Positions 1-64,000 of a DNA stretch of 64,000 bases are shown here, one piece after another (the stretch's first letter is position 1; each line of letters starts with the position of its first letter). The notes beneath the pieces were generated by a model that was given only the letters and a program-made list of their open reading frames with translations, had not been told where the DNA came from and did not search any database. The position numbers and the translations under genes are program-made. The DNA is from Desulfomicrobium sp. ZS1 (lineage in GTDB: Bacteria > Desulfobacterota > Desulfovibrionia > Desulfovibrionales > Desulfomicrobiaceae): contig NZ_CP100351.1 of assembly GCF_024204645.1 (NCBI RefSeq), forward strand, positions 2,356,001 to 2,420,000, in the 5' to 3' direction.

Positions 1-1001
1 TCCAGCGCGGCCAGCGTCATCTTGTCGATGCGCAGGGCCCGGTTGAGCTGGTTTTTCTTGATGCGCTCGATGTATTCCCGGCGACCGATAATGACCCCGG
101 CCTGCGGACCGCCCAGCAGCTTGTCACCGCTGAAGGTGACCACGTCCACCCCGCTTTTCAGAACCTGCTGGACCGTGGGCTCAGGCATGAACCCGTAGGA
201 GGAGAAATCAAAAAGATTGCCGCTACCCAGATCCTCGAAGGTGGCTAGGCCCTTCTCGCGGCCCAGAGCCACCAGCTCAGGGAGCTCCACCTCCTTGTGA
301 AACCCGATGATGCGATAGTTGGAGGTGTGCACCTTCATGAGCATGGCCGTGTCCGCGCCGATGGCCTCGCTGTAGTCGCGCAGATGGGTGCGGTTGGTGG
401 CCCCGACCTCGCGCAGCACCGCCCCGCTCTTCTTCATGACCTCGGGGATGCGAAAAGACCCGCCGATCTCGACCAGCTGCCCGCGCGAGACCACGACCTC
501 GCGGCCCTTGGCCAGGGTGTCGAGGACCAGCAACACGGCGGCGGCGTTGTTGTTGACCACGAGCCCCGCCTCGGCCCCGGTCAGGCGGCAGAGCAGCTTC
601 TCGACATGGGCATAGCGGCTTCCGCGCAGGCCCGTGTCCAGATCCATCTCCAGATTGGAATAATGACGGCAGCCCTGGGCCACGGCGGCCACCGCCTCCT
701 CGGCCAGGATGGAGCGACCCAGGTTGGTGTGGATGACCACGCCCGTGGCATTGATGACCCGCCTGAAATGCGGCCGGGAACGCGCCCGTACGTATGCTCC
801 GGCCCGTGCGGCCAGGATCGCGAATGTCAGGACGCTCTCGTCCTTGACCACCCCGGCCCGGATTTCCTCGCGGCAAAGGTCCAGAAACTCGCCCACCAGA
901 TCCTTGAGCAACTGACGCGGCAGACCGGCCAGGGACCGATCCTGCTCCAGATCCTGCAGAAACCGGTCAACGGACGGAATATGTCTGAAAAGTGAAGACA
1001 C
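1..1001 (-). CDS. selA: L-seryl-tRNA(Sec) selenium transferase, 3' part outside window
   Basis: PLP enzyme that converts Ser-tRNA(Sec) to Sec-tRNA(Sec) using selenophosphate, so the organism probably makes selenoproteins. The reading frame runs from a GTG at 1001 (protein begins [14 protein letters not shown]) off the left edge, giving about 333 of the usual ~460 residues. The N-terminal SelA helical domain is followed by the PLP fold. The motif [12 protein letters not shown] places the Schiff-base lysine at about residue 294, matching the family. GTG is chosen because GGGAGG lies just upstream and the protein start matches SelA. The start lies 10 bases past the folC stop, so the two are probably co-transcribed. 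Confidence 0.93.
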
Positions 1002-1010
1002 CGGACCTCC

Positions 1011-2234
1011 CTACAAAAGCTGTTCCGGAAAAAGTTCGTAATAAGCCCCCACCAGATACAGGGAGCCGCAAAGCAGGATGGCGCCTTCCCCTTGCAGGGC
1101 GGTTTGCAGGTCCCGAACCGCCCTGGCCCCGTGACCGAAGCGTCCGGCCAGTTCCCGGGCGTCCCAGGCCCGCTCGAGCGTCAACGCGGGAATGACCACC
1201 GTATCCGCCAGAGCCCGCAGACGCTTCAGGATGACCTGATCCAGCGTCTTGTCGCGCATGGCCTGAAAGACGAGCACATTGAAATGCTCCCCGGCCGCCT
1301 CCAATGCCTCGCACAGGGCGGTCAGCCCCATGGGGTTGTGGGCGCCGTCGACCAGGATTCGTCCATGGCGGCAAAAGCGTCCGGAAAACCTCGTCACGGC
1401 AAGGACTTGTGTACACAGTGCCGCGTCAAATTGCCAGCCCCCGGCCAGGGCCAGGCGGCTCCAGGCCAGGGTGGCCAAGGCGGCGTTCCGCAGCTGATAC
1501 GGAGGATGGCCCGACAGGGACGCGGAAGTCAGAAGCATGGGCGCCTCGCCCGCCGGGATGAGAAATCCGCCAGCCGTGCGGCAGTCTTCCAGACTCCACA
1601 GCGGCCGCCCCGCCCCGGCCTGGCGAAAAATATCCGTAACGCACGCATCCTGCTCGCCTGTCACGGCCGGGCAGCGTCCCAGGGCCCCGCTCTTGTCGTG
1701 GGCGATATCCGCCAGGGTCGGTCCCAGGACATGCTCATGATCCAGCCCCACCGGAGTCATGACCGCAAGATCGGCCGAGATGGCGCAGGTGGCGTCATGG
1801 GTGCCGCCCAGCCCCGCCTCCAGCACGATCAGATCAAGGCCCTCCCGCGCAAAGATAAAGAGCGCCATGACAGTCAGCAACTCGAAATAGGTCAGCCCCA
1901 CGCCTGCGCACCTGTCCATGACCGCATTGGCGGCCTGCAGCCAGCCTGCTTCGGAGACCATGCTCCCGCGTACGCGGATGCGCTCACGCACGCTGACCAG
2001 ATGCGGCGAGTTGTACAGACCCGTGGCCAGGCCGTGGGCCCGCGCCAGGGCCTCCAGAAATCCGGAAGTGGAGCCCTTGCCATTGGTCCCGACCACATGC
2101 GCAACCGTCGCGGAACGGCGCTCAAGCCCCATGAGCCGCATGGCTTCCTGCATGCGCCCAAGGCCAAGCTGCATGGAAAAAAGTCCCAGGCTGTCCAGGT
2201 AGACTTCAAATTCGGCAAAAGAGGCGAAGGTCAT
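1011..2234 (-). CDS. folC: Folylpolyglutamate synthase / dihydrofolate synthase
   Basis: Cytoplasmic Mur-ligase-like enzyme that adds glutamate to dihydropteroate and to folates in an ATP-dependent reaction. At 407 residues it has normal family length. The P-loop GTNGKGST lies at residues 49-56. The central ATPase region contains the LEAGLGGTHDATCAI-type block, followed by VDGAHNP, which is typical of FolC. The ATG at 2234 has only a weak AGG upstream. It is upstream of selA on the same strand with a 9-base gap, suggesting one transcript. Confidence 0.93.
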   Translation of the reverse strand: MTFASFAEFEVYLDSLGLFSMQLGLGRMQEAMRLMGLERRSATVAHVVGTNGKGSTSGFLEALARAHGLATGLYNSPHLVSVRERIRVRGSMVSEAGWLQAANAVMDRCAGVGLTYFELLTVMALFIFAREGLDLIVLEAGLGGTHDATCAISADLAVMTPVGLDHEHVLGPTLADIAHDKSGALGRCPAVTGEQDACVTDIFRQAGAGRPLWSLEDCRTAGGFLIPAGEAPMLLTSASLSGHPPYQLRNAALATLAWSRLALAGGWQFDAALCTQVLAVTRFSGRFCRHGRILVDGAHNPMGLTALCEALEAAGEHFNVLVFQAMRDKTLDQVILKRLRALADTVVIPALTLERAWDARELAGRFGHGARAVRDLQTALQGEGAILLCGSLYLVGAYYELFPEQLL

Positions 2235-2422
2235 GACTGCCTAAAGGGAAAAAGATTGAAAAAGGCGCAGCCCGAAATGCGGGCGCTACGACAGGCCAAA
2301 GCCACGGGGCCAGCGATCCGGAGCAAATTCATAGTGGGTTCCAGACCCGGGAGCAATAGAAAATGACCGGGAACCGACTTGACTTTCAGCTCCGGAAAAA
2401 ATAGGGAATGCTTCCATTTTGC

Positions 2423-2499
2423 GCGCCAGTAGCTCAGGCGGATAGAGCAATTGCCTTCTAAGCAATCGGTCGGGGGTTCGAGTCCTCCCTGGCGCGCCA
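2423..2499 (+). tRNA. tRNA-Arg (anticodon TCT)
   Basis: A full cloverleaf can be drawn: acceptor GCGCCAG with CTGGCGC, D-arm GCTC/GAGC, anticodon stem ATTGC/GCAAT with loop CTTCTAA (anticodon TCT), T-arm with TTCGAGT loop, discriminator G and an encoded CCA at 2497-2499. It is followed directly by a strong terminator. It reads AGA codons. Confidence 0.97.
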
Positions 2500-2509
2500 T
2501 AACAAAAAC

Positions 2510-2545
2510 AAGGGGTTGGATGTAAAAATCCAGCCCCTTTTGTTT
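2510..2545 (+). terminator. Rho-independent terminator of tRNA-Arg
   Basis: An 11-bp perfect stem (2510-2520 with 2529-2539) around an 8-base loop is followed by TTGTTT. It lies 10 bases after the tRNA CCA. Confidence 0.85.
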
Positions 2546-2932
2546 CATCAAAAAATTCTCCCAGCGCTATTCCCAGCACCCACCCCAATTTTGCCCCAAT
2601 TTTCCGGCGACACGAACCTAGTATTCCATGCCGATCCACAGGATATAGCCTCCAGCGTAGTTTACACCCCGCCTCGTGCCTTGCAAAAAATAATTCACAG
2701 TCAATAACCTCGTTTTTTCACAAAGTTTGCCACCGGCACTGTCCGGATCCCTGTTGTTTCGCGCAAAACTTATCAATTATCTTCATATCTCATTTTTTTA
2801 TTGCATCTTGTCTGCTCATGCCTACTTTTGCTTTCCACAGAGAATCATATGCATTTCATTTCTTTGTAGAAAGTTAATTTTTTGAATACTGTACCAATTT
2901 AGTCTGATTTTTGTACCAGATTTAACGAGTCC
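2546..2932. other. Intergenic region upstream of the molybdoenzyme gene
   Basis: No convincing gene is visible. The second half is AT-rich and should carry the promoter of the gene at 2943. Two direct GTACCA repeats near its right end are listed separately. Confidence 0.6.
2891..2923 (+). promoter_or_regulatory. Direct GTACCA repeats before the molybdoenzyme gene
   Basis: GTACCA at 2891-2896 and again at 2913-2918, each followed by an AT-rich run, are spaced 22 bases apart, close to two helical turns. They lie 25-50 bases before the start codon. The spacing suits a dimeric regulator, but no known motif is recognised. Confidence 0.3.
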
Positions 2933-2942
2933 GGAGGGAACT

Positions 2943-5729
2943 ATGAAAGAGCACTCAAGAGCAGATATGGCTGTTGTCTATCGATTTTTTTCCACACTTC
3001 TACGCGATGAAGTGCCTGCAATTGCCGTGACGAGCATCGCATCCCAGGCCCTTGAAACCCGGCTCTTGTCTGAAGGCGGGAACGGCGCCCTGCACGGATC
3101 GATTCTTCGCCTCGTGACCTGTTCACGGGACAAGGCTATTTCCGACCGATATGCCGAGCTGCGCTACGAGTATGCGGACCTGTTTCTGAACGCGGGCTCA
3201 AATCCAGTTTTTCCATATGAATCTGTTCATCGCACCAAGACGCCCGTTGTGCAGCAGCAGCCCGTTTTTGATCTTCGGGCAACCTTGCGCGCTTTTGGAG
3301 TGCATGTTGATCTGGAGTTCCGTGATCTGGAGGACCATATTGCGGTGGAGCTTGATGTATGCGCCCACCTTCTGGAGAAGGGCGACATGGAGGGATATGC
3401 TTCGTTTTTCACGCAGACGCTCCTGCCATGGGCACCACAATTTTGCGAACAATTGAGTTCCTGCGCCCAGGACCCCTGGTACCAGGAGCTTGGGCATGCC
3501 TGCGGCGCTTTTTTGGATTGCGCGCGCCTGACGCTTGAAGACGCGGCCGAACCCACTCCGTGCGTGACGCTGGCAGAGGGTTTGCGCCATGCGGGCTTCC
3601 CTTTCGGGCCGAGCCTCATCAAGGCTGGAGCCATTCAGGCCTCTGAGGATCGGGAGATTCCCACCCATTGCTACACTTGCGGCGCCTTGTGCGGCATGAC
3701 CGCCAAAGTAAAAGACGGCATCCTGACCGGCGTGTCCGGATTGCAGGGAGATCCAAAGAGTGGCGGGCGGCTTTGTCCCAAGGGCGGTTCATCGCCCAAA
3801 CACATCTACAGCGCCTATCGCCTCAAGGCTCCGTTGGTCCGTGAGAACGGCCGTTTTCGCAAAGCGGGCTGGGACGAGGCTCTGGATCTTGTCGCCTCCA
3901 AGATGGCTGGTGTACCCGAAGGCAAGTTGGCCTATTTTCGCGGCAATGATTTTGCCAATTTCGTGCACGAGGCCTTTTTTGAGTATCTCGGCTGTCCCAA
4001 AGGCACGCACCGTACCATGTGCGACAATTCCAACCGTATGGCCAATGAGCACAACTTGAGCGACAAACGGCCCTGGATCAATTACGACGAGTCGGATTAC
4101 ATAATTCTCTTCGGCAACAACGAGCTGGCCACTTCATACGGTCAGCGCAAGACGGCTGCTTTCAAGAAGGCCCTGGATCGGGGCGCTAAGCTGGTCGTCT
4201 TCGATCCGCGCAAGTCCGAAACGGCGGCCAAAGCCTCGGAATGGCTGTCCATAGTTCCCGGAACCGACGGTGCTGCGGCCATGGGCATGGCTTACGTGAT
4301 CATCACCGAGGAATTGTACGACAAGGATTTCGTGTCCAGGTGGACCACCGGCTTTGAGGAGTTCCGCGCCCGCGTCACGGGCGATGAGGACAACGTGGCC
4401 CGTACGCCGCAGTGGGCCGAGGCCATCTGCGGCATCCCCGCCGAAACCCTGACCCGCATCGCCCGTGAATTCGCTTCGGCCAAAGCCAAGGGTGCGCTGT
4501 CCTGGACCGGGCTTGCGCAGACGCCAAACGCGCACTGGTCCACGGCGGCCATTCAGGCCTTGAACGGCTTGTGCGGAACGTTCGACGCCCCTGGCGGTCC
4601 GAGTCTGCCGTTCAAGCGTAAACTCGGTTCAGCTTGGCGCGACGGGCAGAAAAAGCCCGAAAAGAAGGCCGCGCCCAAAGTCGACTCCTTCCTGCTCTGG
4701 TCCGGCTGGTCCCCGGCCAAGTTCGAGGATCAGGTCCGCGACGGCAGGATAAAGGCGCTCTTTTCCTATTGGGCCGATCCGGTGCTGACCTGGGGCAACA
4801 GCGAGTCCGTGGCCCGTGGGCTTGAAATGCTTGATTTTTGCGTGACCGTTGACGCTTTTATGTGCAACACCGCGCTCTACAGCGACGTTGTGCTGCCCGA
4901 TGCGACCTGGCTTGAACAGGCTCAGGTCAAGCCGGACTGGCTTTACGAAGCGTTTTTGAGTTATTTTGCCGAGGTAGTGCCTCCCATGTACGACACCCGT
5001 CCGATGTACGGGATCATCAAGGGTCTGGCGGAGCGTATGGACGTGGCCGACGCAGCGCCGTGGCAGAATATGGAAGAGGCGTTCGCCAACCAGATGCGCG
5101 ATCTGCCATGGAACTTCGAGGAACTGCGTGAAAAGGGCTTCGTCATCACCGATGAAGCCGAGTATTACAAATACAGGAAATGGGAGAGCATCAATCCTCC
5201 CGCAGGATACGGCAGTTCCGGGTCCAGCAGGACCGGAAAATACAACTTCCTCAATCCCGTCAGTGCAGAAAAGGGCGTGGACCCTCTGCCCGACTTCAAG
5301 CCAATCGATCAGGAGCTGCGGCCGGACAGCGAGTATCCTTTTCTGTTCGGAAACATCCGCCTTCTGCAGCACGAACACTGTTCGACCTTCAACAATTTTC
5401 AACTGATGAAGCTCAAAAAGACCAATACGCTTTTGATCAACACCGCCGATGCCGCAACGCACGGTATTTCGAGCGGGGATCTCGTTCAATTGTCCTCGCC
5501 CTGGGGCGTCACGCGTATCAAGGCCGAGGTCACCGATGATATCCGTCCAGGTGTCCTGGCGGCGGCCGGAGGCTACGGTCATGTGCGCGGTCTGGAAGGC
5601 GATCCCAAATATCCCGACATGGGCGGAGTCAACGTGCCCGGCGCTCTGATGCCCACGAACTGCACTGAGTCTACGGGCGGAACTCCGCTGCTCAAGTACA
5701 TCAAGGCAAAGGTGGAGCGGGCCGCCTAG
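2943..5729 (+). CDS. TorD-like chaperone / molybdopterin oxidoreductase fusion
   Basis: A 928-residue protein with two parts. Residues ~1-225 resemble the TorD/DmsD maturation chaperone family, with the family-like block LEFRDLEDHIAVEL near residue 120. Residues ~238-925 are a molybdopterin oxidoreductase of the DMSO reductase family. The [4Fe-4S] ligands are Cys243-x2-Cys246-x3-Cys250-x27-Cys278. Cys360 in TMCDNSNR is a candidate Mo ligand. The C-terminal molydopterin dinucleotide-binding domain is complete. No twin-arginine signal or membrane segment is seen, so it should be cytoplasmic. GGAGGG precedes ATG 2943, and a strong terminator follows. No electron-transfer subunit lies beside it, so the substrate is unknown. 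Chaperone and client are usually separate genes. Confidence 0.88.
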   Translation: MKEHSRADMAVVYRFFSTLLRDEVPAIAVTSIASQALETRLLSEGGNGALHGSILRLVTCSRDKAISDRYAELRYEYADLFLNAGSNPVFPYESVHRTKTPVVQQQPVFDLRATLRAFGVHVDLEFRDLEDHIAVELDVCAHLLEKGDMEGYASFFTQTLLPWAPQFCEQLSSCAQDPWYQELGHACGAFLDCARLTLEDAAEPTPCVTLAEGLRHAGFPFGPSLIKAGAIQASEDREIPTHCYTCGALCGMTAKVKDGILTGVSGLQGDPKSGGRLCPKGGSSPKHIYSAYRLKAPLVRENGRFRKAGWDEALDLVASKMAGVPEGKLAYFRGNDFANFVHEAFFEYLGCPKGTHRTMCDNSNRMANEHNLSDKRPWINYDESDYIILFGNNELATSYGQRKTAAFKKALDRGAKLVVFDPRKSETAAKASEWLSIVPGTDGAAAMGMAYVIITEELYDKDFVSRWTTGFEEFRARVTGDEDNVARTPQWAEAICGIPAETLTRIAREFASAKAKGALSWTGLAQTPNAHWSTAAIQALNGLCGTFDAPGGPSLPFKRKLGSAWRDGQKKPEKKAAPKVDSFLLWSGWSPAKFEDQVRDGRIKALFSYWADPVLTWGNSESVARGLEMLDFCVTVDAFMCNTALYSDVVLPDATWLEQAQVKPDWLYEAFLSYFAEVVPPMYDTRPMYGIIKGLAERMDVADAAPWQNMEEAFANQMRDLPWNFEELREKGFVITDEAEYYKYRKWESINPPAGYGSSGSSRTGKYNFLNPVSAEKGVDPLPDFKPIDQELRPDSEYPFLFGNIRLLQHEHCSTFNNFQLMKLKKTNTLLINTADAATHGISSGDLVQLSSPWGVTRIKAEVTDDIRPGVLAAAGGYGHVRGLEGDPKYPDMGGVNVPGALMPTNCTESTGGTPLLKYIKAKVERAA

Positions 5730-5744
5730 AATTCTCCCCTCCCA

Positions 5745-5795
5745 AAAGGCGAAAGCCCTCGGACAGATTGGCTGTCCGGGGCTTTCGCCTTTTTA
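5745..5795 (+). terminator. Strong terminator of the molybdoenzyme gene
   Basis: A long hairpin: AAAAGGCGAAAGCCC pairs with GGGCTTTCGCCTTTT around CGGACAG/CTGTCCG, ending in a T-run. It starts 15 bases after the stop codon. Confidence 0.9.
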
Positions 5796-5939
5796 GTTGA
5801 AGAGCACGTACAGCGCCGTCCGCATCTCCGGTTAAAAATGCTCATCCTTGTCCAGGAACTCAAGTTATCGCTTCACGCCGTCACAAACCTCGGAGCCCCT
5901 GCCGATCGCCCAAAGCTTTGCGCCGTGATGCACTTTCCA

Positions 5940-6077
5940 TCAGTCTTCCTCACGCACGAAACTGATGTCGTCGAGATCAAAAAGCATGACGCTGCCGTCT
6001 TCGAAAAGACCGGAGGCAACTTGTTTTAAAAAATCCAACCAGTCATCGTATTCCCCATCCTGCGCAGCCGAACCCAT
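5940..6077 (-). CDS. Small acidic hypothetical protein (45 aa)
   Basis: A 45-residue frame beginning MGSAAQDGEYDDWLDFLKQ and ending DLDDISFVREED. It is strongly acidic, with no Cys or membrane segment. The amino-acid pattern (spaced hydrophobics, Asp/Glu-rich end) looks like a real small protein rather than chance. The start is uncertain: GAGGAG lies about 16 bases before the ATG at 6077, farther than ideal. No family is recognised. Confidence 0.4.
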   Translation of the reverse strand: MGSAAQDGEYDDWLDFLKQVASGLFEDGSVMLFDLDDISFVREED

Positions 6078-6658
6078 CCTCGCTTCAAATTTTCTCCTCG
6101 TGATTTCAGCCTACTCATTTCGCGCCACCATGCCCTTCCACGGCTGTAATTCATTTTTTTTCAAGCTCTACGAGTTCAATGCCCTTGCGGAGTTGGGAAC
6201 TGCGCAGCAACAGTCATGCACCGAGAAGTGATAGGGCGTAACGAAATGGCTCTGTGACCGAGAGCAGTACCTCCATATTATTATCCAAAAATATGTTTTA
6301 ATTGTAAATAGTTAAATGATAATTGCAAATGTACTGCTCTACTCATGTCGAAAAAATTCAGGATGTAATTGTGTATATGATTGTCGAATAAAATACTGCA
6401 TTACCCCTATTTTTGAGTCTTTATTCGATTTTTAGCTGAATAATCCCCTGCGGTGTGCTACAAAGACTACTTATGAAGAGACGGGTGACTGTAAGCATTT
6501 TTGTCTGAATAAATTATTTTGCTCGCCGGCTTGTGCTGAGATTTTGACAAAGTCCACGGGTCTGGCACTATCGGCAACCCGTGTCAGAGGGCTGCATCCG
6601 AACCATAGCGGTCGCAGTCGAAGGAAAACAACACAACATCTCAAGATATGGGAGAAAC
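6078..6658. other. AT-rich intergenic region before the glycosyltransferase
   Basis: No gene-like frame is seen. The stretch around 6280-6450 is very AT-rich. The last 100 bases return to higher G+C and include the leader of the glycosyltransferase. Confidence 0.55.
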
Positions 6659-8023
6659 ATGCGCATCCTTTTTGTACACATGAATTTTCCGGCCCAGTTC
6701 CGGAGCCTGGCCAGTTTTTTGGGACGCGATTCCCGAAACGAGGTCGTCTTCGCCACCATGAACGAAAACCCAGGGTGGGACATACCCGGGGTGCGCAAGG
6801 CCGTATTCGATCCCGACGCCACGGTGTTTCCTGAAGGGCATGGGATAAACGCAAAATTTTGGGCGGCCTCCAGCAAGGCCTCCGGGGCCTTGAAGCTGGC
6901 GGTGGAATTGCGGCGCCAAGGGTTCGTGCCGGATATCATCTGCGGGCACTCAGGCTGGGGACCGACCATGTATCTGCGCGATGTCTTTCCCGAGGCGGCC
7001 TTTGTCGGCTACTTTGAATGGTTTTACGATGCCCAGAGCGCGGACATGCGCTTTTCCGGCAGCCCGTTATCGCTTAGTTCGCGCATGGAAGTGCGATGCA
7101 ACAACATCCCCATTCTCATGGATCTGGCCAGTTGTGCCCATGGAATTTGTCCGACGCGCTGGCAATTGGAACAATTTCCTGCGGAGTTCCGATCAAAGAT
7201 TTCCGTGATCCACGACGGAGTGGATACGGATTATTTTTCTCCCGACCCAGAGGCCCGGATGGTTCTGCCCGATCTTGATCTTTCCGGCGCCACGGAAATC
7301 GTGACCTATGCCACGCGAGGAATGGAGCCTTACCGGGGTTTTCCGCAGTTTCTTGAGGCTGCCGTGGACGTGGTCAAGAAGCGGCCCGGATGTCATGTCG
7401 TCATTGGAGGCAATGACGGTTGCCATTATGGTTCTCCTCCCGAACCGGGCAAGACCTGGAAGGAGGTCCTCACCGAGCGACTGCAACCCGATCCGGAGCA
7501 CATCCATTTCGTAGGCCCACTGCCTTACAGACATTACCGCACACTGCTGCGGGCCTCGACGGCGCACGTCTACCTGACACGCCCCTTTGTCCTCTCCTGG
7601 TCGTTCCTGGAAGCGCTGTCCTGCGGCTGCCTGGTGGTGGCCTCCGACACCGAACCAGTGCGCGAAATGGCCAGCGATGGGCACAATGCCCTCTTCACGG
7701 ATATACGTTCGCCCGCCGCCATCACCGAACGAATACTGGAAGCCCTGGAGAATCGCAGCCAGCTGGACGGAGTGCGCAAACAGGCCAGACAGACCGTGCT
7801 GGAACGTTATGATGTGCGCAAGCTCCTTCCCCAGCAGCTGGAACCTGAATCCGTGAATAAGTGTTGCCAACGTTGTTGGCTCGAAATTTCAACCATATTT
7901 TTCGAAAATTCAGGCGACTTTCGACCTGAAAATTTTCAACTGAAGGACAATTGTCGCTTCGCAAGCTCCGAGAACCGACTTTTTGCAGTTTTCAGACGCA
8001 CTACTCCTAGGAATGCAGCCTAA
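6659..8023 (+). CDS. Family-4-type glycosyltransferase, C-terminus altered by IS insertion
   Basis: A GT-B fold glycosyltransferase. It starts MRILFVHMNFPAQF at ATG 6659, preceded by GGGAG; an upstream in-frame start at 6581 gives an unrelated leader. Residues ~185-395 hold the Glycos_transf_1 domain, with the nucleotide-sugar region SFLEALSCGCLVVASDTEPVRE. Normal coding ends at Glu395 (7843), where an IS element begins. Translation then runs into IS DNA for 59 extra residues to a stop at 8023. Joining the flanks restores a frame ending VLRSVTRK and TGA at 9556-9558 (403 residues). The catalytic domains are complete, so the product may still work. Substrate is unknown. Confidence 0.85.
   Translation: MRILFVHMNFPAQFRSLASFLGRDSRNEVVFATMNENPGWDIPGVRKAVFDPDATVFPEGHGINAKFWAASSKASGALKLAVELRRQGFVPDIICGHSGWGPTMYLRDVFPEAAFVGYFEWFYDAQSADMRFSGSPLSLSSRMEVRCNNIPILMDLASCAHGICPTRWQLEQFPAEFRSKISVIHDGVDTDYFSPDPEARMVLPDLDLSGATEIVTYATRGMEPYRGFPQFLEAAVDVVKKRPGCHVVIGGNDGCHYGSPPEPGKTWKEVLTERLQPDPEHIHFVGPLPYRHYRTLLRASTAHVYLTRPFVLSWSFLEALSCGCLVVASDTEPVREMASDGHNALFTDIRSPAAITERILEALENRSQLDGVRKQARQTVLERYDVRKLLPQQLEPESVNKCCQRCWLEISTIFFENSGDFRPENFQLKDNCRFASSENRLFAVFRRTTPRNAA
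7838..7843 (+). repeat. Left target-site duplication CTGGAA
   Basis: Matches 9526-9531 exactly. Removing the IS and one copy restores the glycosyltransferase reading frame through to its own stop. Confidence 0.85.
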
Positions 8024-9525
8024 TGACCATCTCGTTACGCCGTCTTGAGACGATAGAACAGGTCAGAGACCACCTTGAACCATGGCTCCGGGCAGGAGAC
8101 ATGCAGGATTACCTTGCGTGCATGGCGGGTGATCCGGGCGCAAATGCTCATCATGCTCCGCATGACCGTCTTGGTTCTTCGGCGGTTGGCTTTTTTCAGT
8201 CCCAGCATCCGAGCCACAACCAAGTCCACGGAGGCTACCCGAAGCATGTTGTAGACCAGCATGCCCAAGCGCAGGAAGGCGGCATTCACGGCAAACTTGC
8301 CCGACGGCAGGCGTTCCATGTCCATCTCGGTCTTGAATTCCCCGTGATACTGCTCGCTGGTGCCCCGCTTGCGATACAGTTTCAAAGCCTGGTCGGCATC
8401 AAATTCCAGGTTAGTCCACAATACGCAGACGCGGACCTCTGGAATCATCATGAACACACCGTCCTTGCTCAACACTTCCGTGACCTCGAAAATCTGGCGG
8501 ACCGGACTTTTCTTCTTGCCAAGCTCACGCATCACGAAGCCTCGGTAGATTCGGCCTTTTTCTCGGGACGTTGCGAAATTCTCTACTTTCTGCGCGTGCT
8601 CCTTGGCAGTAGCGAGCCAGCCGGTCACCGGTTCCCTGCGCAGATTGTGCTTGATGATGAAGCCGGTGCGCGACTGCGTGCACAGCGTCTCCAGACGCTC
8701 CTTGCTGTCAAATCCGCTGTCGGCGACCACGAGAACGTTCGCTTCCACCATGGACTTGGCGTACCCGAGGCTCTCCAGGATGAACTCATCCGTGCCCTCG
8801 CAACTGGAATGGCTCGATCCGGGACGAAGCTTGCCGTTGACCATCCAGCCGCCACCAAGATGAGCAAAGATCGGAGCGAAGCCGAATCTCTTGTCGTACG
8901 CTGCGCTGGCACCTTCCTTCTCGGTGTCGGCGTTGTCGAAAATGCTGACGTCGATATCAAGGCGCACCCAGTGCTCTTTCTTGTTGTCGTCCCTGGTCAT
9001 ATCAATGATCTCAGGCTGCATTCCGGTCTTCTTCCACAGTTCGACCGAGCAACGGGGCAACTGGGCATCCAGGTCAGTTTCCAAGGCGATCCGCTGAAAC
9101 CGTTGCCGCAAAATCTCGGCGGAAGGAACGCGTCCAAGGCCAAGGCTGGTCGCGAAAAAATCGTCGCCGTAGTATTCACGGACATGGTCGAAATCCGTTT
9201 TGCCTTGGCACATGAGGCCGACCAATGTGCGGAAAATTTCGCGCTCCTTGATCTGCGGAGCTTTTCCAGGCCCAAGACGGTCGACCAGTGTATCCAGCCC
9301 GCAAACCCTGGCCATCTCGCTAATCAGAGCCAGACCGACATGGCCAATGTTGTTTCCTTCGTTTCGTTTGATATCGGTGATGAGCATTGCAAACTCCTGT
9401 CGCACCCAATGGGTGCTAAAAATCATTCAGGAAAAGCAAGTTCAATATACCGATATCATTGATTTATTTCAAGTGTAAAATGTTTCAAAACTGTATATTC
9501 AATGCAACTTTTTCACGGATTTAGG
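7844..9525 (-). mobile_element. IS1380-family insertion sequence, 1682 bp
   Basis: The terminal inverted repeats begin CCTGAATCCGTGAA on the left (7844) and CCTAAATCCGTGAA on the right (complement from 9525), similar over about 20 bases. CCT ends are typical of IS1380/ISEcp1 relatives. The element is flanked by a 6-bp direct repeat CTGGAA (7838-7843 and 9526-9531). It holds one full transposase. The exact target duplication and intact transposase point to a fairly recent insertion. Confidence 0.9.
8035..9387 (-). CDS. IS1380-family DDE transposase
   Basis: A 450-residue transposase of the DDE group-1 type. It begins MLITDIKRNEGNN at ATG 9387, with AGGAG 6 bases upstream; a longer frame from 9426 lacks such a site. 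It contains the expected VVADSGFDS block with a catalytic Asp, and GTSEQYHGEFKTEMDMERLP near the C-terminus with the catalytic Glu region. No frameshift is visible, so it looks functional. Confidence 0.92.
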   Translation of the reverse strand: MLITDIKRNEGNNIGHVGLALISEMARVCGLDTLVDRLGPGKAPQIKEREIFRTLVGLMCQGKTDFDHVREYYGDDFFATSLGLGRVPSAEILRQRFQRIALETDLDAQLPRCSVELWKKTGMQPEIIDMTRDDNKKEHWVRLDIDVSIFDNADTEKEGASAAYDKRFGFAPIFAHLGGGWMVNGKLRPGSSHSSCEGTDEFILESLGYAKSMVEANVLVVADSGFDSKERLETLCTQSRTGFIIKHNLRREPVTGWLATAKEHAQKVENFATSREKGRIYRGFVMRELGKKKSPVRQIFEVTEVLSKDGVFMMIPEVRVCVLWTNLEFDADQALKLYRKRGTSEQYHGEFKTEMDMERLPSGKFAVNAAFLRLGMLVYNMLRVASVDLVVARMLGLKKANRRRTKTVMRSMMSICARITRHARKVILHVSCPEPWFKVVSDLFYRLKTA

Positions 9526-9531
9526 CTGGAA
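9526..9531 (+). repeat. Right target-site duplication CTGGAA
   Basis: The second copy of the 6-bp duplication. The displaced final codons of the glycosyltransferase follow immediately, with the ancestral TGA at 9556-9558. Confidence 0.85.
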
Positions 9532-9558
9532 GTGCTGCGGTCCGTGACAAGAAAGTGA
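9532..9558 (+). pseudogene. Displaced 3' end of the glycosyltransferase gene
   Basis: These nine codons (VLRSVTRK and stop) continue the frame that is broken at 7843. They are now separated by 1.7 kb of IS and cannot be translated with the gene. Confidence 0.75.
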
Positions 9559-9998
9559 GGCTGGATGCCGCCCGAAAGACGTTTCGGATGAATTGATTTG
9601 ATCGCTCCCGCGACACAGGAGTAGCGTTGATTTCTGGAACGCCGGTCTGTCTCCTGTAACCGACAGGCGTTCTCCGCTCCAGAACCGAATAGCGCCGGTC
9701 GGTTCGTCGTCAGCGGTTGTGCCTTATCTCCCATGATTTCAATACCAAAGAACAGAAGATTCAAAAAATATTTTTTTGCCGATTCAAACTTGAGCAATTG
9801 CTATTCTTGCCTCAGTTCGTTATAAGCAACAAACGTATAATACATTCAATTTATAAGTATCAATGCATATATGCATAGAGTTTAACATATTGCTGTGCAG
9901 TCATTTTTTATGCAAACTTTTTAAGTTTTTTTTGATGGATTTTAAAATAGTGATCATAAATAAATTCAATACATGATTCCTGCTCCATGGAGGATAGA
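9559..9998. other. Intergenic region between IS flank and Hpt gene
   Basis: No supported gene. It changes from GC-rich to strongly AT-rich at about 9750; the AT-rich half should hold the Hpt promoter. Confidence 0.5.
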
Positions 9999-10355
9999 AT
10001 GACGATTCAAACACAAGCTTTAGATGTTGAAGAAGCTATGCAAAGATTCAACGGCAACCAGGCAATATTTTCTAAATTGCTGAAACGATTTATTAAAATA
10101 AATTCAGATATTGAAGAAAAGACAACGCAGCTCGTAAATTCAGGCAATTCTGAGGAGATTTTTATTTTCTTCCATTCACTCAAGGGAGGATCTGGAAATC
10201 TTTCCGCAAAAAATCTGTATAAAAAATCCACAGCTCTCGAAGATCTTGCGCGGAAGGGGGATTTTGAATCAATCAAAAAAGAATTGCCGTCCCTTTATGA
10301 CATCTATGACCAACTTAAAATTGCTGTTGCCGATCTTGAAAAATCCAATTCGTGA
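9999..10355 (+). CDS. Histidine phosphotransfer (Hpt) protein
   Basis: A stand-alone 118-residue Hpt domain that shuttles phosphate between receiver domains. The motif FFHSLKGGSGN places the phosphorylated His at residue 59. The rest is helical with no other domain. ATG 9999 is preferred over 9987 because GGAGGA overlaps the first ATG and sits 5 bases before the second. It is AT-rich compared with its neighbours. It lies 230 bases upstream of two hybrid kinases that lack their own Hpt, so it is the likely phosphorelay partner. Confidence 0.85.
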   Translation: MTIQTQALDVEEAMQRFNGNQAIFSKLLKRFIKINSDIEEKTTQLVNSGNSEEIFIFFHSLKGGSGNLSAKNLYKKSTALEDLARKGDFESIKKELPSLYDIYDQLKIAVADLEKSNS

Positions 10356-10582
10356 AGAATGCACGTTAAAAAGCATTCCTCGATCAGGGTCCGTAAAATT
10401 GGCTTGATGTACAGGTAAAATTCAGAAAAGTCTGGAAACCATCAAGCCAGACCAGAATGCATGAGTGTCTTCATGCAGCCAGAAAATTTTTGCGCATATT
10501 TCCATGCGGTTTATCCGGCACGCAAAGACCCAGCGGTCAACAGACGTGAATTTCGGTTTTCCACCGGAAAAGGCAGGTCTTG

Positions 10583-13450
10583 GTGAATACTCTGAGTTCG
10601 GATTACTTCGTTATTCCCGGCGGAATCAGCTTGAGGCGACACTGTTCCCCCATGACGGTTGCCGTATTGGCCTTCCTGATTTTGCTTCCTTTGTGTTTCA
10701 TCGGCCTGAGTCCGGTTTGGGCAGCAGAGGTGTGCGTCCTGGACGCGGAAAAGGAAGACCACGATCTGCGCCCCTTCATGGAGTTTATGGCGGACGCGGA
10801 CCGTTCGTTGAGCATTGATCAGGCGGCGTCGCCGGCCTTGGCTGACCGTTTCGGCCTGCCTCCCAAAGGGCATTTCAATTTTGGTTTCACCCCTTCCGCC
10901 TTGTGGTTCCGTTTCACCATCATTGAAAATCAAACGAAGTCGAAAGAAGGTGCGTTGCCGTCTCTGTGGATTTTTGACCCAGGCTGGCAGTTCTACGACA
11001 CCATCGATCTCTATGTGCCGGATCCGGATGCGGCGGGCGGGTGGCGGACCTACTCCGCCGGTCGTCTGCCTTCCATTTCGGGAGCGCCGGACAAACGGTT
11101 CTTCAAGCTTCCTGTGGGACTTGGCGAGCCCACCACCTGCTACCTTCGAGTCACCGGGATCCGGCCGATCATGGTGGTCCCACATCTCGCGTCCCTCGAC
11201 AGCACCCTGCGCGTCAACGGCTTCAAGACGCTGGGCATCGCCCTTCTGATCGGCTTTTTCGCCACGCTCATGCTCGGCAACCTGGCCATTTACCTCTATA
11301 CCGGCAACAGCAAATACAAATGGTTCGTGCTCAGCAACCTGACCTTCGCCAGTTTCGTCGCCACCACCAACTACCAGCATCTCTTTGTGGTCAAAAACCT
11401 CCCGACGGTCATCATGGCGGTGGGTCTGGTGGGCCAGGCCATCGTCGCCACGACGGTCAGGACATTTTTCGAAATCTCCCGGCACAACAAAAAGCTCAAT
11501 ATGATCCTCCTGGCCGCCATCTGGGCGGTCCTTGGCGTCGCGGCCTCAGCGTTCTTCGTATCTGAGGAGATCCACCCGAAGCTGTCCATATACGCGGTCA
11601 TGCCCACCACGGTGATCGTGTTCTGGGCCTGCTTCGACTGCCTCAAGCGCGACAAGGTGCCGGCCCTGATTTTCATGGGTGCCTGGCTCGGGGCGACTCT
11701 TGCCGCTTTCACTTACAACTGGGCCATCAAAGGAGGCCTTTCCTTCGTCCACCCCTCCTTCATGTGGGTGTCCTTCGTGGGCGAGGCAATGTGCATGTCC
11801 ATCCTGCTGGCCTACAACATCGAGACCCTGTCGGCGAAGCGTCAGGCCGCCGAGGCCATGGCCCAGACAAGATCCTCATTTCTGGCCAGCATGAGCCATG
11901 AGATCCGCACGCCCATGACCGCAGTTTTGGGTTTTTTGAACCTTTCCCTGCACTTAGGGGCGCAGGGGCAGCTGCGGCAATACCTGCTGAAGATAAACGC
12001 CGCGGCCAACCACTTGATGGGAATCATCAACGACATCCTGGATTTGGCCAAAATAGAGGCCGGCAAGGTGGAACTGGAGGCAAATCCTTTCGAAGTGGAG
12101 ACACTGCTGCAGGACACCGCCGACCTCCTGGTTTCGGGGGCCTTCGAAAATGGCAACGAGTTGGTGGTCTCGGTGCAGCCGGGGCTTCCCCGACGCGTGA
12201 AGGGCGATTCTCTGCGGCTCAAGCAGGTTCTGCTCAACCTGGGCAGCAACGCCGTGAAGTTCACCCATGGCGGCACGGTTCGGCTGGCCGTGCACGCTGC
12301 TGCGGATGCGACGCCGGTTCACGACGCGGTCAGCCTGCGCTTTGAAGTGAGCGACACGGGCATCGGCATTGACCCTACTGTGCTGCCGCGCCTGTTCACC
12401 TCCTTTGAGCAGGCCGACACGTCGACGGCCCGCGTGTACGGCGGCAGCGGCCTTGGACTGAGCATCAGCCGCAAGCTGGTGCAGATCATGGGTGGAGACA
12501 TCTCGGTACGGAGTCGGCCGGGAGAAGGGTCGATCTTCGAATTCACGGTCGTGTTCGGTCCGGATCCGAAAGGCGAGGTCCGAGGCGAAGCAAACGCCGC
12601 AGACCATGGTTCCCTGAACGTGCTGGTGGTCGAAAACAATCCGGCCAGCCGGGCGGCCATGGAAGAAGTCGCGACCTGTCTCGGCCTGCGGCACAGGTTC
12701 GCAGGGACGGCGGCGGAGGCGTCTCAGCTGGGGGATGCGGAAAATTTCGACCTGATCCTTGTTGACTGGAACCTGCCGGACATGATTGGGCCCGAGGCGG
12801 TCACGCTTCTGCGCTCTTCCGAGCGCACGGCCCGCGTGCCGGTGGCGCTCATGGCCAGCCCGGCGCGGCCCGAAATGGAAAATCTGCGTCTGCAGGGATC
12901 TGGCGTCCAAAGTATTTTGGCCAAGCCGTTCACAGCCTCGGCGGTGGAGGGTCTGCTCCGGCAGATCGCCTCCAGTGACAAATCCGCAGCCGTGGCAGGC
13001 CCGGACACCCTTGCCGACGCGCCATGCAATCTGGAGCAGGCGCAGGGCTTGCACGTCCTCTTGGCGGAAGACAACCTGTTCAATCAGGAACTGCTGGGCG
13101 TGATTCTGACCGAAGCCGGGGTGGAGATGGAGATCGCGAACAACGGCGCTGAAGCCGTACGCCGGGTGAAGGAAGGAGGAACACCCCTGGATGTGGTGCT
13201 CATGGACGTGCACATGCCGGTGATGGATGGATTCAAGGCCACGCGGACCATCCGGAACGACCAGCGCTTCAGCGGTCTGCCCATCATCGCCATGACCGCC
13301 GACATTACGGCCGAGGACAGAGCGCGGTGCATTGAAGCGGGCATGGATGACCACCTGACCAAGCCGGTGGACACCGATGAACTTTTCAGAATCCTGGTCA
13401 AGTGGGGGCGCAAGGCCCAGAGAGCCCAGAGTGGACAGCGCCATGAATGA
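10583..13450 (+). CDS. 7TMR-DISM hybrid histidine kinase with two receivers (copy 1)
   Basis: A 955-residue membrane sensor kinase. An N-terminal membrane helix ends near AAEVCVLD, followed by a periplasmic 7TMR-DISM extracellular domain (~50-210) and about seven membrane helices (~215-415). HisKA has its phospho-His at 439 (SMSHEIRTPM). The ATPase domain shows N (LGSNAVKF), DTGIGID and GSGLGLS motifs. Two receiver domains follow. The first has Asn in place of an acidic pocket residue (VENNPAS) but keeps DWNLPD; the second is canonical (AEDN, LMDVHMP, TKP). The GTG start at 10583 has AAGGCAGG upstream; ATG 10652 is an alternative. It overlaps the next gene by 8 bases. Confidence 0.9.
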   Translation: MNTLSSDYFVIPGGISLRRHCSPMTVAVLAFLILLPLCFIGLSPVWAAEVCVLDAEKEDHDLRPFMEFMADADRSLSIDQAASPALADRFGLPPKGHFNFGFTPSALWFRFTIIENQTKSKEGALPSLWIFDPGWQFYDTIDLYVPDPDAAGGWRTYSAGRLPSISGAPDKRFFKLPVGLGEPTTCYLRVTGIRPIMVVPHLASLDSTLRVNGFKTLGIALLIGFFATLMLGNLAIYLYTGNSKYKWFVLSNLTFASFVATTNYQHLFVVKNLPTVIMAVGLVGQAIVATTVRTFFEISRHNKKLNMILLAAIWAVLGVAASAFFVSEEIHPKLSIYAVMPTTVIVFWACFDCLKRDKVPALIFMGAWLGATLAAFTYNWAIKGGLSFVHPSFMWVSFVGEAMCMSILLAYNIETLSAKRQAAEAMAQTRSSFLASMSHEIRTPMTAVLGFLNLSLHLGAQGQLRQYLLKINAAANHLMGIINDILDLAKIEAGKVELEANPFEVETLLQDTADLLVSGAFENGNELVVSVQPGLPRRVKGDSLRLKQVLLNLGSNAVKFTHGGTVRLAVHAAADATPVHDAVSLRFEVSDTGIGIDPTVLPRLFTSFEQADTSTARVYGGSGLGLSISRKLVQIMGGDISVRSRPGEGSIFEFTVVFGPDPKGEVRGEANAADHGSLNVLVVENNPASRAAMEEVATCLGLRHRFAGTAAEASQLGDAENFDLILVDWNLPDMIGPEAVTLLRSSERTARVPVALMASPARPEMENLRLQGSGVQSILAKPFTASAVEGLLRQIASSDKSAAVAGPDTLADAPCNLEQAQGLHVLLAEDNLFNQELLGVILTEAGVEMEIANNGAEAVRRVKEGGTPLDVVLMDVHMPVMDGFKATRTIRNDQRFSGLPIIAMTADITAEDRARCIEAGMDDHLTKPVDTDELFRILVKWGRKAQRAQSGQRHE

Positions 13451-16256
13451 CCGACTGAATCATGCCGCCTGTAGGCCCAATGCTCTATGCCAGGCTGCTT
13501 TTGCCGTGCTTGCGGGCATACTACTTTTTCTTGTGTGTACTTCTTCGGTTTTTGCCGGTGAAGTGTGTCTGCTGGGCGAGGAACGCGACGAATACGACCT
13601 GCGGCCCTACATGGAGTATCTGGAAGACACGGGGAAGACGCTGCCCATAAAGCAGGTGGCTTCCGCAAAGATGGGGCCGCAATTCGGGACGCCGCAAGGC
13701 GAACACTTCAATTTCGGCTTCAGGCAGTCGGCCCTGTGGTTCCGGTTCACCATAAAGGAGCAGCCTGCGCCTTCTGACGGGAGCGCTCCGCCTCGATATT
13801 GGATTTTTGATCCGGGGTGGAACTTGTACGCCACCATCGAGCTTTTCGTGCCCGACCCGGATGCTCCCGGCGGCTGGCTGACATACAGTTCTGGACACTT
13901 TGGCTCGGTTTCGGGAGATCAGGAACGGCGGCACTTCCGCCTCCCCACCGGCCTGTCGGCCCCGACCACCTGCTACCTCCGGGTCACCGGCATCCGGGCG
14001 CTGGTCCTGAGCCCGCACATCACGACCATTGATCGCGCCATCTGGATCAATGACGTCAAGGTGCTCGGCACGGGTCTGACGGTGGGCTTTTTTTTCACCA
14101 TGGTGCTCATCCATCTGGCCATTTATCTATACACCGGAAACGGCAAGTTCAAATGGCTGGTTTTGGGCAACCTCGCTTTCGCCGGTTTCGTGGCGCTCAC
14201 TAGCTATCAGCATCTCTTCAGCATCAGAAACATGCCGGCGGCGATCATGATGGTCGGCCTGATGGCCCAAGGGTTTATGGCCTGCGTGATCAGGGAGTTT
14301 CTGGAGCTCGGGAAGTACAACAAACGCATTGATGCGATCATGCTTTTTTTCATTTGTCAGATCTTTGCCGTGGCTGGCTGCGCTTTTTTCATGCCGCAAG
14401 CACTGCAAGGAAAATTTTCATTGAACGTGGCCGTGCCCGTGTCGCTGATCGGAGTCTGGGCCTGCATCGCCGGCATGAAGCGTGAACGCGTGGTTTCAAG
14501 CATCTTTCTGATCGGATGGACCGGGGCGGTCATCTCCATTTCCGTTTACAACTGGGCCGTTCACGGCGCCTTTTCCTTCGCGCACCCGTCGATCATCTGG
14601 GCCGGATTCGTGTTCGAGGGAATCGCCATGTCCATTCTGCTGGCCTACACGGTCCAGACCATGGCCTTACAGCGCCAGTCGGCCGAGGCCATGGCCCAGG
14701 CCAAGAGCACGTTCCTGGCCAGTATGAGCCACGAGATCCGCACGCCCATGACCGCCATTCTGGGCTTTCTGAACCTGTCCCTGCAGATGGGTCCCGAGGG
14801 GCAGCTTCGCCAATACCTGCTCAAAATCCGCACCTCGGCGCAGCATCTCATGGGCATCATCAACGACATCCTGGATCTGGCGAAGATAGAAGCAGGCAAG
14901 GTGGAATTGGAAGCCAATCCCTTCGAGGTGGAGGCCGTGCTGCGCGATACGGCCGACATCCTGGTCGCGCGGGCCTTCGAGAACGGCAATGAACTGGTGG
15001 TTTCGGTGCAGCCCGGCCTTCCGCGCCACCTGACCGGAGACTCGTTGCGCCTCAAGCAGATTCTGGTCAACCTGGGCGGCAACGCCATCAAATTCACCAG
15101 GAACGGCACCATTCGACTGGCCGTGCTCCGCGCGGAAGATGGGCCGTCGTCGGACGACGCGGTCACCCTGCGATTCCAGGTGAGCGACACGGGCATCGGC
15201 ATTGACGCGGCGGTCTTGCCCCGCCTGTTCGAATCCTACGTGCAGGCCGACACGTCCACGGCCCGCGTGTACGGCGGCACGGGCCTCGGCCTGAACATCA
15301 GCCGCAGGCTGGTGCATCTCATGGGCGGGGAAATAGCGGTGCAAAGCCAGCTCGGACAGGGCTCGACCTTCGAGTTCACGGCCGTCTTCAAGCCGAAAGG
15401 CTCGGCCATGGAGCCGGCAATGACTGCGGACCAGGGAGGCCTGAAGGTGCTCGTCGCGGAGGACAACCCCGCCAGCCGGGAGGCCATGGAAGAGGTCACC
15501 GCGAGTTTGGGCCTGAAGAGCACGTTTGCCGGGTCGGCGGCGCAGGCCCTACAGCTGGCGTCTGCGGAAGATTTTGCTCTGATCCTGCTTGATTGGGACC
15601 TACCGGACACGACCGGACCCGAGGCCGTCACGCTGCTGCGCTCGTCGGAGCGGGTGGCCCGGGTGCCGGTGGCGCTCATGACCAGTCCGGCCCGGCCCGA
15701 AGTGGAGAGCATTGACCCGGCACGGCTCGGAGTCGAGGACATTCTGTTCAAGCCGTTCACGGCCGCGTCGGTGGGGGACATGGTGCGGCGGATCATCCAT
15801 CATGACGCCTCCCCTGCTCGCGAGATCGGCGGCATCACGGCCGAAGAGCAGCGCAACCGTGAGCAGGCGCGAGGGCTGCGCGTCCTGCTGGCCGAGGACA
15901 ACCGGGTCAACCAGGAGCTCATAAGCCTGATCCTGTCTCAAGCAGGGGGGTTGGTGGATGTCGCGGGTAACGGCATCGAGGCCGTGCTGCGCGTGATGGA
16001 TACAAGCCTCCCTGAACCGGATGTCGTACTCATGGACGTGCACATGCCGGAAATGGATGGATACGAGGCCACGCGAAACATCCGACGGGACAGGCGTTTT
16101 CAGGCCCTGCCCATCATCGCCCTGACCACCAACGTCATGGCCGGTGACAGGGAACGATGCATTGAAGCGGGCATGAACGACCACCTGGGCAAGCCCGTGG
16201 ACACGGGGGCGCTCTTTGCCGTCCTGGTCAAATGGACTACCTCGAAGCATTCCTGA
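13443..16256 (+). CDS. 7TMR-DISM hybrid histidine kinase with two receivers (copy 2)
   Basis: A 937-residue paralogue of the gene before it, alike over its whole length. Layout: N-terminal helix ending near VFAGEVCLLG, periplasmic DISM domain, about seven membrane helices, HisKA with His430 (SMSHEIRTPM), ATPase domain (GNAIKF, DTGIGID, GTGLGLN), and two receivers. Unlike copy 1, its first receiver keeps the acidic pair (AEDNPAS); the second is canonical (LMDVHMPEMDG). The ATG at 13443 overlaps the stop of copy 1, so translation is probably coupled. The pair looks like a tandem duplication. The upstream Hpt may serve both. Confidence 0.9.
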   Translation: MNDRLNHAACRPNALCQAAFAVLAGILLFLVCTSSVFAGEVCLLGEERDEYDLRPYMEYLEDTGKTLPIKQVASAKMGPQFGTPQGEHFNFGFRQSALWFRFTIKEQPAPSDGSAPPRYWIFDPGWNLYATIELFVPDPDAPGGWLTYSSGHFGSVSGDQERRHFRLPTGLSAPTTCYLRVTGIRALVLSPHITTIDRAIWINDVKVLGTGLTVGFFFTMVLIHLAIYLYTGNGKFKWLVLGNLAFAGFVALTSYQHLFSIRNMPAAIMMVGLMAQGFMACVIREFLELGKYNKRIDAIMLFFICQIFAVAGCAFFMPQALQGKFSLNVAVPVSLIGVWACIAGMKRERVVSSIFLIGWTGAVISISVYNWAVHGAFSFAHPSIIWAGFVFEGIAMSILLAYTVQTMALQRQSAEAMAQAKSTFLASMSHEIRTPMTAILGFLNLSLQMGPEGQLRQYLLKIRTSAQHLMGIINDILDLAKIEAGKVELEANPFEVEAVLRDTADILVARAFENGNELVVSVQPGLPRHLTGDSLRLKQILVNLGGNAIKFTRNGTIRLAVLRAEDGPSSDDAVTLRFQVSDTGIGIDAAVLPRLFESYVQADTSTARVYGGTGLGLNISRRLVHLMGGEIAVQSQLGQGSTFEFTAVFKPKGSAMEPAMTADQGGLKVLVAEDNPASREAMEEVTASLGLKSTFAGSAAQALQLASAEDFALILLDWDLPDTTGPEAVTLLRSSERVARVPVALMTSPARPEVESIDPARLGVEDILFKPFTAASVGDMVRRIIHHDASPAREIGGITAEEQRNREQARGLRVLLAEDNRVNQELISLILSQAGGLVDVAGNGIEAVLRVMDTSLPEPDVVLMDVHMPEMDGYEATRNIRRDRRFQALPIIALTTNVMAGDRERCIEAGMNDHLGKPVDTGALFAVLVKWTTSKHS

Positions 16257-16448
16257 AAGCGCCCCACATCAGGGGACCGCTTTCGGCACAATGACGACTT
16301 TTCGGATGATGAACGGCGAGCTGCGAGCGGCCATGCAGCTGAATTCAGTCGAAGGTGGCGACTCTGACACGCCTCTCCGCCTGATCAAAAACCAGCCAGT
16401 CCTGTCCGATCAGACTTTTTCCCACCTGCGCAGCCCCGCATCAGGTAA
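16257..16448. other. Intergenic region after the kinases
   Basis: An 88-codon in-frame ATG stretch here has no good ribosome site and no family resemblance, so nothing is called. A terminator follows at 16449. Confidence 0.5.
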
Positions 16449-16493
16449 AAAAAACGGCCATTGGCTCAAAAAGCGAATAGCCGTTCTTATTTT
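16449..16493 (+). terminator. Probable terminator after the hybrid kinases
   Basis: AACGGC (16453-16458) pairs with GCCGTT (16480-16485), with partial pairing inside, followed by CTTATTTT. A run of A on the other side means it could also act on the minus strand. Confidence 0.55.
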
Positions 16494-16581
16494 GCAAAGG
16501 GGAAATTCGGATCAGCAAAAGGCTGTTGGCGAAAACTCGTGCTCCGCAGAAGAGTGAAGAGGAACAGTCGGACGCCGCGCC

Positions 16582-16740
16582 CTACCCTTTGCGCAGGTAA
16601 TACACTCCACCACTGTACAGCATGAGCACGCCCCCCAGCGCGAGGCTGGCGGAGCTGCCTACGAGACACCCGCCCAGGCCCACGGTGCCGACAAAAAGAG
16701 GAAAGGATTTATAAACACAATCGGGCAACCAGACTCGCAT
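16582..16740 (-). CDS. Small membrane protein (52 aa)
   Basis: A 52-residue frame beginning MRVWLPDCVYKSF and ending YYLRKG. A Gly-rich hydrophobic stretch of ~30 residues forms one or two membrane passes, with positive residues at the C-terminus. GAGG sits 6 bases before ATG 16740. The start, composition and ribosome site fit a genuine small inner-membrane protein. No function is recognised. Confidence 0.55.
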   Translation of the reverse strand: MRVWLPDCVYKSFPLFVGTVGLGGCLVGSSASLALGGVLMLYSGGVYYLRKG

Positions 16741-16906
16741 GCGTGACCTCGTTTGTCATAAGACGTGGTTTGCCGAACAGAATGTCTGAAAAAAACGGAC
16801 TCCCGCCTCGCAAGCCAGCCTGACATTTTCAAAATCAGGCAAACACGGGTTCACTGATGTCCTCCCGGAAAAAATTGCAGACAACGCCCCTCATACTCCG
16901 TTGGAA

Positions 16907-17335
16907 TCACTCTTCCTCGATTCTGAATTTGTTCATCCCGAAATTCCGCGACGGGTTGGGGTATTTGCTTGTCAGGAGCAGCTTGTTGTCCTTCAGGAAG
17001 CTCAGAACATGGTCCACCCGCAGTTCTGTCTCGGCCGGATCCATTTCGTAGAGGCTTGAAACCAAGTGCACGCATTTGTCCCTTGAGATCCTGTTGTACA
17101 TGAACAGCAGCACGGATGTGCCTTCAACCCCCTTGAATTCGGCCGGTTCGAAGCGCCCCTTCTTGCTGCCCATGACAACGCCGGTATCCGACAATTCAAC
17201 CGTGACGTAATTTCTGGCCACGATGATGATATCTTCCCCCGCCGTTTCATTGTGGGCATAAACGCCAATAGAGCAGCACAAAAAGACCATGATCAGGGCG
17301 ATGCCCAGCGGCACCTTCATTTCAAAGCGCGTCAT
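16907..17335 (-). CDS. Exported hypothetical protein (142 aa)
   Basis: Begins MTRFEMKVPLGIALIMVFLCC with a typical signal peptide, cut probably after VYA. The mature part has no Cys pair motif except one Cys (DKCVHLV) and no domain I recognise. AGGAGG lies 6 bases before ATG 17335, a near-perfect site, so the longer start at 17353 is rejected. No operon partner. Likely periplasmic. Confidence 0.65.
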   Translation of the reverse strand: MTRFEMKVPLGIALIMVFLCCSIGVYAHNETAGEDIIIVARNYVTVELSDTGVVMGSKKGRFEPAEFKGVEGTSVLLFMYNRISRDKCVHLVSSLYEMDPAETELRVDHVLSFLKDNKLLLTSKYPNPSRNFGMNKFRIEEE

Positions 17336-17718
17336 AATTTTCCTCCTTTGCATGTATCCTCCACGAGCTCTTCAATCCCCGTGCCACAAACCCTCCCTCG
17401 CCGCCACGCCCAGCACCCTCCCCGGCCAAGGCCTGCGAGACTTTTTAACGGATTTTTCGCAACCGGATGCAGTCTTTTTTGTCTGGTTTTTCCGGAAGCT
17501 ACAGCATTGCCCGGTAGGGGCGCCGTGTTTCGAAGTGACGCCGATGAACCATCAATCTTCCTTCCTGGCGGCCTCCCGGTTTTCCTCTGCGAAGCAACGC
17601 TCGGTAAGGGTCGCGTATCCTTCTTGACTGATTAGTTGTCCATGGCCTGCTGAACACCGACGCTCTACAGGCTTGGGGCCTGCTTTTCACGTTTCAGAAC
17701 ACATTCCCGCCACGACGC
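17336..17718. other. Intergenic region
   Basis: Only the ribosome site of the exported protein (17341-17347) and low-quality frames are visible. Confidence 0.5.
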
Positions 17719-17751
17719 GAAAAGGCCGGCGCTTCCGAGGAAAAGCCGGCC
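17719..17751 (-). terminator. Terminator of the universal stress protein gene
   Basis: GGCCGGC pairs with GCCGGCC (17724-17730 and 17745-17751) and runs into TTTT on the minus strand, 27 bases after the gene stop. Confidence 0.7.
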
Positions 17752-17777
17752 TCACATCCTATGCCATGCCTTAAGAC

Positions 17778-18710
17778 TTAAGGATGGACCCAGAGCACCG
17801 AATCGGTCAACTCATTGAAGAGGAAGCTGCTGACGGAACCAAAAAGCAGGTTCTTGCGGGCATTGGCCGTTGTGCCCACGGCGACCACGGCGAATTTTCC
17901 CCAGTTGGCGTTGTCGAGGATGGCCCGCGGCGCATAGTCCGAGGGGTAGATCATGTGACGCAGGCGCCCGGAGTCAAAACCCTCCTTGCACATGATCTCC
18001 TCGCAGCGGTTGAAGATGGCCGTGGCCTTGTCGCGCTCGTCGGAAGTGTCACTAATGATGTTGCACAAGGTCACCAAATGCGACTCCCCTTCCAGCATGG
18101 ACGCCACGAAGCGGGCCATGTTGTTGGAGGACTCCGAGTCGTCGACGCACAACAGGACATTCTTGCGATTCAGGTCCGGCTTGCGGCAGAGGATCATGGG
18201 AATCTCCGGCTGCCGCTCAAAGAACCTGCGGGAGAGACTCTTCGAGGTAAAATCCTTGAGGCGGTTCAGACCACGGCGGCCCATGACCACGGCATCATGG
18301 GTCTCGCTGCCAATCTCATCCTCGATGTCCTCAATGCGACAGATCATGCCCGAGGCGCTCTTGACCTGGATGCGACCGGCAGGAAACCCGTCCCACTGGA
18401 GCATGCGCATGGCCTCTTCCCGGGCAAGATGCCAATTGCTGTCCATGTCCGGGCGCTCAGTGACCGCTCCCGGCTGAGTTTTTCCCGCACGCCAGCGGCA
18501 ATAATTACTGTCCGGAGAGGCCATGCACAGGAGGGTCAGGTCAAAACGGCTCTTGTTCTCAAAAAACCTGCACAAAAACCGCAGCCCGTTGAACATGTTG
18601 GGGTCGTCACTGACCGTAAATAAAAGTTTCTTCGGTGTTGCCGCATTTCCATGGATAGATCTGCTGTCGCTTGCTGAACTAGCAACGACCTGTTCTGGTA
18701 TAGTCAGCAT
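17778..18710 (-). CDS. Universal stress protein with two UspA domains
   Basis: A 310-residue cytoplasmic protein with two tandem UspA domains. Domain 1 (~residues 27-170) has a G-x2-G-type nucleotide-binding remnant (VVMGRRGLNRLKDF). Domain 2 (~180-310) ends AVGTTANARKNLLFGSVSSFL, close to the G-x2-G-x9-G-S/T ATP motif with one Gly replaced. ATG 18710 is chosen because GAGGAA is 6 bases upstream; GTG 18716 is in frame. A long AT-rich divergent region separates it from ridA. Confidence 0.85.
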   Translation of the reverse strand: MLTIPEQVVASSASDSRSIHGNAATPKKLLFTVSDDPNMFNGLRFLCRFFENKSRFDLTLLCMASPDSNYCRWRAGKTQPGAVTERPDMDSNWHLAREEAMRMLQWDGFPAGRIQVKSASGMICRIEDIEDEIGSETHDAVVMGRRGLNRLKDFTSKSLSRRFFERQPEIPMILCRKPDLNRKNVLLCVDDSESSNNMARFVASMLEGESHLVTLCNIISDTSDERDKATAIFNRCEEIMCKEGFDSGRLRHMIYPSDYAPRAILDNANWGKFAVVAVGTTANARKNLLFGSVSSFLFNELTDSVLWVHP

Positions 18711-19273
18711 AGTCACTTCCTCAAATTGATCTGGTTTGGGTTACGAAACAACTGATAACTACCTGCAATCAAGACAAATCAAGCTTGTTACTTTTTTCTC
18801 AAGGCTTTTGATGAAACTGCTACACCGAGCACGACTATTGTCAACAAAAATTTTGAAAATGACGAAAAAAAATGTCGAATAATCACAAATAATGAAATTT
18901 TCGATTAATTCCGACAAAAATAATCATGATTTTCTGATTATTGCAAAAAAATAGCCGCATCCTTCATCCATCACAATCGCCGCGCCAAAAGCTTTGACAA
19001 CCATTATTACGAAAGATGGATGATATCGTCAGCTACTCATCGGTTACCTTACCCATACGTTGGTCTGTCCAAGCGGACAAATGACATACTGACAAGTATA
19101 GAAGCGCCCTGGCCTTGGATCTCTGAGGTCAAAAACTGAAATAATGGCTGCCGACAGTACGCCAGCCAGCACCATACAAGTCGTAATAAACTTCAATAAA
19201 ACGAGTGGTTATGCTCTTTTTGTGACCCAGACCATGAATTATTCCGATTAATGAATAAAATAAAACATTCAAA

Positions 19274-19283
19274 TGTCGACATT
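19274..19283 (+). promoter_or_regulatory. Candidate GntR operator 1 (TGTCGACATT)
   Basis: An element with a palindromic core (AATGTCGACATT, 19272-19283), about 150 bases before ridA. The same core occurs at 19381 and, with one change, before the GntR gene at 23217-23229. Confidence 0.45.
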
Positions 19284-19377
19284 TTAATTGACACAAAGAA
19301 TCTGACTTGATTATCTGGCATCGCGTGCACAAAAATGGCACCGCAAAGACCTCAATGATGAGGAACAAATTCTATGA

Positions 19378-19397
19378 TAGTGTCGACATTCGACATT
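19378..19397 (+). promoter_or_regulatory. Candidate GntR operator 2 before ridA
   Basis: TAGTGTCGACATT (19378-19390) followed by a partial repeat CGACATT. It lies about 30 bases upstream of the ridA start, a position suited to repression. It shares TAGTGTCGAYATT with the region in front of the GntR regulator. Confidence 0.5.
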
Positions 19398-19426
19398 AAC
19401 TCAAAGACGATCAAGGAGTTTCGCTT

Positions 19427-19813
19427 ATGGCTGACAAACAGAGTGTCTCGACAACAAAAGCACCTGGAGCAATCGGGCCGTATTCCCAGGCGATCATCAC
19501 CGGAAACCTGCTTTTCGCATCGGGCCAGTTGCCCATCAATCCGGAGACCGGAAAAATGCCTGAAGGCTCCATCGGAATCCGCGCCCGCCAAGTTTTTGAA
19601 AACCTGCGCGCCATTGTCGAAGAAGCCGGTGGCACTTTGGACGACGTCGTCAAGACAACAGTTTTTCTGACCGACTTGCAGGATTTCAAAGAGATGAACG
19701 AAGTCTACGCAACGTATTTTTCCGCCCCATTTCCGGCTCGCAGCGCAGTGCAAGTGGCGGCCCTGCCTCTTGGATCGGACATCGAAATGGAAGCAATCGT
19801 TTCTTTAAAGTAA
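19427..19813 (+). CDS. ridA: RidA enamine/imine deaminase
   Basis: A 128-residue RidA (YjgF/YER057c/UK114) protein that hydrolyses reactive 2-aminoacrylate to pyruvate and ammonia. It shows GAIGPYSQA, the conserved Arg in PARSAVQV, and LPLGSDIEMEAIV at the C-terminus. AAGGAG is ideally placed before ATG 19427. It is the first gene of a unit with a PLP lyase that generates 2-aminoacrylate, so it probably detoxifies or completes that reaction. A second RidA lies at 58021. Confidence 0.93.
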   Translation: MADKQSVSTTKAPGAIGPYSQAIITGNLLFASGQLPINPETGKMPEGSIGIRARQVFENLRAIVEEAGGTLDDVVKTTVFLTDLQDFKEMNEVYATYFSAPFPARSAVQVAALPLGSDIEMEAIVSLK

Positions 19814-19837
19814 TTTTTTACCACAGGGAGTTCCTTT

Positions 19838-20836
19838 ATGAATTTGGCAAAATTCTCTCGTCGTGGATACGTTACGTCCCCGACACCGATCGAAGCCCTT
19901 CCCGCTTTTTCCAAGGCACTTGGAGGCAAGGTCAATATCTTCATCAAGCGTGACGATCTCCTGCCCGGATGCGCCGGCGGCAACAAAACACGCAAACTGG
20001 ATTTCTGCATCGCCGACGCCCTCGACAACGGCGCTGACACCGTCATCACCTGCGGCGCGGTTCAGTCCAACCACTGCCGACTGACTCTGTCCTGGGCGGT
20101 CAAGGAAGGTCTGGATTGCCATCTGGTGCTCGAAGAACGCGTCAAGGGCTCGTACAGCCCCGAAGCTTCCGGCAACAATTTTCTGTTCCACCTGATGGGC
20201 GTCAAGAGCATCACCGTGGTGCCCGGCGGCTCCAACATGCTGGCCGAGATGCAGAAGCTGGCCGATGTACTCAAAGCCAAGGGCAAGACCCCGTACATCA
20301 TTCCCGGCGGAGCCTCCAACACCATCGGCGCGACCGGCTATGTCGCCTGCGCCCAGGAGACCCTGCAACAGCTCTTCGACATGGGCCTCAAGATCGATCA
20401 CATGGTTGTTCCCAGCGGTTCCGCCGGAACTCATGCGGGCATCGTCGTCGGAATGCAGGGCAACAACGCGGGCATCCCCGTTTCCGGTATAAACGTCAGC
20501 CGCACCAAGGCCGACCAGGAAGCCCTGGTTTACAAGCTGGTCGAAGCTACTGCCGAGCGCGTCGGCGTGGCGACGCCCATTGCGAAAGAAGCGGTGGAAT
20601 GCTTCGACGGTTACGTCGGCCCCGGATACTCCCTGCCCACGGACTCCATGGTCGAGGCGGTCAAGCTGCTGGCCTCCACCGAGGCCATTCTGCTCGACCC
20701 CGTCTACTCGGGCAAAGCCATGGCCGGTCTGATAGACTTGGTCCGCAAGGGACATTTTGCCGAAGGCTCCAACGTCCTGTTCCTGCACACCGGTGGCTCA
20801 CCAGCCTTATATGCTTATCAGAAGAAGTTCATGTAA
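19838..20836 (+). CDS. D-cysteine desulfhydrase / L-cysteate sulfo-lyase family PLP enzyme
   Basis: A 332-residue fold-type II PLP enzyme of the ACC-deaminase/DcyD/CuyA family. The PLP lysine is Lys50 in GGNKTRKL. Other family blocks are QSNH, the phosphate-binding SGSAGTHAG, LDPVYSGKAMAGL and HTGGSPALYAY. DcyD makes pyruvate, ammonia and sulfide from D-cysteine; CuyA makes pyruvate, ammonia and sulfite from L-cysteate. The sequence alone does not separate them; GGNKT rather than GGNKL may lean toward CuyA, from memory of the family. Both reactions go through 2-aminoacrylate, which explains the RidA partner 24 bases upstream. Confidence 0.87.
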   Translation: MNLAKFSRRGYVTSPTPIEALPAFSKALGGKVNIFIKRDDLLPGCAGGNKTRKLDFCIADALDNGADTVITCGAVQSNHCRLTLSWAVKEGLDCHLVLEERVKGSYSPEASGNNFLFHLMGVKSITVVPGGSNMLAEMQKLADVLKAKGKTPYIIPGGASNTIGATGYVACAQETLQQLFDMGLKIDHMVVPSGSAGTHAGIVVGMQGNNAGIPVSGINVSRTKADQEALVYKLVEATAERVGVATPIAKEAVECFDGYVGPGYSLPTDSMVEAVKLLASTEAILLDPVYSGKAMAGLIDLVRKGHFAEGSNVLFLHTGGSPALYAYQKKFM

Positions 20837-20841
20837 AAGAT

Positions 20842-20873
20842 AAAGGCGGCTTTGATAAAAAGCCGCCTTTTTT
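20842..20873 (+). terminator. Terminator/attenuator between lyase and transporter
   Basis: A perfect 12-bp stem AAAGGCGGCTTT/AAAGCCGCCTTT with a 5-base loop and T-run, 5 bases after the lyase stop. The transporter starts about 70 bases further on, so it may be read by partial read-through or have its own promoter. Confidence 0.9.
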
Positions 20874-20940
20874 ATGCATAAATTTTCAAGCAAGCCAGGT
20901 CTTTAAATAATTTACTTATTTAAACTTATACGGAGTAATT

Positions 20941-22359
20941 ATGCAAAAAAAACTTGATTTGTATGGCGGTGTAATTGGAGGCCTCGTTCCGTTATTAATT
21001 CTTGTTATTGGATTAATTTGGCTTTCCGTAGAAGAACGTGGTGGCACCAAACCTTTTTGGGCATGTGCTTGGATAGCATTATCTATAGGGTTATTTTTTG
21101 CAAAAGATAAAAAAGAGTATTGCAAATCTGCAATGCGAGGAATTGGAGATAAAACAGGAATTGTCATTATAACAGCATGGCTTTTTGCAGGTGTATTTGG
21201 AAAATTAATGGTAGCTGGAGGATTGGTAAATGGACTTCTTTGGGTTGGCATGACCACTGGAGCGCAAGGGGCAATGTTTACAGCTATTGTTTTCCTTGCA
21301 GCCATGCTATTTTCGCTAGGAACAGGAACAAGCACGGGGACATGCATTGCGCTTACACCTGTTTTATATCCAGCTGGCTATTTTCTAGGCGCAGATCCTG
21401 CCATGCTTGCTTTAGCAATTTTATCCGGCGCAGCGTTTGGAGATAATCTTGCTCCGATTTCAGACACGACTATCGTCTCTGCGTTCACGCAAGGAGCCAG
21501 CATGAAGAATGTCGTGCGAAGTAGATTTCCATTGGCAATCAGCGCAGCTGCAATTGCCATGGGGGTTTTTTTGATTTTCGGTGGTGGCGGACAAGTCAGC
21601 GCGCTTCCTGAAATTCAAGCTAAATTGAACCCATCCGGAGCGTTAATGCTCATTGCACTAATCGTCGTTGTCACTTCTGCCCTTTCAGGTAGACATATAA
21701 TTGAATCACTAATTTATGGAAATATTAGCGCAGCCATCATTGGTGTAGTATCAGGCAATACTAAAATATCAGCTCTTTTTAGTATACCAGAATCACGTGG
21801 CATATCGACGGGAATTATTGAAGATGGCATAAACAGTGTTGTTGGTGCAATAATTTTTGCGATCCTCATTCTTGCTGTTACACAAATACTTGTAGAAAGT
21901 GGCATAATGCGCCGCATCCTCTCATTTGCAGAAAAAACCATGGTTAGCACTGTTAGACAGGCTGAGCTTTTTATCATCGGCATAACCATTCTTGCATCAA
22001 TACCGATTTCAGCTAATGCGCCTGCATTACTACTTGTTGGGCCAAGCATTGTTCGTCCCATAGGTGAGAAATTTAAACTTGCTCCATCAAGACGAGCAAA
22101 TGTCATGGATTGCGCAGTATGCACTGTATTTTTTATTCTACCATGGCACATAGTTGTCGCAGCATGGTATGCGGCAGTTGTTAGCGCTGCGGAATCATTT
22201 CATATCACAGCGCCGCCCATAACGTCTGCATTGTATAATCCTTATACATGGGCATTATTGCTCGTATTGATAATTTCAGTCCTTACCGGCTGGAACAGAA
22301 AATTTGAATCGGAAGAAGACGCAGTTGACTTTGAAGACAAGATCAAAACTACCGCTTAA
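20941..22359 (+). CDS. NhaC-family Na+/H+ antiporter-type transporter
   Basis: A 472-residue inner-membrane protein with about 11-12 helices, of the NhaC antiporter superfamily. It has the family-like block SLGTGTSTGTCIALTPV and AAFGDNLAPISDTTI. Members carry Na+/H+ or couple Na+ to organic acids and amino acids. Here the neighbours suggest uptake of the lyase substrate (D-cysteine, cysteate or related). The gene is clearly AT-richer than ridA and the lyase, a sign of separate origin. A short Lys/Glu-rich tail ends the protein. GGAG precedes ATG 20941. Confidence 0.83.
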   Translation: MQKKLDLYGGVIGGLVPLLILVIGLIWLSVEERGGTKPFWACAWIALSIGLFFAKDKKEYCKSAMRGIGDKTGIVIITAWLFAGVFGKLMVAGGLVNGLLWVGMTTGAQGAMFTAIVFLAAMLFSLGTGTSTGTCIALTPVLYPAGYFLGADPAMLALAILSGAAFGDNLAPISDTTIVSAFTQGASMKNVVRSRFPLAISAAAIAMGVFLIFGGGGQVSALPEIQAKLNPSGALMLIALIVVVTSALSGRHIIESLIYGNISAAIIGVVSGNTKISALFSIPESRGISTGIIEDGINSVVGAIIFAILILAVTQILVESGIMRRILSFAEKTMVSTVRQAELFIIGITILASIPISANAPALLLVGPSIVRPIGEKFKLAPSRRANVMDCAVCTVFFILPWHIVVAAWYAAVVSAAESFHITAPPITSALYNPYTWALLLVLIISVLTGWNRKFESEEDAVDFEDKIKTTA

Positions 22360-22464
22360 ACTATAAACAGAAAGCGGCATATACTTTATTTTACCTAAAG
22401 TGAATATAACTTCACTTTAAAATCTAATTCACCAAAGCGACACACAATATCAACATTATTGAAT

Positions 22465-22506
22465 AAAAAAATCCTCAATGCAAATTATGTATTGAGGATT
22501 TTTTAT
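22465..22506. terminator. Bidirectional terminator between transporter and GntR gene
   Basis: AAAAAATCCTCAAT pairs perfectly with ATTGAGGATTTTTT around an 11-base loop. Runs of A on the left and T on the right let it serve both convergent genes. Confidence 0.9.
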
Positions 22507-22515
22507 TATAGAAAT

Positions 22516-23190
22516 TTAAGGACTATCATTCATACTCATGACGTCGACTCCAAACTTCTTCATACGTTCTCCAGCATCTTTATAGTGCTGACGAATACAA
22601 TTTTCAACTTCTACAGAATTTCTAGTCCGTAATACATTAAGAACAGCTTGATGACGCTCAGAATTTTCTTTTGTGGTGAATTGCTTACGCCAATGTTTAA
22701 AAAAGAGAAATTTTGATATGCCGCGACATGAGCGATGAGAGAGCTCCACAAGCAAATTGTTGTCTGTTTTGGACAGCAGAATATCGTGAAATGCATTATC
22801 CAACGGCGCTAGCTTTTCTCTGTTCTCTCCATCTTCTGCCAATTGCTTCATCTGATCTATAATGGCTTGCAGTTTATTGAAATCATCTTCTGTATACTGA
22901 TTCACGGCTGATGCGACTGCCGCCCCTTCAAGCACGCCTCCCGTAAAATAGCTGTCTTGAATTTCTTTTGCAGTCAACGATGTAATGAATTTGCCGCGCT
23001 GAGGTATTGAAATGATCAAGCCTTCCTGGACCAACATCTGTAAGGCCTCGCGAATCGGTGCCCGACTGATAGAAAGTCGTAATGCGAGATGAGCCTCATT
23101 GACCTTGTCTCCAGGGTTAAGTTCACCCCTCAAAATGGCGTCTTTGATATATTCTATAACCTGAGCGCTGTATGTTTTTATGCTACTCAT
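22516..23190 (-). CDS. GntR-family (FadR/FCD type) transcriptional regulator
   Basis: A 224-residue regulator. The N-terminal winged helix-turn-helix (~10-75) has LRGELNPGDKVNEAHLALRLSIS-type GntR sequence and RAPIREALQ. The C-terminal FCD ligand domain (~85-215) has an Asp/His set (DNAFHDILL, ERHQAVL, RQHYKD) fitting a metal-assisted acid-binding pocket. AAGGA before ATG 23190 favours this start over 23202. AT-rich like the transporter. Convergent with the transporter and sharing an operator-like motif with the ridA promoter, it is the likely regulator of the locus. Confidence 0.87.
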   Translation of the reverse strand: MSSIKTYSAQVIEYIKDAILRGELNPGDKVNEAHLALRLSISRAPIREALQMLVQEGLIISIPQRGKFITSLTAKEIQDSYFTGGVLEGAAVASAVNQYTEDDFNKLQAIIDQMKQLAEDGENREKLAPLDNAFHDILLSKTDNNLLVELSHRSCRGISKFLFFKHWRKQFTTKENSERHQAVLNVLRTRNSVEVENCIRQHYKDAGERMKKFGVDVMSMNDSP

Positions 23191-23216
23191 AAATTCCTTC
23201 ATACTTCTCGATTAAT

Positions 23217-23229
23217 AATATCGACACTA
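23217..23229 (-). promoter_or_regulatory. Candidate autoregulatory operator before the GntR gene
   Basis: On the minus strand this reads TAGTGTCGATATT, matching TAGTGTCGACATT at 19378-19390 in 12 of 13 positions. It sits 27 bases upstream of the regulator start. Confidence 0.5.
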
Positions 23230-23412
23230 GTTAAATTATTGATTGAATCAACACCGTGTCAAGTATTTTCGATTTTTCAATGAGTTATATTTAAGCGCTC
23301 GAGTAATTCAGAAGGAATCCAAAATAGTTAACCATATTCCAACTTGCGTTCATCAGAGCCCCCCCCTCTTTCAGCTACCACCGCCACGCACTTGGTCAAC
23401 AAACTCTCCCGC

Positions 23413-23447
23413 AAACAAAAAGGGGCAGCCTTTAACAGCAACCCCTT
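23413..23447 (-). terminator. Terminator of tRNA-Thr
   Basis: On the minus strand AAGGGG ... CCCCTT is followed by TTTGTTT, shortly after the tRNA CCA end. Confidence 0.65.
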
Positions 23448-23455
23448 ATTTTTAC

Positions 23456-23531
<76 letters not shown>

Positions 23532-23867
23532 AAACCGTGAGGAAACGCTTGTTATTCAAGGCTTGCGGAGTCGTCAAGTCTTTTGTTAGGCGGTGATTTT
23601 GAAGCCACGCCCGCCTGCTATTCCCGTCCTGTTCTATTCTGATATAACTCCTGTCAAGCGGCTTCTCCATTCATTAGCTGAATGCCGTTCCTTTATCTTC
23701 ACCCGTCATAGACTTCTAAAGGTTTGCGCAAATTGTCGTGCCATTTCTGTTGGTTCGCAGTGGGGCCATCCAGCCCGCGAGGGTGAACAAATCCAGCGTT
23801 CACTATTTACGTGTGTTCAAAATTTTTGTAAAAGCTCAAATAATGAACACGCGCAGAAGAGGACAAC
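23532..23867. other. Intergenic region upstream of AbiE-type operon
   Basis: 336 bases with no supported gene. The last 90 bases hold two inverted repeats that look like AbiEi operators. Confidence 0.55.
23783..23853 (+). promoter_or_regulatory. Two inverted repeats, probable AbiEi operators
   Basis: Repeat 1: GTGAAC (23783-23788) and GTTCAC (23798-23803). Repeat 2: CGTGTGTTCA (23810-23819) and TGAACACGCG (23844-23853). All half-sites share TGAAC/GTTCA. AbiEi antitoxins are known to repress their own promoter by binding two inverted repeats, and the layout here fits that. Confidence 0.6.
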
Positions 23868-24875
23868 ATGAACGAGAATGAAAAAAAACTGGTGAGCCAG
23901 GCTATCGCGGCAGCATCGCAGTCGACCGGCTTGGACATCACCGTTGACCAGTCCTCTGGCCTGGACGCGGAGCGCATGGACTGCATTGTAACCATGCGAG
24001 GACAGGGCGGGGAGGTGCGTTTGACGGCAGAGGTCGTGCGCAACCTGACCACCTCCAACCTCGGTCCGGTGGCGGCCACGGTCAAGAATCTCCGCACAGC
24101 CGGTCTGCTGGTCGCGCCCTACGTGAACCGCAATCTGGCCGAAAAGCTCAAAGGGATGGGCATCCCCTTCATGGATTCGTCAGGCAACCTGTTCATCAAC
24201 GTGCAGCCGTACTTCATCTACGTCGTGGGACAAAAACGTATTGAAGAGGCGAGCATCGCCCAAGGTTCCGCGTTCAATCCCATGGGTCTGAAAGTCATCT
24301 TCACGCTCCTGTGCATGCCCGAACGTGTTTCAAGCGCCTATCGGAACATTGCAGAAGACTCGGGGGTTTCCCTGGGTACCGTGGCAAACACCTTGGCCGC
24401 CCTGGAACGGTCCGGCTTCGTTGTCGATAAAGGTGACCGTGGCAGAATCCTTGAGCGGGTGGAAGAGCTCCTGCGGCGGTGGGTCGTGGAATATGCCGAG
24501 CGGCTTCGCCCGAAGCTGCTCCTGGGACGCTTTTCACCGGTCGAGCATTCCTGGCGCGGCACGGGCGGTCCGACTCACTTTCTCGGCGGCGAGACGGCGG
24601 CTGCGCTCCTCACGGACCACCTCAAGCCGGCCGTGCAGACGTTCTACCTCAAAGGCGAACTGAAGGATTTCGCTATCGCCAATCGGCTCAAAAAGGATCC
24701 ACAGGGTCCAGTGGAATGTCTGAAGGCTTTCTGGCGTTTCAAGTACCCTTGGGAGCACGGCCACATGGCTCCCCCGTTGATCATCTACGCCGACCTTCTG
24801 GCTAGCGGCGATCCGAGAAACATTGAAACGGCAGAGATCATCCATGAACGCTTTCTGGCCCCAAACTACACATGA
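23868..24875 (+). CDS. AbiEi-type antitoxin / transcriptional repressor
   Basis: A 335-residue protein resembling the AbiEi_2 group of type IV toxin-antitoxin antitoxins. A winged helix-turn-helix lies at ~140-185 (YRNIAEDSGVSLGTVANTLAALERSGFV), followed by the family-like block LRPKLLLGRFSP (~218-229). The remaining C-terminal half looks complete. GAGGA precedes ATG 23868. The downstream toxin gene overlaps by 32 bases but is truncated, so this antitoxin may now act only as an autorepressor. Confidence 0.8.
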   Translation: MNENEKKLVSQAIAAASQSTGLDITVDQSSGLDAERMDCIVTMRGQGGEVRLTAEVVRNLTTSNLGPVAATVKNLRTAGLLVAPYVNRNLAEKLKGMGIPFMDSSGNLFINVQPYFIYVVGQKRIEEASIAQGSAFNPMGLKVIFTLLCMPERVSSAYRNIAEDSGVSLGTVANTLAALERSGFVVDKGDRGRILERVEELLRRWVVEYAERLRPKLLLGRFSPVEHSWRGTGGPTHFLGGETAAALLTDHLKPAVQTFYLKGELKDFAIANRLKKDPQGPVECLKAFWRFKYPWEHGHMAPPLIIYADLLASGDPRNIETAEIIHERFLAPNYT

Positions 24876-25042
24876 ATTCCGTGAGATACTCGATGCGCTG
24901 CAAAAAATCGCCGAAACGGCGACAGAACTTCGGATCCCCTTCCTCTTGATAGGTGCAATGGCCCGGGACATGCTCCTTGAACATGTGCACGACATGAGTA
25001 AGGAACGCAGAACAATGGATGTGGATATCGGAGTCATGGTCA
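24844..25042 (+). pseudogene. Truncated AbiEii-type nucleotidyltransferase toxin
   Basis: From ATG 24844 the frame gives about 66 residues matching the start of AbiEii-like nucleotidyltransferases: FLLIGAMARDMLLEH then RRTMDVDIGVMV, with the catalytic Asp pair (DVD). Full-length family members are ~200-300 residues. After about 25042 the sequence no longer resembles the family, and the open frame simply runs antisense through the next gene. The polymerase core and C-terminal part are missing, so toxin activity is unlikely. Confidence 0.7.
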
Positions 25043-25209
25043 CTTCCACGAAGCGGGCCTCCAGAATCACGAGGATCTTCGCGGGCAGCGCCCCACTCAC
25101 AAAGGAAAGACGGATATTCTTGTGGGCGAACCTGCCCAGCTGGGCCAATTTTTCCCAGGGGAGGCCCGCGTCAAGAGAAAAATCAAACCCGCCGCCCCGC
25201 GCTTTAAGT
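25043..25209 (-). pseudogene. Gene fragment abutting the truncated toxin
   Basis: The minus strand encodes about 50 protein-like residues, including FDFSLDAGLPWEKLAQLGRF and then LSFVSGALPAKILVILEARF. No normal ATG start is present before it; only a TTG at 25148 inside. Its downstream end runs straight into the reverse of the toxin fragment, so it looks like the cut end of another gene joined at a deletion point. Family unknown. Confidence 0.35.
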
Positions 25210-25989
25210 TCAATCGATCTGCATCACCACAGGCACCAGCAAAACGGCCCCGCCGCGCTGGAACTCGCCCCAGCCCTTGTAGATTCCGGGTCCCGGGAAA
25301 TGGACATCGAAGGCGACCTCGTTGGGCTTGTCTGTGGTCAGAGGATGGGCGTGGACGTATTTGCTGCCGTCGGCGCTTATGACCACGAAGTGTCCCATGG
25401 CCCCGAGGTAAGGCTCCAGGTCCGTAACAGGGGTTTCGTTCAGATCCATCAGGGCAAAGCTGACGCGGTGCATGCCTTGCCCGGCGTCGATACCGACTTT
25501 GGCCAGCATTTCGTCGGTCTGCACCATGCCCGGCACATAGGGATCAAGAGGCGGTGCGGGGGAAGCCTCGCCCTCGACGCGCAGTTCTGCCATGAGCGTC
25601 ACGCCGTTACCGTCCCGGGGCGTGAAGTCCGCATAGAAATAATAGGTTCCACCTTCCGGAAAGGTCATCGCTGTGCGCATTGTCCCGTCCGGTCCCGGTT
25701 CGGGGTGCGTATGCGTGAACTTGTCGAGGCCCTCGCGCACAATGATCAGGTGCAGCTTCTTTTCGTGCACGATCTCAAATTCGGACACGGGCGCGCCGTA
25801 CGCGTCGGTCAGACGCAAGGCTATTTCCACCTGCTGGCCCGCCTGGATCACTTCAGGTTCCGCTTCAAGGGTCAGGTGGAAGGCGCTGGAGTCAATACCG
25901 TGGGCAGAGTGGTCCGTTGCTGCGAAAAGCGGCGCAGACCCGCCGCACAAAAACAGAAGCCCCAGAAAAAAACACGTTGATCTACGCAT
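25210..25989 (-). CDS. Exported protein with two His-rich HxHP modules
   Basis: A 259-residue exported protein. The signal peptide (MRRSTCFFLGLLFLCGG...LFAA) is followed by TDHSAHG. Two related beta-type modules follow: one with KLHLIIVREGLDKFTHTHP (~85-103), the other with GHFVVISADGSKYVHAHP (~200-217), each ending in a GTYYFYADF / GIYKGWGEF strand. The spaced His residues suggest copper or another metal, as in YtkA/FixH-like proteins, but this is inference. AGG before ATG 25989. Shares the minus strand with tRNA-Tyr but lies beyond its terminator. Confidence 0.7.
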   Translation of the reverse strand: MRRSTCFFLGLLFLCGGSAPLFAATDHSAHGIDSSAFHLTLEAEPEVIQAGQQVEIALRLTDAYGAPVSEFEIVHEKKLHLIIVREGLDKFTHTHPEPGPDGTMRTAMTFPEGGTYYFYADFTPRDGNGVTLMAELRVEGEASPAPPLDPYVPGMVQTDEMLAKVGIDAGQGMHRVSFALMDLNETPVTDLEPYLGAMGHFVVISADGSKYVHAHPLTTDKPNEVAFDVHFPGPGIYKGWGEFQRGGAVLLVPVVMQID

Positions 25990-26134
25990 GAAAACCTCCG
26001 GGATGAAAGCGTGTTCACATCCTCTTCTGAAACACCCGCACGGTTTTCGCAAGAAAAATCGGGACACGGCCGCAAGGTTGGTTCTTCTTTCGATGTCTGG
26101 ATTCCAATCCACAATCGGGGCCAAAGCCCGGGCC

Positions 26135-26160
26135 AAAAAAAACCCACCATAAGGTGGGTG
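26135..26160 (-). terminator. Terminator of tRNA-Tyr
   Basis: ACCCACC (26142-26148) pairs with GGTGGGT (26153-26159) around a 4-base loop; on the minus strand it runs into a long T-run. Confidence 0.9.
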
Positions 26161-26170
26161 ATTCGGCGGC

Positions 26171-26256
26171 TGGTGGAGGGGGGAGGATTTGAACCTCCGA
26201 AGTCGTACGACGACAGATTTACAGTCTGTTCCCTTTGGCCACTCGGGAACCCCTCC
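26171..26256 (-). tRNA. tRNA-Tyr (anticodon GTA)
   Basis: 86 bases with a long variable arm, as expected of class II. Acceptor GGAGGGG/CCCCTCC, anticodon stem CAGA with loop CTGTAAA (anticodon GTA), T-arm GGAGG-TTCAAAT-CCTCC, encoded CCA. Confidence 0.96.
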
Positions 26257-26293
26257 GGACAGAGGCGGTTGATAGATGACCCGGCGGCGGCGG

Positions 26294-27889
26294 TCAAGGT
26301 TTTTTTTCACGTCCGGCAATTTCAATATCCTGACTCTGCTGGATAATATTCTCCCGCAGGGCCAGAAACTCATCCTTGTGCGCAAGCAGCGTATCGACCA
26401 GAACCGGATCGAGCATGCGCCCGCGCTGATCCTGCAGATACGCCAGGGCGTCGGCAACGCTCCAGGCCTCTTTGTAGACGCGCTGGCTGAGCAGGCTGTC
26501 CAGCACATCCACCACTCTCGCAATGCGACTGAAAATATGGATACTCTCCCCCGCAAGGCAGGCGGGGTAACCGCTGCCGTCCCAGGCCTCCTGGTGTTCG
26601 AGAGCGATGCGCGCCGCGGTCTGCATGATGTGATTGCCGGAGCGGTTCAGGATGTCAAACCCGAGACGCGGATGCCGCTCCATGATGCCGCGCTCGATCT
26701 CGTCCAGCGGGCCGGCCTTCAGCAGCACGCTGTCGGGGATGGCCACCTTGCCCACATCGTGCATGGGCATGGCCAGGCGCAGAAGATCGCAGTCCTCCTC
26801 GGGCAGCCCCGCATGACGTCCCAGCAGCCAAGCCATCTCCGCCACCCGGCGCACATGCATGCCGCCGGCCAGGGCACGACTCTCCACAACCTCGCCGAGG
26901 GTGAAGATAACCTCCCGATGGGTCTGTGCGATCTCCTGATTGAGCTGCAGATTCTCGAAAGCCACGGTCACGTTGGCCGCAAAAATCTGAACCAGATTCT
27001 GCTCCAGGGGCGTGAGTTCGCGCAGAACGCGCAAAAAGAGCACATGCCGCGCGCCGCTGGTCACTCCGAAGCAGCCCGCATAGCTGGTCTGGCTGAAAAA
27101 GCACTGGTCGGCATGCACGGCCCGGCGGATCAGTTCCATCTCCTGCGCATCGAGCACCTCGCTGGCCAGGCGGGACTCCTGGCTGGAAAAGTCTCCGGTG
27201 CCCGCGATAATGACGAAATCGTCGAGCCTGTCCCGGGCAGCGAGCCCGGAGGCATCGCCCAGATACATGGAGCTGTCCTCCAGATGCAGCAGCGAGGTCA
27301 TCTGGGTCAGCACTCCGCGCGCGAAAAGTTCGAGGCTGTCGGTCTGGAACAGGTCGGCCGAGGCGGCGATGATGTCTTCGAGTCCCTGACGGCTGAAGTC
27401 GATGGCCCGCAGATCGCGGTAGGAGCGCAGGCCGGTGGTCACGGCGGTGAAGAGTTTCTGGGCGGTGAGCTCGGATTTGCTCTTGTAGTCGTTGATGTCG
27501 TAATTGATGATGACCTGGCGCTCCGGGGCCTGTCCGGGCTGACCCGTGCGCAGGATGATGCGCACCTGCGAATTTCCCAGCTCCTCGCGTACCTGTCGAG
27601 CCAGGTCGAGGCCCGCATGGGGCGTCTCCATGACCACGTCAAGGAGCATGACCGCGACGTCGGGATTTTCGGCCAGGATCTGCCGGCCTTCATCCGCGCT
27701 GTAGGCGCTCAGGAATTCGAGCCGCGCGCCCTCGAACTCGAACCCTTCCAGGACCATGCGCGTGATGCTGTGCACGTCCTCTTCGTCATCCACAATCAGA
27801 AGTTTCCAGGCCTTGAGCTCCTGGGCGGCAGCGCCCGCGTCGTCCTCGGCGGCAAACACGATGTCACCCTGCAGCTCATGATCGGTCAT
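26294..27889 (-). CDS. REC-DUF3369-HD-GYP response regulator (copy 1)
   Basis: A 531-residue cytoplasmic regulator. Receiver ~28-155 with DDEED pocket and phospho-Asp in LLDVVMET. A DUF3369 (GAF-like) sensor region covers ~190-340. HD-GYP phosphodiesterase ~345-515 has MHDVGKVAIPD and HQEAWDGSGYP. HD-GYP domains break down c-di-GMP. The usual HHE motif reads HQE, so one metal-binding His is lost and activity may be altered. It is the last of three tandem paralogues, 24 bases after the middle one. Confidence 0.9.
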   Translation of the reverse strand: MTDHELQGDIVFAAEDDAGAAAQELKAWKLLIVDDEEDVHSITRMVLEGFEFEGARLEFLSAYSADEGRQILAENPDVAVMLLDVVMETPHAGLDLARQVREELGNSQVRIILRTGQPGQAPERQVIINYDINDYKSKSELTAQKLFTAVTTGLRSYRDLRAIDFSRQGLEDIIAASADLFQTDSLELFARGVLTQMTSLLHLEDSSMYLGDASGLAARDRLDDFVIIAGTGDFSSQESRLASEVLDAQEMELIRRAVHADQCFFSQTSYAGCFGVTSGARHVLFLRVLRELTPLEQNLVQIFAANVTVAFENLQLNQEIAQTHREVIFTLGEVVESRALAGGMHVRRVAEMAWLLGRHAGLPEEDCDLLRLAMPMHDVGKVAIPDSVLLKAGPLDEIERGIMERHPRLGFDILNRSGNHIMQTAARIALEHQEAWDGSGYPACLAGESIHIFSRIARVVDVLDSLLSQRVYKEAWSVADALAYLQDQRGRMLDPVLVDTLLAHKDEFLALRENIIQQSQDIEIAGREKKP

Positions 27890-27913
27890 GCAACCTGTCC
27901 CCCATAAAACCCT

Positions 27914-29440
27914 CTAGTCCGGATACATGACGCGAATGGCCATTATCTCGTCCAGATTCTCCAGAAAAATATCCACCAAAAACGGATCGAACTGCCTGCC
28001 TCTCTTCTCCCGCAGATAATCCAAGACCTCGCTGAGCGGCCACGCCTTCTTGTAGACCCGGTCGCAGGAGAGAGCGTCAAAGACATCGGCCAGGGCCGTG
28101 ATGCGCCCGAAAATATGCGTCTCATCCTCGATCAGGCCATGCGGATAGCCGCCGCCGTCCCAGTGTTCGTGATGCTGCAGGGCGATGGTCGCGGCGGTGC
28201 GCATGATGCGGCGCGGCGAGCCCTTGAGGATGGAATGACCAATGACCGTATGGGTCTTGATGATGGAGAATTCCTCGTCGGTGAGCTTGCCGGGCTTGAA
28301 GAGAATGGAGTCGGGGATGCCGATCTTGCCCACGTCGTGCATGGGCGAGGCCATGCGCAAGAGATGCGCCCGCTCTTCCGAAAGCCCCGCCTTGATCGCC
28401 AGCACGTAGGAATATTCGGCCACGCGTTTGACATGGTGGGCCGTCTCCTTGGAGCGGGTCTCGACCACCTCGCCCAGGGTCAGCACGACCTCGCGCTGCG
28501 TGGCCACGATCTCCTCGGTCAGGAAGAGGTTGTTCAGGGCCACGGCGATGTTTCCGCCCAGAATATGCAAAAGGCCTTGCGCGGTCTCGCTCAAAGGGCG
28601 GCCAAAAGACGCGTAGAAGAAAAAGTTCTGATCCGTGTGCGAATTGAAGAATCGGGCCGCGAACTCCTGCTCAAGCACGAGCACCCGCCCCTCCCGGGCC
28701 GCGCGCTCGTAGAGCTCCTGCAGCCGCGCCGTGGGAACCCCCCCGCCGGGGGGCAATCCGCGCGTTTCCAAAATTTCGAACTGCCCGTCGGCGCTCAGCG
28801 CCACCAGGCCGTTCTCAAGGCAGCACGGTCCGACACAACGCCCGATGCGCAGGATATGTTCCAGGGCCAGGACAAAAAAATCCTGCACCGAGGACGCCGC
28901 GAACAGGGCGGCGGAGGCGCAGATGACCTCCTGCAGCCCAAGGCGGCCAAGCTCGATGGTGCGCAGGTCGCGGTAGGAGCGGATGGCCGCGGTGATGGCC
29001 GTGAACAGACGCTGCTCGCTCAGCTCCGCCTTATGCTTGTAGTCGTTGATGTCGTACTCGGTGATGACCTTGCGCTCGGGGGCTTGCCCCGGCTGACCCG
29101 TGCGCAGGATGATGCGAACGAAAGAGTTGTTCGCTTCCTGGCGCACGTGCCGGGCAAATTCAAGGCCCGCGTTTTCCGTCTCCATGACCACATCGAGCAG
29201 AATCACGGCCGTGTCCGGATGTTCGCGCAGAAGCGCCCTCGCCTCGGCGCCGGAATAGGCGTGCAGATAACGCACAGGGGCGTTCTGGTAATGATAATCT
29301 CCGAGGGTCAGCTCCGTGACCTTGTGCACGAAATCATCGTCATCCACGATCATGACCTTCCACAGTCCATCGCTCTCGGATTTCTGAGGAGGAGTCTCGT
29401 CGGCAAAATGGACTTCTTCCATCGCATGCTCGCTTTTCAT
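27914..29440 (-). CDS. REC-DUF3369-HD-GYP response regulator (copy 2)
   Basis: A 508-residue paralogue with receiver (DDDDF pocket, LLDVVMET), DUF3369 region and HD-GYP domain. Its catalytic motifs are canonical: MHDVGKIGIPD and HHEHWDGGGYP, so it is the copy most likely to degrade c-di-GMP. ATG 29440 has GGAG 8-9 bases upstream; the longer frame from 29467 overlaps the preceding gene. Middle gene of the tandem three, 23 bases after the first. Confidence 0.9.
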   Translation of the reverse strand: MKSEHAMEEVHFADETPPQKSESDGLWKVMIVDDDDFVHKVTELTLGDYHYQNAPVRYLHAYSGAEARALLREHPDTAVILLDVVMETENAGLEFARHVRQEANNSFVRIILRTGQPGQAPERKVITEYDINDYKHKAELSEQRLFTAITAAIRSYRDLRTIELGRLGLQEVICASAALFAASSVQDFFVLALEHILRIGRCVGPCCLENGLVALSADGQFEILETRGLPPGGGVPTARLQELYERAAREGRVLVLEQEFAARFFNSHTDQNFFFYASFGRPLSETAQGLLHILGGNIAVALNNLFLTEEIVATQREVVLTLGEVVETRSKETAHHVKRVAEYSYVLAIKAGLSEERAHLLRMASPMHDVGKIGIPDSILFKPGKLTDEEFSIIKTHTVIGHSILKGSPRRIMRTAATIALQHHEHWDGGGYPHGLIEDETHIFGRITALADVFDALSCDRVYKKAWPLSEVLDYLREKRGRQFDPFLVDIFLENLDEIMAIRVMYPD

Positions 29441-29463
29441 TAAAAAGGCTCCGGTTGGTGGAA

Positions 29464-31032
29464 TCAATCGGGAAATTCCTGGCGGATGGCGACAAAGGCA
29501 TCGAGCTGCCCCATCATCGTATCGACCATGTCCGGGTCGAACATTTCCCCACGCTCGGCGAGAATGAAGTCGCGCACCTGCTCAAGGGGCCAAGGCTCCT
29601 TGTAGACCCTGCGCGAAAGCAGGGAATCGAACACGTCGACCAGACAGACGATGCGGCCGTAAGGGTGGATATCCTGCCCGGCAAGGCCGCGGGGGTACCC
29701 CGCTCCGTTCCAGCGCTCATGGTGCTCATGGGCGATGATCGCCGCCGCCCGCATCATGGGCCGGCTGGAGCCTTTCAAAATCCGATAACCGAGCAGGGTA
29801 TGGGTCTTCATGACCTCAAACTCCTCCACGGTCAGCTTGCCGGGCTTTAGCAGGATGGAGTCGGGGATGCCGATCTTGCCTACGTCGTGCATGGGCGAGG
29901 CCAGGCGCACCAGATCCACCTCCAGGGAGTCGAGACCAAGCTTTGAAGCCAGCAGACTGCAACATTCCGAGACTCGGCGCACATGCCCCGCCGTCTCCTT
30001 GGAGCGCGACTCGACGCACTCGCCCAGGGTCAGGATGATCTCTTTCTGGCTGTGCAAAAGCTCCGTGTTCAGCAGCATGTTGTCCAGCGCGATGGCCACA
30101 TTCCTGGAAAAAACCTCCACCAGCCTGCGCTCGAAGGGGTTGAGAAATCGGTCCAGGCGAAAATAGAGCAAATTCTCGGACCCGCGCCGGGAGCGAAAAT
30201 ACTGCACAAAGGCGTCCTCTGCAAAGACACCCTCCCGTTGCCGTAGGGCCTGCTGCAAAACACGGGTCACGCTGTCGTCCAGCACGCAGGCAGACTTTTC
30301 CGCTCCGCAGTGACCGAACTCCCCCGTCCCTGCGAGAACGGCGATGTCTCCGTCCCGGACCGTGGCCGCAAATCCCGAAGGGGAATGCAGGAAAAGTGAG
30401 TCCTCGTTGATCCGCAGGAGGGAACTCATCTGATCAAGGACGCCCTGAGCGAAAAGTTCCAGGTTGCGGCGTTCAAAGAGACCCCTGGTGGAGGTAACGA
30501 TCAGGTCCAGGCCCTGCCGACTCTTCTCGATGACGTTCAAATCCCGATACGAGCGGATGGCCGTGGTCACGGTGGAAAAGAGTTTCTGGGCCGTGAGCTC
30601 TGTCTTGTGCTTGTAGTCGTTGATGTCGTAGCGGGTGATGACCTCCCGCTCCGGGGCCTGGCCGGGCTGGCCCGTGCGCAGGATGATGCGGACGCAACGG
30701 TTGCCGAGCTCCGAACGGATGAATTCGACAAACTCAAGTCCCGCCTGGCCCGTCTCCATGACCACATCAAGCAGAATGACGGCGATGTCGCCATGCTCGC
30801 GCAGAAGCTCCCGGGCCTGCGCTCCGGAATACGCGCTCAAAAAGGTCAGCCCCTTGCCGGAAAAAGTCAGCCCTTCAAGCACCATTCTGGTGATGACGTG
30901 CACCTCCTCCTCGTCATCGACGATGAGCAGTTTCCAGCCGGGCACAGCCCGGGAAAGAGCCGGTTCCTGCTCGGCGGCAAAAAGCAGCTCGTCCGAAGGA
31001 AATGTGGAAATGCCCAGCTTCATGTCATTCAT
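29464..31032 (-). CDS. REC-DUF3369-HD-GYP response regulator (copy 3, promoter-proximal)
   Basis: A 522-residue paralogue. Receiver (DDEEEVH pocket, LLDVVMET), DUF3369 region, HD-GYP with MHDVGKIGIPD and HHERWNGAGYP. The DGxGYP Asp is Asn here. GGAG sits 7 bases before ATG 31032; a longer frame to 31068 lacks a site. First gene in the unit; the ~260 bases upstream should hold its promoter. No cognate kinase is adjacent. Confidence 0.9.
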   Translation of the reverse strand: MNDMKLGISTFPSDELLFAAEQEPALSRAVPGWKLLIVDDEEEVHVITRMVLEGLTFSGKGLTFLSAYSGAQARELLREHGDIAVILLDVVMETGQAGLEFVEFIRSELGNRCVRIILRTGQPGQAPEREVITRYDINDYKHKTELTAQKLFSTVTTAIRSYRDLNVIEKSRQGLDLIVTSTRGLFERRNLELFAQGVLDQMSSLLRINEDSLFLHSPSGFAATVRDGDIAVLAGTGEFGHCGAEKSACVLDDSVTRVLQQALRQREGVFAEDAFVQYFRSRRGSENLLYFRLDRFLNPFERRLVEVFSRNVAIALDNMLLNTELLHSQKEIILTLGECVESRSKETAGHVRRVSECCSLLASKLGLDSLEVDLVRLASPMHDVGKIGIPDSILLKPGKLTVEEFEVMKTHTLLGYRILKGSSRPMMRAAAIIAHEHHERWNGAGYPRGLAGQDIHPYGRIVCLVDVFDSLLSRRVYKEPWPLEQVRDFILAERGEMFDPDMVDTMMGQLDAFVAIRQEFPD

Positions 31033-31295
31033 CAAGATTCTCCGCGTTCTTGAAGCCTGTCCGTTCACGATTCATCGGCAGGGTTGCGTTTCATGGCAAT
31101 GCCACGAACGCCGTAATTTATCAAAACCTTTTTAAAATCACGGCACATGCCGTAAAAAAGCAAACGCTGGAGTTCCCGGGCACCGGAAATCACGCGGCAG
31201 ACAGGTCCAAAGGCTGGGGCATGAAAGTTTCAAAGAACCACGGGCCGGGATATGCATGGACCGCGCCGGAGAATCACGGATCGCGCGCCGCATGC
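31033..31295. other. Intergenic region, HD-GYP promoter side
   Basis: No supported gene. It lies between the first HD-GYP gene and the terminator of the protease gene and should hold the HD-GYP promoter. Confidence 0.5.
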
Positions 31296-31332
31296 AAAAA
31301 GGCCGCGCGCTGCGTATTTGCAGTACGCGGCC
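31296..31332 (-). terminator. Terminator of the M16C protease gene
   Basis: A 13-bp GC-rich stem (31301-31313 with 31320-31332, one mismatch) followed on the minus strand by TTTTT, 30 bases after the protease stop. Confidence 0.85.
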
Positions 31333-31360
31333 CTCGCGATCAGGAACACAATAAATCCGC

Positions 31361-34270
<2,910 letters not shown>

Positions 34271-34415
34271 GGGCGGTTGATCTCCTTGGAAGCGGTTTTT
34301 GTGCCTGTCTTGCAGGATTGGACTGAGCACTTTCGCAAACCCAATCCCTTTGCAAGCCCGAAGGACTTCTGTAAAGAGTGGGAGTGCGAAGTCAATGCTT
34401 GAAAAGGAGAATTCC

Positions 34416-35393
34416 ATGTCCAAGATTCTTGTTACCGGCGGTGCCGGGTATATCGGTTCCCACACGACGCTGGCCCTAAACGAAGCCGGTTATGAGGTCG
34501 TGGTCTACGACAACCTGTCCACGGGCAAAGCCGAAGCCGTGCTGCCCCCGGCCCGTCTCGTGGTCGGCGATCTGGCCCAGACCGAGGCGCTGGACCGCCT
34601 CATGGCGAAAGAAAAATTTTCAGCGGTGCTGCATTTCGCGGGCTCCATCGTCGTGCCCGAATCGGTGGAGAATCCGCTCAAGTATTATATGAATAACACG
34701 GGCAACACCACGGAACTGATCCGCCTGGCGGTGAAGAACGCCATCCCGCGTTTCATCTTCTCCTCCACGGCGGCAGTCTACGGCATGCCGGACACCGCCG
34801 CCGTAACCGAGGACAGCCCCACCAAACCGATCAACCCCTACGGCCGCACCAAGCTCATGAGCGAATGGGTCATCGAGGACACGGCCGCCGCGCATCCGGA
34901 TTTCTCGTTCGTCATCCTGCGCTACTTCAACGTGGCCGGGGCCGACCCTAAGGGGCGCATCGGCCAGTCAACTCCCGACGCCACGCACCTGATCAAGGTC
35001 GCGTCCCAGGCCGCGCTCGGCCGCAGGGACGCCCTGCACATCTTCGGCACGGACTACGACACTCCGGACGGAACCTGCATCCGCGACTACATCCACGTCA
35101 CCGACCTGGCCGCAGCCCATGTGCTGGCGCTTGGTCACCTGGAGGCCGGCAACCCGGCAGGCATCTTCAACTGCGGCTACGGTCACGGCTACTCCGTGCG
35201 CGACATCGTGAGTGCGGTGAAGGAAGCCAGCAAAGTGGATTTCCCCGTGATCGAAAGCCCGCGCCGGGCAGGAGATCCGCCCGCGCTCATCTCCGATCCG
35301 ACCCGCATCCGCGCGACCATGAACTGGAAACCCGCATACGACGACATCCAGGCCATCGCGCTCTCAGCCTACCGGTGGGAAATGAAGCTCTAA
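34416..35393 (+). CDS. galE: UDP-glucose 4-epimerase
   Basis: A 325-residue extended short-chain dehydrogenase that interconverts UDP-glucose and UDP-galactose with bound NAD. The nucleotide motif GGAGYIG is at residues 7-13, the catalytic Ser in SSTAAVYG, and YGRTK supplies the Tyr and Lys. GDPPALISDP near the C-terminus is typical of GalE. AAGGAGA is 6 bases before ATG 34416. It supplies sugar for surface polysaccharide. Divergent promoter shared with the M16C protease. Confidence 0.94.
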   Translation: MSKILVTGGAGYIGSHTTLALNEAGYEVVVYDNLSTGKAEAVLPPARLVVGDLAQTEALDRLMAKEKFSAVLHFAGSIVVPESVENPLKYYMNNTGNTTELIRLAVKNAIPRFIFSSTAAVYGMPDTAAVTEDSPTKPINPYGRTKLMSEWVIEDTAAAHPDFSFVILRYFNVAGADPKGRIGQSTPDATHLIKVASQAALGRRDALHIFGTDYDTPDGTCIRDYIHVTDLAAAHVLALGHLEAGNPAGIFNCGYGHGYSVRDIVSAVKEASKVDFPVIESPRRAGDPPALISDPTRIRATMNWKPAYDDIQAIALSAYRWEMKL

Positions 35394-35418
35394 CTCCCTG
35401 CCACGAGGACAAATGCCC

Positions 35419-35485
35419 GGGCTGCTGAAAAAATAGCGCTAGTTTCTGCAATGGCGAAGAGGATCGCCGTTTCGGAGCAGCCTTT
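35419..35485. repeat. Palindromic intergenic element / possible terminator
   Basis: GGCTGCT (35420-35426) pairs with AGCAGCC (35476-35482), followed by TTTAAA. Between them is GGCGAAGAGGATCGCC, itself a small hairpin. Its ends resemble the GGCTGCT end of the repeat at 59878, so it may be a decayed relative. It can end galE transcription. Confidence 0.5.
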
Positions 35486-35625
35486 AAACCGCGTCAAACT
35501 TGACTTCGGGTGCGGGATATTCCACTGTTCTGCCCTTCATTGCAACGCAAATAACGAAAATTTGTGCTCGCCACGCTGGCCCGTGGTCCGTCGGCACAGC
35601 AGATAACCCGGAGGAACGTCGTCTC

Positions 35626-38436
35626 ATGAACGATTACAAGAAAACCCTGAATCTCCCCGCCACCACCTTTCCCATGAAGGGCAGCCTGACCCAGAACGAG
35701 CCAAAGATTCTGGACGGCTGGAACGAGGCTGACGCCTATGGGGCCATGATCGGCGCCAATGAAGGCCGCGCGCCCTACGTCCTCCACGACGGTCCTCCGT
35801 ATGCCAACGGCCATATCCACATCGGCCACGCCATGAACAAGATCTTGAAAGACGTCATCGTCAAGCACCGCAATCTGACCGGCCGTCAGGCCCAGTACGT
35901 GCCCGGCTGGGACTGTCACGGCCTGCCCATTGAGCTCAAGGTCGAGCAGGAGCTGGGCGGCAAGAACATGTTCTCGATCCTTGAGATCCGCAAGAAATGC
36001 CGTGAATACGCCCTCAAGTATCTGGACATTCAGCGCGAGGAATTCAAGCGCCTGGGCGTGCTCGGGACTTGGGACAAGCCCTATCTGACCATGACTCCGG
36101 ACTACGAGACGGCCACGGCCCGCGAGCTGGCCAATTTCTACAAGCTCGGCTCCGTGCAGCGCAACAAGAAGCCCATCTATTGGTGCGGCTCCTGCGAAAC
36201 GGCCCTGGCCGAGGCCGAGGTCGAGTACGACGACCACTCCTCGCCCTCCATCTATGTGCGCTTCCCCCTGCAGGCGCAGGAGCTGGCCAAAGTCTTCCCC
36301 CAGGCTCCGGCCGACAACAGCTTCATCGTCATCTGGACGACCACGCCCTGGACCATCCCGGACAACCTGGCCGTGGCCGTGCACCCGGACTTCGAATACG
36401 ATCTGGTCCAGGTCGGCGGCGCCTTTTACATCCTGGCCAAGGAACTGGTGGCCGGATGCGCGACGCGCTTCGGCTGGGGAGAGTGGTCCGTGCGAGCCAC
36501 GGTTCAGGGCAGTGCGCTGGAAGGGCTCATCGCCCGCCATCCCTTCTATGACCGCCCCTCCCCCGTGGTCACCGCCGACTACGTGACCCTCGACGCGGGC
36601 ACGGGCTGCGTTCACACCGCCCCCGGCCACGGCCGCGAGGACTACGAGACCGGGCTGCGCTACGGGCTTGAGATCCTTTCTCCGCTTGACGACGAAGCCA
36701 GATTCCTGCCCGGAGTCGAATTTTTCGGCGGCAAGAACGTGTTTGAAGCCAACCCCCTGGTCATGGCCAAACTGACCGAGGTCGGCCACCTTTTGGGCAG
36801 CGAAAAGATCAGGCACTCCTACCCGCACTGCTGGCGCTGCAAGAAGCCCGTCATCTTCCGGGCCACGACCCAATGGTTCATCGCCATGGAACATAACAAC
36901 CTACGCGGCAAGACGCTCGATGCCATCGACAACGACGTGCGTTGGATTCCGTCCTGGGGCAAGGAGCGCATTCACAGCATGATCAAGTTCCGCCCCGACT
37001 GGTGCATCTCGCGCCAGCGCATGTGGGGCGTGCCTATCATCGCCCTCTTGTGCAAAGACTGCGGCGACGCCTATTTCGACGGCGACTGGGCCCACTCCAT
37101 CGTGGACCGCTTCGCCACGCACCCCACCGGCGCGGACTACTGGTTCGAGGCCCCGCTTGAGGACGTCGTGCCCAGCGGCCTGACCTGCCCCAAATGCGGC
37201 GGCACGCACTGGGAAAAAGAGGATGACATCCTGGACGTCTGGTTCGACTCCGGCACCAGCTTCGCCGCCGTGGTCGAAGGCCGCCCCGAGTGCACCTTCC
37301 CGGCGGACCTCTACCTTGAAGGCACGGACCAGCATCGCGGCTGGTTCCATTCCTCGCTGCTGGCCTCCATGGGTACGCGCGGCGTGCCCCCCTACAGAAC
37401 CGTGCTGACCCACGGCTTCGTGCTCGACGGACAGGGCCGCAAGATGTCCAAATCCATCGGCAACGTGGTCGCCCCGCAGGAGATCATCGAGAAGCACGGC
37501 GCCGAAGTGCTGCGTCTGTGGGTGGCCTCGGAAAACTATCAGGAAGACCTGCGCATCTCCGATGAAATCCTGCGCCGCCTGGTCGACGCCTACCGCAAGA
37601 TCCGCAACACCTGCCGCTTCATCCTCGGCAACCTGAGCGACTTCGACCCGGCCACGGACCTGGTTGCCACGGCCGACATGCTGCCCCTGGACCGTTACGC
37701 CCTGAACATGGTCCGCTCCAAGCACCAGACCATCCAGGCCGCCTACGAAAACTTCGAGTTCCACAAGGTCTACCACACCTTGCACAACCTGTGCACCACG
37801 GACCTTAGCTCCTACTATCTCGACATCATAAAGGACCGCGTCTACGTCAACGGCGCGACCAGCCTGAAACGCCGCTCGGCCCAGACCGCCCTGTACCACA
37901 TGCTGCTCATGATCGTGGGGGACATGGCCCCGATCCTAAGCTTCACCGCCGAAGAGCTCTTCCAGCATCTGCCAGAGGCTATGCGTCCGGCCGGCAACAC
38001 GGTCTTCGCCATGCGCGTGCCCGAGATCGAAGGCGCGCTCCTGACCGAAGAGGAAGAGGCCACCTGGGACCTGGTCTTTGCCGTGCGCGGCGATGTGACC
38101 CGGGCCATCGAACCCCTGCGCCAGTCCAAGGCGCTCGGGCACTCTCTGGACGCGAAGGTGACTATCCACGCCACGGGCGAGACTTTCGCCACGCTCTTCA
38201 ACGTTGCTGCCGACCTGCGCGACGTGTTCATCGTCAGCCAGACGCAGGTCACGGACGCGCCGGCACCGGCCGAGGCCATCCGGGGCGAGGTCGAGAGCGT
38301 GGCCGTGGTCATTACCAAAGCACTGGGCGAAAAATGCGCCCGCTGTTGGATCTACGACGAAAACCTGGGCACGGACCCCGAGCATCCCACGGTCTGCCCG
38401 CGCTGCACGCAGGTGCTCAAGGAATACCATGCCTAA
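35626..38436 (+). CDS. ileS: Isoleucyl-tRNA synthetase
   Basis: A 936-residue class I synthetase. The HIGH motif reads HIGH inside GHIHIGHA (~residues 62-70); KMSKS is in [10 protein letters not shown]. The editing domain lies between. The C-terminal zinc-binding set CARC ... CPRC is present. GGAGGA precedes ATG 35626; an upstream frame from 35500 lacks family similarity. First gene of a long forward run with lspA and lgt; lspA overlaps its stop by 8 bases, a common bacterial ileS-lspA arrangement. Confidence 0.97.
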
Positions 38437-38965
38437 GATCCGCCGCGTTCCCTGCAAACCCGATATGGGGCGCCGCTACCGGACCATCGGTCTGGTCGCG
38501 GTCGTGGTCTTTGCGCTGGACCAACTGAGCAAACTCTGGATCCAGCAGGCCATCCCGGTCTGGGAAAAGGGCTTCACGGTCATTCCGGGCTTCTTCGACA
38601 TCGTGCACATCCTGAACCGGGGAGCGGCTTTCGGCTTTCTGAACCGCCACGACATAGACTGGCAGCGACCCTTCTTCATCGTGATCTCAATCCTGGCCAT
38701 GGGACTCATCTGGGTCCTGGCCAGAAGCCAGGACGATGACGGACCCTTCTATGTCTACGGGCTGGGACTGATCCTCGGCGGTGCCCTCGGCAACCTGCTG
38801 GACCGGGCGCGGCTCGGGGTGGTGGTCGACTTCCTGGATTTCTACCTGGGCGACATGCACTGGCCGGCCTTCAACGTGGCCGACATGGGCATCTGCGTTG
38901 GCGCAGCCTCGCTTCTCGTGTCTTTTTACCAGCAGAGGCGTCGCTGTGTTCCCGACAATAATTGA
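38429..38965 (+). CDS. lspA: Lipoprotein signal peptidase (signal peptidase II)
   Basis: A 178-residue inner-membrane aspartyl protease that removes signal peptides from prolipoproteins. Four membrane helices. Conserved blocks: [23 protein letters not shown] (catalytic Asp) and VVDFLDFY (second catalytic Asp), then FNVAD. AAGGA lies 5 bases before ATG 38429. It overlaps ileS upstream and lgt downstream (20 bases), so the lipoprotein pathway enzymes are made together. Confidence 0.95.
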
Positions 38966-39731
38966 GATTGCGCCCTTCATCCTTTTCGGCTTCAAGCTTG
39001 GCCCCTTCGCGCTGCACACCTACGGCCTCTTTGTCGCGGCAGGGTTTCTGCTGGGCATTGCCTGGTCCATGCGCGAAGCGCGGGCCAGGGGCCTTTCTCC
39101 CGACACGGTCTCCGACCTCGGCTTCTACATCATCCTCGGAGCCATCCTCGGCGCGCGCGCTCTTTATGTGCTGATCAACCCGACCTACTTCTGGAACAAC
39201 CCCCAGGAAATCCTGATGTTCTGGAAAGGCGGGCTGGTCTTTTCCGGCGGCGCCATCATGGCCACACTTTTCGCCCTGGCCTTTCTACGCATCAGGAAAG
39301 AGAACCCCTGGCTGTGGATGGACGTACTGGCTCCGGGTATCGGCCTGGGCGAAGCAGTGGGCCGCATCGGATGTCTGGCCGCGGGATGCTGTTACGGAGC
39401 GGTCTGCGACCTGCCCTGGGCCATCACCTTCTTTGACCCTGAGTCTCTGGCTCCGCTACACGTGCCGCTGCATCCCACCCAACTCTATCACAGCCTCGCG
39501 GGCCTGATCTGTTTTGCCGTGACCCTGGTCCTCAAATCAAAGACACAAGGCACGGGCCAGCTCATGGGCATTTTCCTGGCTCTTTTCGGAACGTTCCGGT
39601 TTGTCATCGAACTCTTCCGCGCAGACTATCGCGGAGATTTCGGCCCCATCAGCGTGACCCAGATCATCGCCCTTTGCGGCGTAGGCCTGGGACTTTTCAT
39701 CATCCAGCACAGGAGAGGCCATGTTCGTTAG
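38946..39731 (+). CDS. lgt: Prolipoprotein diacylglyceryl transferase
   Basis: A 261-residue inner-membrane enzyme that moves diacylglycerol from phosphatidylglycerol to the lipobox Cys. About seven helices. Signature block GRIGCLAAGCCYG, the HTYGLF region and GGLVFSGG are present, plus PTQLYHS. The GTG at 38946 is chosen: AGAGGCG is upstream and the product begins [11 protein letters not shown] like other Lgt proteins. It overlaps lspA by 20 bases and the next gene by 11. Confidence 0.94.
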   Translation: MFPTIIEIAPFILFGFKLGPFALHTYGLFVAAGFLLGIAWSMREARARGLSPDTVSDLGFYIILGAILGARALYVLINPTYFWNNPQEILMFWKGGLVFSGGAIMATLFALAFLRIRKENPWLWMDVLAPGIGLGEAVGRIGCLAAGCCYGAVCDLPWAITFFDPESLAPLHVPLHPTQLYHSLAGLICFAVTLVLKSKTQGTGQLMGIFLALFGTFRFVIELFRADYRGDFGPISVTQIIALCGVGLGLFIIQHRRGHVR

Positions 39732-39939
39732 CATTCCCCCGGACAAACTCGTTTACGCGCTCCCGCTCTTGATTTTGCCCATCATCCCCAACGTCTGGTC
39801 CATCTGGCACCTGTACACAAACGAATTTCCGACGCATCAGGAGCGGGCGGCCTGGATTGTGGCCCAAGTCGTCTTGCCGGTCGTTGGCGGACTGGGTTAT
39901 ATTCTCTTCGGCAGAAAACGAGCCATAAAAAAACAATGA
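39721..39939 (+). CDS. Small two-helix membrane protein (PLDc_N-like)
   Basis: A 72-residue protein with two membrane helices (~10-27 and ~45-62) and a basic tail GRKRAIKKQ. The pattern LPIIPNVWSIWHLY ... AAWIVAQVVLPVVGGLGYILFGRK matches the PLDc_N (phospholipase D N-terminal-like) family of small membrane proteins. AGGAG is 6 bases before ATG 39721, inside the end of lgt. Function unknown; co-transcribed with the lipoprotein enzymes. Confidence 0.75.
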   Translation: MFVSIPPDKLVYALPLLILPIIPNVWSIWHLYTNEFPTHQERAAWIVAQVVLPVVGGLGYILFGRKRAIKKQ

Positions 39940-40003
39940 ATGGCCTCTTCCGCTCGCGGTTGAGGCGCACAAAATGAAAACAGCACCAGAGAGAGAGGTT
40001 CGC

Positions 40004-40960
40004 ATGTCTTCTTTACACCTTGGCAGGAAAATTCTGATCAGCGGAGCCCTGGCGGCTCTGCTGGGCACAATTCCGGCCTGCGTCACTACTTCGGACTTTG
40101 ACCGCCTGCGCAGCCAAGTCTATTCGCAGGAGCAGGAGCGCATCAAACAGCAGGACCGCATCGCCCAGATGGAAGCCGAATTGGCGCGCAGTCAGCCTGC
40201 CCAGGCCAACAACTGGGCGGAAGTGAACACCATGCGCAGCCAGATTGCCGCACTGACCGGGCAGTTAGAAGACCTACGCAGAACTCAGGACATGCAGCAG
40301 CAGGCCGCAGGCGGACTCGTGACCGTGGACTCGCTCAACACCAGGGTCGTCGATCTTGAACGCAAGACTCTTTTCATGGCTACCCAGCTTGGCGTCGTCT
40401 TTGACGAGATGCCGGCGCTGCCACCGGCCCAGGCTACGCCGACAAGCGGCTTTCCGGGAACCATGGCGCCCTCGAGCCAGGGCGTGCCTGGACTCCCCGA
40501 TGACGCTGTCCAGCCTGAAACACAGCCCGCGCCCCCGGCCGTGAGCACTCCCAAAATCCAGCCGCAGGGTGCGCCTCAGGCCGAAGTTCCGGGACAGGAA
40601 CTCTACCAGCAGGCCCTGGAAAGTTTTTACGCCATGAAATACAAAGAAGCTCAGAGCACCTGGGCGGAATTCGTCAAGGGTTTCCCCAAGGACCCCCTCG
40701 TGCCCAACGCCGTATTCTGGCAGGGAGAATGCTTTTTCCAGATGCAGGACTACGCCAACGCGGTCCTGACCTACCAGAAGGTCATCGAGGAGCACAGCAA
40801 GTCCAATAAATACACGGCGGCCCTTCTCAAGCAGGGCATCTCCTTCTTCAAGCTGAAAAAGGATCAGGCCGGTAAACTGGTGCTTGAAGATCTGATCAAG
40901 AAACACCCCCAGTCCGCCGAGGCCAAGCGTGCCCAGGCATATCTGAAGGGCGGCAACTAG
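40004..40960 (+). CDS. cpoB: CpoB/YbgF-like lipoprotein with coiled coil and TPR
   Basis: A 318-residue exported lipoprotein. Signal peptide with lipobox GTIPAC (Cys about residue 27). A coiled coil follows (~35-125), then a Pro/Gln-rich linker (~140-200), then tetratricopeptide repeats (~205-318) of the YbgF/CpoB type (ELYQQALESFYAMKYKEA). CpoB links the Tol-Pal system to peptidoglycan synthesis. The E. coli form is soluble, so a lipoprotein form is a lineage variation. GAGAGAGG precedes ATG 40004; ATG 39974 is in frame but gives a charged leader. Confidence 0.82.
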   Translation: MSSLHLGRKILISGALAALLGTIPACVTTSDFDRLRSQVYSQEQERIKQQDRIAQMEAELARSQPAQANNWAEVNTMRSQIAALTGQLEDLRRTQDMQQQAAGGLVTVDSLNTRVVDLERKTLFMATQLGVVFDEMPALPPAQATPTSGFPGTMAPSSQGVPGLPDDAVQPETQPAPPAVSTPKIQPQGAPQAEVPGQELYQQALESFYAMKYKEAQSTWAEFVKGFPKDPLVPNAVFWQGECFFQMQDYANAVLTYQKVIEEHSKSNKYTAALLKQGISFFKLKKDQAGKLVLEDLIKKHPQSAEAKRAQAYLKGGN

Positions 40961-40978
40961 CCGCACGCAAGGAACCCC

Positions 40979-41413
40979 ATGTCCAACCACGAATACAGCC
41001 GCATCGTCAGCCTGCGCTTCCCCCCCCAGTCCTCGGGACAGCCGATGATGTACAATCTGGCCAGACACTTCGACCTGACCTTCAACATCCTGCAGGCGAA
41101 CATCAATCCGCGTCGCGAAGGGCACATGATCCTGGAGCTTTCGGGCACCCGGGAGCACTACCGCCAGGGCGTGACCTATCTGCAGGAGCAGGGCATCAAG
41201 GTCACGCCGGTAGCCCACGAAATCTCCCGCAACGAAGAGTCATGCATGCACTGCGGTCTGTGCACGGCCCTGTGCCCGTCCAAGGCGCTGCATCTCAACC
41301 TATCGACCAGGCTGGTTGATTTCGACCAGGACAAATGCACCGCTTGCAACATGTGCGTCACCGTGTGTCCGGTTCGGGCCATGGTCATGGAGGTCGACCC
41401 GAATTCGTGGTAA
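40979..41413 (+). CDS. NIL-domain ferredoxin (two [4Fe-4S] clusters)
   Basis: A 144-residue protein. An N-terminal NIL domain (~10-80), a small fold known from methionine ABC transporters and sulfur metabolism proteins, is followed by two [4Fe-4S] motifs: CMHCGLCTALCPSKAL and CTACNMCVTVCPVRAM. NIL-ferredoxins are common in anaerobes and may take part in sulfur transfer or homocysteine synthesis; the role here is unproven. AAGGAA precedes ATG 40979, 18 bases after cpoB. Confidence 0.88.
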   Translation: MSNHEYSRIVSLRFPPQSSGQPMMYNLARHFDLTFNILQANINPRREGHMILELSGTREHYRQGVTYLQEQGIKVTPVAHEISRNEESCMHCGLCTALCPSKALHLNLSTRLVDFDQDKCTACNMCVTVCPVRAMVMEVDPNSW

Positions 41414-41424
41414 AAGGAGAAGTC

Positions 41425-41958
41425 ATGAACGTTCCAGAGCGCGCCTACGCCCGCGTCGATACGGCCCTGAAAGGATATCTGCGCATCCTGCCCGCAGGCC
41501 GGCTCACCTCCCTTTTTGCCTGCACCCAGACGGGAACCTCGCCGCAGCTCTCCGAGGCCGCTCAGTCCGCCCTGCCCGACGGGTTGGCGCCTTATCTGCG
41601 TGCCATGAACGAAAAGCTGGACGCAATCCTCTCGATCCTGACCCAGCAGACCCTGCAGGAAGACTTCCCCGTGCCCGTGCTCATTCATGACATCAGCGGC
41701 GCGGGGATCAAATTTTCCGCGGATCTCGAGCTTGAACCGGGACAGGGCGCGGAGGTGGTCATCGCGCTCAGCAACCAGCCCCAAAGCCTGGCCGGTGCCA
41801 TCGGAATCATCCTTCGGTCCGAAGAGCATCTGGGCGAACGGGTCTGGGCCATGGAATTCAAAGATATGCGCGACTGCGAACGCGAAAAAATCATTCAGTT
41901 CGTCGTGGCCAAGCAACGCGAACACTTACTGGAACGCCATCTCGCCCCCTCATCCTAA
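41425..41958 (+). CDS. PilZ-domain protein
   Basis: A 177-residue cytoplasmic protein. An N-terminal helical region (~1-85) precedes a C-terminal PilZ-like beta-barrel (~90-170) with the family-type DISGAGIKFSA block. The RxxxR c-di-GMP motif is not evident before it, so binding is uncertain. AAGGAG lies before ATG 41425, 11 bases after the ferredoxin. Next to cheZ, it may affect motility. Confidence 0.72.
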   Translation: MNVPERAYARVDTALKGYLRILPAGRLTSLFACTQTGTSPQLSEAAQSALPDGLAPYLRAMNEKLDAILSILTQQTLQEDFPVPVLIHDISGAGIKFSADLELEPGQGAEVVIALSNQPQSLAGAIGIILRSEEHLGERVWAMEFKDMRDCEREKIIQFVVAKQREHLLERHLAPSS

Positions 41959-41973
41959 CCCCGGAAACCAGGC

Positions 41974-42702
41974 ATGCACAAAGAACAGCTGAGTCAGGAA
42001 CTTCTGAACAGAATCACGACCAAGGCCGAAAGCACCATCCGGGAGGTCATCTCGGCTGCCTTGACGGAAGAAATCAGCCGCGCCTTGACCTTGGCCCTGA
42101 CCGAAGGCGAATTCTACCGCGCCATCAGCACCGACCTGCAGGCGGGTCTGAAATCCATCTACAAGGAAATCAATGCCGCCGCGACCAACGCCACCTCCGA
42201 ATTGCCGGTAGCCACGGCTCCTGCGGCCGACGAGATGTTCTCCGAAGCATCGACGCAGCTCGGAGCCATCCTGCAGACCACGGAACAAGCCACCGAGAGC
42301 ATCATGAGCGTGGTGGAAAAACAGCTGGACATGAACGACCGCACCATGCAACTCCTCGCCTCCCTGGAAAACGGGAGCGCCAAACCGGAGATCGAGGAAT
42401 TGCGGGCCGGCAGCGAAGCCCTGGGCGCGGATCTGATGGAGATCATGACCACTTTGAGCTTTCAGGATCTGACCGGACAGCGCATCAAGCGCATTGTCGC
42501 GGCCCTGCAGCAGATCGAAAAGGTGGTTTTCGAACTCTACATGGCTACGGGCCTGTCCCTTAAAGCCATGGCGCAAAACCCCGAGCAATCCGTAGAGGAA
42601 ATCCGCCAGGCGTCCAAAGCCCGGGCCACGGAACTCAAAGGCCCACAGGACGCCAGCTCTCAGACAGACGTGGACGACCTTTTGAGTCAGCTCGGTTTGT
42701 AA
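41974..42702 (+). CDS. cheZ: CheZ-type chemotaxis phosphatase
   Basis: A 242-residue helical protein. The active-site helix block LSFQDLTGQRIKRIV (~165-180) contains the Asp and Gln used by CheZ to dephosphorylate CheY-P. The C-terminal peptide DVDDLLSQLGL matches the CheY-binding tail of CheZ. A long helical hairpin fills the rest. CheZ resets the flagellar switch. It follows the PilZ gene by 15 bases; no cheY or cheA is nearby. Confidence 0.87.
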   Translation: MHKEQLSQELLNRITTKAESTIREVISAALTEEISRALTLALTEGEFYRAISTDLQAGLKSIYKEINAAATNATSELPVATAPAADEMFSEASTQLGAILQTTEQATESIMSVVEKQLDMNDRTMQLLASLENGSAKPEIEELRAGSEALGADLMEIMTTLSFQDLTGQRIKRIVAALQQIEKVVFELYMATGLSLKAMAQNPEQSVEEIRQASKARATELKGPQDASSQTDVDDLLSQLGL

Positions 42703-42725
42703 TTTTCTTTTACCACAACATTGCA

Positions 42726-42761
42726 AGCCGGTTACGGGTCCCTCCGCAACCGGCTCTTTTT
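42726..42761 (+). terminator. Terminator of the ileS-cheZ run
   Basis: AGCCGGTT (42726-42733) pairs with AACCGGCT (42748-42755), followed by CTTTTTC, 24 bases after the cheZ stop and just before the next small gene. Confidence 0.85.
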
Positions 42762-42775
42762 CATGGAGATACATC

Positions 42776-43063
42776 ATGCCTCAGCTTGCCGACATCACCC
42801 TCTTCTCTCTGACCCGCACCATGAGCGTCCTCGACCAGCTCTTTCAGGAGGAACCCGACCTCTACGAGGATTTCGTGCGCGAGATCTGCGCCGAGTTCAT
42901 CCTGGCCAAGGAATACATGCTCGCCATCCAGGAAATGGCGAACCGCGAAGCGGAACGGGAGACTATCGCCCAGGCCGACCTGACCCTGCGCCATATGCTG
43001 GCCCTGTGGGTCCTCAGCAACGACCTGACCGTGCCGGTGACCGGACTAGATCAGATGCAGTAG
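42776..43063 (+). CDS. Small helical hypothetical protein (95 aa)
   Basis: A 95-residue, acidic, mostly helical protein (begins MPQLADITLFSLTRTM; middle rich in Glu and Ala). No motif or family recognised. GGAG lies before ATG 42776. It sits just past the cheZ terminator and is convergent with the xer recombinase gene, with 2 bases between stops. Confidence 0.65.
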   Translation: MPQLADITLFSLTRTMSVLDQLFQEEPDLYEDFVREICAEFILAKEYMLAIQEMANREAERETIAQADLTLRHMLALWVLSNDLTVPVTGLDQMQ

Positions 43064-43065
43064 GA

Positions 43066-43998
43066 TCAGTCGTTTTTGTCTTTGTCCCCGGCCAGCGGAT
43101 GGGCGGCATCGTAGACGCGCATGACCTGCGCCAGATCCAGGTGGGTGTAGCGCTGGGTGGTGGAAATGCGGGAGTGGCCGAGAAGCTCCTGCACGCTCCT
43201 GAGATCCGCCCCGGCCTGGAGCATGTGCGAGGCGAAGCTGTGGCGCAGGGTGTGGGGGCTGATGGAGCAGGGAGCTCCGCTGCGCACGGCCATCTCTTTG
43301 ACAATGCGGTCCGCCTGCTTGCGCGACAGCCGTCCGCCCCGCTTGCCCAGAAAAATAGCCTGCTCCCGCGCCGCCGGAGCAAACGCCCCGCGCTGTTCGA
43401 TATAGCGGCCAAGGCGCTCCGCCGCCGGTCCGGTGAGCGGAACAAGGCGCTCCTTGCTGCCCTTGCCCAGCACCCGCACCAGCTTCTGGTCCAGATCCAC
43501 ATGGGCGAAATCAAGCCCGAGGGCCTCGCTGACGCGCAGCCCCGAACCGTAGAGAACCTCAAGCAAAGCCAGATCGCGCAGGCCTTCAGGGTCGAGGGTG
43601 ATTTCAGTTTCGACCAGATGGATGGCCTGGTCGACATTGAGCACCTTGGGATGGACCTTGGGCAGCTTCGGGTTGGCGAGGGCCGCGCAGGGATCTTCCA
43701 CGACCATCTTGCGCTGGCGCAGAAAGCGGTAAAAGGCGCGCAGAGCCGAGAGCTTGCGGCAGACGCTCGATTTGGCCAGCCCGCGCCTGTGCAGGTCGGC
43801 CAGATACGCGGTGATGTCCGCCTTGGTCACCTCGCCCGGCGCGTCGAAACCTTTGCTCCTGCGCCCCAGAAAGAGGTGCGCGCCTTCGAGATCGGTTCCG
43901 TAGGCGGCCACGGTGGCCGGGGAATAGCCACGCTGGGCGTCCAGATAAAGCAGAAAAAGGGCGACAGGGTCAGGCGCGTGCCCGTTTGTCCATGACAT
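43066..43998 (-). CDS. xerC: Tyrosine recombinase XerC/XerD
   Basis: A 310-residue site-specific recombinase that resolves chromosome dimers at dif. N-terminal SAM-like domain (~5-95), C-terminal catalytic domain (~110-300). Catalytic residues visible: Arg in GSGLRVSEA, HTLRH (His and Arg), LGH, and the nucleophilic Tyr in TTQRYTHL. Length and motifs fit XerC/D; the choice between them is uncertain. It overlaps the end of the GGDEF gene by 29 bases. Confidence 0.88.
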   Translation of the reverse strand: MSWTNGHAPDPVALFLLYLDAQRGYSPATVAAYGTDLEGAHLFLGRRSKGFDAPGEVTKADITAYLADLHRRGLAKSSVCRKLSALRAFYRFLRQRKMVVEDPCAALANPKLPKVHPKVLNVDQAIHLVETEITLDPEGLRDLALLEVLYGSGLRVSEALGLDFAHVDLDQKLVRVLGKGSKERLVPLTGPAAERLGRYIEQRGAFAPAAREQAIFLGKRGGRLSRKQADRIVKEMAVRSGAPCSISPHTLRHSFASHMLQAGADLRSVQELLGHSRISTTQRYTHLDLAQVMRVYDAAHPLAGDKDKND

Positions 43999-44908
43999 AG
44001 CAACTCTTGGGGTTCTTTTTGGCTTCCTTCTTCAGGTTCATGGCGATCTGGGAAGCCTCGCCAAAGTGCTTGAGCTTGCCGCCGCGGTTCACGACCACGG
44101 CAATGGAAATGGCCATGAGCGGGTAAACCTGTTCCTTGCCCCGGCGATCGAGGGAATGGATGGCCCCGCGCGCGCGGTCCTCCTGATCGTAGAAATGGGG
44201 CACAATGGAGTCGAAATTGTCGATGACCTGCTGACAGGCGCTCTCGGCCTTTTCCGGCGGCACGATGAAGACGAAATCATCCCCGCCCACATGGCCGACG
44301 AAAGTGCCCGCGCCCATGAAGCCCCGGATGGAATTGACGATGACCCGCGCGGTCATGAGCAAGACCTCGTCTCCCCGCGAAAAGCCGTATTTGTCGTTGA
44401 ACGACTTGAAATGATCCAGATCGATATAGGCCAGGGCGAAATCCTCCTGCCGATCGATGAGATCCTGGATTCTGTGGATGATGGATGTATTGCCGGGCAG
44501 CTTGGTCAGGGGGCTGGCGTCGAGCTCACGGGTGGAGCGATGGTAGGCCAGGATCAAACGCCCCTTGGCGATGGACGGCGAAAACGGCTTGACCAGAAAA
44601 TCGTCGATTTCGAGGGTGCTGAAATCCTGAAGCTCGGCCACGTCTTCGCTGGCCAGGCAAAGCACCACCGGCAGCTGGCGGTAGACGTTCTCGCCCTTGA
44701 TCAGGCGCACCAGATCCACCCCGGCCAGATCGGGCAATTGTTCGTCCACGACAAGAAGGTCCGGAGGCTCGCTGAAAAGAAACTCCAGCGCCGAGGTGCC
44801 CCTGCCAAAGCAGGTCCACTTGACCTCCTCCTCGGGCCACAGGGCGCGCAGACTGCCTTCGAGCTTGGTATCGGCGGTGACCAGGAAAAAATGTTTGCCT
44901 TCCTTCAT
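43970..44908 (-). CDS. Receiver-GGDEF response regulator
   Basis: A 312-residue regulator. Receiver ~5-120 with phospho-Asp in VVDEQLPD and Lys in VKPF. GGDEF domain ~130-300 with signature GGDDF (variant of GGDEF), preceded by DHFKSFNDKYG. No RxxD inhibitory site is evident just before GGDDF. GGDEF domains make c-di-GMP; the GGDDF form is sometimes active. Starts 12 bases after the HDOD gene stop, so probably one transcript. Confidence 0.86.
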   Translation of the reverse strand: MKEGKHFFLVTADTKLEGSLRALWPEEEVKWTCFGRGTSALEFLFSEPPDLLVVDEQLPDLAGVDLVRLIKGENVYRQLPVVLCLASEDVAELQDFSTLEIDDFLVKPFSPSIAKGRLILAYHRSTRELDASPLTKLPGNTSIIHRIQDLIDRQEDFALAYIDLDHFKSFNDKYGFSRGDEVLLMTARVIVNSIRGFMGAGTFVGHVGGDDFVFIVPPEKAESACQQVIDNFDSIVPHFYDQEDRARGAIHSLDRRGKEQVYPLMAISIAVVVNRGGKLKHFGEASQIAMNLKKEAKKNPKSCYVMDKRARA

Positions 44909-44920
44909 GCTGCGGGGTTC

Positions 44921-45745
44921 CTACGCCAGGTCCACAAATTCGCGTTCAAGGCCACTCATGATCTTGAAAAGCGCTTCCGGGGTGATCTCAAGAGCCTCAA
45001 GCACCCCCTCGTCGAGGGCGCTGACCTGATTGTCCCCTCCATTGCCCACTCCGAACAGGCGGGCCAGGAAATTCCCCACATGCACGACCTGCGCGACTTT
45101 CGGGTAGAGCGTGGCCGACATGGGCCTATGATGATAGGAAAGCCCTTCCTTGAGATTGGCAGGCAGATTCCAGTAGTTGCACAGCCACAGATTGATGCGG
45201 TCGTGGGCGAAACCCAGCACCTCGCTCTCGGCCTGACGATAGGAGATGTCCTTTTCCTGGACGAGGGCGTCTATGGCCACGCGTTTTTCCGGGAGCTGCA
45301 CCGCGGCCACGACCTTGCCGATGTCGTGCAAGAGGCCGGCCACGGCGTACTCCTCGGGGTCCTTGCAGCCGATCTGCCGGGCTATGGCGGAACTGGCCAG
45401 GGCGCAGCCCAGGCTGTGCTCCCACAGGCCCTTCATGTTTTCGTTCATGACTTCAAAGACCGACGTGGAAATGATGATGCCCTTAATGACGTTGAATCCC
45501 AGCAGCACCAGGGCGTGCTGGATGGAGCCGATGCGCCCGGGAAAACCGTAGATGGGCGAATTGACCATTTTCAGAACCTTGGCCGAGAGGACCTGGTCCT
45601 TGGAGATGGCCCGGCTTATCTGATCCGTGGAGGAGTTGGGGTTCTCGACCAGAATCGCGACCTCCTGCAGGACTCCGGGCAGGGTCGGAAGGTCCTTGAC
45701 CGCCAGAATCGCACCCTTTTGCTTGGTTCGCAGATCATCTTCCAT
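44921..45745 (-). CDS. HDOD-domain signalling protein
   Basis: A 274-residue single HDOD domain protein. The domain (~10-210) has LPTLPGVLQEV, the partial HD site LLHDIGKV, and the FAHDRINLWLCNYWNLP block typical of HDOD. HDOD proteins act as regulatory scaffolds in motility and signalling. ATG 45745 has GAGGGA upstream; the stop codon of the gene before it overlaps the start (TAATG), so translation is coupled. Confidence 0.85.
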   Translation of the reverse strand: MEDDLRTKQKGAILAVKDLPTLPGVLQEVAILVENPNSSTDQISRAISKDQVLSAKVLKMVNSPIYGFPGRIGSIQHALVLLGFNVIKGIIISTSVFEVMNENMKGLWEHSLGCALASSAIARQIGCKDPEEYAVAGLLHDIGKVVAAVQLPEKRVAIDALVQEKDISYRQAESEVLGFAHDRINLWLCNYWNLPANLKEGLSYHHRPMSATLYPKVAQVVHVGNFLARLFGVGNGGDNQVSALDEGVLEALEITPEALFKIMSGLEREFVDLA

Positions 45746-46098
45746 TATTGTCCCTCTTCTTTTGCCGCCTGGGCTGCCGCAGCCAGGGCACACTGGCGCG
45801 CATAATAGTCGGAAACGAGCTGCTTGACCTGCTGCATGTACCTGTCCTCGGCAAAATTCCGGAAAAGATATTCAAGTCTTTCGCGCTTTTTGGCGAGCAC
45901 TTCCTCGTTGCACCCGCCGCCCATTTCCAGACTCTCGCCTTCGACCACGAGCAGCTCCACGCCCATGTTGTCCAACCTGGAAATAAGCCCCTCGGTCAAA
46001 ACCGTTCCTGCGGCGATGAGCACCATCCCGTTCTCCCGGGTCACGGGCTTGGCCAAAATCATTTCCGGCCGGGCCAGCTGCAGGGGTATTTTTTGCAT
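45745..46098 (-). CDS. Small hypothetical protein coupled to HDOD gene (117 aa)
   Basis: A 117-residue protein. The first half (QLARPEMILAKPVTRENGMVLIAAGTVLTEGLISRLDNMGVELLVVE) resembles the short domain often found before HD-GYP domains (DUF3391-like); the second half is a coiled helix with one Cys. GGAG is 6 bases before ATG 46098. Its stop overlaps the HDOD start. Likely a partner of the HDOD protein. Confidence 0.7.
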   Translation of the reverse strand: MQKIPLQLARPEMILAKPVTRENGMVLIAAGTVLTEGLISRLDNMGVELLVVEGESLEMGGGCNEEVLAKKRERLEYLFRNFAEDRYMQQVKQLVSDYYARQCALAAAAQAAKEEGQ

Positions 46099-46120
46099 AT
46101 TCTTCTCCAATGATCTTCGG

Positions 46121-47224
46121 TCACGTTGCAAGGACATAGTACATGCCCGGAAGCTGCCTCACAAGCCCTTGAAGTTCCATGAAAAGGAGCGTGGAGCTGA
46201 CCTTGTTCGCCGCCCAGCCCGTCTGACGGGCCAGGGTGTCGATATGCAGGGTCTCGCCGCCTTCAAGCAGGCGATGCACGATTCGCTGTTCCGGATCTTC
46301 CGGCTCACGCGTCCGGGGCTCGGGGACGGGCGCCTCGGGCGCACAAAGAGCGCCCAGCCGAGGCTGCAACTCCTGTAGGATATCTTCCCCGCTCTGCACA
46401 AGGCAGGCACCCTGACGGATGAGCTGGTGGCAGCCCTGATGGGTCTTCAGGTTGGCCGGCCCGGGCAGGGCGAAAACGTCGCGATTCTGGGCCAAAGCCA
46501 GATTGGCGGTGATCAGGCTGCCGCTGCCAAGCGCCCCTTCGACAACCAATACACCCAGAGAAAGGCCGCTGACAATGCGATTGCGATGCGGAAAATTAAT
46601 TCCCTCGGGCCTGGTCCCCGGCGCGAACTCGCTGACGATGAGCCCATGGGCGGCGACCTGTTTCCACAGATCGGAGTTGGAGGCCGGATAAACAAGGTCA
46701 AGACCCGTACCCAAGACGGCGATGGTCCCACCCACGCCGCGCAGGGCGCCCTGATGCGCGGCGCGATCGATGCCCTGGGCAAAGCCCGAAACTACGCAGA
46801 TCCCGGACGCGCTCAAAAAAGCCGATATGCTCTCCGCCATGTCCACGCCGTAGCGCGTCGCGCCCCGTGACCCGACCACGGCCACGCAAGGCCGGGAAAG
46901 CAGGGACAGATCACCGAGATAATACAGAAAAAGAGGCGGATCAGGAATCTCGCGCAAGAAATCCGGGTAGGCGCGGTCTCCAAAAAAAACAGCGGGAAAA
47001 CCGAAATTCCGCGCCCGGCGCTGCTCATCCTCGGCCTTTTCGCGCCAGCCGCCGCGGACGAATTCGGTCTGCACCCGCGCCGAAACCAGCCCGCGCGCTG
47101 TCCACAAAGAGGAATCCGAAACGGCGGAAAGGGCGTCGCCATAATGCGAAAGCAGACGCTTCCAGGTACGTGGCCCAAGACCGCTGGTGTGGCGCAAGGC
47201 CAGACTGGCGCTGAATTCATCCAC
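46121..47224 (-). CDS. dprA: DNA processing protein DprA
   Basis: A 367-residue Rossmann-type protein that loads RecA onto incoming single-stranded DNA. N-terminal SAM-like region (~1-75), DprA Rossmann domain (~80-290) with VGSRGATRYG, SGFAQGIDRAAH, VLGTGLDLVYPA and FPHRNRIVSGLS, and a C-terminal winged helix (~310-365). The overlap with the gene before it suggests coupling. It implies natural uptake of DNA is possible, though no com genes are in view. Confidence 0.94.
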   Translation of the reverse strand: MDEFSASLALRHTSGLGPRTWKRLLSHYGDALSAVSDSSLWTARGLVSARVQTEFVRGGWREKAEDEQRRARNFGFPAVFFGDRAYPDFLREIPDPPLFLYYLGDLSLLSRPCVAVVGSRGATRYGVDMAESISAFLSASGICVVSGFAQGIDRAAHQGALRGVGGTIAVLGTGLDLVYPASNSDLWKQVAAHGLIVSEFAPGTRPEGINFPHRNRIVSGLSLGVLVVEGALGSGSLITANLALAQNRDVFALPGPANLKTHQGCHQLIRQGACLVQSGEDILQELQPRLGALCAPEAPVPEPRTREPEDPEQRIVHRLLEGGETLHIDTLARQTGWAANKVSSTLLFMELQGLVRQLPGMYYVLAT

Positions 47225-48215
47225 GGGCCAGGGCCACCGTTATGGAGTCGTTGCACCCCTGAATCCTGCCGTGCGCCTGGCGACCAAGGCGGGAAGCCGG
47301 GGAGTCGGGGTAGCGGACCTCCAGCTGCTGCAGATAAACCCCGGCCTGCCCGGGCTGTCCCTGACGCAGTGCCGAGTAGGCCAATTTCAGGAGCGCGTCC
47401 GCACTTTTGGCATGGCGGGGGTGATCCTCCACGACCTGCGTGAAGTACTCCATAGCGCGGTCATAGCGAGCCTCGGCATACCATGTCTCCCCGGTCCAAT
47501 AGAGGGCGTTGGGCAATAGCTTGTGGCGGGGAAAATCCCGCATGAACGCGGCAAATTGCTCCCGGGCCAGCGCATGGCGGCCGTTCTGGTAGCTCTTGAG
47601 GGCGCGGCCGTACTCCTGTTCCGGCGATATTTCCGCCGCGGCCTTTTTTTTCAAGGCATCCGCCGATGCAGCGGATGCCTTGGCCTTGACTGCTCTATCC
47701 GGTCTGGGAGTGACCGGCCGGGCTTTGGAAATGCCCGACTCTGATTTGGAACTGCCCGACTTTGATTTGGAAATATCCGGCACTGGCGCAGCTGTTTTTA
47801 GCCCAGCCTTTGCAGCGTGAACGGATTCAGGCAATGGCGCGGCGGACGGTTCGGCAGCGGGGCCGACGGTCGCGTTCGCGGCAACGGCAGGAGCGCCGGG
47901 GCCTACGGGAGCCGTCGCTGATGCGTGCGCGCCCGTCGCATTCGATGAGACGGCAGCCTCCCGGACCAGGATCACGTTTGACGCGGCCATGCGCACGCTG
48001 CGCGTAACCGGCCTGCGCAGGACTGACGCGGAAGGCCTCCCCATGGCAAAATTGTCGTCCTGCACGGATTTGAGACTGGGCACAATCCCGGAGGGCGTCT
48101 CCACCAGCCGCAAGGCAGACCAACCACGGGCAAGATACATGGACGCAGGACCGCTTGCCCAGGAAAGCAGAACGCCGACAAGCATTCCGGTCACGAAGAC
48201 CAGCGTTGATCTCAT
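47217..48215 (-). CDS. Membrane-anchored TPR protein (YbgF-like)
   Basis: A 332-residue protein. One N-terminal membrane helix (MRSTLVFVTGMLVGVLLSW), a low-complexity Ala/Pro/Ser/Lys-rich middle (~75-195) with a KSKSGSSKSESG stretch, and a C-terminal TPR domain (~210-310; EYGRALKSYQNGRHALAREQF) like CpoB. The C-terminus ends GCNDSITVALARG. Anchored in the inner membrane with TPR outside. ATG 48215 is chosen because it begins the hydrophobic anchor; ribosome site is weak. Overlaps dprA by 8 bases. Confidence 0.72.
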   Translation of the reverse strand: MRSTLVFVTGMLVGVLLSWASGPASMYLARGWSALRLVETPSGIVPSLKSVQDDNFAMGRPSASVLRRPVTRSVRMAASNVILVREAAVSSNATGAHASATAPVGPGAPAVAANATVGPAAEPSAAPLPESVHAAKAGLKTAAPVPDISKSKSGSSKSESGISKARPVTPRPDRAVKAKASAASADALKKKAAAEISPEQEYGRALKSYQNGRHALAREQFAAFMRDFPRHKLLPNALYWTGETWYAEARYDRAMEYFTQVVEDHPRHAKSADALLKLAYSALRQGQPGQAGVYLQQLEVRYPDSPASRLGRQAHGRIQGCNDSITVALARG

Positions 48216-48280
48216 GTAACAGTCACCATTTTCTCCCGCATTACGCATGTGGCATAGGAGAGAACCCGCCAATTTTCAAG

Positions 48281-48402
48281 GGTGGTACCGCCTTGCCTCT
48301 TGCGCTCTTTTGGGGCAGAAAGCCCCCATTCGATCAGTCCGGTCGGCCCTTACTCATACCCATCCGGCGTTGATCGCAAAGGCTGGCGGAGGCAAGCCCA
48401 CC
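48281..48402. ncRNA. Candidate structured RNA element, class unknown
   Basis: Three mutually compatible helices can be drawn. P1: GGTGG (48281-48285) with CCACC (48398-48402), then an internal loop, then CTTGCCTC (48292-48299) with GAGGCAAG (48389-48396), 13 pairs enclosing the rest. P2: GGGGC (48312-48316) with GCCCC (48322-48326), loop AGAAA. P3: CGATCA (48331-48336) with TGATCG (48371-48376), then CCGG with CCGG. It lies in a non-coding divergent gap. Strand is not decided: it could lead the gene at 48480 or be a separate RNA. No known riboswitch matched from memory. Confidence 0.4.
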
Positions 48403-48479
48403 GGCCTGACAACCTGCGTTTTGGCCGGATGAAACAACCGGGCATGTGCATACAAAACCACACCGCGCACGAGGTTCCC

Positions 48480-49445
48480 ATGGCGCTCATATTACCCCTG
48501 TGGGCATTTGCCCTGCTTCCCCTGCCCCTGCTCCTGGCCGCCCTTTTCTGGGGCGCTCCGGCCATTGCCCTGGTCAGCGAGCTCATCGGGCTCATTTCCG
48601 GAAAACCGTTTCCCGCGCGCGCGGCCAGACAGATGTCCAGGCTGGCTCTGGGCGGGCATGTTCTTTTTTGGATTGTGATCGCGGCCTGCGCGCTGCTTCT
48701 GCTCTCCCGCCCGTTCTGGCAATCAGAATTCGTGACGGCCAACCGCCTGCTCCTGATCGCCGCCCTGGCCCTGCCTTTCTTCGGAAGCGTGGCCCTGGCT
48801 GGATACGATCTGGGCTGGCAGCGCGCCAAAGAGCGCAAAGCCGTCCATTTCCTGCTCGGATGCGTGGCCAACCTGCCCATCAAGTACGGATACTGGGCGC
48901 TCGCTGGACTGGGCCTGCTTCTTTTCCGCAATGTCAGCCTTGACTCCCCGGCCTTTCTACCGCCGTGGGGATCGGCCCTGTGGCCGCTGCTGGCGCTCTG
49001 GCTGCCGCTGTCCCTGTGCCTGTCGGCGGGAATCGGCCTGTGCTACCTGCTGCTGCGCCGGAACAGGGATGACTGGGGCCGGGACTACTATCGCTTCGCC
49101 GCCCCTTTTCTGGCCAAATGGCATCTGGTCTGCGGCCTGATTGTCCTGGCGGTGCTGGTCTGGCTCTACGCGAGCCTCAAAGGGATCTTCAACCTCCACC
49201 TGCCCCAGATCTTTTATGCCGGCCTGGCCGGCGCGGCCTGCCTGGGACTGGCCATGCTCCTCTCGCTTCTGATCAGCATCAGCGAAAACCCCATGCGCCT
49301 CAAGGTCTCCATGGTCGGCGTGGCCGCGCTCTCGCTCATACACGCAAGCCTCATGCTAATCGCGATCCTGGAAACCCTGAACCGCTATGTCCCTGGCTGG
49401 GCCGTGCCCACCTTCATGCCGGACCTTTTGCAGCTCTTCAGATAG
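48480..49445 (+). CDS. Polytopic inner-membrane protein of unknown function
   Basis: A 321-residue hydrophobic protein with about eight membrane helices and short charged loops. The start MALILPLWAFALLP at ATG 48480 begins the first helix; AGG is upstream. A frame extending to 48282 would code through the candidate RNA and has non-membrane sequence, so it is rejected. Loop His and Trp residues (GGHVLFW, KWHLV) are present, but I recognise no family. Convergent and overlapping by 8 bases with the GGDEF gene. Confidence 0.7.
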   Translation: MALILPLWAFALLPLPLLLAALFWGAPAIALVSELIGLISGKPFPARAARQMSRLALGGHVLFWIVIAACALLLLSRPFWQSEFVTANRLLLIAALALPFFGSVALAGYDLGWQRAKERKAVHFLLGCVANLPIKYGYWALAGLGLLLFRNVSLDSPAFLPPWGSALWPLLALWLPLSLCLSAGIGLCYLLLRRNRDDWGRDYYRFAAPFLAKWHLVCGLIVLAVLVWLYASLKGIFNLHLPQIFYAGLAGAACLGLAMLLSLLISISENPMRLKVSMVGVAALSLIHASLMLIAILETLNRYVPGWAVPTFMPDLLQLFR

Positions 49446-51195
49446 CCGTTGCTCCCTCCTGATCCGGTCCCGCGACCGGATCAGCCATTTCAGACGACTG
49501 CCGGGAAGCGGCGAAACACACCCGGTTCTTGCCTGTGCGTTTGGCCTCGTACAGGGCCTCGTCGCTGCGCCGCAGCAACCCGTCCAGACTCTCCCCTTCT
49601 TCGAACCGGGCCAGGCCCATGCTCACCGTAAGTCGCAAGCGCAGGCCTTCGTACTCAAAGACCGAATCGGCCAGTCCCTTGACCACGCGCTCCGCCGCGA
49701 TTTTGCCGGCCTCCAGACCTGTCTCGGGGAAGAGCACGCAGAATTCTTCCCCGCCAAGTCTGCCCACCACGTCCACGGCCCTGCGCATCTCCGTGATGGT
49801 CTCGGCCACATGCCGCAAAGCCAGATCCCCTGCTCCGTGACCATGCACATCGTTGACCTTCTTGAAATCGTCGATGTCGACCATGGCCACGCACAGGCTC
49901 TTGCCGTAACGCCGGGAGCGGACAATCTCCGCACGCACAAGGCCCAGAAAATGCCGACGGTTTGGCAGTCCGGTCAGTTCGTCCGTATTGGCCAGCCGTT
50001 CCAGACGCAACTCAGCCAGACGGCGCTCGGTCACGTCGACCATGGCTCCGTGCAGACGAAACAGGCTGCCGTCCTCCAAAAAATCGAAGCCGCAAATCAA
50101 GCTGACATGCTTTTCCTCGCCCTGCACGGTGCGGATGCGCAACTCGGTCGTGAAATCCTTTCCCCGGACTTGGGCCTCCTCGAAGTTTTCCTTGAAATCG
50201 GGTTCATCCTCCGGATGGATATGAAGCATGAACAGGTTGAAATCCGGATCGACATCATCAGGCTCATACCCAAGGATGCGGCAGAATTCCTCGGACCAGC
50301 TCTTGATGTCGTGCACGTAGTCCTTCTCGAAGCTGCCGACCTTGGCCAGGCGTTGCGCCTCGGCCAGACGACGGGCGCTGCTCGCGATCTCCTCCCGCAT
50401 TTCCTTGGCCTCGGTGATGTCCGTGGCCGTGACGACGGCCCCCGAGATGGAATCATCGCGCTCGCGATAGGGACAATAGGTCACGGCATAACAACGCCTG
50501 CCCGCATCGTGGCTCTCGAACCATCTCTCGAACTGCACGGTCTCCCCGACAAAGCACCGTTCGAGCCTGGGCTTCACGTGCGAAACGAAAAGATCCTCTC
50601 CCATGATATCGGAAACCGGGCGACCTTCGATCTCCTCGCGTTTCCTGCCGTGTACCCGCAGATAGCTGTCGTTGACCAGTTGATAGATGAAATCCCGGTC
50701 GATGATGCTGACCAGGGACGAGGACGAAGCGATGGCGCGCTCGTACCGAATGAGCGCGGCTTCGGCCAGCTTGCGGGACGTGATCTGGATATGGGAGACC
50801 ACCGCCCCATCGATGATGTCATGACTGACCAAAGGGGTGGCGGTCATCAGGAACCAGCGTTTTTTCCACGGCGCATGGCATGGGTACTCCAGGGTGAACT
50901 CCGGAATCTGACCGCAAAGCACGGCTCTGATCCCATCTGCGACCTGCTTTGCTTCCTCCGACGATGCACCGAAGGATCTGTCGCAGACGCCGATATAGTT
51001 CCCCTGAGAGCAGGACGATTCCAACTGGCCGTTGCGCCGCCCGAAGAGATTCCAGCTGCGGTTGGTGTCCACGATGCGTCCTTCGCGGTCGATCACGGCC
51101 ACATGCTCGCTCAGGCTGTCGAAAATCTCGCGCAATATCTCGAAACGTCGATGGCCTTGAAGACCGTCGTCGACTTCGAGGGCTTTGATACTCAT
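49438..51195 (-). CDS. Triple-PAS GGDEF diguanylate cyclase
   Basis: A 585-residue cytoplasmic protein. Three PAS domains (~20-145, ~150-265, ~275-400; DITEAKE and DVTERRL mark PAC ends) then a GGDEF domain (~410-570) with intact GGEEF, TDELTGLPNRRHF at its start and DIDDFKKVND. It is expected to make c-di-GMP in response to signals sensed by the PAS domains. No membrane segment. The TGA stop overlaps the opposing gene's stop. Confidence 0.92.
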   Translation of the reverse strand: MSIKALEVDDGLQGHRRFEILREIFDSLSEHVAVIDREGRIVDTNRSWNLFGRRNGQLESSCSQGNYIGVCDRSFGASSEEAKQVADGIRAVLCGQIPEFTLEYPCHAPWKKRWFLMTATPLVSHDIIDGAVVSHIQITSRKLAEAALIRYERAIASSSSLVSIIDRDFIYQLVNDSYLRVHGRKREEIEGRPVSDIMGEDLFVSHVKPRLERCFVGETVQFERWFESHDAGRRCYAVTYCPYRERDDSISGAVVTATDITEAKEMREEIASSARRLAEAQRLAKVGSFEKDYVHDIKSWSEEFCRILGYEPDDVDPDFNLFMLHIHPEDEPDFKENFEEAQVRGKDFTTELRIRTVQGEEKHVSLICGFDFLEDGSLFRLHGAMVDVTERRLAELRLERLANTDELTGLPNRRHFLGLVRAEIVRSRRYGKSLCVAMVDIDDFKKVNDVHGHGAGDLALRHVAETITEMRRAVDVVGRLGGEEFCVLFPETGLEAGKIAAERVVKGLADSVFEYEGLRLRLTVSMGLARFEEGESLDGLLRRSDEALYEAKRTGKNRVCFAASRQSSEMADPVAGPDQEGATAI

Positions 51196-51369
51196 GATGT
51201 CTCCATCCGGCCAAAGTGGTCACGCACGCAGCGAGTTGGTCATCCTCAAGCACCGAAGGTCAAAATAAGGTGATAATCCACCTGCCTGAAAATCAGGATC
51301 AGATGCAGATGTACGCAAAAATGCGCACGCCGTGAAGCATGACGACAGTCGGAGCACCGCGCCGCGCGG

Positions 51370-51810
51370 TCATTCGGGGGACGCGTCCAGCTGGTGGGCG
51401 TGATTCTTCCAAAGGTTCCACAGGGTGCCCTTGGACCACTGGCCCTGGCCGGAAAGAGTCGGCTGGCCTTCCGTCTGAAAGATTTCGCAGATTCGGGAAA
51501 AGGAAAGATCCCGGGCGCGCAGGTCCCGGATACGCTCCAGGGCGGCGCGTTTGCCGGCGGAAAGGGGACGGGGGAACGAGGGAGCGATTGTGGCCGGGCC
51601 TTCGGACGCGGCAGGCCGGGCGGAGAGTTCCGCGATCATGCCGATCAGCCGGGCAAGCTGCTCCTGCTGCCCGGCGACCATGGTTTTGAGCGCGGCAAGT
51701 TCATCGCGCACAGCCAGCAGCGAAGCCCGGTCACGCTCGGCATGTTTGGCCAGAGCCTCATCCCGGATGTCGCGGGCACGCTTCCTGGCGTCTTCGGCGG
51801 TCTGGCTCAT
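51370..51810 (-). CDS. Coiled-coil protein with recombinase-like C-terminal motif
   Basis: A 146-residue protein. Residues ~5-65 are a highly charged coiled coil. The C-terminal ~50 residues (RIRDLRARDLSFSRICEIFQ ... GQWSKGTLWNLWKNH) resemble the short helix-turn-helix seen in the tail of large serine recombinases, where it aids DNA binding. No catalytic domain is present. Start at ATG 51810 is uncertain; a longer frame to 51888 exists. No function is assigned. Confidence 0.55.
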   Translation of the reverse strand: MSQTAEDARKRARDIRDEALAKHAERDRASLLAVRDELAALKTMVAGQQEQLARLIGMIAELSARPAASEGPATIAPSFPRPLSAGKRAALERIRDLRARDLSFSRICEIFQTEGQPTLSGQGQWSKGTLWNLWKNHAHQLDASPE

Positions 51811-51959
51811 CGCGACAGCCCCGGCGCCGGCCGCGCCGGCCGCGTCTGTCGCCAATGCGCATTCGCGCGACAAAAACCTGCTGCACAAAAATCCATGATG
51901 CTCGGCATAAGGATCCTGCTGGCCCGCTCGCAGGCGGGCAAATCAAATCGCCGGACGCC

Positions 51960-53099
51960 TCAGGGCTGCGGCGTCCAATGCTGCCCGGCCAGGGCGACCT
52001 GGATGAGGCTGTCCCGGCCAAGGCGCTGTTTCAGGTATTCCTTCAGCAGAACCTTGACCAGCTCCTGCTGGTTCATGTTCTGCAGGTACTGCCCGGAGGC
52101 CAGCAACTTCTTGAATGACGAGGACAGGGTTCCGGAGCCCTCGATGGCGGCCAGATAGGGTGCCACCATCTGGCGCAGCGTCTCGACGCTGCCGGATTTG
52201 AGTTCCCGGTACATGGCGGCCAGTTCCTGCGCCGCAGGCAGACGGGAAGATTCGAGCACGGCCTTGAAATCCGCCGTAAAGCGCTTGATCCCGTTGATGA
52301 TATGACTCTGCTTGACCATGTTGACCTTGGCCCAGCCCGCGTTGAGCCATTTGAAAGACCCGACGCGAATGGTTCCGGTGGAGGAATCCGACACGAAGAC
52401 AATGATGGAATAGGCATTGTACATGTAGGAATCGACCCAGCCAAGGCCGGTTTTGTTCAGACCCTTCTCATCGGAATACAGATAATTCCAGTCGGAGTCC
52501 TCGCCGACCACGCACCCCTTGCGGCCGATCTCCGAAGGCTCGGTCTGGCATCCTACGGAAACCAGCACGGGCCCGGTCGGGCCCTGAAAAACCGCCACGG
52601 CGCGGTCTTGATTATAGGAATAATATCCACCTGTGTTGGCGTCCGGGGTGATGATCTCCCGCTCCGTACCGCGCACCAGAAGGGTCTCCCCGCGGTCGAG
52701 AGCTTTGGGCAAGAGCTTGAGGGCGTCCTTGGTGGCCGGGTCCAGCCACTCCTGATCGCGCACGGAAGAGGGCATGGTCACATAAACCGGAATTTCCGGG
52801 TTGTAGACATAATCAACCACGCGGGACAGATCCCCACGCAGGGTAAAGGAGTAAAAAGCACCCGAAGCCTTTTCACGGTCCTGCATGGACATGCTGGTCT
52901 CCGCCTCACTGGAGGCGACAAAGGAAACGATCTGCGACAACTGATCAGGCGCGATGTCCGAGTTCGAGGAGGGGATGGTCAACAGATATTCAAGGCCTGG
53001 ATATAAAGAATCGGGGATGGATTTCAAGCCGGTGGCCTGAGCCGCAGCAGCGGTTCCGAAGACAAGCAGACCAAGCAGGCAAATAAAACGCATAAACAT
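51960..53099 (-). CDS. Exported hypothetical protein (379 aa)
   Basis: Begins MFMRFICLLGLLVFGTAAAAQA with a clear signal peptide. The mature protein has beta-rich and helical parts, two Cys (VGCQTEPSEIGRKGCVV) that may form a disulfide, and a helical C-terminus. No family recognised. GGAAG is 6 bases before ATG 53099. Divergent from the Mla operon. Probably periplasmic. Confidence 0.7.
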   Translation of the reverse strand: MFMRFICLLGLLVFGTAAAAQATGLKSIPDSLYPGLEYLLTIPSSNSDIAPDQLSQIVSFVASSEAETSMSMQDREKASGAFYSFTLRGDLSRVVDYVYNPEIPVYVTMPSSVRDQEWLDPATKDALKLLPKALDRGETLLVRGTEREIITPDANTGGYYSYNQDRAVAVFQGPTGPVLVSVGCQTEPSEIGRKGCVVGEDSDWNYLYSDEKGLNKTGLGWVDSYMYNAYSIIVFVSDSSTGTIRVGSFKWLNAGWAKVNMVKQSHIINGIKRFTADFKAVLESSRLPAAQELAAMYRELKSGSVETLRQMVAPYLAAIEGSGTLSSSFKKLLASGQYLQNMNQQELVKVLLKEYLKQRLGRDSLIQVALAGQHWTPQP

Positions 53100-53303
53100 G
53101 TATATCTTCCGGTTGTATGTTCACCGCAGCAGCGGCATTGTCATGACAGGCACCTCATAATGCCGCGGCACCCGTCTGTGAAGCCCTTTGTCACACACCC
53201 GCCATCTATTCAAGATCGAGAATTCCGTCACAACTGGCGGCTTGAACACGCCCCGCACGGTAGACGCGGCACCGGACCATGGGCTAAGAGACACGGATAC
53301 CTC

Positions 53304-54446
53304 ATGAACAACGACCACTCCACGACAACACCGCCCGCACTCTCCGTAAACGCCAGCCCGAAATTGCTGGACTTAAGCCTGCGTGGAATCATAGACCTGC
53401 GCACGACTCCGGAGATCATGGATCGCTTGGCGCAGCTCACGCAAGCCCTTCCCAAGCGTATTCGCGTCGACCTGAGCGAAGTTACTCGCATGGACGACTG
53501 CGGGGCGCTGGTGATCCTGCAGCTGCGGCGCATGGCTGAAAAAAACGGCTGCGATCTGGAGATGTTTGGAACCCCCACTCATGTGCAGGAGCTTCTGGAT
53601 TTTCTGCGTGTGGACGATCCGCCACGGTCGGTCGGCATCAAAAGAGCAAAACCCGATTTCATGACGCGTTTCGGCATCAAGACCCTCGATGTGACGAATC
53701 AGGCCGTAACCCACGTGTCCTTCGTGGGTGAAATCACCGTGACTCTTTTTTCCCTGCTGCGCCATCCGGACAGGCTGCGCCTGGGCGACACGGTCCTTTA
53801 CATGCAGCGGGTCGGCGTTGACGCGCTGCCCATTGTCGGCCTGATCAGCTTTCTTCTGGGGCTGATCATGGCCTTCATGTCCGCCGTGCAGTTGCAGCAA
53901 TTCGGGGCCAACATCTACGTGGCCTCCCTGGTGGCGCTGGCCATGGTCCGGGAACTGGGCCCCATCATGACTGCCATCCTGGTCGCCGGACGCTCGGGAT
54001 CGGCCTTTGCCGCAGAAATCGGGACCATGAAGGTGTCCGAGGAAGTGGACGCGCTGGTGACCATGGGTTTCAAGCCGGCCATGTTCCTGGTGGCGCCCAA
54101 GATCATCGCCTCCGTGCTGGTAGTGCCGCTCTTGGCCATGTATTCCAACCTTTTCGCCATCGCCGGAGGCCTGCTCATCGGCGTGACCACGCTGGACCTG
54201 ACCGTCAATGCCTACATGGCCCAGACCATGAGCACGCTGAGCATCTTCGACGTCAACTGGGGCCTCTTCAAAAGCGCCATCTTCGCCGTGCTCATCGCCA
54301 CGGTGGGCTGCTTCAAAGGCTATCAGGTACGCGGCGGAGCGGCCAGCGTGGGCCAGGCGACCACCTCGGCCGTGGTCACAGGCATCTTTCTGGTCATCCT
54401 GGTCGATTCGATCCTGGCCGTGATCTTAAGGTACTGGCGACCATGA
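53304..54446 (+). CDS. mlaE: STAS-MlaE lipid transport permease
   Basis: A 380-residue inner-membrane protein. A STAS domain (~15-115; RVDLSEVTRMDDCGALVIL) is fused to an MlaE permease (~145-380; VRELGPIMTAILVAGRSGSAFAAEIGTM). MlaE moves phospholipid across the inner membrane as part of MlaFED. In E. coli the STAS protein MlaB is separate; fusion to the permease is known in other bacteria. ATG 53304 begins the STAS-containing protein. It overlaps mlaF by ATGA. Confidence 0.9.
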   Translation: MNNDHSTTTPPALSVNASPKLLDLSLRGIIDLRTTPEIMDRLAQLTQALPKRIRVDLSEVTRMDDCGALVILQLRRMAEKNGCDLEMFGTPTHVQELLDFLRVDDPPRSVGIKRAKPDFMTRFGIKTLDVTNQAVTHVSFVGEITVTLFSLLRHPDRLRLGDTVLYMQRVGVDALPIVGLISFLLGLIMAFMSAVQLQQFGANIYVASLVALAMVRELGPIMTAILVAGRSGSAFAAEIGTMKVSEEVDALVTMGFKPAMFLVAPKIIASVLVVPLLAMYSNLFAIAGGLLIGVTTLDLTVNAYMAQTMSTLSIFDVNWGLFKSAIFAVLIATVGCFKGYQVRGGAASVGQATTSAVVTGIFLVILVDSILAVILRYWRP

Positions 54447-55204
54447 CCCAAAAAGCAGTCATCTCCGTGCGCGGCCTGACCATGGGCTTCGGCGAACTGG
54501 TCATCATGGAAAACCTGGACTTCGACATCCACCCCGGCGAAATCTTTGTCATCCTGGGCGGGAGCGGATGCGGCAAATCCACCCTGCTCAAACATCTGGT
54601 CGGGCTGTACAAACCCATGGCCGGAAAAATCACCATCGCCGGAATGACCCTTGAACCCGACAACGAAGACAGCTTCAAACGGATCCTGGCCCGCATCGGC
54701 GTCATGTACCAGGGCGGAGCGCTCTTCTCTTCCATGACTCTGGGCGAAAATGTGGCGCTGCCCATCACGGAATATTCAAAGCTCAAGGGAGCGGCCGTGG
54801 ACGAACTGGTCAGCCTCAAGCTGCGCCAGGTCGGCCTCGAAGGCTTCGAGCACCATCTGCCGGAGGAGCTTTCCGGGGGCATGAAAAAACGCGCGGCCAT
54901 CGCGCGGGCGCTGGCGCTCAACCCGGAAATCCTTTTTCTGGACGAACCCTCGGCGGGCCTGGATCCTATCAGCTCAGCCGAACTCGACGCCCTCATCCTG
55001 CGTCTCAACCGCACCCTGGGCACGACCTTTGTCGTCGTCACCCACGAGCTTTCCTCCATTTTCACCATTGCGAAAAGGGTCATCATGCTCGACAAAGAAA
55101 GCAAATCCATCATCGCCGATGGCGATCCGCACGAACTTAAAAACGCAAGCACGCATCCCTTCGTGCGCCAATTCTTCAACAGACAGCCGGTAATGGAGAA
55201 ATAA
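54443..55204 (+). CDS. mlaF: ABC ATPase of the Mla lipid transporter
   Basis: A 253-residue ATPase that drives the MlaFED complex. Walker A GGSGCGKST (~41-49), signature LSGGMKKR (~142-149), Walker B ILFLDEPSAGLD (~160-172), and the switch His in VVTHE. It overlaps mlaE (ATGA) and mlaD (TAATG), so the three are translationally coupled. Confidence 0.94.
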   Translation: MTQKAVISVRGLTMGFGELVIMENLDFDIHPGEIFVILGGSGCGKSTLLKHLVGLYKPMAGKITIAGMTLEPDNEDSFKRILARIGVMYQGGALFSSMTLGENVALPITEYSKLKGAAVDELVSLKLRQVGLEGFEHHLPEELSGGMKKRAAIARALALNPEILFLDEPSAGLDPISSAELDALILRLNRTLGTTFVVVTHELSSIFTIAKRVIMLDKESKSIIADGDPHELKNASTHPFVRQFFNRQPVMEK

Positions 55205-56217
55205 TGGCTTCCGCTCGTGTCAATTTTTCCGTGGGACTGTTCATGACTGCCGGCCTGGCCCTGGCCACTCTGGCCGTCATCTGGCTGGGCATGACCTCTT
55301 TCCTGCGCAAGGGAGAGCTCTTCGTAACCTACTTCGACGAGTCCGTGCAGGGCCTCGGGGTGGACTCTCCGGTCAAATACCGGGGCGTGCCCGTGGGCCG
55401 CGTCCAGGCCATCCGCATTGCTCCTGATTATAACCTCATCGAAGTCATCATTCTCATCGACGACGAGCACGCTGCTGACGAAAACCGTTTCGTAGACAGC
55501 GTTGCGGCCATCTCCAACGTTGGCATCACCGGGGCCATGTTCGTGGAAATAGACAAACGAGGCCCACGAGCACACGATTTTTCCCCCAGGCTGGGCTTCA
55601 CCCCGGAATATCCGGTCATCGCCTCCAGGCCCTCGGACATCAAAAAGCTGTTCCGGGAAATCGACGAGATCGCCATGAAGATCCAGTCCATCGACTTCAA
55701 GGGCATCTCGGACCAGGCCATGCTGGCCTTCGCCACCGTCAACACCGTCGTGACCGAGGCGCAGTTCGGGGCCATCTCCGCCGACATCCGCACCCTGCTG
55801 GCCAGCATCAATGCGGCGGCAAATCCGAAGCGTCTGGAATCCATGGCTAAAAATATGGAACAAACCATCATCGCGTCGCGCAAGCTGATGAACACGGCCG
55901 CCGAAGAACTGACCCGCCTCGACACTATCCTGGTTCAATTCCAGTCCATGATCGAGACCAACCGGCCACATGTGGACACGACCATGAACGCCTTGGCGTC
56001 CACGGCCCTCAAGGCCAACGTGGTCATGACTCAGGGTCACGCCACCGTGTTTCAGATGCAGGGCGCCATCAAGGATTTGGAAGCGCGTCTAGCCGCCACC
56101 GCCGAGAACCTGGAACAGACCTCGAACAACCTGAACACCTTGATCGGCAACGTCAAAGACCAACCAGCCCAGCTCATTTTCGGACAACCCAAGGCCCCCC
56201 GCAAGGTGGAAGAGTAG
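55204..56217 (+). CDS. mlaD: MCE-domain substrate-binding protein MlaD
   Basis: A 337-residue protein. One N-terminal membrane helix (GLFMTAGLALATLAVIWLG), an MCE domain (~40-115; VDSPVKYRGVPVGRVQAI) and a long helical tail, longer than E. coli MlaD (~180 residues). MCE hexamers form a ring that carries lipid across the periplasm. A long tail may form a channel as in larger MCE proteins. GGAGA precedes ATG 55204. Confidence 0.92.
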   Translation: MASARVNFSVGLFMTAGLALATLAVIWLGMTSFLRKGELFVTYFDESVQGLGVDSPVKYRGVPVGRVQAIRIAPDYNLIEVIILIDDEHAADENRFVDSVAAISNVGITGAMFVEIDKRGPRAHDFSPRLGFTPEYPVIASRPSDIKKLFREIDEIAMKIQSIDFKGISDQAMLAFATVNTVVTEAQFGAISADIRTLLASINAAANPKRLESMAKNMEQTIIASRKLMNTAAEELTRLDTILVQFQSMIETNRPHVDTTMNALASTALKANVVMTQGHATVFQMQGAIKDLEARLAATAENLEQTSNNLNTLIGNVKDQPAQLIFGQPKAPRKVEE

Positions 56218-56224
56218 GAAGCCC

Positions 56225-56833
56225 ATGCCCATCCGTTATCTTGTTCCGTACATTCTGATCCTGACCCTGGCCGGATGCGGCGCGGCCCGGACCATGGCTC
56301 CGGACGTGCGCTATTACACCCTTGAATACGAAAGCCCGACGCTGACCGGACAGCAAGCCAAGGTCGCCATCGCACTGAACCGTTTCGGCGTGGCCCCGGA
56401 GTTCAACACCGGCAAGATCGTCTACCGGGACCTGTCTTTTGGTCGGCAGGAATACGCCTATCACCAATGGCGCTCTGCGCCGCAGGCTCTGGTGGCCGAT
56501 TATCTGCGACGCGACCTGCAGCAAAGCGGCCTCTTTCTGGCCGTAAACCAGCCCGGATCATCACTGCCCGCCACGCATCAGCTGGAGGGCATGGTCGAGG
56601 AATGGATGGAGGTGGACGGCGAGGACCGCTGGCTGGCCACCGCCAGCCTGACCATCACCCTGATCGACCTGCGCGCCCGCGCCATACCGGAGCAGGTGCT
56701 CTTCCAGCGCACCTACCGCGGGTCCGAGCCCGCCGCCAAAAAAAATCCCGGCTCAGTGGTCGAAGCCATGAGCCGGGTCATGCGCACGCTGTCGGGACGG
56801 ATCATCGCCGACGTACATGCTGCGGTGAAATAA
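56225..56833 (+). CDS. ABC-type auxiliary lipoprotein (PqiC-like)
   Basis: A 202-residue lipoprotein. Signal peptide with lipobox LAGC (Cys ~18), then the ABC-type transport auxiliary lipoprotein domain (~30-195; YYTLEYESP at its start, the typical opening). Such lipoproteins anchor MCE systems at the outer membrane. It begins 7 bases after mlaD and closes the four-gene lipid transport operon. Confidence 0.85.
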   Translation: MPIRYLVPYILILTLAGCGAARTMAPDVRYYTLEYESPTLTGQQAKVAIALNRFGVAPEFNTGKIVYRDLSFGRQEYAYHQWRSAPQALVADYLRRDLQQSGLFLAVNQPGSSLPATHQLEGMVEEWMEVDGEDRWLATASLTITLIDLRARAIPEQVLFQRTYRGSEPAAKKNPGSVVEAMSRVMRTLSGRIIADVHAAVK

Positions 56834-56860
56834 TACTCGTAGAACGCTTAACAACGAGCG

Positions 56861-56980
56861 GCAGACGGTTCAAAAAGGTTCGAGTACAAGGCGCAAGAAA
56901 AAGCCAGGGCCGAAGCGTATCGTGCAATACGTGAGGGTCTGGCTTTTTCGCGGCAACGCGGCAATCGGACCTTTTTCAAC
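56861..56980. repeat. Palindromic intergenic repeat, family 1 copy A
   Basis: About 120 bases. Central hairpin AAAAAGCCAG ... CTGGCTTTTT with inner CGTAT/ATACG, so it can terminate on both strands. Outer arms read CAAAAAGGTTCGA on one side and a complementary CGGACCTTTTTC on the other. Copy B lies 125 bases downstream with about 95% identity. Confidence 0.85.
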
Positions 56981-56985
56981 GAACG

Positions 56986-57112
56986 GCAGACTGTTCAAAA
57001 AGATTCGAGTGCAAGGCGCAAGGAAAAGCCAGGGCCGAAGCGTATCGTGCAATACGTGAGGGTCTGGCTTTTTCGCGGCAACGCGGCAATCGGATCTTTT
57101 TCAACAGTCTGC
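56986..57112. repeat. Palindromic intergenic repeat, family 1 copy B
   Basis: The best-kept copy. Its ends are GCAGACTGTT and AACAGTCTGC with CAAAAAGATYCGA further inside, a terminal inverted repeat of about 22 bases. It contains the same central terminator-like hairpin. The last base is in the stop codon of the LOG-family gene. Confidence 0.85.
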
Positions 57113-58011
57113 TAAGGTTTGCCGTCCGTGGTCAGCCCATTGCTGGCCTTGATGATCTCCCAGGCTTCCTCGGCCGTGCTCACATACTGGAAGATGTTCA
57201 GATCCTCGGCGTTGATGGTTCCCTCCTCGACCAGAGCTTCGAAGTTGATGACCTTGTGCCAGAACCTGCGGCCGAAGAGCAGTACGGGTATGGGTTTGAC
57301 CTTGCGGGTCTGGATCAGAGTCAGGGCCTCGAAAAGCTCGTCCATGGTCCCGAATCCGCCGGGGAAGGCCACCAAGGCCTTGGCCCGCATCAAGAGATGC
57401 ATCTTGCGGATGGCGAAATAGTGAAACTGGAAGCTCAGTTCAGGAGTGATGTAGGGGTTGGGCTCCTGCTCGAAGGGAAGCACGATATTCATGCCGATGC
57501 TCTTGGCCCCCACGTCATGCGCGCCACGATTGGCCGCGCCCATGATCCCGAAGCCGCCGCCGGTGATGACCACATGCTTGCACGTATCCATATTTTCGGA
57601 GATGAGCCGCCCGAGCTTGCGCGACTCTCCGTAATAGCGACTGTTGGCCACGGCCGTACGAGCCTTGGCCAGTTCCTGCTGCAGCAGGTAATCATCGGGA
57701 TTTTTCTTGAGCCCCTCCAGCACCTTTTCCATACGGACGGCGGCCGTCTCCGCATCCATGGTGCGGGCGCTGCCGTAAATGACGATGGTCGATTCGATCT
57801 GCTGCTCCTGCAAGGTCAGCTCGGGCTTTAAGAGCTCAAGCTGCAGGCGCACGGGACGAAGCTCCTCGCGCAGCAAAAAGTCCTGGTCCTGAAAAGCCAG
57901 GCGATAGGACTCCGACTGGCACTGGGGAGTATCCACATGCCGTTTGGCGGCCTGGGCATCCTCGTTGGCCGAGGGAAAAACACCGAAACGGCGGATACGC
58001 TTATTGACCAT
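57112..58011 (-). CDS. LOG-family (TIGR00730-type) protein
   Basis: A 299-residue protein with the LOG/lysine-decarboxylase-like fold (~75-285). Signature AFPGGFGTMDELFEALTLIQT (PGGxGTxxE) and the nucleotide site GGGFGIMGAANRGA are present. Small LOG enzymes release cytokinin bases from nucleotides; in bacteria many act as nucleotide 5'-monophosphate nucleosidases. This longer form has an added N-terminal ~75 residues of unknown role. GGAAGA precedes GTG/ATG region at 58011. Confidence 0.85.
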   Translation of the reverse strand: MVNKRIRRFGVFPSANEDAQAAKRHVDTPQCQSESYRLAFQDQDFLLREELRPVRLQLELLKPELTLQEQQIESTIVIYGSARTMDAETAAVRMEKVLEGLKKNPDDYLLQQELAKARTAVANSRYYGESRKLGRLISENMDTCKHVVITGGGFGIMGAANRGAHDVGAKSIGMNIVLPFEQEPNPYITPELSFQFHYFAIRKMHLLMRAKALVAFPGGFGTMDELFEALTLIQTRKVKPIPVLLFGRRFWHKVINFEALVEEGTINAEDLNIFQYVSTAEEAWEIIKASNGLTTDGKP

Positions 58012-58020
58012 GAATCTTCC

Positions 58021-58410
58021 TTATGAACGGGCCAGAGCCACGCATTTGATTTCAACGATCCCGCCCAAAGGCAGGGCCGAAACCTGCACCGCGGCGCGGG
58101 CAGGCCGGTGTCCGACCATGAATTCGTCATAAATGCCGTTGAACAGCTTGAAATTGGCCAGATCGGTCACGAACACGTCCACGCTGACGATATCCGTCGT
58201 GGAGCATCCAGCCTCGGACAAGATGGCGCCCATGTTGGACAGGGCCTGCCGCGCCTGGGCCTCAAAATCCGCGCCCGCGAACTGTCCGGTGGCGGGAACC
58301 ATCCCAAGCTGACCGCTGACATACAAAAAGCCCCCGGCACGCACGGCCTGAGAATAGGGACCCACGGCGGCCGGAGCCTTGTCCGTGGCGATGAAATCGA
58401 GTTTCTGCAT
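58021..58410 (-). CDS. RidA family protein (second paralogue)
   Basis: A 129-residue RidA protein with AVGPYSQAV, VDVFVTDL, the conserved Arg in PARAAVQVSALPLGG, and a complete domain. It differs from the RidA at 19427, so the window has two distinct paralogues; this one, next to no PLP lyase, is more likely the housekeeping form. GGAGG precedes ATG 58410. It sits 9 bases upstream of the LOG gene on the same strand. Confidence 0.92.
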   Translation of the reverse strand: MQKLDFIATDKAPAAVGPYSQAVRAGGFLYVSGQLGMVPATGQFAGADFEAQARQALSNMGAILSEAGCSTTDIVSVDVFVTDLANFKLFNGIYDEFMVGHRPARAAVQVSALPLGGIVEIKCVALARS

Positions 58411-58475
58411 ACACCCTCCATAGCAGAACGGCCCTCACGGGCCGTTCCGTCAAACCGCATTATGAATGAAAATAA

Positions 58476-58787
58476 TTAGTCCAGAACCTTTTCAAGCCAG
58501 TCCAGAGCCGCCGCGACCGTAGGAAATCCGATGGTGCTGGTCAAGAGAATGACGGCGTGCCTGATTTCCTCCGCCGTGGCCCCGGCCTGAAGCGCCCGCC
58601 GGGCATGGCTGCGCACCGCGCCTTCGGAACGCATGGCGGTGGAAGCGCCGAGCTGCACAAGATGCATCTCCTTTTCGCTCAAGGGCCCGGCTCCTTGCGC
58701 GGCCTTGCCCAGGGCCTCGGCGGCGGCAATGAGTTCAGGATACATTTCCTGCAATTTCTGGTAGTGTTTTGGTTTGCCCGTGCTCAT
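58476..58787 (-). CDS. Carboxymuconolactone decarboxylase-family protein without redox Cys
   Basis: A 103-residue all-helical CMD/AhpD-like protein. In redox-active members a CxxC pair precedes a His; here the corresponding stretch reads EGAVRSHARRAL with no Cys, so peroxidase activity of the AhpD type is unlikely. CGGAGG lies 5 bases before ATG 58787. Divergent from the NifX-like gene, sharing an 98-base gap. Confidence 0.8.
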   Translation of the reverse strand: MSTGKPKHYQKLQEMYPELIAAAEALGKAAQGAGPLSEKEMHLVQLGASTAMRSEGAVRSHARRALQAGATAEEIRHAVILLTSTIGFPTVAAALDWLEKVLD

Positions 58788-58885
58788 TATTTTCCTCCGG
58801 AAATAAAGGTGAACCGTGTCCTTGATTGACGCGGCCGTGAAACGATCATAGGGGCATTTGGACTCGAAAAACAAGGAATTTTCCC

Positions 58886-59239
58886 ATGAAAGTCGCTATC
58901 CCCACTGTTGGAACCCGCGTGGACGAACATTTCGGACATGCCCGGTCCTTCACCATTTTCACCCTGTATGACGCAAATGAAGTCACCGAGGATGAAACTT
59001 TTTTCCCGCCCTCGGATTACGGCTGCAAATCCACTATGGCCGTAACCATGCCTGCCGAGGGCGTATCCGCCATGCTCGCCGGCAATATCGGCCAAGGCGT
59101 CATCAACAAAATGGCCGAACATGGCATCACGATCATTCGCGGTCGCAAAAATACAATCCGCGACGTGCCGATCCGCTGGACAAACGGCAAAATCAAGGAC
59201 CAGAATATTCTCTGCAATCACGAAGGCTGCACGCACTAG
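58886..59239 (+). CDS. NifX/NafY-like (dinitrogenase Fe-Mo cofactor family) protein
   Basis: A 117-residue protein of the NifX/NifB C-terminal/NafY family, which bind Fe-Mo or similar metal-sulfur clusters. It has IPTVGTRVDEHFGHARSFTI at the start and NIGQGVINKMAEHGI. An added C-terminal tail ends CNHEGCTH, a small Cys/His set that may bind metal. AAGGAA precedes ATG 58886. No nif genes nearby, so a role in nitrogen fixation is not implied. Confidence 0.87.
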   Translation: MKVAIPTVGTRVDEHFGHARSFTIFTLYDANEVTEDETFFPPSDYGCKSTMAVTMPAEGVSAMLAGNIGQGVINKMAEHGITIIRGRKNTIRDVPIRWTNGKIKDQNILCNHEGCTH

Positions 59240-59241
59240 CT

Positions 59242-59387
59242 GCCTGTTGAAAAACTCGAAATTCGCAGGCCGTTCAAAAATGGTGAGATGCAAGGAAGCG
59301 AAAAAAGCCAGGGCGCGCAGTGTATAGCGCATACATAAGCGGTCTGGCTTTTTTCGCTGACGCAGCAGATCGCCGTTTTTGGACTGC
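59242..59387. repeat. Palindromic intergenic repeat, family 2 copy C
   Basis: About 146 bases, beginning GCCTGTTGAAAAACTCG. Central hairpin GCGAAAAAAGCCAG ... CTGGCTTTTTTCGC, terminator-like in both directions. An inverted copy (D) lies at 59878-60018, on the other side of the YchJ-like gene. Confidence 0.85.
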
Positions 59388-59403
59388 CTGCCAGGAGACA
59401 ACT

Positions 59404-59874
<471 letters not shown>

Positions 59875-59877
59875 CGG

Positions 59878-60018
59878 GCTGCTTAAAAACAGCGATCTGC
59901 TGCGTCAGCGAAAAAAACCAAACCACTTTGTATGCGCATGACTGCGCGTCCTGTTTTTTTGCTTCCTTGGATCTCACCATTTTGGAACGGCCTTCGAATT
60001 TTTGATTTTTCAACAGGC
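59878..60018. repeat. Palindromic intergenic repeat, family 2 copy D (inverted)
   Basis: The reverse complement begins GCCTGTTGAAAAA and follows copy C closely, including ATGGTGAGAT, the GCGCAGT core and CGCTGACGCAGCAGATCG. About 80% identity to C by eye. It starts 4 bases after the YchJ-like stop and ends 12 bases before the DUF401 start. Confidence 0.8.
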
Positions 60019-60030
60019 GGCGAAAACCCA

Positions 60031-61293
60031 ATGAGCGCAATTTTTTCCATCATCCTTGTTTTCGCTGTCATGCTGACGGGCATCCGCCTCAAGCTGGGGC
60101 TGGGGCTGTCCATCCTGGCGGGCAGCTTCGTACTGGCGATCCTCTTCGGCCTCTCGCCCCTGGCCTGGCTGGGAGCCATTCCGGATGCGCTCTTGACCGA
60201 AGAGACCTTTGTGCTCTGCGCCATCATCGCCGTCATCCTGGCCTTCAGCGCCCTATACGCGGCTTCCGGCCAATCGGAGCGGTTCATGCGCGCCATCCGT
60301 GCCCAAATTCGCTCCCGCTCCCTGCTCCTGGTCTTTTTTCCGGCGCTGATCGGCCTTTTGCCTATGCCCGGCGGGGCCATCTTCTCGGCGCCAATGGTCG
60401 AAAAGGCGGCCTCGGAGCTGGCCATCCCCCCCAAAGACCAGGCCCTCATCAACTACTGGTTCCGGCACATCTGGGAACTGGCCTGGCCCCTTTATCCGGG
60501 CCTGATCCTAGCCTCATCCCTGGCGCACATCCCGGTGACCGGAATTGTCGCGCTGTTGTGGGCGGGCCCGCTGGTGGCCATCGCCCTGGGCTGGCTGCTG
60601 ATCCTGCGCCCGGCCCTGAAAAATGCGCCCCGGCTGCCTGCCATCGCGGCCGAGTCCCGGAGCGCTCAGGACTGGCTCGGCGGCCTGCCGCTCTTCACGG
60701 CCATCGCCGGGTCCATCGGCGGCGAATGGCTTTGCGCCGTGCTCTGGCCGGGCAGGCCCATGGAATACGGGGTCATCGCGGCCCTGATCCTGGCCTCCGG
60801 GGTCAGCCTGTTCATGGCCCAGGCCAAATGGACGGCGGTGCTGCGGGAGGCGGGCAAGGACAACACCCTGGCTCTTCTGGCCGTGGTCGGCGCCATCTTC
60901 ATCTTCAAGGAAATCCTGCATCAAGGCCACGTTGTCGATGTCCTGGCGCAGACCCTCGGCGGAGGCAGCGCAATCTACGTCATGGCCATCGTCCTGCCCT
61001 TTCTGGTGGGCTTTGTGGCCGGCCTGACCATCGCCTTTGTGGGCGCGACCTTCCCGCTGCTCTTCGGACTCGCCCATTCCTCAGGCCAGCCCCATCTCAT
61101 CCCGGTGATCCTGAGCCTCGGGATGTACGCCGGATACGCGGGCATCATGTCCTCGCCCATGCACATCTGCTACCTCATGACCTGCAACTACTTCCACCAG
61201 GATCCGGGCAAGCTCCTGCCGCGCATCCTCGTGCCCGGCCTGCTGCTCATCCCGGCGGGAGTGGTCGTGACCTTCCTCATGGTTCCGCGCTAG
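60031..61293 (+). CDS. DUF401-family membrane protein
   Basis: A 420-residue inner-membrane protein with about 11 helices. It matches the DUF401 family by FFPALIGLLPMPGGAIFSAPM and INYWFRHIWELAWPLYPG, and SSPMHICYLMTCNYF near the end. DUF401 is a transporter-like family, related to anion or sugar-acid permeases, of unknown substrate. Start ATG 60031 begins the first helix; ribosome site is weak (GGCGG, 11 bases away). Confidence 0.86.
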   Translation: MSAIFSIILVFAVMLTGIRLKLGLGLSILAGSFVLAILFGLSPLAWLGAIPDALLTEETFVLCAIIAVILAFSALYAASGQSERFMRAIRAQIRSRSLLLVFFPALIGLLPMPGGAIFSAPMVEKAASELAIPPKDQALINYWFRHIWELAWPLYPGLILASSLAHIPVTGIVALLWAGPLVAIALGWLLILRPALKNAPRLPAIAAESRSAQDWLGGLPLFTAIAGSIGGEWLCAVLWPGRPMEYGVIAALILASGVSLFMAQAKWTAVLREAGKDNTLALLAVVGAIFIFKEILHQGHVVDVLAQTLGGGSAIYVMAIVLPFLVGFVAGLTIAFVGATFPLLFGLAHSSGQPHLIPVILSLGMYAGYAGIMSSPMHICYLMTCNYFHQDPGKLLPRILVPGLLLIPAGVVVTFLMVPR

Positions 61294-61391
61294 CAACGGC
61301 CCCAAACTCCTGGCGCATCTGAAATACGAAGGCGACACGCCTTGACTTCCGGTCCGAATATGGCACTCTTTACAGACCGGAGGAATCCAGC

Positions 61392-61673
61392 ATGAACATC
61401 ACCAGCGACATCAAGCCCGTGACCTATCTGAAATCTCGGGCAGCCGAGCTGCTCAATCAGATCAATGAAACGCATCGGCCCGTGATCATAACCCAAAATG
61501 GCGAACCGCGAGCCGTATTGCAGGACCCGAAGAGTTACGAAAACATGCGCAACGCCATCGGCCTGCTGAAACTCATCTCAGCCGGTGAAACCGATGTCAG
61601 GGAAGGACGCGTGGTGGGGCACGACGATGTTTTCGACACGCTTGAAGACGACTTGAAGGCAGCCATGAAATGA
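61392..61673 (+). CDS. Phd/YefM-family antitoxin
   Basis: A 93-residue antitoxin with the typical start (DIKPVTYLKSRAAELLNQI) and VIITQNGEPRAVLQD block. The C-terminal half would bind the toxin. GGAGGAA precedes ATG 61392. Its stop overlaps the toxin start by ATGA, so they are coupled. Likely autoregulated. Confidence 0.9.
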   Translation: MNITSDIKPVTYLKSRAAELLNQINETHRPVIITQNGEPRAVLQDPKSYENMRNAIGLLKLISAGETDVREGRVVGHDDVFDTLEDDLKAAMK

Positions 61674-61996
61674 GCAGGACGCATCACGTCGTCTGGGCCG
61701 CCGTGGCCCGCAACGATCTCAAGCAGATCATCGACCATATCGCCCAGGACAGCCCAGACGATGCGCAGCACATTCTTCACAAGATCAGACAGCGGACAGC
61801 GGAACTCCACGCCATGCCGGATCAAGGCAGGATCGTTCCGGAATTGAAAGAACAGGGCATACAGACGTACCGCGAGCTCATCGTCGCCCCGTGGAGAATC
61901 GTCTACAGGGTCTCGGACACAACGGTTTTTGTTTTGTCCGTCATCGATTCGAGGCGTAATGTCGAAGACATCCTGCTCGACAGACTCATCAGATGA
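61670..61996 (+). CDS. ParE/RelE-family toxin
   Basis: A 108-residue toxin of the RelE/ParE superfamily. Family patterns: WAAVARNDLKQIIDHIAQDSPDDA, RELIVAPWRIVYRVSD and VFVLSVIDSRRN. ParE-type members poison gyrase, RelE-type cleave ribosome-bound mRNA; the VIDSRRN ending leans to ParE. Coupled to the upstream antitoxin. Confidence 0.9.
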   Translation: MSRTHHVVWAAVARNDLKQIIDHIAQDSPDDAQHILHKIRQRTAELHAMPDQGRIVPELKEQGIQTYRELIVAPWRIVYRVSDTTVFVLSVIDSRRNVEDILLDRLIR

Positions 61997-62058
61997 CGTA
62001 GCACGACACCAACTTGCCTTGAGTGCTCCGTCCCTCAATCACTGCCCGTGCGAATACC

Positions 62059-62484
62059 CTACGCGCACTCCCCCGCCGTCATTTCCGGCCTCTCGTACCC
62101 TTCACCCGCAAAGATCACATCCGCACCCAGAAACTTCTCATAGTCCACGCCCCAGGCCCGCATCTGCAGGAGCAGCGGAATGAGGCTGCGGCCCATTTCC
62201 GTCAGGGAGTACTCGACGCGGGGCGGCACTTCGCGGTAGACTTCGCGGTGTATCAGCCCGTCGGCCTCCAGCTCGCGCAGCTGGCGAGTCAGCATGCGTT
62301 CGGTCACGTCGTGCATGCCGCGCCTCAGTTCCCCGAAGCGCACGGCATGGGCCAGGGACAGGTGGTAAAGGATGATGGGCTTCCACTTTCCGCCGATGAC
62401 CGCCAGGGTCAGCTCGAAATAGCAGCGGTAGCGTTTGCCGGAGAGTTCCTTGATCTTGCAGGACCGAGGCTGGTTTTCGTCCAT
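62059..62484 (-). CDS. HxlR-family transcriptional regulator
   Basis: A 141-residue winged helix regulator. It has the family marks: a Cys near the N-terminus (RSCKIKEL), LAVIGGKWKPIILYHL, RFGELRRGMHDVTERMLTRQLRELEADGLI and YSLTEMGRSL. HxlR proteins often sense electrophiles or redox state through Cys. Divergent from a flavin oxidoreductase gene, which it likely controls. Confidence 0.92.
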   Translation of the reverse strand: MDENQPRSCKIKELSGKRYRCYFELTLAVIGGKWKPIILYHLSLAHAVRFGELRRGMHDVTERMLTRQLRELEADGLIHREVYREVPPRVEYSLTEMGRSLIPLLLQMRAWGVDYEKFLGADVIFAGEGYERPEMTAGECA

Positions 62485-62597
62485 TACTATACTCCATGTG
62501 TGTACCGTACATTATAGACAGTACTTTTCATAATCACAGACATGTGCTCTATCCGGGCCTGCAACACGCAGTCAATCCCAACAAAGGAGAGAAAAAT
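62485..62597. promoter_or_regulatory. Divergent control region, HxlR and flavoprotein
   Basis: 113 bases between divergent genes. GTACCGTAC (62507-62515) followed by a third GTAC in CAGTAC ending at 62523 are spaced repeats that could bind HxlR; this is a candidate only. Confidence 0.35.
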
Positions 62598-63212
62598 ATG
62601 TACGTAGTCGCAGTCAACGGCAGCCCGCGCAAGGGCGGCAACACGGAAATCCTCTTGAACCACGCCCTCGAACCCCTGAAAAAGGCGGGCTGGGAAACGG
62701 AGCTGGTGCAGGTCGGCGGACAGAACATCCGGGGCTGTCAGGCCTGCTACAAATGCTTTGTGCGCAAGGACGGACAATGCTCCATGAAAAAGGACGTCTT
62801 CAACGAGATCATGGAAAAACTTCTGCGCGCCGACGCCCTCATCTTCGGCTCGCCGACCTACTTCGCCGATGTCTCCGCCGAACTCAAAGCCCTGATGGAC
62901 CGCGCCGGCCTCGTGGCCTTGGCCAACGGCCGCGCCTTCAAGGGCAAGATCGGGGCGGCCGTGGTGGCCGTGCGGCGCGGCGGAGCGACCCACGTCTATG
63001 ACAGCATCAACCACATGTTCCTCATGAACCAGATGCTCATCCCCGGTTCCGTGTACTGGAACATGGGCTACGGCCGGGACAAGGGCGAGGTCGAGGGGGA
63101 CGCCGAAGGGCTTGGCAACATGAAGAATCTGGGGCAGACCATCGCCTGGCTGGGGGCGGCGATCAAACCGCATCTGGACAGCTTCCCGGCCCTGGAAAGC
63201 GTGAGCGAATAA
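62598..63212 (+). CDS. NADPH-dependent FMN reductase / iron-sulfur flavoprotein-like
   Basis: A 204-residue flavodoxin-fold protein. FMN-binding loop NGSPRKGGNT (~7-16), Cys-rich segment CQACYKCFVRKDGQC (~48-62) as in iron-sulfur flavoproteins, and GSPTYFADVSAELKALMDR. It may carry FMN and a [4Fe-4S] cluster and reduce quinones or oxygen species. AAAGGAGAG lies 6 bases before ATG 62598. Divergent from the HxlR regulator. Longer frame from 62496 rejected for lack of a site. Confidence 0.9.
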   Translation: MYVVAVNGSPRKGGNTEILLNHALEPLKKAGWETELVQVGGQNIRGCQACYKCFVRKDGQCSMKKDVFNEIMEKLLRADALIFGSPTYFADVSAELKALMDRAGLVALANGRAFKGKIGAAVVAVRRGGATHVYDSINHMFLMNQMLIPGSVYWNMGYGRDKGEVEGDAEGLGNMKNLGQTIAWLGAAIKPHLDSFPALESVSE

Positions 63213-63249
63213 AAGGCCCAACCAAGCTCGACCTTTATTGATTAAAACA

Positions 63250-63288
63250 GGCCGGAGCGCTCGCAGGCGTTCCGGCCCATGTCTTTTT
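63250..63288 (+). terminator. Terminator of the flavoprotein gene
   Basis: GGCCGGAGCGC pairs with GGCGTTCCGGCC (63250-63260 and 63266-63277) and is followed by CATGTCTTTTT. Confidence 0.8.
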
Positions 63289-63308
63289 GAGCAACGGAGA
63301 AATTTCCC

Positions 63309-64000
63309 ATGGACACCACCGGCATCACCCTGGCCATCCTCTCGGCCCTGTTCATGGGCACCATCGGCGTCTTCTCCAGAATCACCGGACTGCCCGCCGA
63401 AACCATCACCTTTTTCCGCCTCCTGCTCGGAGCCGGATTCCTGGCCATTTTTCTCCTGGCCACCCGTCAGGCCGGGACGCTCAGACGCTGGCCGACCTGG
63501 CCAGTGATCCTCAACGGCGCGCTTTTGGCCGGTTTCATCATCTTCTACGTGCAGGCCATGAACCTGACCTCCATGGCCAACGCCATCATGCTGGTCTATC
63601 TGGCCCCGGTGGCCGCCTCGATCTTTGCGCATTGTTTCATGAGGGAACGGCTGAATTTCGCGGGCTGGATTCTCATCGGCCTGGCCATGCTCGGCTTCGC
63701 GACCATGATGGAATTCAGGCTCGATTTCGCGGACGGCTCGAACCATGCCGCCGGGCTCGGCCTGGCCGCCCTGGCCATGCTCTGCTACGCGAGTTTCATG
63801 CTCATGAACCGCCGCATCCGGCCCCACGTTCCGGTCATGAACCGCGCCTTTTATCAACTCCTGATCGGAGCCCTGGTCATGCTGCCCTTCTTCCTGCACT
63901 CCCGGCCCGAAATCACCGCCGTGAACGGCCTCTGGCTCCTAGCCACGGGCCTGATCCCCGGCTTCCTGGCCATCACCTTCGCCGTGGCGGCCCTCAGCCG
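63309..64000 (+). CDS. EamA/DMT-family transporter, 3' end outside window
   Basis: The frame from ATG 63309 (MDTTGITLAILSALFMG) stays open to the right edge, giving about 230 residues. It shows the EamA (drug/metabolite transporter) pattern: TIGVFSRITGLPAETITFFR, IIFYVQAMNLTSMANAIMLVYLAPV and the start of a second EamA repeat. Members export amino acids, metabolites or drugs. CGGAGA precedes the start, and the terminator of the flavoprotein lies upstream, so it has its own promoter. Confidence 0.9.
   Translation, partial: MDTTGITLAILSALFMGTIGVFSRITGLPAETITFFRLLLGAGFLAIFLLATRQAGTLRRWPTWPVILNGALLAGFIIFYVQAMNLTSMANAIMLVYLAPVAASIFAHCFMRERLNFAGWILIGLAMLGFATMMEFRLDFADGSNHAAGLGLAALAMLCYASFMLMNRRIRPHVPVMNRAFYQLLIGALVMLPFFLHSRPEITAVNGLWLLATGLIPGFLAITFAVAALS

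Follow-up and report, generated by a model that had tools for sequence, protein, structure and literature searches.

A gene in the window, the whole 64,000-nucleotide stretch of Desulfomicrobium DNA analysed here, raises the question of what a TorD-type chaperone does when it is built into its own client. The part that TorD/NarJ-type proteins play in inserting the bis-pterin cofactor, and whether they need to leave afterwards, are difficult questions to approach, as the complexes last only briefly. Stand-alone TorD binds the Tat signal of its client as well as a second site on the enzyme core, and it promotes cofactor insertion even without a Tat signal (PMC10609526).

The gene runs on the + strand from an ATG at position 2943 to a stop codon at 5727–5729 and forms a single frame of 928 residues, exactly the extent, frame and length given by an earlier sequence-only reading of the window. 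A ribosome-binding site (GGAGG) lies at 2933–2937 on the same strand. From the N terminus, the protein consists of a TorD/DmsD/YcdY-fold domain (residues 1–232, 2943–3638), a molybdopterin oxidoreductase Fe4S4 domain (PF04879, residues 238–290, 3654–3812), the molybdopterin oxidoreductase catalytic domains (PF00384, residues 293–698, 3819–5036) and a molybdopterin dinucleotide-binding domain (PF01568, residues 803–898, 5349–5636), all encoded on the + strand. The Pfam match to PF02613 covers the core of the first domain (residues 71–169) with an E-value of 5.1e-24 and 85 bits against a cut-off of 22; the three enzyme matches also exceed their cut-offs. A TorD-like block had been placed in the first ~225 residues; Pfam, sequence matches and the structural model confirm the domain but move its end to ~232. 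The protein (2943–5729, + strand) is a chaperone–client fusion, in which a TorD/DmsD-like domain is joined to a complete catalytic subunit of the DMSO reductase superfamily (Mo/W-bisPGD), and the same fusion is present in 50 other sequences of alignment A2.

Among the sequences of solved structures, TorD (1n1c) and DmsD (3u41) are closest to residues 1–235, with E-values of 4e-6 to 7e-6. The model of these residues (pLDDT 92.9) has the all-helical TorD/DmsD fold and can be matched to DmsD (3efp) with TM-scores of 0.68/0.76 and to YcdY (9m26) with 0.64/0.81. The possibility, raised in the sequence-only reading, that the N-terminal part would fail to match a TorD-family fold was thus not borne out. 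The LEDHIAVEL segment, taken there as a TorD/DmsD-like signature, is the E/D-x-D-H block of the TorD family; H132 is present in 50 of 51 alignment rows and D or E at position 131 in all 51. D22, E23, Y77, F81, N83, P88, P91, Y92, S94, W163 and Y180 are invariant in all 51 rows. The domain shares sequence, all-helical fold and conserved motifs with TorD, DmsD, YcdY and NarJ, the NarJ subfamily of REMPs (PF02613). The known members of this subfamily are stand-alone proteins, whereas here the domain is covalently attached to the N terminus of its client, has no Tat signal to bind, and is fused to the enzyme in every member found. The N-terminal part is a domain of the TorD/DmsD/NarJ fold family and not a free chaperone.

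No Tat motif occurs at the N terminus of any of the 51 aligned members, as had been claimed for the window's protein. A hidden N-terminal Tat signal was also considered and rejected, the only RR motifs being chance ones inside the domain in 6 of 51 rows. Because a Tat signal is absent, the enzyme is most likely cytoplasmic, which agrees with the earlier reading. That reading also started from the premise that such chaperones are normally separate proteins that bind a Tat signal. The permanent covalent link is indeed new, but a non-exported client is not new in itself for this chaperone family, since NarJ, which belongs to the same family as TorD, serves the cytoplasmic NarG (PMC4464133).

The enzyme part is closest, among solved structures, to Thermus polysulfide reductase (2vpw, E-value 2.7e-65). 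Cys243, Cys246, Cys250 and Cys278, which had been read as the [4Fe-4S] cysteines and lie in the Fe4S4 domain together with Lys280, are invariant in 51 of 51 homologues. The same holds for Cys360 (codon 4020–4022, + strand), the candidate metal ligand proposed earlier. It lies within an invariant H-R-x-M-C-D-N motif and aligns with the Cys of 'SLC', the metal ligand of 2vpw. The full-length model (pLDDT 86.3) matches enzymes of the DMSO reductase superfamily in structure comparison, and the junction at residues 211–240 is well predicted (pLDDT ~94); its pTM of 0.88 alone says little on how the two parts dock. By its domains and predicted ligand residues, the enzyme is assigned to the DMSO reductase superfamily (Mo/W-bisPGD).

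Its place within the superfamily was compared with three known types. Like PsrA/PhsA (2vpw), the enzyme has a [4Fe-4S] cluster, bis-PGD and a Cys ligand as predicted features. PsrA/PhsA enzymes are exported and have B and C subunits as partners, whereas the fused family lacks the Tat signal and, in the window, has no B or C genes beside it. The score against the curated NCBIfam PhsA equivalog is 269 bits, below the cut-off of 694. The FdhA score of 243 is also below its cut-off of 666, and the formate dehydrogenase mark, Cys or Sec followed by His, is absent, with Cys360-Asp361 in 51 of 51 rows. Acetylene hydratase (2e7z), the fourth-best solved relative, is likewise a single subunit with one [4Fe-4S] cluster and the same domain order, but has no TorD domain and carries an Asp next to the second Fe-S Cys (CQSCDINC), where the fused family has Gly247 (CYTCGALC). 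This Asp has a role in acetylene hydratase. The fused enzyme family appears uncharacterised.

The same fusion is found in four related genomes at 86, 73, 69 and 61% identity. A wider scan, of one genome per species in 84,980 species, used two search patterns, one of them from the enzyme part immediately after the junction, and yielded 59 loci. The record titles name Desulfobacterota groups, or plain Deltaproteobacteria, and once Proteobacteria; the exceptions are three Archaeoglobi loci (L044, L063 and L081). Carriers include sulfate reducers, sulfur disproportionators and cable bacteria. Of these loci, 46 are full-length in alignment A2, come from other species and show 47–70% identity. No unfused family member was found in the scan of 84,980 species, although such members could have turned up, because one pattern lies within the enzyme part. 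In a survey of the phylum, 149 of 395 genomes have a TorD-family match; among the listed matches, at least 11 lie in open frames of 930 residues or more. In at least 10 survey genomes besides the window's own, the match spans nearly all 926 positions of the fusion family model. A mistake of assembly or sequencing that joined two genes, which the sequence-only reading named as a risk alongside its call for a search of related genomes, has a negligible chance of explaining the frame; the fusion recurs in the 46 and 4 other sequences, and more than 50 independent assemblies show the same junction.

In a tree of the enzyme part, all fused members form one clade with 100/100 support on a long stem, the nearest unfused relatives have ~31% identity, and the Archaeoglobi members nest among Desulfobacterota. 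The simplest reading is one old fusion that spread by descent and transfer; the fusion is about as old as its enzyme family. Loci L008–L013, which adjoin the same type of TauE permease, were examined as an unfused sister group and rejected; they fall outside the fused clade and group with PsrA-like enzymes. Independent TorD fusions elsewhere in the survey were also rejected, as the long frames of G115 and G410 look like a separate TorD with a chance upstream open frame and adjoin ordinary Mo-enzyme genes. G115 has one further long frame with a TorD match, of 786 residues. The search for virus-borne copies gave one pattern match and no relative, and that for plasmid copies gave no close match; one E. 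coli plasmid match has 24.7% identity. A degraded copy in genome G002 (contig C76, locus L026, 2085–3537) retains only enzyme residues 262–338 and 580–928. In one MAG (L075, 6337–9145) the fusion is split over four frames, probably by sequencing errors.

Both parts of the protein are under purifying selection, and neither is decaying. A comparison of the window with G013 gives dN/dS values of 0.22 (TorD part) and 0.09 (enzyme part). Pairwise identity averages 45% for the former against 65% for the latter, and the pairwise distances of the two parts correlate with r = 0.83 (1275 pairs). The lower conservation of the TorD part would also fit a scaffold role.

We consider it probable that this Mo/W-bisPGD oxidoreductase works in the cytoplasm and has its own maturation chaperone attached in cis. 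The TorD/DmsD-like domain would take the place of the Tat signal found in exported relatives. During insertion of the large bis-pterin cofactor, it most likely prevents the folding catalytic domain from closing, and it would stay attached after loading instead of leaving. Export proofreading would have been dropped, since there is no Tat signal, and the core-binding and insertion role could remain because the domain sits where that signal would be. Once mature, the enzyme would contain one [4Fe-4S] cluster and a metal bound by Cys; its most likely substrate in the cytoplasm is a sulfur compound or small oxyanion, and it would exchange electrons with a soluble partner. We infer the cis-acting insertion and the cytoplasmic site, as well as the substrate class and electron partner considered below. 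The two ideas of the earlier reading, that the fusion may guarantee 1:1 cofactor loading or that the domain may have a new role, likewise stay hypotheses. A further-reaching version, which we regard as rather doubtful, makes the tethered REMP a working part of the mature enzyme, a cofactor gate or reload station that permits loading, and perhaps reloading, without a free chaperone, in a fusion as old as the enzyme family and common to bacteria and archaea.

The faster evolution of the TorD part would fit an unlikely alternative, in which the domain is no longer a chaperone and has become a structural or regulatory part, such as a lid or a surface where a redox partner docks. This would be in line with the finding that every family member found retains the domain in fused form and that most loci encode no electron-transfer subunit alongside. 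The motif residues common to stand-alone TorD and DmsD are nevertheless kept, and the predicted fold is that of DmsD/YcdY; both points speak against this alternative.

Service to other molybdoenzymes in trans, with the fusion merely incidental, is improbable. The fusion does hold the sole TorD/NarJ-family (PF02613) domain in the window's genome, which has ~10 other superfamily matches. Tethering would hinder such service, however; outside the genus the fusion sits in gene clusters of its own, and G013 has a separate TorD next to a Tat-signal enzyme in addition to the fusion. We give as little credit to a non-redox enzyme, hydratase- or transferase-like in the manner of acetylene hydratase and pyrogallol transhydroxylase. 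Acetylene hydratase is cytoplasmic and has no partner subunits, and a reaction of this kind would explain the missing electron partners and suit the high rank of 2e7z among the solved relatives. Against it stand the Gly in place of the Asp of 2e7z and the polysulfide reductase as closest solved relative.

The reading in which the chaperone acts in cis leaves the substrate and electron partner to be guessed from neighbouring genes. No electron-transfer subunit genes adjoin the fusion in the window, as had been noted earlier, but this is only part of the picture in relatives. Outside the genus the fusion has neighbours, which were counted within 6.5 kb of it in 64 loci. Histidine kinases and response regulators each occur in 38 of these loci and a TauE-family permease in 31, while one small membrane protein is encoded in 27 and another in 18. 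The electron partner and substrate, left blank before, are slightly narrowed by the permease and the two-component system of these relatives. TauE proteins, however, form a general family of permeases. The window's genome encodes one at 791–793 kb that is 72% identical to the neighbours in L062 and L079 and adjoins a homologue of the second small membrane protein. This distant gene is weak evidence, since every member of the genus has a TauE homologue, whether or not it carries the fusion, and co-occurrence there is uninformative. As a first and tentative guess, the substrate may be a sulfur oxyanion or related compound, in view of a core that resembles polysulfide reductase, the neighbouring TauE genes and the kinds of host.

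Other arrangements were noted in this survey of neighbours. Loci L090, L091 and L092 (G023, G048 and G040) encode unfused PhsA-like enzymes that lack the N-terminal extension, next to a TauE permease that itself has a long one; these enzymes score 597–608 bits, slightly below the PhsA cut-off of 694. FeS proteins and a 720-residue GltD-like flavoprotein are also encoded in L090 and L092, and the enzyme of L092 adjoins an FeS subunit as well as a flavoprotein of the NAD(P) type. The arrangement in L090 and L092 is possibly an NAD(P)H-linked system. A DUF169 protein adjoins the fusion in L025 (10017–10805) and L084, and a Rex-like repressor of the NADH-sensing type lies directly upstream of it in genome G320 (L095, 7321–8064).

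Each of the two domains is known; the novelty lies in their permanent fusion throughout the family. The architecture is probably already visible as annotation in protein databases. A search of open-licence papers found none that describes a TorD–molybdoenzyme fusion or its neighbours. NarX of mycobacteria includes a NarJ-like part. This 'fused nitrate reductase' is the sole precedent found for fused nitrate reductase parts (PMC7759655), but it belongs to another family, is not a complete catalytic subunit and has no known activity. The MOLY cluster (MolyA, MolyB and MolyC) of sulfur disproportionators likewise pairs a TorD-type chaperone with a molybdopterin oxidoreductase in Desulfobacterota, but its chaperone is encoded by a gene of its own and its enzyme, predicted to be extracellular, has a B subunit (PMC12998232). 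In the window, separate MolyB and MolyC genes are lacking; the chaperone is in the same frame and no B-subunit gene adjoins. A natural covalent chaperone–client pair, conserved in more than 50 species, would permit the complex to be purified and its structure determined, and the lack of a Tat signal makes it possible to test cofactor loading separately from export proofreading. As the enzyme family occurs in sulfate reducers, disproportionators and cable bacteria, its substrate may be relevant to sulfur cycling.

In the window, the fusion is solitary and lies between a tRNA-Arg gene (TCT, 2423–2499, + strand) and a glycosyltransferase-like gene. It is the only clear gene of a ~3.6-kb accessory segment (2559–6194) that begins just downstream of the tRNA. 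The sequences on either side of it align with the sister genome G015 at 96% and 89%, but there ~220 bp take the place of this segment. The fusion is an accessory gene in the genus, since it is missing at this tRNA-Arg site in G015, lies together with ~180 bp of upstream sequence at another genomic place in G013, and is broken in G002. A TorD-family match is present in 12 of 16 genus genomes, mostly as stand-alone frames of 195–240 residues. G013 has both arrangements, the fusion and a separate operon with a stand-alone TorD, a Tat-signal enzyme (RRQFLK), an FeS subunit and a membrane protein, and so offers a clear contrast between fused and ordinary TorD systems.

No direct repeats longer than 10 bases were found at the ends of the inserted segment, and a search for sigma-54 promoters performed no better than chance. 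In G007, G013 and G002 (L109, L110 and L111), the 3′ end of the tRNA-Arg gene and the stem-loop that follows it are present as second copies near the same tRNA. The site looks like an insertion hot spot, and the copies resemble remnants of integrating elements. A DDE-transposase-like frame of 463 residues (8035–9426, − strand) lies at a distance of ~2.3 kb from the fusion gene, in a stretch (~7844–9525) that G015 lacks and that is therefore a recent insertion.
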